Positions 1 to 40,939 of a stretch of 40,939 nucleotides of DNA are shown piece by piece. This stretch comes from Candidatus Omnitrophota bacterium (GTDB taxonomy: Bacteria; Omnitrophota; Gorgyraeia; Zapsychrales; Zapsychraceae): the NCBI GenBank assembly GCA_018812705.1, contig JAHJCZ010000063.1, positions 1 through 40,939 of the forward strand. The letters are read 5' to 3'. Within the stretch, counting starts at the first letter, position 1; each line of letters opens with the position of its first letter. The notes beneath the pieces were generated by a model. The model had not been told where the DNA came from. It saw only the letters and a list, made by a program, of their open reading frames with translations, and ran no database searches. A program made the position numbers and the translations under genes.

Positions 1-86
1 ATCTCGCTAATACTAAATCCATTAGCGTTATGAACGGCTATTAAATCCCGTTCATCAATGGTGATTTGTTTGTATTGTTTTTTCAT
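1..86 (-). mobile_element. 5' part of an IS30-family transposase, truncated by the window edge
   Basis: Reverse strand from ATG at 86-84 reads MKKQYKQITIDERDLIAVHNANGFSISEI, an IS30-family N-terminal HTH-like start. Confidence 0.7.
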
Positions 87-379
87 GCAAGTATCCTAGC
101 ATTTTTTCCCTAGGTGTTGCACTTGCTTTTTGAACTCGGGATTAAGATAAAAGCGCCAATAAGGATGTTTTTATTGTTCATTGGATATCCTTTGTTAAAT
201 ACGTTAGTTTCAGATAAGATATCATAAAACAAAAAGGATGACAATACGTTTGCAATAGTTTTTCTTCGGAGAAGAGAGTAGTAGAAAGGGTTTTAAAAGA
301 CACGCATGGTTGTTGCATAGCTTAATTTTATTGGTATTATAGTAATACAAACATAATATTTCTATTTATAGGCATTCTA

Positions 380-2272
380 ATGAAACAGGATAAAATAATA
401 TTCCGTCTGGCGAACAGGATCTTTATTGCAGTATTTCTGGCGTATATGCTGGATGTTTCTTATGCAAGGCTTGAAGCATTAGGCGTTGGTTTGTACTTAG
501 CCCCCATATTTCTGGTTGCCAAAATATTTGTTTATGGCGGAATTTTTGCAACCTGTGTTGGCTTACTTTTAGATGACCGTTACCAACTTGACATTAAAGA
601 GTTTTTTTTGAACTGCAAGAAATACTTCTGGACGTATATAGTTTATCTTGGATTAATCATTGCTGTTGATGTGATATTCTCCTTAAATTTGAACTATTTT
701 AATGGCTGGGATTTTCTATATGCCAAGAATCATTTTCAAATATTAACTTACCCAGTATTAGCGCTTTTTATAGTTAAAGCAAAAAAACTTAAAGTTGACG
801 ATGGCTATTCAAAACGCCCAGAAATTGCAGTAAAAGCATTTCTGTTTATAGTTGCTCTGTATTTTATCGACATAGTTCTTTTTTATATCCCACAATTCAT
901 TGATCTTGAAAAGATCGAGATTGCCAGAGTTACTTTGCTTTTTTCTAAATATATTCAGTTATATTTATTTTTATATTTAGGGTATTTTGCAGTTTATCCA
1001 TACAGAAAAATATATAGAACAGATCCAAATGTAAAAGAGCTTTATTTGATTAATCCAAAACCCAAAGGGTTTTTAAGCTATATCCATACTTTTCTGTATC
1101 CAAAAGATCCTTGGCTTTTCCTTGTCCTTAAAGCTTTAACTCCAAAAGAATATGAAGTAAAAACATTTTCTAATGTTGATTTGCTGGAAGAAGAATATAC
1201 GCCAGGAAAACTTGTAGCGATAACATCGTTTTCCTCAAATGTGTATGAGGCTTATTCAATTGCAAAAAAATTTAAAGCACAAGGATCGAAAGTCATAATG
1301 GGCGGTTCCCATGCAGGATTTTTGCCTGATGAGGCTTTGTGTTTTTGTGATAGTGTTGTTATTGGAGAAGCGGAAAGTGCTTGGGAACAAATTATACAAG
1401 ATTATGAAAATGATTGCTTGCAACCAATGTATTCTGGAGAGCCTCTTGATAATTTTTATGAAAAAGTAGATCAAGATATTTTGACTGTTGCTGACAGGCA
1501 AAGGATCATGCAGATCGAGACAACAAGAGGATGTAAATTCAATTGTGATTTTTGTGTAATACCGAACCTGACGTTTAAAAAAATAAGGCATAGGCCAATA
1601 GAGAATGTTATCAAGATAATAGAAAACTTTAAAACTAATAATTCAACTATCTTGTTTTTGGACAATAACATTTATGCCGATCCAAAGTATTCCATTGAAT
1701 TGTTCAAGGCATTAGAAAAGATGAATATTTCCTGGAGCGGCTCGTGTAGCATAGATATCGCTAAAGATGATGAAGTGTTGGATTTAGTCAAGAGAAGCGG
1801 CTGTATCCAATTGCTTATTGGATATGAGATTGCGGCTGTTTCTGTAGAAAAAGAAAAAAAAGGCAAGTATTCTATGGCTGATCAATATTTAGAGTTGAGT
1901 AAGAAGATCATGAAAAAAGGCATTCAAATAGATGCACAATTTATTTTTGGGTTCGAGAAAGACACTTATAAGAGCTTGTGGGATTTATGGAAGTTTTGTT
2001 TTAAATTGAGGCCTACGATAACGGCAGTCGGACTGCTGACACCTTTGCCAGGCTCAAGGTTCTATTATCGAATGCTGGATGAGGACAAACTGCTTAATTT
2101 GAATTGGAGCAGCTATTCTTTGGATAAAATTGTTTTTGAGCATAATAATATTAATGCAAAGCTCACGTCTTTTATGGCTTATGTTATTACGCTTGGTTAT
2201 TTCTTCACAACATCTTCTTTTGGCATTAAGTGCTTGGTGGCAATAGTTCTGTCTTTATTTGTAGTTCTTTAG
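380..2272 (+). CDS. B12-binding-like radical SAM protein with an N-terminal multi-TM region
   Basis: ORF 630 aa; CKFNCDFC (CxxxCxxC) motif; B12-binding-like segment (VIMGGSHAGFLPDEAL...VIGEAE); several hydrophobic helices in the first ~210 aa and a hydrophobic C-terminus. Confidence 0.85.
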   Translation: MKQDKIIFRLANRIFIAVFLAYMLDVSYARLEALGVGLYLAPIFLVAKIFVYGGIFATCVGLLLDDRYQLDIKEFFLNCKKYFWTYIVYLGLIIAVDVIFSLNLNYFNGWDFLYAKNHFQILTYPVLALFIVKAKKLKVDDGYSKRPEIAVKAFLFIVALYFIDIVLFYIPQFIDLEKIEIARVTLLFSKYIQLYLFLYLGYFAVYPYRKIYRTDPNVKELYLINPKPKGFLSYIHTFLYPKDPWLFLVLKALTPKEYEVKTFSNVDLLEEEYTPGKLVAITSFSSNVYEAYSIAKKFKAQGSKVIMGGSHAGFLPDEALCFCDSVVIGEAESAWEQIIQDYENDCLQPMYSGEPLDNFYEKVDQDILTVADRQRIMQIETTRGCKFNCDFCVIPNLTFKKIRHRPIENVIKIIENFKTNNSTILFLDNNIYADPKYSIELFKALEKMNISWSGSCSIDIAKDDEVLDLVKRSGCIQLLIGYEIAAVSVEKEKKGKYSMADQYLELSKKIMKKGIQIDAQFIFGFEKDTYKSLWDLWKFCFKLRPTITAVGLLTPLPGSRFYYRMLDEDKLLNLNWSSYSLDKIVFEHNNINAKLTSFMAYVITLGYFFTTSSFGIKCLVAIVLSLFVVL

Positions 2273-2875
2273 ATGTTTTAGAAGAGAGAAGGTGTTGAAG
2301 TAAATTCGTATAATTAGCATGGATGTTAGTATCCCAAGACAAGTAACGAAGGTGTTGATGGGGTAAATGAAGACCCAGAAAATAAAAGATACGGCAAAAA
2401 AAGACGTGTAAGTTTTAATGTTAAAATGCAAGGTTTCTACCAACGTAGGGATTTGATACTTGTTTCCATAGAACTCACCAATTTGATATAATGTTTTTTG
2501 TTTCAAACAGTCTGAATTAAAGTTTTGACCAATAAACTCTTCAAAGATATTACAGAAAGCTTTAAATCCTCTTTTATGTGCTGCTATGTATAATACTATA
2601 GTCAGAAAGAGCACTATCCAATGTAGTTTTGAATAATCATAGAAGAACATTGCTGATAAAAAAATTGTAAAGAAAGAAACGAGGATAAAGCGGCTATATA
2701 AAGAAGCAATGAACTCTTTGTAAAAACAAGAAACAGCCTTGTTGTGTGAAAGAGAATCTTTGATGCTTTTATTTAAAAGCAAGAGAGAAAACCAATAATA
2801 AACAATGTTGTCATTCTTAATGGTTCTTAGTAATGATTTTTTGCTAGAGAAGCTAGGGTCTATGGGTTGGCTCAT
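2255..2875 (-). CDS. integral membrane protein of unknown function
   Basis: Minus ORF with hydrophobic helices; start trimmed to Met43 of the ORF (MSQPIDPSF, cat at 2873-2875) because the longer form overlaps the divergent lipoprotein gene. Confidence 0.6.
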   Translation of the reverse strand: MSQPIDPSFSSKKSLLRTIKNDNIVYYWFSLLLLNKSIKDSLSHNKAVSCFYKEFIASLYSRFILVSFFTIFLSAMFFYDYSKLHWIVLFLTIVLYIAAHKRGFKAFCNIFEEFIGQNFNSDCLKQKTLYQIGEFYGNKYQIPTLVETLHFNIKTYTSFFAVSFIFWVFIYPINTFVTCLGILTSMLIIRIYFNTFSLLKHLKNYK

Positions 2876-2942
2876 AGTATTAATATTAATACGCGAACGA
2901 GAAATATTAAAGGAATAGTTTTTATTAATCAAAGGGACGTTT

Positions 2943-3488
2943 ATGCATAAAAAAGTAAATTTTGTCTTGTTTGCTGGATTGCTGTTTTCCTTTGTTAACA
3001 TTTGTGGTTGTGATGCTTTATACAGAACCTTAGATAAAGAGGGGGCAGATGAAAAAGAATTGGTTGGAGATATTGAGCTGCATGAGGCTAATCCTGCGAT
3101 CGAAGAAATTCAGACTCTATTGAAGATATATGGCTATGATCCAGGGATCATTGATGGTAAATGGGGACTAAAAACAAGGAATGCTGTAGAAAGATTTCAA
3201 AAGGATGTTGGGCTCAAAGAAACAAGAAAAGTTGATAATGAAACTTGGTTGAAGTTGATAGAGTTTAAAGAAAAGCGTTTAATTAAAGATGGTAAGCTCA
3301 ATATGCATCTCATACAGGAAATTTTAAGCGTTGCTGAAGTTTATGATGGTAAAATTGATGGCAAAGTTGGCAGAAAAACAAAGCAAGCTGTAATAGATTT
3401 TCAAAAAAAGCATGGCTTAAAGCAGGATGGGAAAATAGGCTACAAAACCATATCAAAAATGGCTGAATATATTGAAATTGAAAATTAA
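2943..3488 (+). CDS. lipoprotein with two peptidoglycan-binding (PG_binding_1-like) repeats
   Basis: Signal peptide ending NICGC; two repeats of the type IQTLLKIYGYDPGIIDGKWGLKTRNAVERFQKDVGL. Confidence 0.85.
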   Translation: MHKKVNFVLFAGLLFSFVNICGCDALYRTLDKEGADEKELVGDIELHEANPAIEEIQTLLKIYGYDPGIIDGKWGLKTRNAVERFQKDVGLKETRKVDNETWLKLIEFKEKRLIKDGKLNMHLIQEILSVAEVYDGKIDGKVGRKTKQAVIDFQKKHGLKQDGKIGYKTISKMAEYIEIEN

Positions 3489-3693
3489 TATCTAGAATGA
3501 CGCTGTTTCGTCGGAAACTCTTGCAATGTATGGGTTTTGGTAATATAATACTTTATCTTCAGAAATTCGATGTTTTAAATCTTTTCGGTGCAGAGAGATA
3601 TGTAAAGTCTCAATTAAGCCCGCTGGCAATAACAACAGGGCGGAATATTCTATTTTTGTTAGATAGTTTACTTACTAAAGGGAAAGGTATTAG

Positions 3694-4482
3694 ATGCAAA
3701 TGGAATCTGGCCATAAAAGCTTAAGCTATGATGCCGCAATTTTTGACTTAGATGGTGTTATTACCAAAACGGCGCTAGTCCATGCTGTAGCTTGGAGAGA
3801 AATGTTCAATGAATATTTACAGCTTAGGGCAAGAAGAGATGGAGAACCTTTCAAGGAATTCACTTATAAAGAAGATTACTTGCCATATATTGATGGAAAA
3901 CCTCGATATAAAGGGGTGCAGAGTTTTTTAGAGTCTAGAGGGATTAACATTCCTTTTGGGGAGAAAGGTGCAGCGGCAGATGAAGAATCAGTTTGTGGCC
4001 TAGGAAACAAAAAAAATATAAAATTCAGAGAAGTCCTCAAAAAGGAAGGCGTTAACAGCTACAAGGCAGCAGTTAATTTGATTCGGGAATTAAAAGATAA
4101 AGGTGTTAAGATCGGAGTTGCCTCTTCAAGTAAGAACTGCCAGTTCGTGCTAAAGTCAGCAGGCATAGAAGATCTTTTTGAAACTAGAGTTGATGGAGTT
4201 GTCTCAGTTGAACTAGGTCTTAAGGGCAAGCCTCAAGGGGATATTTTTATTCAGGCTGTTAATAATTTAGGATCTGACCCGTCAAAAGCAATTGTTTTTG
4301 AAGATGCTGTTTCCGGTGTTCAAGCAGGAAGGAACGGTGGTTTTAACCTGGTTGTCGGTATTGCGCGTGAAGAAAATGAAGAAGAGTTAAAAAAGAATGG
4401 GGCAGATATTGTTATTAAAAGTTTTGAGGGTGTTACGGCCGATGTTTTAGAGCAGTGGTTTAATGAGAGCAAGATACTGTAA
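3694..4482 (+). CDS. pgmB: HAD-family beta-phosphoglucomutase-like hydrolase
   Basis: AAIFDLDGVITKTALVHAVAW; GVASSSKN; VFEDAVSGVQAG motifs; adjacent to GH65 gene. Confidence 0.85.
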   Translation: MQMESGHKSLSYDAAIFDLDGVITKTALVHAVAWREMFNEYLQLRARRDGEPFKEFTYKEDYLPYIDGKPRYKGVQSFLESRGINIPFGEKGAAADEESVCGLGNKKNIKFREVLKKEGVNSYKAAVNLIRELKDKGVKIGVASSSKNCQFVLKSAGIEDLFETRVDGVVSVELGLKGKPQGDIFIQAVNNLGSDPSKAIVFEDAVSGVQAGRNGGFNLVVGIAREENEEELKKNGADIVIKSFEGVTADVLEQWFNESKIL

Positions 4483-4504
4483 TAAATAAACAAAGGAGAC
4501 AAAC

Positions 4505-6922
4505 TTGAATCGTTGGAAACTTTCATATGATAAATTTGACCCAGAAGAAGAAAGCTTGAGGGAAGCCCTTTGTACTTTAGGAAACGGTTATTTTGGAACA
4601 AGAGGGGCTTCGCCTGAGACTTCTGCTTCAAAGGTTCATTACCCAGGGACGTACATAGCCGGCGTTTACAATACTTTGCCAACAGAGGTTTCGGGCAAAA
4701 CAATTTATAATGAAGATTTTGTTAATTGTCCAAATTGGCTGTTATTTAATTATAGAATTGATGATGGCCCATGGTTTAATCGGCTTAAAGTCAAGATCTT
4801 GTCTTGGAAGATGGTTTTGAATATGAGAAAAGGTATGCTTTCCAGAAGATTGAGATGGCAGGATCAAGAGGGAAGAATAACTTTAGTAGAGAATCACAGG
4901 ATCGTAAGCATGGCACATCCGCATTGCGGGGCAATGACATTCTCAATTACTCCTGAAAATTATAGCGGTACGATAACTATTAGAAGCGGAATAGATGGAA
5001 GCGTTATTAATGCAGGTGTCGAGAGGTACAAACAATTAAACTCTAAGCATCTTGAACCTGTGTCTTTGGGTGAATTTGGCGAGGATGGGATCTTTTTGCA
5101 GAAGATAACAAATCAATCAAAGATACAGATCACCGAAGCTATGAGGACCTTGATTTTTAAGGGTGATGAAAAGATCAAAACAAAATTGAATGTGATCAGT
5201 CATGGACGACAGAAGATCGTTCAAGAGTTTAGCCTTAAAGTCAAAAAAGGGCAGAAACATACAGTAGAAAAACTTGTCAGCATCTACACTTCCAGAGATC
5301 ATGGTGTTGCAGATGATTGTGCTATGGCAAAAGATGCGGTCAGCTTAATTGAGAATTTTGATAGCTTGTATCAACCTCACAAAGCAAAATGGAAAGCTTT
5401 ATGGAAAAGATTTGATATCGAATTAAAAGGGGATGATTTTGTTCAGCAGGTTTTACGGCTGCATGCTTTTCACCTTCTTCAAACAGCATCCACTTATAAT
5501 GAAGACATAGATGCCGGTATGCCTGCAAGAGGCTTGCACGGAGAGGCATATAGGGGACATATTTTCTGGGATGAGATATATGTTTTTCCTTTTTTTAACC
5601 TTCATGCTCCTGAGATCACAAGGGCTCTGTTGATGTATCGCTATAGGAGATTGGGAGCTGCTAAAGAATATGCTCAACAAAATGGATATTGTGGAGCTAT
5701 GTATCCTTGGCAAAGCGCATCAACCGGAAGTGAAACAACGCAGATAATCCATTTAAATCCTATGTCTGGTAAATGGGGAGACGATTATAGCTGTCTTCAA
5801 AGGCACGTTTCAATAGCGATAGCGTATAATGTATGGACTTATTATTACACGTCGAATGATCGTGGTTTTCTTGATAGATATGGCGCAGAAATGATGCTTG
5901 AGATCGCGCAGTTTTGGTCAAGCGCTGCAAAATTAAATAAAAAAACTGGCAGATATGAAATTGCAAAAGTTATGGGCCCTGATGAATATCATGAGCATAC
6001 TCCTGGGCAGACAGGGGGAGGACTAAATAACAATGCATATACAAATGTTATGGTTTGCTGGGTTCTTGAAAAGGCATTGTTCATTGTAGATAACTTGATG
6101 ATCGAAGAAGAAAGAAATGCCCTTCTTTTAAAGATAGGAGTCAGGGAAGGGGATCTTTCGCTTTGGCGCGATATTATTACAAAGATGACGGTTATTATGG
6201 ACAAAAATGATATTATTCACCAGTTTGAAGGATACATGGACCTTAAAGAGCTTGACTGGGATGAGTATAAAAGGAAATATGAAAATATCAGTAGAATGGA
6301 TAGGATCCTCAAGGCTGAAGGAGATACGCCAGATCATTATAAATTAGCAAAACAGGCTGATGTTTTGATGTTGTTCTATGTTTTGAACTATAAAGAATTG
6401 TCGGAGATCTTTAAGCGTTTAGGATATCCGTTTAGCAAGTCAATAATGAAGAAAAATTTTGAATATTATTATTGCCGGACATCTCATGGCTCAACATTAA
6501 GTATGGTCGTACATGCTTATGTCGCGGAGTTGCTTGGCTACAAGGACCTATCAAAGGACTTCTTAGTTGCAGCTTTAGAAAGTGATATCTATGATACGCA
6601 GGGAGGAACAACTCAAGAAGGCATCCACTCTGGAGTTATGGGCGGCACTTTGGACCTGTTCTTGAGGACGTTTGCTGGATTGGAAATCTCAGAAGATAGG
6701 ATCTGTTTAAATCCAAATTTTCCTAAAGAATGGAAATCTATAAAATTCAGCGTTAGATATAAGAACATATGGTTTTCAGTATCTTTAACTCATAAGAATC
6801 TTACTGTATTGGCTCAGCCTGTAAGAACAGCTTCGCTTCAGAAAACAACAGAGATATTGATCGAAATAAACAAAGAAGCACATAAGATCTTACCAGGAAA
6901 AACGCATACAGTTGCTTTATAG
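4505..6922 (+). CDS. glycoside hydrolase family 65 disaccharide phosphorylase-like protein
   Basis: LCTLGNGYFGTRGA, LHGEAYRGHIFWDE, KVMGPDEYHEHTPG, SHGSTLS motifs; TTG start with upstream AAAGGAG. Confidence 0.9.
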   Translation: MNRWKLSYDKFDPEEESLREALCTLGNGYFGTRGASPETSASKVHYPGTYIAGVYNTLPTEVSGKTIYNEDFVNCPNWLLFNYRIDDGPWFNRLKVKILSWKMVLNMRKGMLSRRLRWQDQEGRITLVENHRIVSMAHPHCGAMTFSITPENYSGTITIRSGIDGSVINAGVERYKQLNSKHLEPVSLGEFGEDGIFLQKITNQSKIQITEAMRTLIFKGDEKIKTKLNVISHGRQKIVQEFSLKVKKGQKHTVEKLVSIYTSRDHGVADDCAMAKDAVSLIENFDSLYQPHKAKWKALWKRFDIELKGDDFVQQVLRLHAFHLLQTASTYNEDIDAGMPARGLHGEAYRGHIFWDEIYVFPFFNLHAPEITRALLMYRYRRLGAAKEYAQQNGYCGAMYPWQSASTGSETTQIIHLNPMSGKWGDDYSCLQRHVSIAIAYNVWTYYYTSNDRGFLDRYGAEMMLEIAQFWSSAAKLNKKTGRYEIAKVMGPDEYHEHTPGQTGGGLNNNAYTNVMVCWVLEKALFIVDNLMIEEERNALLLKIGVREGDLSLWRDIITKMTVIMDKNDIIHQFEGYMDLKELDWDEYKRKYENISRMDRILKAEGDTPDHYKLAKQADVLMLFYVLNYKELSEIFKRLGYPFSKSIMKKNFEYYYCRTSHGSTLSMVVHAYVAELLGYKDLSKDFLVAALESDIYDTQGGTTQEGIHSGVMGGTLDLFLRTFAGLEISEDRICLNPNFPKEWKSIKFSVRYKNIWFSVSLTHKNLTVLAQPVRTASLQKTTEILIEINKEAHKILPGKTHTVAL

Positions 6923-7008
6923 GCGGGGTTGATCTTTTCTGCTCCATTCATTTTATTCTTAACGAAGGGTCTTTAAAAAACAATTAAGGAAATTATCAAA
7001 GGAATTTT

Positions 7009-8115
7009 ATGAAAAAGAAGAGTTTGCATAATGTGTTTCTTTCATCAATATCTCAAAATGTTGGGAAAACTACAATTGCTTTAGGGCTTTATCAAGCATT
7101 CAATGAAAGAAAAATAAAAACAGCGTTCATTAAGCCTGTTGGGCAGCAGGTTGTAAATGTTGGAAATTTCAATGTCGATAAAGACTCATACTTGATAGGT
7201 GAAGTTTTTCATTGTATTAAGAAATGCAAGACAATGAGCCCTGTAACGGTAGGCAGGGGATTTACTGAAAAATATATTTTTCACCCACAAAAGAATTTAC
7301 TTAAGAATAATATAGAAAAAGCATTTAGCACGCTGATCAAAGCGAAAGATGCGATCATTGTTGAAGGGACTGGGCATTGTGGAGTGGGCTCGGTAATTGA
7401 TTTTTCAAATGCTGATGTTGCAAAATTGCTTAACTCGAAAGTCATAATAATCAGCGAAGGCGGCATAGGCAAAAGCATTGATGAGATCATGTTGAACAAG
7501 GGCTTGTTCGATCTTAATGGAGTGGAAGTTATTGGGGTGATCATTAACAAAGTCTTATCTGAGAAATATGAAAAGGTCAAAAGAGCATTGGAAAGAGGCT
7601 TGAAGAATAAAGGTTTGAATTTGCTTGGAGTAATTCCTGATAGGCCACTATTGAGCTCGCCTACGATCATGCAGATCAAAGATAAGTATAAATTTGAATT
7701 ATTGTGTGGAGAAGCGGAAGTCTCGCGACGAGTAAAGCATGTTATTGTTGCGGCCATGGAACCGCACAATATGGTTCATCATCTTGAGGATGGGACATTG
7801 GTCCTGGTTTCTGGGGACAGAATTGACAACATCTTGCTTGCAGTAAGCTCGCATCTTGTGGGTAATCGAAAGAATTTTCAAATTGCTGGAATTGTTTTGA
7901 CTGGCGGGCTGATGCCTAATGAAAAGATAGTTGAGCTTCTTAGCAAAAGCCAGATACCTGTTTTGATAGATAAAGAGGACACTTATTCTGTCGCTGCAAA
8001 ACTTGAGAACTTGATATGTAAGATAGAAAAGACAGATAAAGATAAGATCAAGGAGGTAGGGCGCCTAGTTAAGAAATATGTTGATATAGACCAGATTTTG
8101 GAATTATCAAAATAA
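7009..8115 (+). CDS. phosphotransacetylase-N-terminal-like AAA/BioD-type P-loop + DRTGG-domain protein
   Basis: P-loop-like SSISQNVGKTTIALGLYQAF and DRTGG-type C-terminal region (TLVLVSGDRIDNILLA). Confidence 0.75.
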   Translation: MKKKSLHNVFLSSISQNVGKTTIALGLYQAFNERKIKTAFIKPVGQQVVNVGNFNVDKDSYLIGEVFHCIKKCKTMSPVTVGRGFTEKYIFHPQKNLLKNNIEKAFSTLIKAKDAIIVEGTGHCGVGSVIDFSNADVAKLLNSKVIIISEGGIGKSIDEIMLNKGLFDLNGVEVIGVIINKVLSEKYEKVKRALERGLKNKGLNLLGVIPDRPLLSSPTIMQIKDKYKFELLCGEAEVSRRVKHVIVAAMEPHNMVHHLEDGTLVLVSGDRIDNILLAVSSHLVGNRKNFQIAGIVLTGGLMPNEKIVELLSKSQIPVLIDKEDTYSVAAKLENLICKIEKTDKDKIKEVGRLVKKYVDIDQILELSK

Positions 8116-8135
8116 AGTTTTGAAAGGATGGGGAG

Positions 8136-9374
8136 GTGATGGCAGACAGCAAAAAGGTCAATAAAACATTGACCATAGGTCAGGCTCAAGAGTTAAAGAT
8201 CCTAAGGAAAATTGTAGATCTCACAAATACAGAATTAGATCTTAAAAAAATATTAAAAGAGACCGTAAAAGTTGTTTCTGAAATGACTAAGGCAGATTCT
8301 GTTTTTGTTTACCTTTTCGACGAAGCGAAAAAGAATCTGGTCCTGATGGCTTCTAAAACCTCTCATGCAAAAGAATTAGGCGAGGTTATTTTAAAAGTAG
8401 GTGAAGGTATTACGGGTTGGGTTGCTAAACAAAATAAACATGTTGTTATAAAGGAAGCTGCTTTTGAAGACCCCAGATTTAAAAGCTTTGATGTTCTTCC
8501 TGAAGATAAATATGAAGCATTTCTTTCGGTCCCTATAGTTTATAAGAACAAAGCAATTGGCGTAGTAAATGTCCAGCACAAAAAACCGCATGAATATGCT
8601 CAAAACACTACAGAATTGATCTCTGCGATAGCAAAGCAAATAGGTGGGGTTATTGAAAATGCTAGGCTTTATGAAGAGCAAAAGATCAAGGCTTTGCAGT
8701 TTGATAGCTTGGTGAAAGTAAGTAAGTCCATTACATCTCAGGATTATCTGGATGAGATCTTGAGCCTTATCGTTGTCGTTACTGCAGAGATGCTTAATTC
8801 TAAAATATGCTCGATAATGCTGTTAGATAAAAAAGCCAAGGAGCTGATCATTAAGGCGACGCAAAGCTTGAGTGAAGAGTATAAGAAAAAACCAAACATA
8901 AAAGTTAACGCAAGTATTAGTGGTGATGTTGTCACAAGCAAAAAACCAATAGCCATCTATGATGTTCGTAAAGAGAAGAAATATGCTTTTAGAGATATTG
9001 CAATAAAAGAAAAGCTGACATCAATGTTGGCTGTTCCAATGATCGTAAAAAATACAGCTATAGGCATTATCAATATTTATACAAAAATACCACATTCTTT
9101 TACTCAGGAAGAGATCGATGTTCTGCAGTTGGTTGCAAATCAGGCTGCAATAGCTATTGAAAATACTAAGCTGGTTGAAGAGGCTGTTAAAGCAAAAGAG
9201 GCTCTTGAGACAAGGAAGGTCATTGAGAGGGCTAAGGGCATACTGATGAAGATGGGTGGCTTAAACGAGCAAGAAGCTTATAAATTAATACATAAAAAGA
9301 GCATGGATTCATGTAAGCAAATGAAAGAGATAGCTGAATCCATTATTTTGATGGAAGAGTTGCAGCGACAATGA
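8136..9374 (+). CDS. GAF-GAF-ANTAR RNA-binding antiterminator (probable start 8136 GTG or 8139 ATG)
   Basis: Two GAF-type domains (SVPIVYKNKAIGVVNVQ; AVPMIVKNTAIGIINIYT) and C-terminal ANTAR signature ERAKGILMKMGGLNEQEAYKLIHKKSMDSCKQMKEIAESIILMEEL; no REC domain. Confidence 0.9.
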   Translation: MMADSKKVNKTLTIGQAQELKILRKIVDLTNTELDLKKILKETVKVVSEMTKADSVFVYLFDEAKKNLVLMASKTSHAKELGEVILKVGEGITGWVAKQNKHVVIKEAAFEDPRFKSFDVLPEDKYEAFLSVPIVYKNKAIGVVNVQHKKPHEYAQNTTELISAIAKQIGGVIENARLYEEQKIKALQFDSLVKVSKSITSQDYLDEILSLIVVVTAEMLNSKICSIMLLDKKAKELIIKATQSLSEEYKKKPNIKVNASISGDVVTSKKPIAIYDVRKEKKYAFRDIAIKEKLTSMLAVPMIVKNTAIGIINIYTKIPHSFTQEEIDVLQLVANQAAIAIENTKLVEEAVKAKEALETRKVIERAKGILMKMGGLNEQEAYKLIHKKSMDSCKQMKEIAESIILMEELQRQ

Positions 9375-10909
9375 AAACCTTTCTATTTGCAATAAAAGAT
9401 AATAAGTATCTTGTCCCATTAGTGCTTTTAGTTTTTAGTTTTTTTATTAGAATGAGCTTGATCAGTAAAGGGCCGTATAGTCTGGATTCTTTAGTAGTAG
9501 TAGATGCAGCGCTTAAAACAATACAAACCTACCAAATTCAATATTTTCACGATTTTCAATATCCGTTGGCTGTTATTTTCCTTGTAGGTTTTATTAACTT
9601 TTTTAAGTTATTCTCAGTTTATGATCCGGTATTTTTATATAATTTTTTAAGTGTGTTTTTTAGCTCAATGAGCGTTTCGTTGTTTTATGTTTTGATCAAG
9701 CAGTTAATAAATAAACCTGCAGCGTTTTTTACAGCTATTTTGTTTTCATTATGTCCAATTTATTTAGGGCTATCTGTTTATGGTACAAGCAATATATTAA
9801 GCTTGTTCTTTCTTTTTTTATGCCTTGTGAGCATGAATCAATATTTTTTGTCGCAAGAAAAAAAATATTATTTTTTAAGTTCTTTTAGCTTAGGGTTAAT
9901 GGGCGCAGCAAGGCTGCAAGAAATGTTTTTTATCTTGCCTGCTATTTTTTGTTTGTATGCTTTTTCTCCTTTGGAAAAGATTCGTCCGGACAGATCACAA
10001 AAAAAGTTGAGGACGAAGCTTTGTGGCTTTGCCGGATATCTTGTTATTGCTGTTTTAATAGGAGGGATATTTTATTTGCCAGCGATCTTAAGACAAATAA
10101 AATCTCCGGAAACGCCTTTTCTCATCGGGGTCTTGGTCACAAATGTTCCAAGAAGCGGTTTTATTAAGTTTTTTATAGGCTCAATTGTTCGGAATATAGG
10201 TTTTATAAAAATGTCCTTTTCTTTCTTGGGGCTTGTTCTGTCTGTTGTTGGGATAGCATTAATGGCATTTTCAAATAGAAGGGCTTTTGCTTTATGCTTT
10301 TCTTGGATACTCGCACCCCTGCTTATTTTGGCATGTTTCAGGATCACGGGACCTAGGCTTCTTGTCTTGATCGTTCCAGCTTTTTATGTAGGATTAGGGT
10401 ATGTTTTTTCGATCGTTTTGAAAAAGAACAAAACAATGCGCCTAGTTGTTTTTGTCGTATTTGTTGGGATTCTGTTCTCAAATTATTTTAAAATATACCC
10501 GATTTTATTACATAGGCATAATGCTGCTCTTTTGCCTGATTATGCACGGAAGATTGGCGAGATTTCTAAGCCAAACGATGTGATTATCTGTCATGATGAG
10601 GCTTTGTTTATACAGTATTATGCTAAAAGACAGACAAAATCGCGTCCCAGCGAGAGTGATCTTTTTAGCAGAGAAGCGATGATGAAATATAAAGATGAAG
10701 TTAGAGTACTGTTAGCTCAAGGCAGGTCTGTTTATTTAACTTGGCCAGGGATGTTTGCATCTGAGCACCCGCAAGTGTTTGAGCATTTAACAAAGAAATA
10801 TTTTAAAGTTGAGGAAGTGGGAATGATGCCGTATGAGGATTGGCATAGGGGGCCGAATAGACAGCAAATTTACAAATTTCCGATATATAGATTAAAGAAA
10901 AAAGAATAG
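9371..10909 (+). CDS. multi-pass membrane glycosyltransferase (GT39/ArnT-like)
   Basis: Overlaps preceding gene by ATGA; many TM helices; N-terminal GPYSLDSLVVVDAALKT and overall GT39/PMT_2-like layout. Confidence 0.65.
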   Translation: MKTFLFAIKDNKYLVPLVLLVFSFFIRMSLISKGPYSLDSLVVVDAALKTIQTYQIQYFHDFQYPLAVIFLVGFINFFKLFSVYDPVFLYNFLSVFFSSMSVSLFYVLIKQLINKPAAFFTAILFSLCPIYLGLSVYGTSNILSLFFLFLCLVSMNQYFLSQEKKYYFLSSFSLGLMGAARLQEMFFILPAIFCLYAFSPLEKIRPDRSQKKLRTKLCGFAGYLVIAVLIGGIFYLPAILRQIKSPETPFLIGVLVTNVPRSGFIKFFIGSIVRNIGFIKMSFSFLGLVLSVVGIALMAFSNRRAFALCFSWILAPLLILACFRITGPRLLVLIVPAFYVGLGYVFSIVLKKNKTMRLVVFVVFVGILFSNYFKIYPILLHRHNAALLPDYARKIGEISKPNDVIICHDEALFIQYYAKRQTKSRPSESDLFSREAMMKYKDEVRVLLAQGRSVYLTWPGMFASEHPQVFEHLTKKYFKVEEVGMMPYEDWHRGPNRQQIYKFPIYRLKKKE

Positions 10910-11039
10910 CTTTCTCGAGAAGAACAGAAGAAAGAATATCGCGAATATTGAAATATTAGTTGTAAAATGACAGTTTTGCTGTTTTAATTGTATAATTAAA
11001 TAATTATGATTAAGCATTTTAATAGGAATAGATCTTTAA

Positions 11040-13223
11040 ATGGATAGATTTAAAAAATCTTTATATATTTTTCTTGGTGCTGCATTTTTTCTTCTATTGA
11101 CAGCGAATGCTTTTGCTTCTTCTCAAGGAAGCGAAGGAGGGATAGTAGAAAGAACCAGCTTGTTGGCAATTCAGCTAAGTGTAATATTGTTTGCCGCTTG
11201 GGTCGGTAACCTTGCGTTCGCAAGGATGAAATTACCTGCAGTTCTTGGAGAGATTATTGCTGGTGTTGTCATTGGCCCTTACTTTTTAGGGGCGTATGGC
11301 TTTACTGGTTTTGAACATGGCCTTTTCCCTTTATCCGGTGATTTTCCTGTTTCAATTGAATTATATAGCCTTGCAACGATTGCATCGATCATTTTGTTGT
11401 TCTTTGTTGGCCTTGAAACTGATATTGAGACTTTCTTGAGGTTTTCTTTTGCGGGGTCTATCGTTGGTGTTTGTGGTGTTATTGTCAGTTTTATTGCAGG
11501 CGACGTTTTAGGGGTTATGTTAGCTAAAAGCCTGATGGGCCAAAATTATGGGTTTACTCATCCGTTCTGTCTTTTTCTCGGTGTTTTATCTACTGCTACA
11601 TCAGTTGGAATCACTGCCCGAATTCTATCCGAAAAAAGAAAAATGAATTCTCCAGAAGGTGTTACTATTTTGGCTGCAGCTGTTATCGATGATGTTTTGG
11701 GTATTATTATTCTTGCAATCATTCTTGGTATGGTAAAAAGCGGTCATATAGGATGGAAAGAAGTCTCCTTAATATCTCTAAAAGCTTTTGGTATTTGGCT
11801 AGGTTTTACTTTAGTAGGCCTTAAATACGCGCTAAAGTTATCTACAGCTCTTAACAAAATTAATGACCGCAACACTATTGCTATATTAAGTTTTGGTTTA
11901 GCCTTATTATTGGCTGGCATATTTGAGCATTTTGGTTTAGCTATGATCATTGGTGCATATGTTATGGGCCTATCATTATCTAAAACGGATCTTGCTTTTA
12001 TAATTCAAGAGAAGCTGGAGATGTTGCAGAAATTTTTGGTTCCGATTTTTTTCTGTGTAATGGGGATGCTGGTCAACTTGCACGAGATGGCTTCATGGCA
12101 AATACTGGGTTTTGGAATGCTTTATGTTGTGTTGGCAACACTTGGGAAGGTGATAGGTTGTAGCCTCCCCGCATTATTTCTGAATTTTAATTTTAGGGGT
12201 GCTTTGCGGATCGGAGTTGGAATGGTTCCAAGGGGTGAAGTCGCTTTGATCATTGCAGGTATCGGACTTTCAACAGGCATCATTGATGATAAAGTTTTTA
12301 GTATTGTCATGATAATGACTTTTGTTACAACTTTGATCACTCCTTTAGTTCTAGACAAGATGCTTGATTCGAAAAAGCCTGTTCTAAGAAAAGAGCAGGA
12401 AACAAAAGATGAACAAAAGACGATCAAATACGATATGCCTAGTGTTGAAACTGCTGAATTGCTTCTAAACAAAGTTGTGACTGCTTTTGAGAATGAGGGA
12501 TTTTTTGTTCATAGGATGGGTCGAGAAGGAAGACTTTATAAGATAAGAAAAGAGAGCGTCTTTATTGTAATGCGATACAGCCCGCAAAGGATGGAATTTG
12601 ATTGTAGCGAGATGGATATGTCTTTTGTTCACACTTTGTTCTATGAGGTCATAGCTGAACTTGAGCACGCGATGCAGACATTGCAGACATTAACAGACAA
12701 AAGTTCTATTGGCAAAAAGATATTTGATACACAAAAAATTATTGCAAGTCTCAATAATGAAAGAAAAAAGAAATTTCAGATCGTCTCTTCCAATGCGCTT
12801 AGTGTTGATCTAAAAAGCAGAACAAAAGAAGCAATTCTTTCTGAACTGGTAGATCTTTTAATAGAATCAAAACAATTAGACGTATCAAAGAAGGAAGAAG
12901 TCATCGACGATCTTCTAAAAAGAGAGACAATGATGTCAACAGGAATGCAAAATGGTATTGCCCTGCCTCATGCTAAAACAACAGCTGTAGACCATGTTGT
13001 TGCAGCTGTAGGTATTAGCAAGGAAGGCATTGACTATGCCTCTCTAGATAAAATACCATCTAGGATATTTGTTTTGACTTTGGCTTCAAAAGAACATCCA
13101 CATGCTTATTTGCAATCTATGTCTGAAATTAGCAGGTTTTTATCAAAAGAAGATAATAGGGTTAAGATGATCGAATGTATTACAAAAATACAATTATTTG
13201 ATGTTTTAAACATACACATGTAA
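11040..13223 (+). CDS. CPA2-type cation:proton antiporter with C-terminal PTS EIIA (PtsN-like) domain
   Basis: LPAVLGEIIAGVVIGPYFLG, multi-TM; C-terminus KREETMMSTGMQNGIALPHAKT-like EIIA with active-site-like His region. Confidence 0.8.
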   Translation: MDRFKKSLYIFLGAAFFLLLTANAFASSQGSEGGIVERTSLLAIQLSVILFAAWVGNLAFARMKLPAVLGEIIAGVVIGPYFLGAYGFTGFEHGLFPLSGDFPVSIELYSLATIASIILLFFVGLETDIETFLRFSFAGSIVGVCGVIVSFIAGDVLGVMLAKSLMGQNYGFTHPFCLFLGVLSTATSVGITARILSEKRKMNSPEGVTILAAAVIDDVLGIIILAIILGMVKSGHIGWKEVSLISLKAFGIWLGFTLVGLKYALKLSTALNKINDRNTIAILSFGLALLLAGIFEHFGLAMIIGAYVMGLSLSKTDLAFIIQEKLEMLQKFLVPIFFCVMGMLVNLHEMASWQILGFGMLYVVLATLGKVIGCSLPALFLNFNFRGALRIGVGMVPRGEVALIIAGIGLSTGIIDDKVFSIVMIMTFVTTLITPLVLDKMLDSKKPVLRKEQETKDEQKTIKYDMPSVETAELLLNKVVTAFENEGFFVHRMGREGRLYKIRKESVFIVMRYSPQRMEFDCSEMDMSFVHTLFYEVIAELEHAMQTLQTLTDKSSIGKKIFDTQKIIASLNNERKKKFQIVSSNALSVDLKSRTKEAILSELVDLLIESKQLDVSKKEEVIDDLLKRETMMSTGMQNGIALPHAKTTAVDHVVAAVGISKEGIDYASLDKIPSRIFVLTLASKEHPHAYLQSMSEISRFLSKEDNRVKMIECITKIQLFDVLNIHM

Positions 13224-13241
13224 ATTATTATTTTTGGGCTA

Positions 13242-13270
13242 TTGACAAAGGTATTTTTTTGTTGTATAGT
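13242..13270 (+). promoter_or_regulatory. sigma70-like promoter for amtB leader
   Basis: TTGACA (13242-13247), 17-nt spacer, TATAGT (13265-13270). Confidence 0.75.
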
Positions 13271-13283
13271 TTTTTTATCTTAA

Positions 13284-13324
13284 GGGCGCAGTCGTCCTCT
13301 TGAATCGAAGAAGATTCAGGGGGA
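13284..13324 (+). promoter_or_regulatory. attenuator unit 1 of amtB leader: hexaloop hairpin GGGC-GCAGUC-GUCC (13284-13297) overlapping a terminator (13295-13324 + T tract)
   Basis: UCCUCUUGAAUC-GAAGAA-GAUUCAGGGGGA followed by TTTTTT; the hairpin 3' arm UCC is also the terminator 5' arm. Confidence 0.75.
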
Positions 13325-13400
13325 TTTTTTATTGCCTTGTCATTGATCTCTTTGGTTAATAGTTTTCCAGGGTAAGAGAAGGCTAAAATTATTGGGAATA

Positions 13401-13432
13401 TTTATCTTAAATTAATGATGATTTGAGATAAA
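13401..13432 (+). promoter_or_regulatory. ANTAR P1-type hairpin, loop AAUGAU (amtB unit 2)
   Basis: UUUAUCUUAAAUU-AAUGAU-GAUUUGAGAUAAA; 13 bp incl. G-U pairs; loop A1 and G4. Confidence 0.75.
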
Positions 13433-13441
13433 CTAAATAGC

Positions 13442-13455
13442 GGACATTGATGTCC
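13442..13455 (+). promoter_or_regulatory. ANTAR P2-type hairpin, loop AUUGAU (amtB unit 2)
   Basis: GGAC-AUUGAU-GUCC; loop A1 and G4; 3' arm shared with terminator. Confidence 0.8.
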
Positions 13456-13491
13456 TCTTTTAAGCATTGTTGCTTGAAAGGGGATTTTTTT
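13453..13491 (+). terminator. intrinsic terminator/attenuator T2
   Basis: UCCUCUUUUAAGC-AUUGUU-GCUUGAAAGGGGA then TTTTTTT. Confidence 0.9.
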
Positions 13492-13493
13492 AT

Positions 13494-13507
13494 GGACAAA
13501 GTTGTCC
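13494..13507 (+). promoter_or_regulatory. ANTAR P2-type hairpin, loop AAAGUU (amtB unit 3)
   Basis: GGAC-AAAGUU-GUCC; loop A1 and G4; 3' arm shared with terminator. Confidence 0.8.
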
Positions 13508-13550
13508 TCTTTGGAACAGTTGTTGAACAATTGTTTTAAAGAGGACTTTT
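13504..13550 (+). terminator. intrinsic terminator/attenuator T3
   Basis: GUCCUCUUUGGAACAGUUGU-UGA-ACAAUUGUUUUAAAGAGGAC: long continuous hairpin incl. G-U pairs, then TTTT. Confidence 0.9.
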
Positions 13551-13598
13551 CTATAAAGGGAAGTTAATTCAACATTAAACAATTAAAAAGGAGGGGAT

Positions 13599-14942
13599 AT
13601 GTTTAAAGAAGTATTAACAAATAGGGTAGCATGCTTTTTTTTGTTGTTGCTTGCTGCAGGAATGACGCTGCTCTTGTCTTCTACGGCAAGTGCTGCAACG
13701 GCAGATGAAGCAATGTTCACAGCAAACAATACCTGGATGCTGGTTGCAACGATACTGGTTTTCATTATGCATCTTGGTTTTGCGACACTTGAAGCTGGAT
13801 TGACAAGATCAAAAAATACGGTCAATATTATCTTTAAGAATATTTCGATCGTTGCTATCGGGCTTTTAACATACGCGATAGTTGGCTTCAATTTAATGTA
13901 TCCAGGGGACGCTTGGATATTAGGGAAGTTCCTTGGTTTTTCAGGCTTTGGTATTGCTGCGCCTGAAGGAGCTGCCGGGTTAATAGATTATGCAGGCGGG
14001 GCATATACATACTGGACTGATTTTATTTTTCAGGCAATGTTCGCAGCGACGGCAGCTACAATTGTATCAGGTGCTGTTGCCGAAAGAATAAAATTGCATA
14101 GCTTTTTGCTGTTTTCAGTAATATTTGTGGGAATAGTTTACCCCTTTGTTGGAAGTTGGAAATGGGGAGGGGGCTGGTTAGATGCAATGAATTTTTATGA
14201 TTTTGCCGGGTCTACTTTAGTTCATTCTGTTGGTGGCTGGGGTGCTTTGGCAGGTGTTATTGTTTTAGGGCCAAGAATTGGTAAATATACAAATGGTGCA
14301 GTCAAAGCAATTCCTGGGCATAGTTTGCCGTTAGCGGCAATAGGTGTGTTTTTATTATGGTTTGGTTGGTTTGGTTTTAACGGAGGATCTGTTCTTTCTG
14401 CTGACCCCGGAGCTGTTTCTCTAGTATTTGTCACAACTACTTTAGCCGCAGCGGCAGGAATTATTACATCAATGGTCACTTCTGAAATAATTCAGAAAAA
14501 ACCTGACCTTTCTATGGTATTGAATGGTGCTTTGGCAGGTCTTGTAGGTATTACGGCAGGAGCTGATATGGTATCTGTTATGGATTCAATTATTATCGGA
14601 GGGGTTGCAGGTTTTTTGGTCGTTGTTGCCGTAATATTCTTTGACTCAAAAATAAAACTGGATGATCCTGTTGGAGCCTTATCAGTTCATTTGGTTTGTG
14701 GAATTTGGGGGACGCTGGCTGTGGGAATATTTAGTTCAAATCCAGACCATTCTTTTATAACTCAGCTGATAGGCGTCATAGCATATGCTTTAATATGTTT
14801 TCCAGCAGCTTTTTTGATATTTTCAGCAATAAAAGCAACTATGGGTATTAGGGTAACAGAAGAAGAAGAAAACAGAGGCCTTGATATTTGTGAACATGGC
14901 ATGGAGGCTTATGGTGGTTTTCAGGTTTTTAGTAATCAATAA
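13599..14942 (+). CDS. amtB: ammonium transporter
   Basis: Signal peptide; Amt core (LEAGLTRSKNTVNI, DFAGSTLVHSVGGWGALAG, WFGWFGFNGGS); C-terminal EENRGLDICEHGMEAYGGF. Confidence 0.97.
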   Translation: MFKEVLTNRVACFFLLLLAAGMTLLLSSTASAATADEAMFTANNTWMLVATILVFIMHLGFATLEAGLTRSKNTVNIIFKNISIVAIGLLTYAIVGFNLMYPGDAWILGKFLGFSGFGIAAPEGAAGLIDYAGGAYTYWTDFIFQAMFAATAATIVSGAVAERIKLHSFLLFSVIFVGIVYPFVGSWKWGGGWLDAMNFYDFAGSTLVHSVGGWGALAGVIVLGPRIGKYTNGAVKAIPGHSLPLAAIGVFLLWFGWFGFNGGSVLSADPGAVSLVFVTTTLAAAAGIITSMVTSEIIQKKPDLSMVLNGALAGLVGITAGADMVSVMDSIIIGGVAGFLVVVAVIFFDSKIKLDDPVGALSVHLVCGIWGTLAVGIFSSNPDHSFITQLIGVIAYALICFPAAFLIFSAIKATMGIRVTEEEENRGLDICEHGMEAYGGFQVFSNQ

Positions 14943-14973
14943 ATAGCAAACTATTAAAATGGAGGAATAAATA

Positions 14974-15315
14974 ATGAAAATGATCATAGCAATGATACAA
15001 CCTCATAAGCTGCCTGATGTAAAAAAAGCTTTGTTTGATGCAGAGATACATAAAATGACGGTTACTAATGTTTTAGGCTGCGGTCAGCAAAGGGGTTTCA
15101 GTGAGACTTATAGAGGGGTAGTGCATGAAGTTAATCTGTTAAAAAAAGTTCGCCTTGAAATCGCTGTAAATGAGAAGTTTGTTGACGATACAATAAAGGC
15201 AATTATTCAAGGTGCTAAGACGGGCAATATCGGAGATGGAAAGATCTTTGTTCTGGATCTGCAGAGATGTATAAGAATAAGGACAGAAGATGAAGGGCAC
15301 GAAGCAATAGGCTAG
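14974..15315 (+). CDS. glnK: PII nitrogen regulatory protein
   Basis: 112-113 aa PII fold sequence; YRGVV T-loop; [12 protein letters not shown]-loop; directly after amtB. Confidence 0.95.
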
Positions 15316-15328
15316 TATTTTTTAAGGC

Positions 15329-15356
15329 TTGACAAATTTGAGCTTGATGTTATATT
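15329..15356 (+). promoter_or_regulatory. sigma70-like promoter for glnN leader
   Basis: TTGACA (15329-15334), 16-nt spacer, TATATT (15351-15356). Confidence 0.65.
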
Positions 15357-15370
15357 TGTTGCAAAATTAA

Positions 15371-15423
15371 GGGCAATGAAGTCCTCCATATAAACATCAA
15401 TAATGTTTTTGTGGAGGATTTTT
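15371..15423 (+). promoter_or_regulatory. attenuator unit 1 of glnN leader: hairpin GGGC-AAUGAA-GUCC (15371-15384) overlapping terminator (15382-15423)
   Basis: UCCUCCAU...AUGGAGGA-type hairpin (UCCUCCAUAUAAACAU/AUGUUUUUGUGGAGGA) followed by TTTTT; loop A1 and G4. Confidence 0.85.
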
Positions 15424-15424
15424 A

Positions 15425-15446
15425 TTGAAGACAACGATGTCTTCAA
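15425..15446 (+). promoter_or_regulatory. ANTAR P1-type hairpin, loop AACGAU (glnN unit 2)
   Basis: UUGAAGAC-AACGAU-GUCUUCAA, perfect 8-bp stem; no terminator of its own. Confidence 0.85.
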
Positions 15447-15472
15447 AACTTTCTGATCAAAGTAGAATAGTC

Positions 15473-15486
15473 GGACAACGAAGTCC
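15473..15486 (+). promoter_or_regulatory. ANTAR P2-type hairpin, loop AACGAA (glnN unit 2)
   Basis: GGAC-AACGAA-GUCC; 3' arm shared with terminator. Confidence 0.85.
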
Positions 15487-15530
15487 TCTAAGCGGAAAAA
15501 TTGTATTTTCCTTCGCTTGAGGGCTTTTTT
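15483..15530 (+). terminator. intrinsic terminator/attenuator upstream of glnN
   Basis: GUCCUC(U)AAGCGGAAAA...UUUUCCuuCGCUUGAGGGC then TTTTTT. Confidence 0.85.
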
Positions 15531-15653
15531 ATTGTGTGGACAGCTAGGATCTTTAGAATATGCCTAGAGATATTAACAGCATTATTATGTTATAAAAAAA
15601 TAAGAATTGTGATATAACTCTAAGTATGAAATTAAGAAAGGGAGGCAAAAAAA

Positions 15654-17735
15654 ATGGATGAATTTAAAGCAATACCGGACTATTACGGCGAAAACGTTTT
15701 TAGTTTAAAAACTATGAGGAATTATTTATCTGACCAAGCATATAAGTCTTTAAGCGCAACTATTAGAGTAGGCGGAACATTGGAGCCAAAGATCGCAGAT
15801 GAAGTAGCAGATGCGATGAAGAATTGGGCACTTTCAAAAGGAGCAACTCACTTTACTCATTGGTTTCAGCCTTTGACAGGCTCAACAGCAGAAAAACATG
15901 ATGCTTTTATTACTCCTGATAATGAAGGTGGAGTGATCATAAAATTTTCAGGGAAGGAGCTTATTCAAGGTGAGCCTGACGCATCAAGTTTTCCTTCAGG
16001 TGGTTTAAGGCCGACTTTTGAGGCTCGTGGATATACTGGATGGGATCCAACATCGCCAGCTTTTATTAAAGAAGGACCGGAATCAGCTACTCTTTGTATT
16101 CCAACATATTTTATTGGATGGAAAGGTGAAGCCTTAGACAAGAAAACGCCTCTTTTACGTTCAATGAAAGCTCTTTCAAAACAAGTTTGTCGATTAGGCG
16201 AGATCTTTGGGATCAAATCAAAAGGAAAAACGGCATATGCAACTTTGGGTGGAGAGCAAGAATACTTTTTGATCGATAGAGAGTTTTATTATTCAAGAAT
16301 TGATCTTATGCAGACAGGAAGAACACTGTTCGGCAAAGAACCTGCAAAGCATCAGCAAATGGCAGATCATTATTTTGGAGCAATTAAAAGCCGTGTTATG
16401 GGTTTTATGGAAGATCTCGACAAAGAAATGTGGAGATTAGGTGTTCCTGCTAAGACAAGGCATAATGAGGTTTCGCCTGCTCAGTTTGAACTTGCGCCTG
16501 TTTTTGAACAGCTTAATTTAGCTGTTGACCACAATATGCTCCTTATGGAGGTTATGCAAAAAATTGCAGAAAGACATGATCTTGTATGTCTTCTTCATGA
16601 GAAACCTTTTGCAGGAGTTAATGGTTCGGGAAAACATAATAATTGGTCAATAGTAGGTCCTGACGATAAAAATTGGCTTTCACCAGGAGACAATCCGCAT
16701 GATAATGCTAAGTTCTTAGTGGTTCTTTGTTCGATCATTAAGGCAGTTGATACATATGCAGATCTATTGAGGGCTTCAATTGCATCAGCTGGCAATGATC
16801 ATAGGCTTGGTTCTCATGAAGCCCCACCAGCTATTGTTTCAATTTTCTTAGGCGAGCAGCTTACAGATATTATTGAACAAATTGAAAAAGGTGGAGCAAA
16901 GACTTCAAAAAAAGGCGGGGTCCTTCAGATAGGGGTTGATTCTCTTCCCGACTTACCTCGCGATGCAACTGATCGTAACAGAACATCACCATTTGCTTTT
17001 ACTGGCGCTAAATTTGAGTTTAGAGCAGTTGGCTCAAATGCTAATTTAGCAGGACCAAACATTGTTCTAAACACTATTGTTGCAGAAGCTTTAGATGAAA
17101 TTTGTGACAAGCTTGAAGGTGTTAGTAAAAAAGAACTAAATTCTGCAATTCAAAAACAATTGCAAAGTATCGTTACAAAACACAAGAGAATTCTCTTTAA
17201 TGGAGATAATTATACAGAAGAGTGGGTAAAAGAGGCAAAGAAAAGAGGTTTGCCAAATCTTAAGACGACCCCAGAAGCTTTAGAGGCGTTTAAGAACCCT
17301 GCTAATGAAAAAGTTTTAGCAAAATATGGCGTATTGTCTAAAACAGAGCTAGCTTCTAGGTATGAAGTATATAAGGAAATGTATGAATCAGTTATTGACT
17401 ATGAAGCAAAGCTATCTCTTGATATGGCAAAAACTATGATCGTTCCGGCTGTTTTTAGCTACCAAGAAGAATTGGCAGACAGTATTAAATCAGTTGAGGA
17501 GATCAATAAAACAAAATCAACTGGGTCAAGAAAACTCTTGAAAGAGATCACTGGTGAACTTGAAGGAGCATTAGTTAAGATTGACACGCTTGGTGCTGCA
17601 ATTAAGAAAGGCAAGGCCTTAAAAACTAAGGAAGCGATGACTGATCTTAGGGCGTCAATTGATGCTCTGGAAGGATTAGTTGCTGAGGATGTTTGGCCAT
17701 TAGCTTCTTATGCAGAAATGTTGTTTATGCTTTAA
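15654..17735 (+). CDS. glnN: type III glutamine synthetase
   Basis: ~693 aa; GGLRPTFEARGYTGWDPTSPAFI, NEVSPAQFELAPVFE, EKPFAGVNGSGKHNNWS. Confidence 0.95.
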   Translation: MDEFKAIPDYYGENVFSLKTMRNYLSDQAYKSLSATIRVGGTLEPKIADEVADAMKNWALSKGATHFTHWFQPLTGSTAEKHDAFITPDNEGGVIIKFSGKELIQGEPDASSFPSGGLRPTFEARGYTGWDPTSPAFIKEGPESATLCIPTYFIGWKGEALDKKTPLLRSMKALSKQVCRLGEIFGIKSKGKTAYATLGGEQEYFLIDREFYYSRIDLMQTGRTLFGKEPAKHQQMADHYFGAIKSRVMGFMEDLDKEMWRLGVPAKTRHNEVSPAQFELAPVFEQLNLAVDHNMLLMEVMQKIAERHDLVCLLHEKPFAGVNGSGKHNNWSIVGPDDKNWLSPGDNPHDNAKFLVVLCSIIKAVDTYADLLRASIASAGNDHRLGSHEAPPAIVSIFLGEQLTDIIEQIEKGGAKTSKKGGVLQIGVDSLPDLPRDATDRNRTSPFAFTGAKFEFRAVGSNANLAGPNIVLNTIVAEALDEICDKLEGVSKKELNSAIQKQLQSIVTKHKRILFNGDNYTEEWVKEAKKRGLPNLKTTPEALEAFKNPANEKVLAKYGVLSKTELASRYEVYKEMYESVIDYEAKLSLDMAKTMIVPAVFSYQEELADSIKSVEEINKTKSTGSRKLLKEITGELEGALVKIDTLGAAIKKGKALKTKEAMTDLRASIDALEGLVAEDVWPLASYAEMLFML

Positions 17736-17771
17736 TTGAGGCTAATCCGTAAAAAATAAGTGTTGGAAATG

Positions 17772-17820
17772 ATGGGGCATGTATTATTCCGAACGAATAA
17801 GGCAGGCCCCATTATTATTC
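17772..17820 (+). terminator. possible terminator/structured RNA between glnN and nadE
   Basis: AUGGGGC(augua)UUAUUC-cgaac-GAAUAA(ggcag)GCCCCAU followed by imperfect T-rich TATTATTC. Confidence 0.45.
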
Positions 17821-17884
17821 TTGCTCCGAATAGGTTTTGCCTATATAATCCTTAAAAAGAAATTTTGAAAGCTATATAAAAGAT

Positions 17885-19534
17885 ATGTTAAGAATTGCGA
17901 TTGCACAAATTAATCCTACAGTCGGTGATCTAAAAGGCAACCAGCAGTTGATCTTGGATTACATTCTTAGGGCAAAAGAAAAAAATGCTGATCTAGTTGT
18001 TTTTCCTGAACTAGCGATTTGTGGTTACCCGCCTGAAGACCTGCTTTATAAAAACCATTTTATACAAGACAATATAAAATCACTTAAAAAGATCGCCGCG
18101 CAAGTTCAAGGTATTTCTGGGATCATCGGCTTCGTTGATTGTATAGAGAGCGGTGTTTTACATAATGCTGCTGCTTTTATTAGTGAGGGCAAGATCAAGA
18201 GTGTTTATCATAAGCAGAAGCTTCCAAATTACGGGGTTTTCGATGAAAAAAGATATTTTAAGTCCTCTTGGCTTAAAGGCAAGCTTTGTGGAATGCTTAA
18301 AATAAAAGGTGTTTCTGCTGGTATTAGTATTTGTGAAGATATATGGGTTGAAGATGGCGTTTGCAATAGGCAAGCAAAGGCAGGAGCACAATTGTTAATA
18401 AACATTTCAAGCTCTCCGTACGACATAGGAAAGTTGAAAATCAGAGAAGCAATGCTTAAACAAAGAGCGCAGCAGGCAGCGGCACATGTTTGTTATGTTA
18501 ATGTTGTTGGTGGTCAGGATGAGCTGGTTTTTGATGGAAGGAGCATGATAGTTGGGCCTAAGGGCGAGATAGTGGCCAAAGGAAAACTTTTTGAAGAGGA
18601 CCTGGTATTGTGTGACTTGCCTTTAGGCACGAGAACAAAACAAGATGACAAAAAAGCCCAGATCAAGAATTTATTGCCAAAGAAAATGACAAAAATTGAG
18701 ATAGTGTATAAAGCGCTTGTTCTTGGCACGCAAGATTACATAAAGAAAAATGGTTTTAAAAAAGTTGTTATTGGCTTGAGCGGTGGCATAGACTCTGCCC
18801 TTGTTACGGCAATTGCTGTAAAAGCAATTGGCAAAGAAAATGTTATCTGTGTTACTATGCCGTCGAGATATACTTCAACGGGGACAAGGTCTGATGCAGA
18901 AAGATTGGCAAAGAATCTGGAAGTTGAGCTTATTACAATTCCCATAGAAGATATTTTTACTTCTTATGTAAAAACGTTGTCTAATGAATTCAAGGGAACA
19001 CAAGTTGATGTCACAGAAGAAAATATTCAAGCGAGGATAAGAGGCAATCTTTTAATGGCCCTCTCTAATAAGTTCGGATGGCTTGTTTTGACGACAGGAA
19101 ATAAAAGTGAAGTAGCTGTTGGCTATTGTACTCTTTATGGAGACATGTCAGGAGGCTTTGCTGTTATTAAAGACGTTCCAAAGACAATGGTTTATCAATT
19201 ATCGGAATATATTAATAAGATTGATAAGCAAGTTATTCCAATAACTATTATCAGAAGAGCTCCTTCCGCAGAGCTAAGGTCAAATCAAAAAGACCAGGAT
19301 TCCTTGCCTCCGTACGATGTTCTTGATCCTATTCTTGAGCAATATGTTGAAAAACATGAGTCAGTAGAAACAATGTCAAAAAAAAACAAAAAGGATATTG
19401 TTCAAAAGATAATTGATCTAGTTGACCACAGTGAGTATAAACGCAGGCAGGCACCCCCAGGCATTAAGATCACCTCTAGGGCATTTGGAAAGGACTGGAG
19501 ACTTCCTATCACTAATAAGTACCGGGAGTTTTGA
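17885..19534 (+). CDS. nadE: glutamine-dependent NAD+ synthetase
   Basis: N-terminal nitrilase domain (FPELAICGYPPEDLL, GISICEDIW) and synthetase P-loop (VVIGLSGGIDSALV). Confidence 0.95.
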   Translation: MLRIAIAQINPTVGDLKGNQQLILDYILRAKEKNADLVVFPELAICGYPPEDLLYKNHFIQDNIKSLKKIAAQVQGISGIIGFVDCIESGVLHNAAAFISEGKIKSVYHKQKLPNYGVFDEKRYFKSSWLKGKLCGMLKIKGVSAGISICEDIWVEDGVCNRQAKAGAQLLINISSSPYDIGKLKIREAMLKQRAQQAAAHVCYVNVVGGQDELVFDGRSMIVGPKGEIVAKGKLFEEDLVLCDLPLGTRTKQDDKKAQIKNLLPKKMTKIEIVYKALVLGTQDYIKKNGFKKVVIGLSGGIDSALVTAIAVKAIGKENVICVTMPSRYTSTGTRSDAERLAKNLEVELITIPIEDIFTSYVKTLSNEFKGTQVDVTEENIQARIRGNLLMALSNKFGWLVLTTGNKSEVAVGYCTLYGDMSGGFAVIKDVPKTMVYQLSEYINKIDKQVIPITIIRRAPSAELRSNQKDQDSLPPYDVLDPILEQYVEKHESVETMSKKNKKDIVQKIIDLVDHSEYKRRQAPPGIKITSRAFGKDWRLPITNKYREF

Positions 19535-19562
19535 TCCTGTCTTAATCTACACCAAATAATAT

Positions 19563-19591
19563 TTGACAATAAAAGCTGCTAAGAGTATATT
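19563..19591 (+). promoter_or_regulatory. sigma70-like promoter for orf169-gdhA
   Basis: TTGACA (19563-19568), 17-nt spacer, TATATT (19586-19591). Confidence 0.75.
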
Positions 19592-19599
19592 GATTTTAT

Positions 19600-19619
19600 T
19601 CAAAGCAATGGCGTTTTGA
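19600..19619 (+). promoter_or_regulatory. ANTAR P1-type hairpin, loop AAUGGC (orf169-gdhA leader)
   Basis: UCAAAGC-AAUGGC-GUUUUGA; loop A1 and G4. Confidence 0.7.
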
Positions 19620-19623
19620 GTAG

Positions 19624-19659
19624 ATCTCGAGGTTGAGATTCTTGTAGGAGCTATGTCCT
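19624..19659 (+). promoter_or_regulatory. candidate degenerate P2 region: AUCUC-GAGGUU-GAGAU (19624-19639) and AGGA-GCUAUG-UCCU (19646-19659)
   Basis: Two small hexaloop hairpins; first has G4 but not A1, second lacks both but overlaps the terminator 5' arm. Confidence 0.4.
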
Positions 19660-19695
19660 TAAAGAACCAGGAGGTTTTTTTAGGGCATTTTTTTT
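19653..19695 (+). terminator. intrinsic terminator/attenuator upstream of orf169
   Basis: AUGUCCUUAAAGAACC-AGGA-GGUUUUUUUAGGGCAU followed by T tract. Confidence 0.85.
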
Positions 19696-19723
19696 GTTTA
19701 CAGCTACTAACAAAAGGAGAACT

Positions 19724-20203
19724 ATGGAAAGATTTAGAAAAGATGGAAGATTAGTGATTCCTTTAATGAACAGAAAAAAGCCTGAATCCCCGAAGGATGA
19801 GGATAAGGTTAGATATGTCGTCAATGAAGCCTATTGTCCAAAGGGCTGCAACATAATTGACAATGAACATAAAATAAACAATGCTCCTGGTTTGCGCATT
19901 AGATTTAAGAGACCTGGAATAGATGGGGAATTTGTTCTTTCTGCAATAGAGGGAGATTTTGATAAAATTATTTTGTCAGGAGAATTGGAGGACGGAGTAA
20001 AGGATGATCTTTACTGCCCGCACTGTGGTGTAGCATTTAAAATATTAGTTAATTGCTGCTGTAAGCCAGATGCAGACATGATAGTAATAGGGCTGACACC
20101 TGAATTGGATTTTAATAATGCAATAACTTTTTGTAATGTTACTGGTTGTGCAAATGGGACATTTGTTAAATCAGGAGATGTTATTAGGCATAGCAGGTTA
20201 TAA
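19724..20203 (+). CDS. uncharacterised Cys-rich (putative metal-binding) protein
   Basis: ORF trimmed to Met (MERFRKDGRL) preceded by AAAAGGAGA; CPKGC, CPHCG, CCC and CNVTGC clusters. Confidence 0.75.
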   Translation: MERFRKDGRLVIPLMNRKKPESPKDEDKVRYVVNEAYCPKGCNIIDNEHKINNAPGLRIRFKRPGIDGEFVLSAIEGDFDKIILSGELEDGVKDDLYCPHCGVAFKILVNCCCKPDADMIVIGLTPELDFNNAITFCNVTGCANGTFVKSGDVIRHSRL

Positions 20204-20254
20204 AATTCGTTATATATTTTGTATTATGCCGAGGAGTAAAACCAGTTTTATTGA

Positions 20255-21631
<1,377 letters not shown>

Positions 21632-21687
21632 TATCTCGGCTTATTCAGGATACAATTATTAGCTTCTCTTGAGAGGTCAAAATCAAT

Positions 21688-21727
21688 AGCCCCGCTAGAT
21701 TTATTTTTTTTAGCGGGGCTGTTTTTT
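21688..21727 (+). terminator. intrinsic terminator downstream of gdhA
   Basis: AGCCCCGCUA ... UAGCGGGGCU then G + TTTTTT. Confidence 0.95.
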
Positions 21728-21881
21728 GATATGTTTTTTACAACAAAGAATAGGTTATTTATTTTAAGAAGGCATTTGTTTTTATATAAAAAACTTCTTT
21801 TTGATTAACTGGATTTGTGTGGTTAAATATAGTGTTGTTAAAATCTTTGGGTAGGGCTTCTGAAATAAAAAGAGAACATAT

Positions 21882-23386
21882 ATGAGCAAAGTTACACTTA
21901 TCAGGCCACCGGCTTTTAATAAAAAAAATGAAATGGCATTATTTGCCACTCCTCCAATTGGGTTGGCATATCTTGCAGCAATAATAAAAAAGTATGGTCA
22001 TGATTGTTCAGTTATCGATGCGATCGGAGAAGCATTGGAGCAAAGAACTCTATCGGATGATGGTTTGTTTTGTTCGTGTGGATTGACCAATGATCAAATA
22101 GTTGAGCGTATTTCAAAAGATGCTGATTTGATAGGGGTGTCTTGCGGCTATACAAAAGAATGGCCAAATTATAAGGTCCTGTTAGAAAAGATCAAAGAAA
22201 GGTTTCCTGATGTTTCGGTTGTTTGTGGAGGGGAGCATATAACTGCTGAACCTGAATTTTCTATGCAGGAATGCATGTCGATCGATTTTTGTGTTCTTGG
22301 AGAAGGTGAGCAGGTTTTTGTTGATCTTATAAGAGGGATAGAAGAAAAGAATCCTTATGAAAAGATCAACGGCATAGCTTTAGACAAAATGGGCAAATAG
22401 TTGTCAATGCTAGGGCTAACAGGATCAAGGATATTGATGAGCTCCCACATCCTCTTTGGGACGCTATCCCAATAAATAATTATTTAGATAATGAAAAATG
22501 TTTTGGTGTTGCCAGGGGTCGGACAATGCCTATGTTAGCGACCAGAGGATGTCCCTTTAAATGCTCGTTCTGTTCTTCTTCCAATATGTGGCAGCAAAAA
22601 TGGATACCAAGGGACCCTAAGTTGATCGTTGAGGAAATAAGGAAGTATATTAAACTTTATAATGTCACTAATATCGATTTTTATGACATGACAACTATCA
22701 TTAATAAAGAGTGGATAATAAAGTTTTCGAAATTGATAATAGAGAACAATTTTAATATTACTTGGCAGTTACCATCAGGCACTCGCGCAGAAGCCATTAC
22801 TAAAGAAGTGTGCGATTATATGTACGAAGCAGGATGCCGCAATCTTGCATTTTCTCCAGAAAGTGCATCAGAAAGGATCTTAAAGCAAATTGAAAAGAAA
22901 ATTGAAATTAAGTCTTTTACTCTTGCGATAAAAGAGGCTTTAAGTTCAAAAATGAATGTAAAGGTAAATTTGATATTCGGCTTTCCTGACGAAAGGCATA
23001 GAGATATACTTGTTAATCTAAAGTACATAATATATTTAAGTTTTATTGGAGTTCATGATCTGTCTATTTGGTCATTTGCGCCCTATCCAGGATCAAAGAT
23101 CTATTCTGAACTAAGACAGCGTGGAAGAATTAAGGATTTTAACAAAGATTATCTAAACTCCCTTATTTACGCCGATATTTTTCAGGAAGTTTCATGGAAT
23201 GATCACATGTCAGTAAAATGGATCAATTTTTATCGTTTAATAGGCCACATGTTTTTCTATATTTTTAGCTGTATTTTTCATCCTATCAGGGCTCTAAAAG
23301 TGATCCATAATTTATTCACAGGCAAACATGAGTCTAGAACAGAAAAATTCATAGCTGAATTTTTTAAAAAGAAGCCGGAAGAATAG
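21882..23386 (+). pseudogene. B12-binding radical SAM protein split by a 1-nt frameshift near 22395-22400
   Basis: ORF 21882-22400 (B12-binding part, ends ...DKMGK*) continues in -1 frame as IVVNARANRIKDIDELPHPLWDAIP...MPMLATRGCPFKCSFC; CxxxCxxC in second ORF. Confidence 0.8.
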
Positions 23387-23408
23387 CTGCTATTTTTTTA
23401 TTCACACC

Positions 23409-24626
23409 GAAAATTGTAATTATAAGTGCGACAAGAAATAAATAAGAAAGCTTCATAGATCAAAAAGAACTGTTATTTTGTAAGTGGAAAAACAAACAAA
23501 AACAGGAGACCTATGAAGCCAAAGGATTGTAACACTAAGAAGAAGAAATATGTACATTTAAGTGAAAGAGATCGGTATAAGATTGAAGGGTTGTTGGAGG
23601 GCAAGAAGAATATTGAAGAGATTGCGAAGATATTACGTCGAGATCGATCAACGATATATCGGGAGATTAAGCGAGGGACAGTTAGGCGTAGACAATATGA
23701 TTATAGTGAGAAATATCAATACCGGGCTAATACAGGGCAGGCAGATTATGATAAGCAAGGGCAGAATAAAGAGCGCGGGTTGAAGATAGGCAAAGATAAA
23801 GGTCTGGAAGCGTATATTCGGATTAAACTGATCAAAGAGCGTTTTTCACCGGATGCAATCATTGGGCAAATCAAAGCTGAAGGGTTAAGGTTTGAGGGGA
23901 TCATAACAACGAAGACTCTATATAATTACATTGATGCGGGATTTTTTTCTGGGATAAGCAATGAGAATTTGTGGCAGAAAAGGAATAAGAAAAAGCGTGG
24001 ATACAAGACGGTGTCGCGGGTAAACACGAAGAATAGGGATTGTCGGAGCATCGAAGATCGGCCCAAGAAAGTAGATAATCGAGTTGAGTATGGTCATTGG
24101 GAGGGCGACACGGTTAAAGGGCCAATGGGAACGAAAACAGGCTTATTTACGTTGACGGAAAGAAAGACCCGGGAAGAAATCATCATTAAGATCTGCGATG
24201 GCACACAGGCGGCTATAAGAGAGTCGATCGACGGTCTAGAGATTAGATACGGAGCTAGATATAAGGCTAAGTTCAAATCGATCACGTTTGATAATGGTGT
24301 TGAATTCTTAGGGTGGAAAACTTTAGAAATAAGCATATTAAATCCTGAAGAACGCAGGACCATGATATACTTTGCTTATTCGTATAGTTCATGGGAGCGC
24401 GGGACAAATGAGAACCAGAACCGAATGATCAGGCGTTTTATTCCTAAGGGTGTAAATATAGCAGAATTCAGTGACGAAGATATCCAGGAAATAGAGGATT
24501 GGATGAATAATTACCCCAGAAAAATACTGGGTTATAAGACGGCCAATCAAATGGCTAAAAAATACTTACAAAGCGACAGTTTCGGGAAAAGATCTAAGCG
24601 TGTCGCACTATGAGTTACAATTCACG
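23409..24626 (+). mobile_element. IS30-family insertion sequence
   Basis: ~25-bp imperfect terminal inverted repeats (gaaaattgtaattataagtgcgaca / revcomp gtgaattgtaactcatagtgcgaca) around transposase; flanked by 16-bp direct repeat TTTTTTTATTCACACC (23393-23408, 24627-24642). Confidence 0.85.
23513..24613 (+). CDS. IS30-family transposase
   Basis: HTH (IEEIAKILRRDRSTIYREIKRG), DDE-type elements EGDTVKG, ITFDNGVEF, GTNENQNRMIRRFIPKG. Confidence 0.93.
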   Translation: MKPKDCNTKKKKYVHLSERDRYKIEGLLEGKKNIEEIAKILRRDRSTIYREIKRGTVRRRQYDYSEKYQYRANTGQADYDKQGQNKERGLKIGKDKGLEAYIRIKLIKERFSPDAIIGQIKAEGLRFEGIITTKTLYNYIDAGFFSGISNENLWQKRNKKKRGYKTVSRVNTKNRDCRSIEDRPKKVDNRVEYGHWEGDTVKGPMGTKTGLFTLTERKTREEIIIKICDGTQAAIRESIDGLEIRYGARYKAKFKSITFDNGVEFLGWKTLEISILNPEERRTMIYFAYSYSSWERGTNENQNRMIRRFIPKGVNIAEFSDEDIQEIEDWMNNYPRKILGYKTANQMAKKYLQSDSFGKRSKRVAL

Positions 24627-24772
24627 TTTTTTTATTCACACCTGTTTTTTATTTGCTTTTTTGCAATAAATGAGTAAAATAATAGCCTTCAAAAGGCGAG
24701 CAGGTTGTTTTAGTCTATAATATTAATATAATGCTTTATATATTTAATGTGCTATTGAAAGAACATAAGAAT

Positions 24773-27700
24773 ATGGCAAATCCATTTTATCCAAAAAGAC
24801 AAGGTTTGTATGATCCTGCCTTTGAGCATGACAACTGCGGAGTTGGCTTTGTTGCGCATCTAAAGGGGCAAAAATCACATAAAATCATTCGTGACGGTCT
24901 TCAAATTCTTGAAAATTTGACTCATAGGGGTGCAACAGGCAGCGATCCTTTGACAGGCGATGGCGCAGGTATTTTGATTCAATTACCAGATGCATTCTTG
25001 CGCAAAGAGTGTGCAAAGATAGACATTAAATTACCGAACGAGGGTGATTATGCTGTTGGAAATGTTTTTCTACCGCATATTTTGTTTCCTAGAAACACGG
25101 TAAAAAAATGGTTTGCCCAAGTTGTAAAAGAAGAAGGCCAAGAGTTTTTAGGGTGGAGAGAAGTTCCATGTGATAACAAACAGATAGGACATGTTGCAGC
25201 TTCAGCGGAACCTACAATAAGGCAGGTTATCATTGGAAGAGGAAAAGATACTTCCCGTGAAGCTTTTGATAGAAAGCTTTATGTTATTCGTAAGATATTG
25301 CACAATAAGGTTTGGGGTTCCAATCTTTCTCAAAGAAGCTATTGCTACTGTTGTAGTCTTTCCAGCAAAACGTTGCTATATAAAGGTCAGTTAATGTCGG
25401 AACAAGTTGCGCTTTATTACAAGGATTTAGCAGATCCAGAGATGGTCTCAGCGCTTGCAATGGTTCATTCTCGTTATAGTACGAATACTTTTCCTACCTG
25501 GGCACTTGCACAGCCATTTAGGATGATGTGTCATAACGGTGAAATCAATACATTAAGAAGCAATTTTAATTGGATGAGAGCGCGTGAGCATAAATTGATC
25601 TCAGATGTTTTCGGGGAAGATATCAAAAAAATATTTCCTATTTCCGAAGAAGGCGCAAGTGATTCTGCAGTTTTTGACAACACCTTTGAATTGATGGTTT
25701 TGGCAGGCAGGCCAATGCCTCATGTTATTATGATGATGATCCCTGAAGCTTGGAGTGGGCACGAGAGTATGCCAGAACAAAAGAAAGCTTTTTATGAATA
25801 TAATTCTTGCTTAATGGAGCCATGGGATGGTCCTGCTTCAATTACTTTTACTGATGGAAAAAGTATAGGAGCTGTTTTGGATAGAAATGGTTTAAGGCCT
25901 TCAAGGTATCTTGTTACCAAAGATGATTATGTAGTTATGGCATCTGAAACAGGCGTTTTGGATATTGAGCCTGAAAATGTTCTTTTGAAAGGACGATTAC
26001 AGCCAGGCAAAGTGTTTTTGGTTGATACAGAAGCTGGACGTATTGTTGATGATACAGAGCTCAAAAATGTATATATATCAAAAAAACCATATGCCCAATG
26101 GTTAAAAGACAACGTTGTTGACCTGGATGATTTACCGCAACCGGATAAAAAAGCTGACATGGAGGATAAAGAATTAATTGAAAAACAAAAAGCATTTGGG
26201 TATACATCAGAATTTTTAAAAATGCTGTTTAAGCCAATGTTCGTTGAAGGAAAAGAAGCTATTGGATCAATGGGTTGCGATACTCCGCTAGCAGTGCTCT
26301 CTGAGAAACCACAACTGCTGTATAATTATTTCAAACAGTTGTTTGCCCAGGTCACGAATCCTCCGGTTGATCCTATTCGGGAAGAAGTTATTATGGCTGA
26401 AGATGTTATGCTTGGCGCGGAAGGAAACCTTCTTGATGAAACTCCGGAACAATGCCGGAGATTAAGATTGAAACGCCCTATTATTACTAATAGCGAATTG
26501 CAAAAAATATGTAATGTCAATCAAGAAGGCTTAAGAACTGCAACAATTGATGCAACGTTTAAGCTTTCTGACTCGTCTGATGGAATTGAAATCGCGATGG
26601 AAGAGGTCTTTAAGAAAGCTAATGCTGCAATTGACGAGGGTTGCACTATCTTGGTTTTAACTGATAGAGGTGTTGATAAAGATAATGTTGCGATTCCTTC
26701 CTTGCTTGCCTGTTCAGGCCTTCATCATCATCTTATTCGTGAAGGGTTAAGGACAAATGTCAGTATTGTTGTCGAGACTGGGGAGGCTCGCGTGATGCAT
26801 CATTATGCGCTGCTGATCGGTTATGGCGCCAATGCGATCAATCCGTATTTAGTATATGAGACAGTAAAGAGCCAAATGAAGCAAGGCAACTTGCCTGTTG
26901 ATTTGGTCTACAGTAAAGTCATTGAGAATTATTTAAAATCAACAAGAAAAGGTTTGCTTAAAATAATTTCTAAGATGGGGATATCAACAATACAATCTTA
27001 TTGCGGTGCTCAGATATTTGAAGCTGTCGGCTTGAACAAAGATATTATTGGGAAATATTTTACTGCAACACCGTCAAGGATTGGCGGAATTGGCGTTAAG
27101 GAACTTACAGAAGAAACTATTAGACGGCATATGGAAGGATACCCGCAAGATAATGTGTTTAATGATCAGTTGGATGTTGGAGGATATTATAGGTGGAGAA
27201 AGCAAGGAGAACATCATCAATTAAATCCTGAAACGATCTCTACATTGCAGCACGCTGTAAGGTCTGGAAATTATGACCTGTATAAGAAGTTTGCAAGTTT
27301 ATGTAATGATAAAAAAACGAATTTATCAGCCATAAGAGGGCTTGTTCAGTTTAAGAAAAGAACAGCTATTCCTATTGAAGAAGTTGAGCCTGTGTCTGAG
27401 ATCGTAAAAAGATTTGCAACAGGGGCAATGAGCTTTGGCTCGATATCAAGAGAAGCGCATGAAACGTTGGCTATAGCTATGAACCAATTGGGAGGATTTT
27501 CTAATACAGGCGAAGGCGGAGAAAAGACTGAAAGGTTCAAGGACCAAAGAAGAAGTAAGGTAAAACAAGTTGCTCAAGGACGTTTTGGGGTTACTATTGA
27601 ATATTTGGCAAATGCTGACCAGCTTCAGATAAAAATGGCTCAAGGCGCAAAGCCTGGCGAAGGAGGACATCTCCCCGGACATAAGGTAAGTCAAGAGATC

Positions 27701-29326
27701 GCTGATACTCGTCATACTACTCCAGGTGTCGGTTTGATCTCACCGCCACCTCATCATGATATTTATTCAATTGAAGATCTTTCTCAGCTGATACATGATC
27801 TGAAGAATGCAAATCCTAAAGCAGATATCAGTGTCAAGCTAGTTTCTGAAATGGGAGTAGGTACTGTTGCGGCGGGCGTTTCAAAAGGTAAAGCAGATCA
27901 TGTTTTGATAAGCGGTTATGAAGGAGGAACAGGTGCGTCTCCACAAACATCAATCAAGCATGCGGGTCTTCCTATGGAATTAGGAATAGCAGAGACACAA
28001 CAAGTTCTGGTTATGAATGACCTTAGAGGTCGCATCAAGGTTCAAACTGACGGACAGTTAAGAACAGGAAGAGATGTTGTCATCGCGGGGATGTTTGGAG
28101 CGGATGAATTTGGTTTTGCGACGATAGCTTTAGTTGCTATGGGCTGCGTAATGTTGAGGAAATGCCATTTAAATGCCTGTTCAGTCGGTATTGCAACTCA
28201 GGACCCTGATCTTAGAAAGAATTTTAGAGGAAAAGCAGAACACGTTGTAAATTATTTTACATTTGTTGCACAGGAAGCAAGAGAGATAATGGCTGAGTTA
28301 GGGATCAGAAAATTTGAAGAGCTGATTGGCAGAGTTGACTATCTTGAAACACGAGAAGTTTTAGATCATTGGAAAGCAAAAGGTATTGATCTTACAGATG
28401 TTTTATATAAGCCTGATGTCCCTGATTATATTGCAACAAGGAATGTAGAAAAACAGGATCATGGTTTAGAGAAAGCTCTTGATCATCAATTGATCAAGAA
28501 AAGTAGAGCTGCAATAGAGAATAAAAAATCCGTTTCATTTGATATGCCGATCAAAAATATCAACCGAACAGTGGGAACAATGTTGAGCTATCAAATTGCT
28601 TCTCGATATGGCTTAGAAGGTCTTGATGAAGATACGATTAAAATAAAATTTGCAGGTTCAGCAGGTCAAAGCTTTGGGGCGTTCCTTGCTAAAGGGATTA
28701 CTTTTGAACTTGAAGGAGATTCTAATGATTATGTCGGCAAGGGTTTGTCTGGAGGAAAAATTATTATCTACCCGTCAAAGAAAGCAACTTTTATTGCAGA
28801 AGACAATATCCTAGTCGGGAATGTTGTTCTGTACGGCGCGATAATGGGTGAAGCTTATTTTAGAGGAATCGCTGGGGAACGTTTCTGTGTTAGAAATAGT
28901 GGAGCGAAAACGGTTGTTGAAGGGATTGGAGATCATGGTTGTGAATATATGACTGGAGGGAGAACGGTTATTTTAGGAAAGACAGGAAGAAATTTTGCAG
29001 CAGGAATGAGCGGCGGCGTGGCTTATGTTTGGGACGTTGATGGAGATTTTAGCAGTAAATGTAATATGGAAATGATCGAGCTTTTCCCAGTCGAAAATGA
29101 AAATGATATCAATGATTTAAAGAGCATGATCGAAAATCATTATAGGTTTACTGAAAGCACAGTTGCTAAGAGGGCTTTAGATAATTGGAATGTTGTTTTG
29201 CCTCAGTTTGTAAAGGTTTTTCCGGTTGATTATAGAAGGGTTTTAGAGGAAGAACAGGCGAGAATGGAAGTATTATTAAAGAGTCAAGAAGTTGGAGTTG
29301 AAAATGAAGGGTGTTTTGAGGAATAA
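24773..29326 (+). CDS. gltB: glutamate synthase large subunit
   Basis: HDNCGVGFVAHLKG Ntn Cys; RFATGAMSFGSISREAH; KPGEGGHLPGHKV; ORF begins 24731 but MANPFYPKRQGLYDPAFEHDN start more likely. Confidence 0.95.
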   Translation: MANPFYPKRQGLYDPAFEHDNCGVGFVAHLKGQKSHKIIRDGLQILENLTHRGATGSDPLTGDGAGILIQLPDAFLRKECAKIDIKLPNEGDYAVGNVFLPHILFPRNTVKKWFAQVVKEEGQEFLGWREVPCDNKQIGHVAASAEPTIRQVIIGRGKDTSREAFDRKLYVIRKILHNKVWGSNLSQRSYCYCCSLSSKTLLYKGQLMSEQVALYYKDLADPEMVSALAMVHSRYSTNTFPTWALAQPFRMMCHNGEINTLRSNFNWMRAREHKLISDVFGEDIKKIFPISEEGASDSAVFDNTFELMVLAGRPMPHVIMMMIPEAWSGHESMPEQKKAFYEYNSCLMEPWDGPASITFTDGKSIGAVLDRNGLRPSRYLVTKDDYVVMASETGVLDIEPENVLLKGRLQPGKVFLVDTEAGRIVDDTELKNVYISKKPYAQWLKDNVVDLDDLPQPDKKADMEDKELIEKQKAFGYTSEFLKMLFKPMFVEGKEAIGSMGCDTPLAVLSEKPQLLYNYFKQLFAQVTNPPVDPIREEVIMAEDVMLGAEGNLLDETPEQCRRLRLKRPIITNSELQKICNVNQEGLRTATIDATFKLSDSSDGIEIAMEEVFKKANAAIDEGCTILVLTDRGVDKDNVAIPSLLACSGLHHHLIREGLRTNVSIVVETGEARVMHHYALLIGYGANAINPYLVYETVKSQMKQGNLPVDLVYSKVIENYLKSTRKGLLKIISKMGISTIQSYCGAQIFEAVGLNKDIIGKYFTATPSRIGGIGVKELTEETIRRHMEGYPQDNVFNDQLDVGGYYRWRKQGEHHQLNPETISTLQHAVRSGNYDLYKKFASLCNDKKTNLSAIRGLVQFKKRTAIPIEEVEPVSEIVKRFATGAMSFGSISREAHETLAIAMNQLGGFSNTGEGGEKTERFKDQRRSKVKQVAQGRFGVTIEYLANADQLQIKMAQGAKPGEGGHLPGHKVSQEIADTRHTTPGVGLISPPPHHDIYSIEDLSQLIHDLKNANPKADISVKLVSEMGVGTVAAGVSKGKADHVLISGYEGGTGASPQTSIKHAGLPMELGIAETQQVLVMNDLRGRIKVQTDGQLRTGRDVVIAGMFGADEFGFATIALVAMGCVMLRKCHLNACSVGIATQDPDLRKNFRGKAEHVVNYFTFVAQEAREIMAELGIRKFEELIGRVDYLETREVLDHWKAKGIDLTDVLYKPDVPDYIATRNVEKQDHGLEKALDHQLIKKSRAAIENKKSVSFDMPIKNINRTVGTMLSYQIASRYGLEGLDEDTIKIKFAGSAGQSFGAFLAKGITFELEGDSNDYVGKGLSGGKIIIYPSKKATFIAEDNILVGNVVLYGAIMGEAYFRGIAGERFCVRNSGAKTVVEGIGDHGCEYMTGGRTVILGKTGRNFAAGMSGGVAYVWDVDGDFSSKCNMEMIELFPVENENDINDLKSMIENHYRFTESTVAKRALDNWNVVLPQFVKVFPVDYRRVLEEEQARMEVLLKSQEVGVENEGCFEE

Positions 29327-29329
29327 TTA

Positions 29330-30757
29330 ATGGGTGAAGTAAAAGGTTTTTTAAAATATGATAGGCAGGACCTAAAAAAGAGCCTTGTCGAAGAGCGCTT
29401 GAAGCATTGGAATGAATTCACCGAATCTTTGTCGGAGCAGGATTTAAGAGATCAAGGTGCAAGGTGCATGGATTGTGGAGTTCCTTTCTGTCATTGGGGA
29501 TGCCCTATTGGGAATATTATTCCTGATTGGAATGATCTCGTCTATGAAGGAAGATGGAAAGAAGCGCTAGAAGTTTTAAGCTCAACAAATAATTTTCCTG
29601 AGGTTACAGGACGAATTTGCCCTGCCCCATGTGAAAATTCTTGTGTACTTGGTATCAATGACCCAGCTGTTACTATAAAGAACATTGAAGCTGCTATTGC
29701 TGAAAAAGGTTTTCAAGAAGGCTGGATAAATCCAAGGCCTCCTAAGAAAAGGACAGGCAAAACTGTTGCTATTGTTGGCTCGGGTCCGGCGGGGTTAGCA
29801 TGTGCAGACCTTTTAAATAAGAGGGGTCATCAAGTGACCGTATATGAAAAAAATGAGGTTCTTGGCGGGTTGATGACTTTAGGTATTCCAACGTATAAAC
29901 TTGAAAAAACAATTATTGAAAGAAGATTGGTAATATTAGAAAAAGAAGGAATTAAGTTCAAAACAAAAGTAAACGTGGGTGTAAATGTATCTGTTGACGA
30001 ATTGAAAAAGAAATTTGATGCTTTAGTTCTTTGTGGAGGGGCAGAGCAGCCTAGGGATTTGCGAGTCGAAGGAAGAGATTTAAAAGGTGTTTATTTTGCG
30101 ATGGATTATTTAACACAACAGACAAGAGTGAACTTAGGGTTAAAGATAGATAAAGAAAACAGGATCGATGCGAAGGGTAAAAAAGTCGTTATTCTTGGCG
30201 GTGGGGACACGGGTTCTGATTGTATTGGGACAGCTAATAGACAAGGGGCAGTTGCGGTAACGCAGTTTGAGCTACTTCCAGAACCTCCTAAAGAAAGAGA
30301 TCCTGATAATCCTTGGCCCCAGTGGGCTTTTGTTCGAAGGGTTTCTACCTCTCAGGAAGAAGGCTGTGATGTTCAGTATTGCGTTATGACAAAAAACTTC
30401 ATTGGAGAGGGTGGAAAAATTAAGAAATTGAGGGCGGTTAGAGTAGATTTTGGGTCAAAAGATCCTGAAACTGGTAGAAGTCCGATGAAGGAAGTTGAAG
30501 GATCTGAGTTTGAAATTGATTGTGATTATGTTTTCTTGGCTATGGGATTTTTAGGACCATTCAAAGAGGGGATGATCAAAGAACTTGGAGTCGCGCTTGA
30601 TGTAAGGGGTAATATTAAGACAGATATTACTTACATGTCCAGTATTGAAGGTGTTTTTTCTGCAGGGGATATGAGAACAGGGCAATCCTTGGTTGTAAGG
30701 GCTATTGATGAAGGGCGCAATGCAGCTTTGTCAGTGCATAAATGGCTGAGCAAATAG
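29330..30757 (+). CDS. gltD: glutamate synthase small subunit
   Basis: CMDCGVPFCHWGCPIGNIIPDWND; VAIVGSGPAGLACAD; GDTGSDC; 3 nt after gltB. Confidence 0.95.
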   Translation: MGEVKGFLKYDRQDLKKSLVEERLKHWNEFTESLSEQDLRDQGARCMDCGVPFCHWGCPIGNIIPDWNDLVYEGRWKEALEVLSSTNNFPEVTGRICPAPCENSCVLGINDPAVTIKNIEAAIAEKGFQEGWINPRPPKKRTGKTVAIVGSGPAGLACADLLNKRGHQVTVYEKNEVLGGLMTLGIPTYKLEKTIIERRLVILEKEGIKFKTKVNVGVNVSVDELKKKFDALVLCGGAEQPRDLRVEGRDLKGVYFAMDYLTQQTRVNLGLKIDKENRIDAKGKKVVILGGGDTGSDCIGTANRQGAVAVTQFELLPEPPKERDPDNPWPQWAFVRRVSTSQEEGCDVQYCVMTKNFIGEGGKIKKLRAVRVDFGSKDPETGRSPMKEVEGSEFEIDCDYVFLAMGFLGPFKEGMIKELGVALDVRGNIKTDITYMSSIEGVFSAGDMRTGQSLVVRAIDEGRNAALSVHKWLSK

Positions 30758-30942
30758 AATAGTCGGCTAGAAAATAAATAGTTTTCTTTAATTGATTTTC
30801 GTTTCAAACAATATCTTGCGTGATACTTGCTTTATTTTCCAGGATAAATTGTTTTTGTAAAGTAAAGGCAATAATCCTTGAGAAACCACTAGGCTATTGT
30901 ATAATGGTTTCATAATATTATTAATATTTAAGAGGAATTAAT

Positions 30943-31407
30943 ATGAAAAGATTGCTATTAGGACTTGCGGTAATTGTGCTTTTAGTTGGTTGTGGGTCAA
31001 AGCCTGAACAAAAAGTTCAAAAACCAAACAGCAAAGAATACATTGATGCAGGAATGAACGCGCTTAAAGAAGGCGAAATAGTTAATGCTATTAAGAATTT
31101 TGATACAGCTATAAAAGTGGACCCAAGAAATCCTGAGAATTATATAGTGTTAGGGCAAGTATATCTTAGGCTCAAGAACTATCAGGCCGCAATTGATACT
31201 CTATCTGCCGCAACAAAAGTTGCTCCGAACAGCGGAGAAGCATATTATTTTTTAGCGACGAGCAGAATGATGAGGCAGAATCCAGGAGATAAAGAGCAAG
31301 CTATTGAAGATGCAAAAATGAGCGCAGAAATATTTTTGAGAAATAATGATCAAGAAAGATTGAAGAAAGCGATTGTTTTAGTTCAGAGTTTTTCACAAGT
31401 TCAATAA
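30943..31407 (+). CDS. TPR-repeat lipoprotein
   Basis: Lipobox LLVGC; tandem TPR-like repeats. Confidence 0.75.
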   Translation: MKRLLLGLAVIVLLVGCGSKPEQKVQKPNSKEYIDAGMNALKEGEIVNAIKNFDTAIKVDPRNPENYIVLGQVYLRLKNYQAAIDTLSAATKVAPNSGEAYYFLATSRMMRQNPGDKEQAIEDAKMSAEIFLRNNDQERLKKAIVLVQSFSQVQ

Positions 31408-31425
31408 GTTTGGTTTTTTATCTTC

Positions 31426-32070
31426 ATGTTCCAAACAAAAAAAAATATAAGATTCAACAATTTCCTGGAAATGTTTGCAAAGGCTATTTTCTTTTTTGTG
31501 TTAGTTCTTTTCGAGACATGTGTTTTTAGTCAACAGGCTAATGCCAGTGGAGCTATGTCTCAAGGAAGGCAAACGCAGCAAGTGGCTCAGCAGCAGGCTG
31601 CTCAAGAGATCGCTCAACAACAAGCTCAAGGACAGGCATCTACTACAGAGCAACAGCAAGTTAAAAGAAAAGCACTCAGAACCAGAACGCTAAAAAAAGA
31701 AGTTGATGACCTAAAAGCACATGAGATAGTTGATATTTATCAGGTTTGGGAGCAGCTGGAAGTTTCAAGTGAGATCTGGGCATTGATAATGGATCATACT
31801 CCCAAAGATGTTACGGTTGCCAGGTATATTAGATTGTATGCAGAAGGCGGGATTTATATTAGAAAATCTTCTAGTCATTATGTAAAATTAATAGATTCCA
31901 TGGCTAAAGAAAGTCCAAATCTTTTAAAAAGTCCATTTAGAGAAGTATTAAGATTCATAGCTATTATGGAATATGATTTTGATAATGGACAAGATAGGGG
32001 AAAGTTAGCATTACAGACTTTAGGGCGAAAACTATACGAAGATAATAGAATTAGGTTGGGTGTTGAGTGA
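31426..32070 (+). CDS. exported Gln-rich protein of unknown function
   Basis: Signal-peptide-like N-terminus, Q/A-rich low-complexity segment, then helical domain. Confidence 0.55.
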   Translation: MFQTKKNIRFNNFLEMFAKAIFFFVLVLFETCVFSQQANASGAMSQGRQTQQVAQQQAAQEIAQQQAQGQASTTEQQQVKRKALRTRTLKKEVDDLKAHEIVDIYQVWEQLEVSSEIWALIMDHTPKDVTVARYIRLYAEGGIYIRKSSSHYVKLIDSMAKESPNLLKSPFREVLRFIAIMEYDFDNGQDRGKLALQTLGRKLYEDNRIRLGVE

Positions 32071-32108
32071 GAACTAATTAAATATAATGTTAATAGATTG
32101 GATCGCAA

Positions 32109-32891
32109 ATGATAAACAGAATCTTAATAGTCGATGATGCACCAGTTACCCTTACAATGGCTAAACAGCAAGCAGAAAAAGAGGGTTATGTTGTTTATGT
32201 TGCAGGAAACGGAAAAGAAGGGCTTAAGATCGTTAGGAGTAAAAAAATCGACCTTGTTATCACGGATGTTGTGATGCCAGTTATGGATGGTGTCGACTTT
32301 TTTAATGCCTTAAAAAGTGACCCAAGCACAATGCACATTCCGGTCATTGTTATAACTGACAGCATGGTGATCCAGGAATCTTTTCGTGCCCTAGGAGTTA
32401 ACGACTTTTTAGCAAAACCTTTTGATGGTGACACGCTGATCGAGAGAATTCAAAGGATCAAGAAATTGGGGTTAGGGCCGCATAGACACGGAAAAGTTGT
32501 TATTATTGGAGCTGGTAGTAATGATGGTGTTTTAGAGATGAGGCGTTTGCTTGAAAAAAATGGCTGCTCCGTAGTTCTTTCTAGCAATGGGGTTGATTCA
32601 ATTGCTAAGGTATTAAGAGTTGTTCCCCATATTGTTTTGATCGATGTTATGTTGACAGATGTTTCTGCAAAAGAAGTTATCAAAGCGTTAAGAAGTTTTA
32701 TTAAGTTGCAGGATATGAAAATCCTTGTGTATACTTTCTTTTCTCCAGAAAAAATGGTCAATGTTGAAGCGGTTGAGCAACTAAAAGATTCAAAGAATGC
32801 TTGTATGGACGCAGGCGGAACAGACTATATTGGCAGATTTTCTGCACTAACTTTCATTGATTCTATGCATAAATATTGGGTCAATGCGTAA
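32109..32891 (+). CDS. tandem receiver (REC-REC) response regulator without output domain
   Basis: ILIVDDAPVT...LVITDVVMPVMDG...FLAKPFDGDTL; second REC-like GKVVIIGAGSNDGVLEMRRLLEKNG...VLIDVMLTD. Confidence 0.85.
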   Translation: MINRILIVDDAPVTLTMAKQQAEKEGYVVYVAGNGKEGLKIVRSKKIDLVITDVVMPVMDGVDFFNALKSDPSTMHIPVIVITDSMVIQESFRALGVNDFLAKPFDGDTLIERIQRIKKLGLGPHRHGKVVIIGAGSNDGVLEMRRLLEKNGCSVVLSSNGVDSIAKVLRVVPHIVLIDVMLTDVSAKEVIKALRSFIKLQDMKILVYTFFSPEKMVNVEAVEQLKDSKNACMDAGGTDYIGRFSALTFIDSMHKYWVNA

Positions 32892-33085
32892 GTCCGCTAA
32901 TTTTGACAATAAGAGTAATTTTCCACAGTTCTTTTCCTTTTGATTCAAATATCACAAGAATTATAATATTTTTGTAAAAATAAGGGCTTTATTTGTAGAT
33001 TTATGCAACTGAAGGTGGCTTCCCTCTGTTTATTTATTGTAAATAAATATTCTTATTAATATTAATAGCGAGTAGGCATTATTTC

Positions 33086-33114
33086 TTGACAAAGCATGGT
33101 AAAAAATGTATTAT
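33086..33114 (+). promoter_or_regulatory. sigma70-like promoter for carA
   Basis: TTGACA (33086-33091), 17-nt spacer, TATTAT (33109-33114). Confidence 0.7.
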
Positions 33115-33217
33115 TCTGCTCGTGAAATAGGTTAATAAAATATTCTGTTGATGTGCAGTACAGATATAACAAATAGATTTTAAGCTTTCATCTCAAGCCC
33201 CACATTGTAAACATTAA

Positions 33218-34330
33218 ATGAAAAAAGCAATACTATTTTTAGAAGACGGAACATACTTTTATGGCCAAGCTTTGTCAACTGCAGGTGACACCGCTGGTGA
33301 AGTAGTGTTTAATACTTCAATGACCGGATATCAGGAGATCTTGACCGATCCTTCATATGCTGGGCAGATCGTTGTGATGACATATCCTCTGATCGGGAAT
33401 TATGGAGTTAATGAAGAGGATGTTGAGTCAAACAAGATACACTTAAAAGGATTTGTTGTTAAGGAGTTCTGTCGACGCCATTCTAATTTCAGAGCCACAA
33501 AAAGTCTTATTGATTATCTTGATGAAAATAAGATCATTGCGATAGAAGGTATAGATACTCGGGCTTTAACTCGTCATATTCGAGAGAAAGGCGCAATGAA
33601 GGCCTTGATCTCAACGGAAGATTTTGATCTAAAAAGCCTGCAAGGAAAGATAAATGATGCACAGTCAATGGAAGGTAGTGACTGGGTTGAAAAAGTATCA
33701 GTTCAAGAGAAATATGTTTGGAAGGGCGACAAAATCACAGAAATTAAATACAAGATCGCCACAATAGATTGTGGGATCAAATTCAACATATTGCGTATTC
33801 TTTCACGTTTAGGGTGTGAAGTTCATGTTTTTCCTGCAAAAACATCTGCAAAAGAACTGCTAGCTATTAAGCCAGACGGCATTTTCGTTTCTAACGGACC
33901 TGGAGACCCTGCCGCAGTTACATATGTTATTGAAACTTTGAAACAATTATTTGGCAAGCTTCCTATCTTCGGAATTTGTTTAGGTCATCAGATGCTAGGG
34001 TTAGCCTTAGGTGGAAAGACTTTTAAGCTCAAATTTGGCCATCATGGAGCCAATCATCCTGTTAAACATTTAATGGATGGGAGAATTGGAATAACATCAC
34101 AGAATCACGGGTTCTGTGTTGACATAGATAGTTTGAAAGAAGGAGATATTGAGATCGTTGATATTAATCTAAATGACCAGACAGTTGAAGGTTTGAGGCA
34201 TAAGAAATATCCGATAATATCGTTTCAGCATCACCCAGAAGCAGCTCCTGGGCCGCATGATGTGCAATATCTCTTTAAGTATTTTATTGAAATGATCGAA
34301 GAAAGCAAAAAAGTGGGCAAGCATGCCTAA
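33218..34330 (+). CDS. carA: carbamoyl-phosphate synthase small subunit
   Basis: [45 protein letters not shown]. Confidence 0.97.
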
Positions 34331-37300
34331 AAGAACAGACATTAAAAAAATATTAATTATTGGCTCAGGACCTATTGTGATCGGCCAGGCTTGTGAATTT
34401 GATTATTCAGGAACGCAGGCTTGTAGGGCATTGAAGGATGAAGGCTTTGAAATAGTTCTTGTTAATTCAAACCCTGCGACGATCATGACTGATCCAGAGA
34501 TCGCTGATCAAACATATATTGAACCACTGACGCCAGAGTTTGTCGAATATGTTATTGAGAAAGAGCGCCCATGTGCTATCTTGCCTACGCTTGGAGGGCA
34601 GACTGCTTTAAATATTGCGATGAAGCTTTACGAAAATAAGGTTCTGGAAAAGTATAATGTTAAGATGCTTGGTGCTGATTATGATGTTATCAAAAAAGCT
34701 GAAGATAGACAGTGTTTTAAAGAAGCTATCTTAAAGATCGGACTGGATGTCCCGGAAAGTGAATTTGCTTATTCTATGGAAGAAGCAAGAGTTGCAGTAA
34801 AGAAAATAGGATATCCTGTGATCATCCGCCCTAGCTACACTTTAGGTGGAACAGGCGGGGGCTTTGCTCACAATGATGAGGAATTCGAGAAAATCGCAGC
34901 TTTGGGCCTTGAAAGCAGTATGAATAGCGAGATCATTATTGAAGAATCTATTGTCGGATGGAAAGAGTACGAACTAGAGGTCATGAGAGACAATAAAGAC
35001 AATGTTGTTATTGTTTGTTCTATTGAGAATCTAGATCCTATGGGCATTCATACCGGGGACAGCATTACTGTTGCTCCAGCTCAGACACTGACAGATAAAG
35101 AATATCAAATTATGAGAAATGCATCATTAGCTATTATTCGCGAGATAGGTGTTGAAACGGGAGGTTCAAATATTCAGTTTGCTGTTGATCCTGCCAATGG
35201 AAGGATGATAGTTATCGAAATGAACCCAAGAGTTTCAAGAAGCTCAGCTTTAGCTAGTAAAGCTACGGGTTTTCCTATTGCAAAATTTGCGGCAAAACTT
35301 GCTGTAGGCTATTCATTGGATGAAATTCAAAATGATATCACAAGGGAGACTCCGGCATCTTTTGAGCCAACAATTGATTATTGTGTTGTAAAAGCGCCAC
35401 GTTTTACATTTGAGAAGTTCCCTGAGGCAAAAGATATTTTAGGTGTACAGATGAAGTCTGTTGGCGAAACAATGGCTATTGGGCGAACGTTTAAAGAAGC
35501 ATTGCAGAAGAGCTTAAGAGGGCTTGAGATAGGCCATATAGGTTTTGATAACAAGTTAGACTTTAATGATATTCCTGACGAGAAGATCGAGATACGATTA
35601 AAAGAACCTAATGCTTCCAGGATCTTTTATATTAAGTATGCTCTTCAAAAAGGCTGGAGCATAGAGAAGATCTTTGAATTAAGCAAGATAGACTGCTGGT
35701 TTCTTGCGCATATGGAGCAAATTTTTAATCTTGAGAAAGAGATAGTTTCAACAATCGAAAAAGAAAACGACCTTCCAGATGAGCTTCTTCGCAAAGCAAA
35801 GGAATATGGATTTAGTGATGCTCAGCTATCAAAAATGTTGGGCATTACAGAAGTTGCGTTTAGAGCGAAGAGAAAAGAAAAAGGTATTATTGCTACTTTC
35901 AAATTAGTTGATATTTGTGCTGCTGAGTTTGAAGCATACACGCCTTATTTTTACTCAACTTATGAAACTGAAGATGAAGCTTGTTTACAGATCGAAAAAT
36001 TTGATAAGGAAAAAGGTGGTAAAAGAAAAAGAATAATGATCCTTGGCGGTGGTCCAAATAGGATCGGACAAGGTATTGAATTTGATTATTGTTGCTGTCA
36101 TGCATCTTTTGCTCTTGGGGAAATGGGCTATGACACTATTATGGTGAATTCTAATCCGGAGACTGTTTCTACTGACTATGATATTTCAGACAGGTTGTAT
36201 TTTGAGCCCCTCACTTTTGAAGATGTGATGAATGTAGTGGATGTTGAGAATCCTGATGGTGTTATAGTTCAGTTTGGGGGACAAACGCCTCTGAATTTAG
36301 CTAAGAGATTGAGCGAAGCAGGTGTGCCTATTATTGGCACAAGCGTTGAGTCAATTGATCTGGCAGAAGACAGAGAAAAATTTTCCAAGCTGATCAAGGA
36401 GTTGGGTTTGATACAGCCGGAAAATGGTTTTGCAAACTCTGCTGAAGAAGCTGTTGAGGTTGCACGGAAGATTGGTTATCCCGTTTTAGCAAGGCCATCA
36501 TATGTTTTGGGTGGAAGAGCAATGAAAATAGTTTACTCTACAGAAGAATTATTATCTTTTGTAGAAGAGGCAAAAGATGTCTCTCAAGGACATCCTATAC
36601 TTATTGATAAATTTATTGAAGATGCTGTTGAAGTTGATGTTGATGCAATGTCTGACGGTAATGATACGTTCGTTGCTGGAATTATGGAGCATATAGAAAA
36701 TGCTGGCATACATTCCGGTGATTCAGCCTGTGTTCTTCCACCAGCTACGGTTAGCGAGATCATGGTCCAGCAGATCAGAGAAGAGACAAGGCGCATTGCA
36801 AAGGCTTTAAATGTCGTTGGTCTTTTGAATATTCAGTTCGCGATCAAAGGACGAAGACTGTATGTTCTGGAGGTTAATCCTAGAGCATCGAGGACGGTGC
36901 CCTTTGTTAGCAAGGCTACAGGTATGCAGCTAGCAAAGATGGCAGCTCGAATAATGGCGGGAGAGCCATTAAGTAAATTTAATTTGTCGTATGATAAGCT
37001 GGACAACATGAAGCATTTTTCTGTAAAAGAGTCGGTGTTGCCTTTCTCCAAGTTTTCAGGTGTAGATATTGTGCTAGGCCCTGAAATGAAGTCTACGGGT
37101 GAGGTTATGGGTATTGCAGCTACTTTTGGTGAAGCATACGCAAAATCTCAAACTAGTGCTTATCAAGAGTTGCCTCAAGAAGGAAAAGTTTTTATAAGTG
37201 TGAACGATGAAGATAAAAGAGCGATCGTTTTTATGGCGAAAAGACTTGCTGACCTAGGATTTACTATTGTTTCTACTCGAGGAACTGCAAAGGTTTTACG

Positions 37301-37586
37301 CTCAAATGGTGTAGAGACTGAAGAAGTAGCTCGTTATGATCAGGGAGAAAAAAATTCTTTGAACACAATGACTTTATTGGAAAATGACGAGATCAAACTG
37401 ATAATTAATACTCCTTCAGGTCAGAGAAGTCAATCTGACATGAGGTCAATTCGAGCGGCGGCAAATCTTCACAATGTTCCGTGTATTACAACTTTACAAG
37501 GAGCCTGGGCTGCTATAAATGGTATTGAATCTCGCAAGTTAAAAAAATTCTCAGTTAAATCTTTGCAGCAGTATTATGCTACTTAA
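34323..37586 (+). CDS. carB: carbamoyl-phosphate synthase large subunit
   Basis: [30 protein letters not shown]; duplicated ATP-grasp halves; overlaps carA by 8 nt. Confidence 0.97.
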
Positions 37587-37688
37587 CGAAAAATAAGTTT
37601 AATTTATTTTTTACAGAAATAATTATTTATTAATGCATTGCTTGTGGTTTGATCGTTGAAGTAATTAGATTTTTGAAAGGAATAATAT

Positions 37689-39062
37689 ATGTGCGGTATT
37701 ATTGGAGTTTCTAATATTGAGAATGCCTCAAGGGTTGCAATGCTAGGATTGCATGCACTGCAGCATAGAGGAGAAGAAGCTGCTGGAATTGCTTCATTTG
37801 ATGGACAAAATGTCCATATTTCAAAAAGTCCAGGGCTAGTTGACGATGCTATTGATGCAGTACAAGCTGCAGAGCTAAAAGGTTCAACGGCTATAGGGCA
37901 TTGTCGGTATTCTACAACCGGTTCGAGCAATTATAAAAATATACAGCCGTTCTTAGTAACACACAAAAAGAAACGCATCGCAGTGGCTCATAATGGGAAT
38001 TTAACAAATACCGAGGAGCTTTACAAAAAATTAGAAGAAGAAGGATCTATTTTTCAGACAACAATGGACTCTGAAATAATTGTACATCTTTTAGTCAAAA
38101 CAAAGAATGGTGATCTAAAGCAATGGTTCTCAAATGTATTGAGTCAATTAAAAGGCGCTTTTTCTTTGATATTTTTAATCGAGGATACGATAGTAGGGGC
38201 ACGCGATAGGAACGGTTTTCGGCCGTTAGCAATTGGAAGGCTTGATGGTAAGTATATTTTAGCGAGCGAAAGTTGTGCTCTTGATCTTTTGCAGGCAGAA
38301 TTTGTTCGTGAAGTTGAGCCGGGAGAGATAGTGATAGTTAATGGAGATAAGCTTGACTCCGTGTTTATGCCTGGGACAAAAGAGGCAAAAAAGTCTTATT
38401 GTATCTTTGAAAATATTTATTTTGCTCGTCCAGATAGCGATATATTTCATGATAATGTTTATCAGGTAAGAAAAAGGTTAGGCGCACAATTGGCAAAAGA
38501 ACATCCTGTTGATGCGGATTTTGTCATGGCAATACCTGATTCAGGCAATTATGCAGCCTTAGGTTATGCGAATGAAATGAACATGCCTTTTGAAGTTGGA
38601 ATAATCCGTAATCACTATGTTGGGAGAACATTTATTCAGCCAACACAGCTAATGCGGGATTTTAGAGTTCGTGTTAAGCTAAATCCAATAAGAAGCGTGC
38701 TTAAGGACAAAAAGATCATTGTTGTTGAAGACTCAATTGTCAGAGGAACAACATCAAGAAGCCGTATTGAAGAATTGCGACGAGCTGGAGCAAAAGAGAT
38801 TCACATGAGGATCAGTTGTCCGCCTATTAAATGGCCATGTTTTTATGGCATTGATTTTCCAAGCAAGCATGAGCTGATCGCCTCAAACAAACAAGTTCAA
38901 GAGATCGCTGATTTTATTAAAGTTGATTCATTGGAATATTTAAGCTTGGATGGAATGTTGTCAGTTATGAAGGAATCAAAGAATTTCTGTGATGCGTGTT
39001 TTACGGGAAACTATCCCGTTGATATCCCAACGAACAAAAGCAAATATCTTTTAGAGCAGTAG
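37689..39062 (+). CDS. purF: amidophosphoribosyltransferase
   Basis: MCGIIGV N-terminal Cys; ALQHRGEEAAGI; VVEDSIVRGTTSRSRI PRPP motif. Confidence 0.97.
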   Translation: MCGIIGVSNIENASRVAMLGLHALQHRGEEAAGIASFDGQNVHISKSPGLVDDAIDAVQAAELKGSTAIGHCRYSTTGSSNYKNIQPFLVTHKKKRIAVAHNGNLTNTEELYKKLEEEGSIFQTTMDSEIIVHLLVKTKNGDLKQWFSNVLSQLKGAFSLIFLIEDTIVGARDRNGFRPLAIGRLDGKYILASESCALDLLQAEFVREVEPGEIVIVNGDKLDSVFMPGTKEAKKSYCIFENIYFARPDSDIFHDNVYQVRKRLGAQLAKEHPVDADFVMAIPDSGNYAALGYANEMNMPFEVGIIRNHYVGRTFIQPTQLMRDFRVRVKLNPIRSVLKDKKIIVVEDSIVRGTTSRSRIEELRRAGAKEIHMRISCPPIKWPCFYGIDFPSKHELIASNKQVQEIADFIKVDSLEYLSLDGMLSVMKESKNFCDACFTGNYPVDIPTNKSKYLLEQ

Positions 39063-39115
39063 ATTTTTAAATATTTTGAAATAAAGTAATATTTCAATCA
39101 AGAGGATACATAATC

Positions 39116-40720
39116 ATGTCAAAATTTATATTTGTTACTGGTGGCGTTGTTTCAAGCTTAGGTAAGGGCATTGCTTCTGCTTCTATAGGGAAGCTTTTGG
39201 AGACGCGAGGATTAAACGTTACTATTATTAAATGTGATCCTTACTTGAACGTTGATCCAGGAACGATGAGCCCTTTTCAACATGGAGAGGTTTACGTAAC
39301 AGATGATGGTGCTGAAACAGATCTGGATCTAGGACATTATGAAAGGTTCACAAATGCAGTTTTGAGTAAAGATAATAATATTACGACAGGCAAGATATAT
39401 TATTCAGTTATTACAAAAGAACGCAAAGGTGACTATCTGGGAAAAACAGTTCAGATCATCCCTCACATTACTGACGAAATAAAAAAGAGCATTATAAAGG
39501 TTTCCAAAACGCGGGATGTTGATGTAACTATCGTTGAGATAGGCGGAACTATCGGAGACATAGAGAGCTTGCCGTTCTTAGAGGCTATTCGTCAACTGAG
39601 ATGGGAGCTAGGTGAGTCTTATGCTTTAAATGTGCATGTGACTTTATTGCCTTACATAAAGTCTGCTGGAGAACAAAAGACGAAGCCGACTCAGCACAGC
39701 GTAGGTAGACTAAGAGCCATTGGTATTGCTCCTGATATCCTGCTTTGTAGAACTGAAAAACATATTACAAAGGAACAAAAAGATAAAATTGCTTTGTTCT
39801 GTAATGTTGACAAAGAGGCGGTCATAGAAGCAATTGATGTTAAAAACATTTATGAAGTGCCGTTGTCCTTTAAAAAGGAAGGCTTAGACAGGCTTATTTT
39901 GAAAAAACTGAATATAGTGCGAGAAGAAAATGATCTTGCGGCGTGGAAAAATGAAGTTGTGGGATGCTTAAAGAATCCAGAAAAGGAAGTAAAGATTTGT
40001 GTCGTCGGTAAGTATGTGGCTTTGCAGGATGCTTATAAATCAATTTATGAAGCATTGGTTCATGGAGGCATTGCCAACAAAGCAAGGGTCAATATTGTTA
40101 GAATTGATTCTGAACAATTAGAAAAAGAAAAAGTTGAAAAGCGACTCGAAGGGGCTCAAGGTATTTTAATACCAGGTGGTTTTGGAGACAGAGGCATTGA
40201 AGGAAAAATCCAGGCAGTACAGTATGCAAGAGAAAACAATATCCCTTATTTTGGTATTTGTCTGGGAATGCAGATAGCGACGATCGAATTTGCGAGAAAT
40301 ATATGTAAATTGAAAAACGCAAATTCAACAGAGTTCGTTAAGGATGTAAAAGAACCGGTTATTTCTCTTCTTGAAGAGCAAAAAACCGTAAAGAATTTAG
40401 GCGCAACGATGCGCTTAGGTGCTTATCCTTGCAGATTGGCAAAAAATTCTTTTAGTTATAAAGCTTACAAGAAAGAAACTATATCTGAACGGCATAGACA
40501 CCGATATGAGTTCAATAATAAATATAAGAAATCTTTTGAAAAACAAGGTATGATTATTGCGGGGGTCAATACTCACCAGGGATTGGTTGAGATCATTGAA
40601 CTAAAGAATCATCCATGGTTTGTTGGGTGTCAGTTCCATCCTGAATTTAAGTCTAAACCGGATCAGGCACACCCACTGTTCAAAAATTTTATTGAAGCAG
40701 CGCTTAAATGTGAAGCATAA
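39116..40720 (+). CDS. pyrG: CTP synthase
   Basis: [40 protein letters not shown]. Confidence 0.97.
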
Positions 40721-40741
40721 CTATTGAAGTTTAAAAGCATT

Positions 40742-40822
<81 letters not shown>

Positions 40823-40842
40823 CAAAATTTTGAAAGCATTCT

Positions 40843-40921
40843 ATGGCAAAAGAAAAAAAATATTTTGTAGACTTGCTCAAAGATAGTTTTATTCTTTATT
40901 CTGGCAAATTGTTTTTTCTTG
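40843..40921 (+). CDS. 5' end of an unidentified CDS, cut by contig end/adapter
   Basis: ATG reading MAKEKKYFVDLLKDSFILYSGKLFFL before adapter sequence begins. Confidence 0.4.
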
Positions 40922-40939
40922 AGATCGGAAGAGCACACG
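40922..40939. other. Illumina TruSeq-type adapter contamination
   Basis: AGATCGGAAGAGCACACG is identical to the start of the standard Illumina adapter AGATCGGAAGAGCACACGTCTGAACTCCAGTCA. Confidence 0.95.

Follow-up and report, generated by a model that had tools for sequence, protein, structure and literature searches.

Three serial terminator gates, probably ANTAR controlled, in the amtB-glnK leader of an Omnitrophota bacterium

A nitrogen locus with gated leaders

The stretch of DNA analyzed here (the window, 40,939 nucleotides) is a whole contig of a 2.69 Mb Candidatus Omnitrophota genome, and its genes encode, in order, a P-loop/DRTGG protein, a GAF-GAF-ANTAR protein, a PMT-like protein, a Na/H antiporter with an EIIA domain, AmtB, GlnK, GlnN, and NAD synthase. 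The antiporter gene (positions 11040 to 13223; its product carries a C-terminal PTS EIIA-2 domain) lies directly 5' of the leader of the ammonium transporter gene amtB (13599 to 14942; Pfam PF00909, E = 1.1e-116), which is followed by glnK for a P-II protein (14974 to 15315; Pfam PF00543) and by glnN for a type III glutamine synthetase (15654 to 17735; Pfam GSIII_N, E = 6e-76). The genes that stand behind gates, amtB-glnK and glnN, belong to nitrogen metabolism, and they, the regulator gene, and all promoters, hairpins, and gates given below lie on the forward strand.

The GAF-GAF-ANTAR gene (8136 to 9374), whose product is the presumed trans-acting antiterminator, is located about 4 kb upstream of the amtB leader. 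Its ANTAR domain (residues 353 to 404; Pfam E = 1.4e-20) is the single one in the whole 2.69 Mb genome (one match, E = 3.9e-21). In an alignment with EutV, the residues that hold G4 (R142, K149, E160, and Y164) and the plug residue M172 are identical, while R168, N173, R175, and R177 differ. The nearest PDB match of the first GAF domain is 3ci6, the GAF domain of a phosphoenolpyruvate-protein phosphotransferase, which we take to be PtsP-like; the same domain also matches a transcriptional regulator named nlh1, presumably NifA-like, and nitrogen status as the signal for this protein is a guess.

A sigma-70-like promoter (13242 to 13270; TTGACA-17 nt-TATAGT, 11 of 12 matches), which is kept in a sister species, places the predicted amtB transcription start at about 13277. 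Gate 1 begins some 6 nt later with the antiterminator hairpin P2.1 (13284 to 13297; GGGC[GCAGUC]GUCC, loop 13288 to 13293), leaving no space for a canonical P1, and its terminator T1 (13294 to 13331) consists of a stem at 13294 to 13325 and a tract of six T residues (-18.8 kcal/mol), with an apex hexaloop, GAAGAA (13307 to 13312), 13 nt past the P2.1 loop. Gate 2 is preceded by a free hairpin, P1.2 (13401 to 13432; loop AAUGAU at 13414 to 13419), its predicted recruitment hairpin, whose loop lies 26 nt before that of P2.2 (13442 to 13455; GGAC[AUUGAU]GUCC). Terminator T2 (13452 to 13492; stem 13452 to 13485 plus seven T residues, -20.5 kcal/mol) has the apex hexaloop AUUGUU (13466 to 13471), 14 nt after the P2.2 loop. 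Gate 3 comprises P2.3 (13494 to 13507; GGAC[AAAGUU]GUCC) and T3 (13504 to 13552), in which a stem at 13504 to 13546 is followed by the U-rich tail TTTTCT (-25.6 kcal/mol). The T2 apex could act as the P1 of gate 3, because it lies 26 nt before the P2.3 loop; it is the sole candidate there, the candidate for gate 2 is the free hairpin, and none is possible for gate 1. In gates 2 and 3 a linker of about 10 nt separates the candidate P1 from P2, and the range in the eut leaders is 5 to 12 nt.

In all three gates the 5' arm of the terminator (GUCC) doubles as the 3' arm of the GGRC hexaloop hairpin. Folding indicates that forcing the P2 state costs just 2.7 to 3.4 kcal/mol, with the terminator stem losing its basal pairs, and in the P2-closed fold the upper stem and apex loop of the terminator persist beside P2. 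The leader as a whole folds with z = -6.8, and T1, T2, and T3 are the top three terminator-like sites in 10 kb. The first-pass annotation of this DNA had placed three T-tract terminators between the promoter and amtB, each overlapped on its 5' arm by a GGRC-hexaloop-GUCC hairpin, and both statements hold. The P2 loops of gates 2 and 3 begin with the classical A and that of gate 1 with G; G4 is present in all three.

The glnN leader (15329 to 15653) is likewise predicted to hold two ANTAR gates in series behind its own promoter (15329 to 15356). The first (15371 to 15424; P2 loop AAUGAA, terminator 15381 to 15419, E = 2.3e-9) is start proximal and lacks a P1, as in the amtB leader; a free hexaloop hairpin (15425 to 15446; AACGAU) is the likely P1 of the second (15473 to 15532; P2 loop AACGAA, terminator 15483 to 15524, E = 1.6e-5). 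This double gate, P1.2, the apex hexaloops of T1 and T2, and the ANTAR gene in the window go beyond what the first-pass annotation had described.

Rarity, conservation, and co-occurrence with ANTAR domains

Our detector looks for a hexaloop hairpin with a purine at position 1 and G at position 4 (R1/G4) that overlaps a terminator. It finds three matches in the amtB leader, two in the glnN leader, and one doubtful match, and 100 dinucleotide shuffles of the window gave a mean of 0.15 matches and none at the strict setting. Of 2,000 shuffled leaders, all but one (1,999) were without a match, and that one had a single match. The doubtful match (19599 to 19686) was dropped as a gate; it spans 74 nt, has an A+T-rich stem, and is missed by covariance model R1, which was trained on 44 gates taken from the window and from relatives, contains no P1, and was used for the genome-wide scans. 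In the 2.69 Mb genome this model recovers the five window gates alone at E of 1.6e-5 or below (next best, 0.065); the window gates belong to its training set and their scores are not independent, so that the informative part is that nothing else appears in 2.7 Mb. In 16 assorted genomes from other phyla the model found nothing below E = 0.0128, and in Firmicutes it retrieves leaders of the published type with P1 and P2, one gate each.

The sister species (G001), whose AmtB is 90% identical, retains all three amtB gates but lacks about 60 nt of the 116 nt that separate T1 from P2.2, and P1.2 is not cleanly conserved in it. Across the five loops compared (three P2 loops and two apices), G4 is constant, and 9 of the 25 other positions have changed. 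The upper stem of T2 reads UCGGGC in place of UUAAGC, and pairing with GCUUGA survives the AA-to-GG and T-to-C changes throughout. More widely, covariation is seen in the terminator stems, where 9 of 11 pairs are altered on both sides; within P2 it is uninformative, since GGRC/GYCC hardly varies. Another ANTAR protein, the second of the sister species, is encoded at C24:15421-15576; close to it are gates (14306 and 15681), and additional amtB-like genes lie at 10201 and 16667.

These changes also bear on the idea that the leader is no ANTAR element, being instead an attenuator that works through a leader peptide or an RNA switch of another kind. A 30-codon open frame (13450 to 13539) does start within P2.2, and the sister species also keeps it open, yet its changes are mostly nonsynonymous and pair preserving and its Shine-Dalgarno sequence is weak, so that it is probably not coding; moreover, a frame of this kind could not lie ahead of gate 1. 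As for another switch, an Rfam search of the window returned just one tRNA above the gathering score, and the amtB leader had no riboswitch or leader match at that score, with weak unrelated matches below the cutoff. Together with the co-occurrence of gates and ANTAR domains described next, this makes a non-ANTAR element very improbable.

Gates were found in 56 of the 59 genomes of the order that we surveyed and an ANTAR domain in 54. Every one of the 54 ANTAR-bearing genomes carries gates, and each of the three gateless genomes lacks an ANTAR domain (Fisher P of about 3e-4). In the remaining two, G002 and G003, gates are present and an ANTAR domain was undetected, reflecting either gaps in these metagenome-assembled genomes or another regulator. 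In several genomes (e.g., G038, G047, and G055), a gate lies no more than about 300 nt from the end of the ANTAR gene. A loop-agnostic scan of 157 loops across the order gave G4 in 97%, A1 in 75%, and G1 in 22%, the gates scanned having been collected with a model whose training loops were R1/G4. The DNA itself shows the gates, how conserved and how rare they are, the one regulator, and the chain of loops. Because of the gates themselves, their conservation in the sister species, and their co-occurrence with ANTAR domains, we consider that the amtB-glnK leader very probably consists of three serial ANTAR-controlled transcription attenuators.

The number of gates is less exceptional than had been supposed. 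Among 122 leaders, a loop-agnostic detector counted a single gate in 71, two gates in 32, three in 6, and four in 1; the other 12 had no gate by the detector's own criteria, and one two-gate stretch overlaps the four-gate stretch. At least two gates are thus present in 39 of the 122 leaders and at least three in 7; serial gates are ordinary in the order, and three is at the upper end. The suggestion in the first-pass annotation that triple gating is unusual is therefore not upheld within the order, and the comparison of gate number among homologous leaders that it had called for showed the amtB gates to be kept in the sister species, but multigate leaders to be common. There is also a precedent in Ramesh 2012, where 6 transcription units of Desulfotomaculum acetoxidans are credited with 13 attenuators, so that multiple gates per unit had already been observed there.

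Start-proximal gates and terminator apices

Gate 1 of the amtB leader and gate 1 of the glnN leader belong to a recurrent type. In 27 leaders, the predicted start (start sites are predictions throughout) lies at most 15 nt from P2, at exactly 6 nt in 14 of them, and near-perfect TTGACA/TATANT boxes fill the space that a P1 would occupy; none of the 27 has an R1/G4 hexaloop 22 to 57 nt upstream of the P2 loop. Another 64 leaders have a start more than 35 nt before P2, and 24 of these carry an upstream R1/G4 hexaloop (stem of at least 5 pairs). EutV is known to require P1 in vivo. One start-proximal leader (L220) has a single gate before what appears, from its translated start, to be the gene for the small subunit of carbamoyl-phosphate synthase, and the regulon may therefore exceed ammonium uptake and glutamine synthetase.

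The absence of a P1 from gate 1, together with the G that begins its P2 loop, might be taken to mean that only gates 2 and 3 are under ANTAR control and that T1 is a constitutive partial terminator or insulator, all the more so as T1 would also halt transcripts from the upstream antiporter gene, between whose stop codon and the amtB promoter no terminator-like site was found. This is unlikely in our view: P2.1 keeps its G4 in the sister species, and the start-proximal gate recurs in the 27 leaders, spanning all seven families of the order, several of them with this single gate and no other control element found.

Where a P1-less gate might find its second loop is suggested by the terminator apices. 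An R1/G4 apex hexaloop occurs in 37 of 147 gates versus 13 of 277 ordinary terminators found at those loci (P = 1.8e-9, an optimistic value given that the genomes are related) and in 14 of the 27 start-proximal gates versus 9 of the 64 far from the start (P = 0.0004). The apex mostly lies 13 to 15 nt after the P2 loop, most commonly 13, and the P1-P2 loop distance in Firmicutes is 13 to 14 nt. Where a next gate is close, the apex lies 24 to 29 nt before its P2 loop, at the general peak of upstream R1/G4 hairpins, and all 10 hexaloop apices at most 36 nt before a next P2 loop are R1/G4 (background, 13.9%; P = 2.7e-9). Such an apex is absent in 13 of the 27 start-proximal gates and in 5 of 15 closely spaced gate pairs.

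Two readings divide these observations between them, both within ANTAR control. Apex hexaloops might be recruitment hairpins for the next gate only, a relay that the spacing and the 10 uniform apices would favor, but 11 of 14 apices with a distant next gate are R1/G4 as well, so that confinement to close neighbors is not upheld (Fisher P = 0.12), and 5 of 15 start-proximal gates without a close next gate have an R1/G4 apex; we regard the relay as conceivable without expecting it. Alternatively, the apex could be the second loop of its own gate, with the antiterminator first and its partner nested in the terminator. Both the enrichment in P1-less gates and the 13-nt distance, like that of P1 and P2 in Firmicutes, speak for this, and yet the enrichment is partly confounded with the presence of a next gate (9 of 12 with one, 5 of 15 without), so that service to the own gate alone is not cleanly upheld, and 13 of the 27 lack the loop altogether; we would likewise give this reading rather less than even weight.

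What we tentatively propose, short of thinking it probable, combines the two: the P1-less ANTAR attenuators of the order may have their antiterminator at the 5' end and the terminator apex as its partner loop, and in serial leaders the apex may also recruit the dimer for the next gate, one dimer being handed along the RNA. New here, as statistical and anatomical claims, are a first gate that lacks P1 and terminator apices of the ANTAR type; in the open-licence literature, our searches turned up no account of serial ANTAR gates preceding one gene, of attenuators without a P1, or of terminator-apex hexaloops.

Proposed mechanism and known systems

The mechanism of ANTAR antitermination has been described (PMC3369931, PMC3369936, PMC8934654). 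By analogy we infer how binding, the direction of the response, the signal, and hand-over might work at this locus. With the regulator inactive, polymerase would meet three default terminators, and leakage would be multiplied down the series. With the regulator active, presumably in nitrogen-poor cells, it would bind the R1/G4 hexaloops and keep each GGRC/GUCC hairpin closed; the closed hairpin would remove four G-C-rich basal pairs from the terminator and part the remaining stem from the U tract, so that polymerase could pass. The hexaloops form a chain (P2.1, apex of T1, then P1.2, P2.2, apex of T2, P2.3) along which an ANTAR dimer could pass, each terminator apex serving as the second loop of its own gate, as the P1 recruitment loop of the next, or as both; these roles are perhaps somewhat less than evenly likely. 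The glnN gene would be controlled likewise by its two gates.

A low basal level and a steep response had been anticipated for such a leader, and calculation supports the first as the main effect and the second as a minor one. Three independent gates with 10% leak each would give a basal level of 0.1%, while the 10-to-90% input range would narrow from 81-fold for one gate to about 37-fold for three with leak, or about 32-fold without, and the midpoint would shift up 3- to 4-fold. A natural triple-tandem riboswitch shows such behavior (PMC4759541). In the calculation the steepening stays minor unless hand-over correlates passage; if a dimer were handed along, leakage in the OFF state would be multiplied and passage in the ON state correlated.

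An open question is why ANTAR antitermination should need two loops although the dimer grips only one of them at any moment (Walshe 2022, PMC8934654). Start-proximal gates that have one upstream loop, and serial gates whose loops are shared with terminators, are natural test objects for separating recruitment from antitermination, and they raise the further question of whether the regulator can pass between successive loops in the wake of the moving polymerase. Our findings extend the documented architecture of ANTAR leaders to an uncultured phylum, and serial gates may offer compact parts for low-leak synthetic control.

Among known systems, the triple-tandem c-di-GMP-I riboswitch of Bacillus thuringiensis also places three complete terminator switches in series, with a measured lower basal level and more digital output, but it uses small-molecule aptamers, no protein, and no shared elements. 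The EutV/EutW-controlled eut leaders of Enterococcus faecalis share with the amtB leader an R1/G4 hexaloop hairpin at the 5' arm of the terminator, an ANTAR protein, a nitrogen theme, and one regulator for several terminators. In contrast to the serial amtB gates before one gene, however, the eut terminators occur singly, in separate leaders distributed over the operon, and every one has a P1 and a P2 of its own; amtB gate 1 lacks a P1, the amtB terminator apices are R1/G4 hexaloops, and the eut regulator has a receiver domain where the Omnitrophota regulator has GAF domains instead. The NasR-nasF and AmiR-amiE leaders similarly combine a default terminator, a hexaloop antiterminator, and nitrogen metabolism, but have one terminator per leader and a P1. 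The ANTAR regulon of D. acetoxidans (Ramesh 2012) resembles the present one in having more than one attenuator per unit and in its nitrogen genes, with ammonium transporters among the matches of that survey.

Follow-up and report, generated by a model that had tools for sequence, protein, structure and literature searches.

Predicted ANTAR-type attenuators in nitrogen gene leaders of Omnitrophota include promoter-proximal gates that lack a P1 hairpin

Introduction

The closest described relatives of the leaders analyzed here are the antitermination systems EutV-eutP of Enterococcus faecalis, NasR-nasF, and AmiR-amiE, with which they share hexaloops carrying G at position 4 (G4), a hairpin that shares its 3' arm with the 5' base of an intrinsic terminator, an ANTAR protein, and an association with nitrogen genes. 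In current models, ANTAR antitermination depends on a pair of hexaloops, on hairpins P1 and P2, that are separated by a few nucleotides. According to PMC3369931, antitermination in E. faecalis is lost when P1 is deleted and falls sharply when the linker measures 3 or 14 nt, and linkers in eut leaders are 5-12 nt long. The same paper describes 13 ANTAR sites in six transcription units of Desulfotomaculum acetoxidans, and multi-gate ANTAR control of ammonium transport, P-II, and glutamine/glutamate synthase genes is already known. The Desulfotomaculum regulon resembles the present one in placing several ANTAR attenuators before genes for ammonium transport, P-II, and glutamine/glutamate synthesis. 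Its sites came from a dual-hairpin model, and neither promoter-proximal gates without P1 nor hexaloops on terminator tips are described in the text consulted.

Work on EutV by Walshe et al. (2022, PMC8934654) indicates that the protein binds one hexaloop at a time, and single sites were predicted on that occasion. With one dimer on one loop, the need for a second hexaloop was an open question to these authors, who urged work on single-hexaloop sites. Our search of the literature, which covered main texts mostly from outside subscription journals, found no paper on single-hexaloop terminator gates and none on ANTAR systems of Omnitrophota.

Results

Two gates of different build in the glnN leader

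The window analyzed here is a stretch of 40,939 nt from Candidatus Omnitrophota bacterium, comprising the entire contig JAHJCZ010000063.1, in which the nitrogen genes follow the order GAF-GAF-ANTAR gene, amtB, glnK, and type III glnN. An initial annotation had placed a single-hairpin gate and then a two-hairpin gate at 15329-15530, and the coordinates, hairpins, and terminators of both were confirmed in the sequence:

15329..15356, + strand: strong glnN promoter TTGACA-16-TATATT (boxes 15329-15334 and 15351-15356), 11 of 12 consensus matches, kept in the sister species
15370..15385, + strand: predicted gate 1 antiterminator hairpin AGGGC-AAUGAA-GUCCU, without an upstream P1; from sequence scan, fold, identity in the sister species, and an order-wide pattern
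15381..15423, + strand: gate 1 terminator T1 (15381-15419 plus U-tract), fold -19.4 kcal/mol
15425..15446, + strand: predicted gate 2 P1 recruitment hairpin UUGAAGAC-AACGAU-GUCUUCAA, 8 bp, from sequence scan; GAAAAC-AAAGAU-GUUUUC in the sister species
15473..15486, + strand: predicted gate 2 P2 antiterminator hairpin GGAC-AACGAA-GUCC, 4 bp; loop AAAGAA in the sister species
15483..15530, + strand: gate 2 terminator T2 (15483-15524 plus U6), fold -18.3 kcal/mol
15654..17735, + strand: glnN, type III glutamine synthetase, the putative regulated gene (Pfam GSIII_N, E=6e-76)

The core of the gate 1 hairpin, GGGC-AAUGAA-GUCC (15371-15384), lies 14 nt past the -10 box; including A15370-U15385 makes the stem 5 bp long. 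The GUCC of its 3' arm doubles as the 5' base of T1, and in gate 2 the GUCC at 15483-15486 is likewise common to P2 and T2, giving the overlap of P2 with an intrinsic terminator. With the -10 box ending at 15356, the presumed start site leaves only about 8 nt of RNA before gate 1, and hence no P1 is possible upstream of it. Gate 1 thus has the makeup of a minimal single-hexaloop ANTAR target, a stem of 3 bp or more topped by a hexaloop that has A1 and G4, and lacks the second, upstream hexaloop of a dual-hexaloop target. Gate 2 has both hexaloop hairpins, with A1 and G4 in each (AACGAU and AACGAA; AAAGAU and AAAGAA in the sister species). The tip of T1 is CAAUA, with no hexaloop, and T2 ends in the A1/G4-like loop AUUGUA (15500-15505).

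Folded in isolation, T1 and T2 are much stronger than the hairpins that overlap them (-5.0 kcal/mol for gate 1, -4.0 kcal/mol for P2), so termination would be the default and the hairpin would form only with assistance, the arrangement of an attenuator. Removal of the first GUCCU weakens the fold of T1 to -9.1 kcal/mol, and its contact with the U-tract is gone.

The description of gate 2 as canonical and the cleanest site of the window is not supported, as its 26-nt linker (15447-15472) falls outside both the eut range of 5-12 nt and the 2-25 nt of an actinobacterial set (PMC8164766); amtB gate 2, with 9 nt, is the closer match. Linkers in the clade span 8-56 nt, so a different spacing rule applies here.

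Three gates before amtB

The leader of amtB and glnK contains the following features:

13242..13270, + strand: amtB promoter TTGACA-17-TATAGT, 11 of 12 matches
13284..13325, + strand: predicted gate 1, P1-less hairpin GGGC-GCAGUC-GUCC (13284-13297) and terminator (13294-13325); loop ACAGUG in the sister species
13401..13485, + strand: predicted gate 2, P1 13401-13432 (AAUGAU), P2 13442-13455 (AUUGAU), and terminator 13452-13485
13494..13546, + strand: predicted gate 3, hairpin GGAC-AAAGUU-GUCC (13494-13507) and terminator (13504-13546)
13599..15315, + strand: amtB (13599-14942) and glnK/P-II (14974-15315), behind the leader (Pfam Ammonium_transp and P-II)

The GGGC of gate 1 begins 13 nt after its -10 box, and its loop has G rather than A at position 1, as is common in the clade (29 of 132 gates). 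The terminators of gates 1 and 2 carry tip hexaloops, GAAGAA at 13307-13312 and AUUGUU at 13466-13471, and the latter is the closest free hexaloop upstream of gate 3. Reading 13442 as a further single-hairpin gate was ruled out by the 13-bp P1 at 13401-13432. In having both P1 and P2, glnN gate 2 and amtB gate 2 resemble the known dual-hexaloop antiterminators; the other three gates (glnN gate 1, amtB gate 1, and amtB gate 3) each lack a dedicated P1.

The ttaaGGGC start shared by the first hairpins of the two leaders had been attributed to a common design or to duplication. The former explanation is supported, because the promoter-proximal hairpin recurs across the order; duplication is not, as beyond the promoter and the GGGC/GUCC core the leaders differ and each aligns with its own orthologue. 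When both strands of the 40.9 kb were scanned for A..G.. hexaloops overlapping a terminator, short G+C-rich hairpins were found solely in the amtB and glnN leaders, and four of the five forward matches to GGNCANNGNNGTCC in the whole genome are sites in these leaders. A hairpin at 19595-19624 was rejected as a gate, its stem being rich in G-U pairs.

No gates were found before gltB, considered as a further target, in the window or the relatives examined. An IS30-like transposase gene (23513-24613, HTH_38), within an element at 23390-24645 flanked by copies of TTTTTTTATTCACACC, lies directly upstream of gltB (24731), and this element may have replaced the gltB leader. Adjoining the ANTAR/amtB region, positions 11040-13223 encode a single 727-aa protein with a Na+/H+ exchanger domain and a PTS EIIA-type domain.

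The ANTAR protein and the sister species

About 6 kb upstream of the glnN leader the window encodes the likely antiterminator:

8136..9374, + strand: GAF-GAF-ANTAR protein gene, 412 aa, a likely trans-acting antiterminator (Pfam GAF twice and ANTAR, E=1.4e-20)

This gene gives the single PF03861 match, and hence the only ANTAR domain, of the 2.69-Mb genome. The domain is alignable with those of EutV, NasR, and Rv1626, and it is identical to EutV at R142, K149, E160, Y164, and M172, residues that in EutV contact G4 or plug the loop (roles from PMC8934654). K143 is also retained, R stands in place of K147, and the backbone contacts R168, N173, R175, and R177 differ. EutV makes no specific contact to A1 (PMC8934654), which agrees with the tolerance of either purine at loop position 1 seen here. 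With these residues conserved, the sequence evidence upholds the initial annotation in predicting an ANTAR-type leader with one gate that lacks P1 and one that has both P1 and P2.

Omnitrophica WOR_2 bacterium RIFOXYA2_FULL_38_17 (L037), whose ANTAR protein is 92% identical, is the closest named relative and the sister species referred to above. Its glnN leader (9937-10150) has the parts in the same order with both gates kept. The gate 1 hairpin is identical although its flanks have changed, and the gate 2 P1 stem shows one compensated pair, from G-C to A-U. Loops of the glnN leader have changed at free positions only, with G4 kept in every one. Those of the amtB leader all differ (GCAGUC/ACAGUG, AUUGAU/GCAGAU, and AAAGUU/AAGGUU, window/sister), but none has lost G4 or the purine at position 1. 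The amtB terminator tips read GAAGAA/GACGGA and AUUGUU/AUAGUU, and the sister glnN T1 has a tip loop of 7 nt. In the sister species an extra amt-glnK pair (10174-11878) lies between the same two-gate leader and glnN; it is absent in the window, where this leader sits directly before glnN.

A class of promoter-proximal gates across the order

The order-wide search covered 86 genomes with a pattern consisting of a promoter, 8-34 nt, and GGRC-RNNGNN-GYCC, with the reversed pattern as control. It returned 41 matches in 33 genomes and none in the control. With the loop left free (GGRC-N6-GYCC), 43 promoter-proximal hairpins were found, again with none in the control; 42 of them have G4 and 41 conform to RNNGNN, as against about one in eight expected for R1 combined with G4. 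First gates without P1 occur in at least 15 genera, beside ordinary gates with P1 and P2. In a phylum-wide search the strict pattern was present in 30 of 392 Omnitrophota genomes, 29 of which have an ANTAR gene. Gates are almost confined to the order with ANTAR frames of about 400-460 aa, as opposed to about 240 aa in most other families; in most Omnitrophota families this shorter ANTAR frame occurs without the gate pattern. Contigs filed under a Nanoarchaeota and a Planctomycetales MAG (L050, L051) carry a GAF-GAF-ANTAR gene of 68-71% identity, and for this reason their bins or names are probably wrong.

It could be argued that such hairpins are controlled by a different regulator or by translation, as in a leader-peptide attenuator, and that their likeness to ANTAR sites is accidental. 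An Rfam scan of the leaders gave nothing above gathering scores, with weak sub-threshold matches attributable to chance, which leaves room for a regulator of another kind. The 41 RNNGNN loops among 43 unconstrained ones and the ANTAR gene in 29 of 30 gate-bearing genomes speak against this explanation, and the roughly 8 nt of RNA before gate 1 is too short for a leader peptide; we consider it very improbable.

From the pattern and from glnN, amtB, and ANTAR searches we assembled 132 non-redundant gates, in each of which the 3' arm of the hairpin starts a folded terminator. When sorted by how far they lie from the -10 box, first gates form two sets: 33 at 9-21 nt, a distance too short to accommodate P1, and another 32 at 41-100 nt, in most of which a recognizable P1 lies between the -10 box and the gate. 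Both kinds coexist in the order, several times before the same gene (glnN). Genes downstream of gates include glnN, amt-glnK, carA-like, and nadE-like genes; proximal gates precede the carA-like genes, assigned by eye from their translations to the small subunit of carbamoyl phosphate synthetase, and the nadE-like ones in L173, L176, and L061 (3560-3740), suggesting that the regulon extends to other glutamine-using enzymes. In L187 and L189, of one genus, a promoter-close GGAC-RNNGNN-GCCC hairpin precedes a ribB-like gene (by eye) and the terminator tip is not an ANTAR loop; this hairpin possibly reflects a different regulator or chance.

A more serious alternative for glnN is that gate 1 is a constitutive attenuator, in which T1 sets a basal level, the hairpin is a relic P1, and gate 2 alone is under ANTAR control. 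In canonical relatives (e.g., L178 and L182) a P1 without a terminator does occupy this promoter-proximal position, and gate 1 could thus be a P1 of that kind lying beside a terminator; T1 of glnN lacks a second hexaloop; and E. faecalis needs P1 (PMC3369931). Against this, the 3' arm of the gate 1 hairpin is exactly the 5' base of the terminator, as in a P2, and it is invariant in the sister species while its flanks changed. Several leaders (L160, L167, L177, and L179) have one such gate and no other, and there the gate must be the regulated step if anything is. The constitutive attenuator therefore appears unlikely, though it deserves some weight.

Hexaloops on terminator tips

RNNGNN loops, such as AAAAC-AAUGGC-GUUUU (L186) and AAC-AGUGAU-GUU (L161), are found on the terminator tips of 20 of 33 promoter-proximal first gates, 16 of 47 tandem gates, and 3 of 32 distant first gates (a set in which most have P1), as against 8 of 76 control terminators of the same loci. 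By Fisher tests that treat related leaders as independent once near-identical ones were removed, and so overstate significance because the leaders are related by descent, proximal gates differ from distant ones (p=1.9e-5) and from controls (p=1.4e-7), and distant gates do not differ from controls (p=1). Counting hexaloop tips only, RNNGNN accounts for 20 of 23 in proximal gates and 8 of 39 in controls; positions 3 and 5, outside the RNNGNN definition, lean to U and A, like antiterminator loops. The pattern is seen in a dozen genera or more. The controls and the distant first gates led us to reject the view that such tips are common to terminators in general.

Among proximal gates, tips are present in 14 of 18 followed by another gate and 6 of 15 that are last (p=0.038, with the same overstatement); counting 7-nt RNNG loops, they occur in 17 of the 18. 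A terminator of this kind may therefore double as the P1 that recruits for the gate behind it. Tips are also commoner in last gates than in controls (6 of 15, p=0.010; tandem last gates 14 of 37, p=0.0017; both likewise overstated), so service as the next gate's P1 is insufficient as the sole explanation; use solely within the own gate is equally insufficient, since tips are commoner when a gate follows. Taken together, the two observations suggest mixed use: the tip would recruit for the gate that follows and also provide its own gate with a second loop. Eight of the 15 promoter-proximal last gates have no RNNG tip at all. In the window, T1 and T2 of amtB carry a tip hexaloop and T1 of glnN does not, making glnN gate 1 the exception among multi-gate leaders, with a next gate that owns a P1.

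Tip hexaloops and the gate 1 hairpin might also serve mainly as decoys, terminated short RNAs titrating the ANTAR protein as proposed for EutX. Terminated RNAs would indeed bear one or two RNNGNN loops, and Walshe et al. noted an extra single hexaloop in EutX (PMC8934654). A decoy leaves unexplained both the overlap of hairpin and terminator base and the dependence of tips on the absence of P1 and on a following gate, and we regard this as a remote prospect.

Discussion

Gate 1 of glnN is, on the sequence evidence, a real and new variant of predicted ANTAR antitermination. We consider it likely that the GAF-GAF-ANTAR protein operates the glnN leader as an attenuator with two gates, gate 1 belonging to a clade-wide class of P1-less gates. 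By default most transcripts would be cut short, at about 60 nt by T1 or at about 165 nt by T2. The ANTAR protein encoded about 6 kb upstream would serve both gates; its activation, presumably via the GAF domains when nitrogen is short, would let it grip the hexaloops by G4. Nitrogen status as the signal is a guess, drawn from which genes are controlled. With the short GGRC:GYCC hairpin held by the protein, the terminator would be deprived of its bottom 4 bp, and the residual hairpin, now away from the U-tract, would let the polymerase pass. Gate 2 would work as in known systems, with P1 recruiting and P2 antiterminating, and two gates in series would give lower basal leak and a sharper response.

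Gate 1 and its class would act without an upstream P1. A gate of this kind might not open by ANTAR at all, given that E. faecalis needs P1 and a narrow linker (PMC3369931), and glnN gate 1, with neither P1 nor tip hexaloop in the window, is itself a point against this reading. The likeliest ways for P1 to be dispensable near the promoter would be a second loop on the terminator tip or ready-made GAF-GAF dimers. In many such gates a tip hexaloop would serve the own gate or act as P1 of the next; glnN gate 1, which lost or never had one, would depend on a single hexaloop. We put forward only tentatively, at somewhat less than even chances, that the tip is the second loop of proximal gates, that a defeated terminator recruits for the next gate in a relay, and that some gates function with a single hexaloop.

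Compared with described dual-hexaloop antiterminators, what appears to be new here is the P1-less promoter-proximal gate, the RNNGNN tips of many terminators, linkers longer than those of eut, and loops that begin with G as well as A. Unlike the REC-ANTAR sensors of those systems, the protein here is GAF-GAF-ANTAR. As in the single-hexaloop sites predicted by Walshe et al. (PMC8934654), glnN gate 1 offers one loop; those authors anticipated such sites in settings free of the time limit that a transcribing polymerase imposes, whereas the single-hexaloop sites of this clade overlap terminators.

The order seems to run P1-less gates beside P1-bearing ones under the same ANTAR protein, often with a second loop on the terminator. 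This coexistence provides natural variants with which the role of each loop could be tested. It also widens the range of ANTAR targets, since searches with dual-hairpin models may miss sites without P1. The recurrence of the P1-less gate across the order makes a known puzzle of ANTAR antitermination testable.
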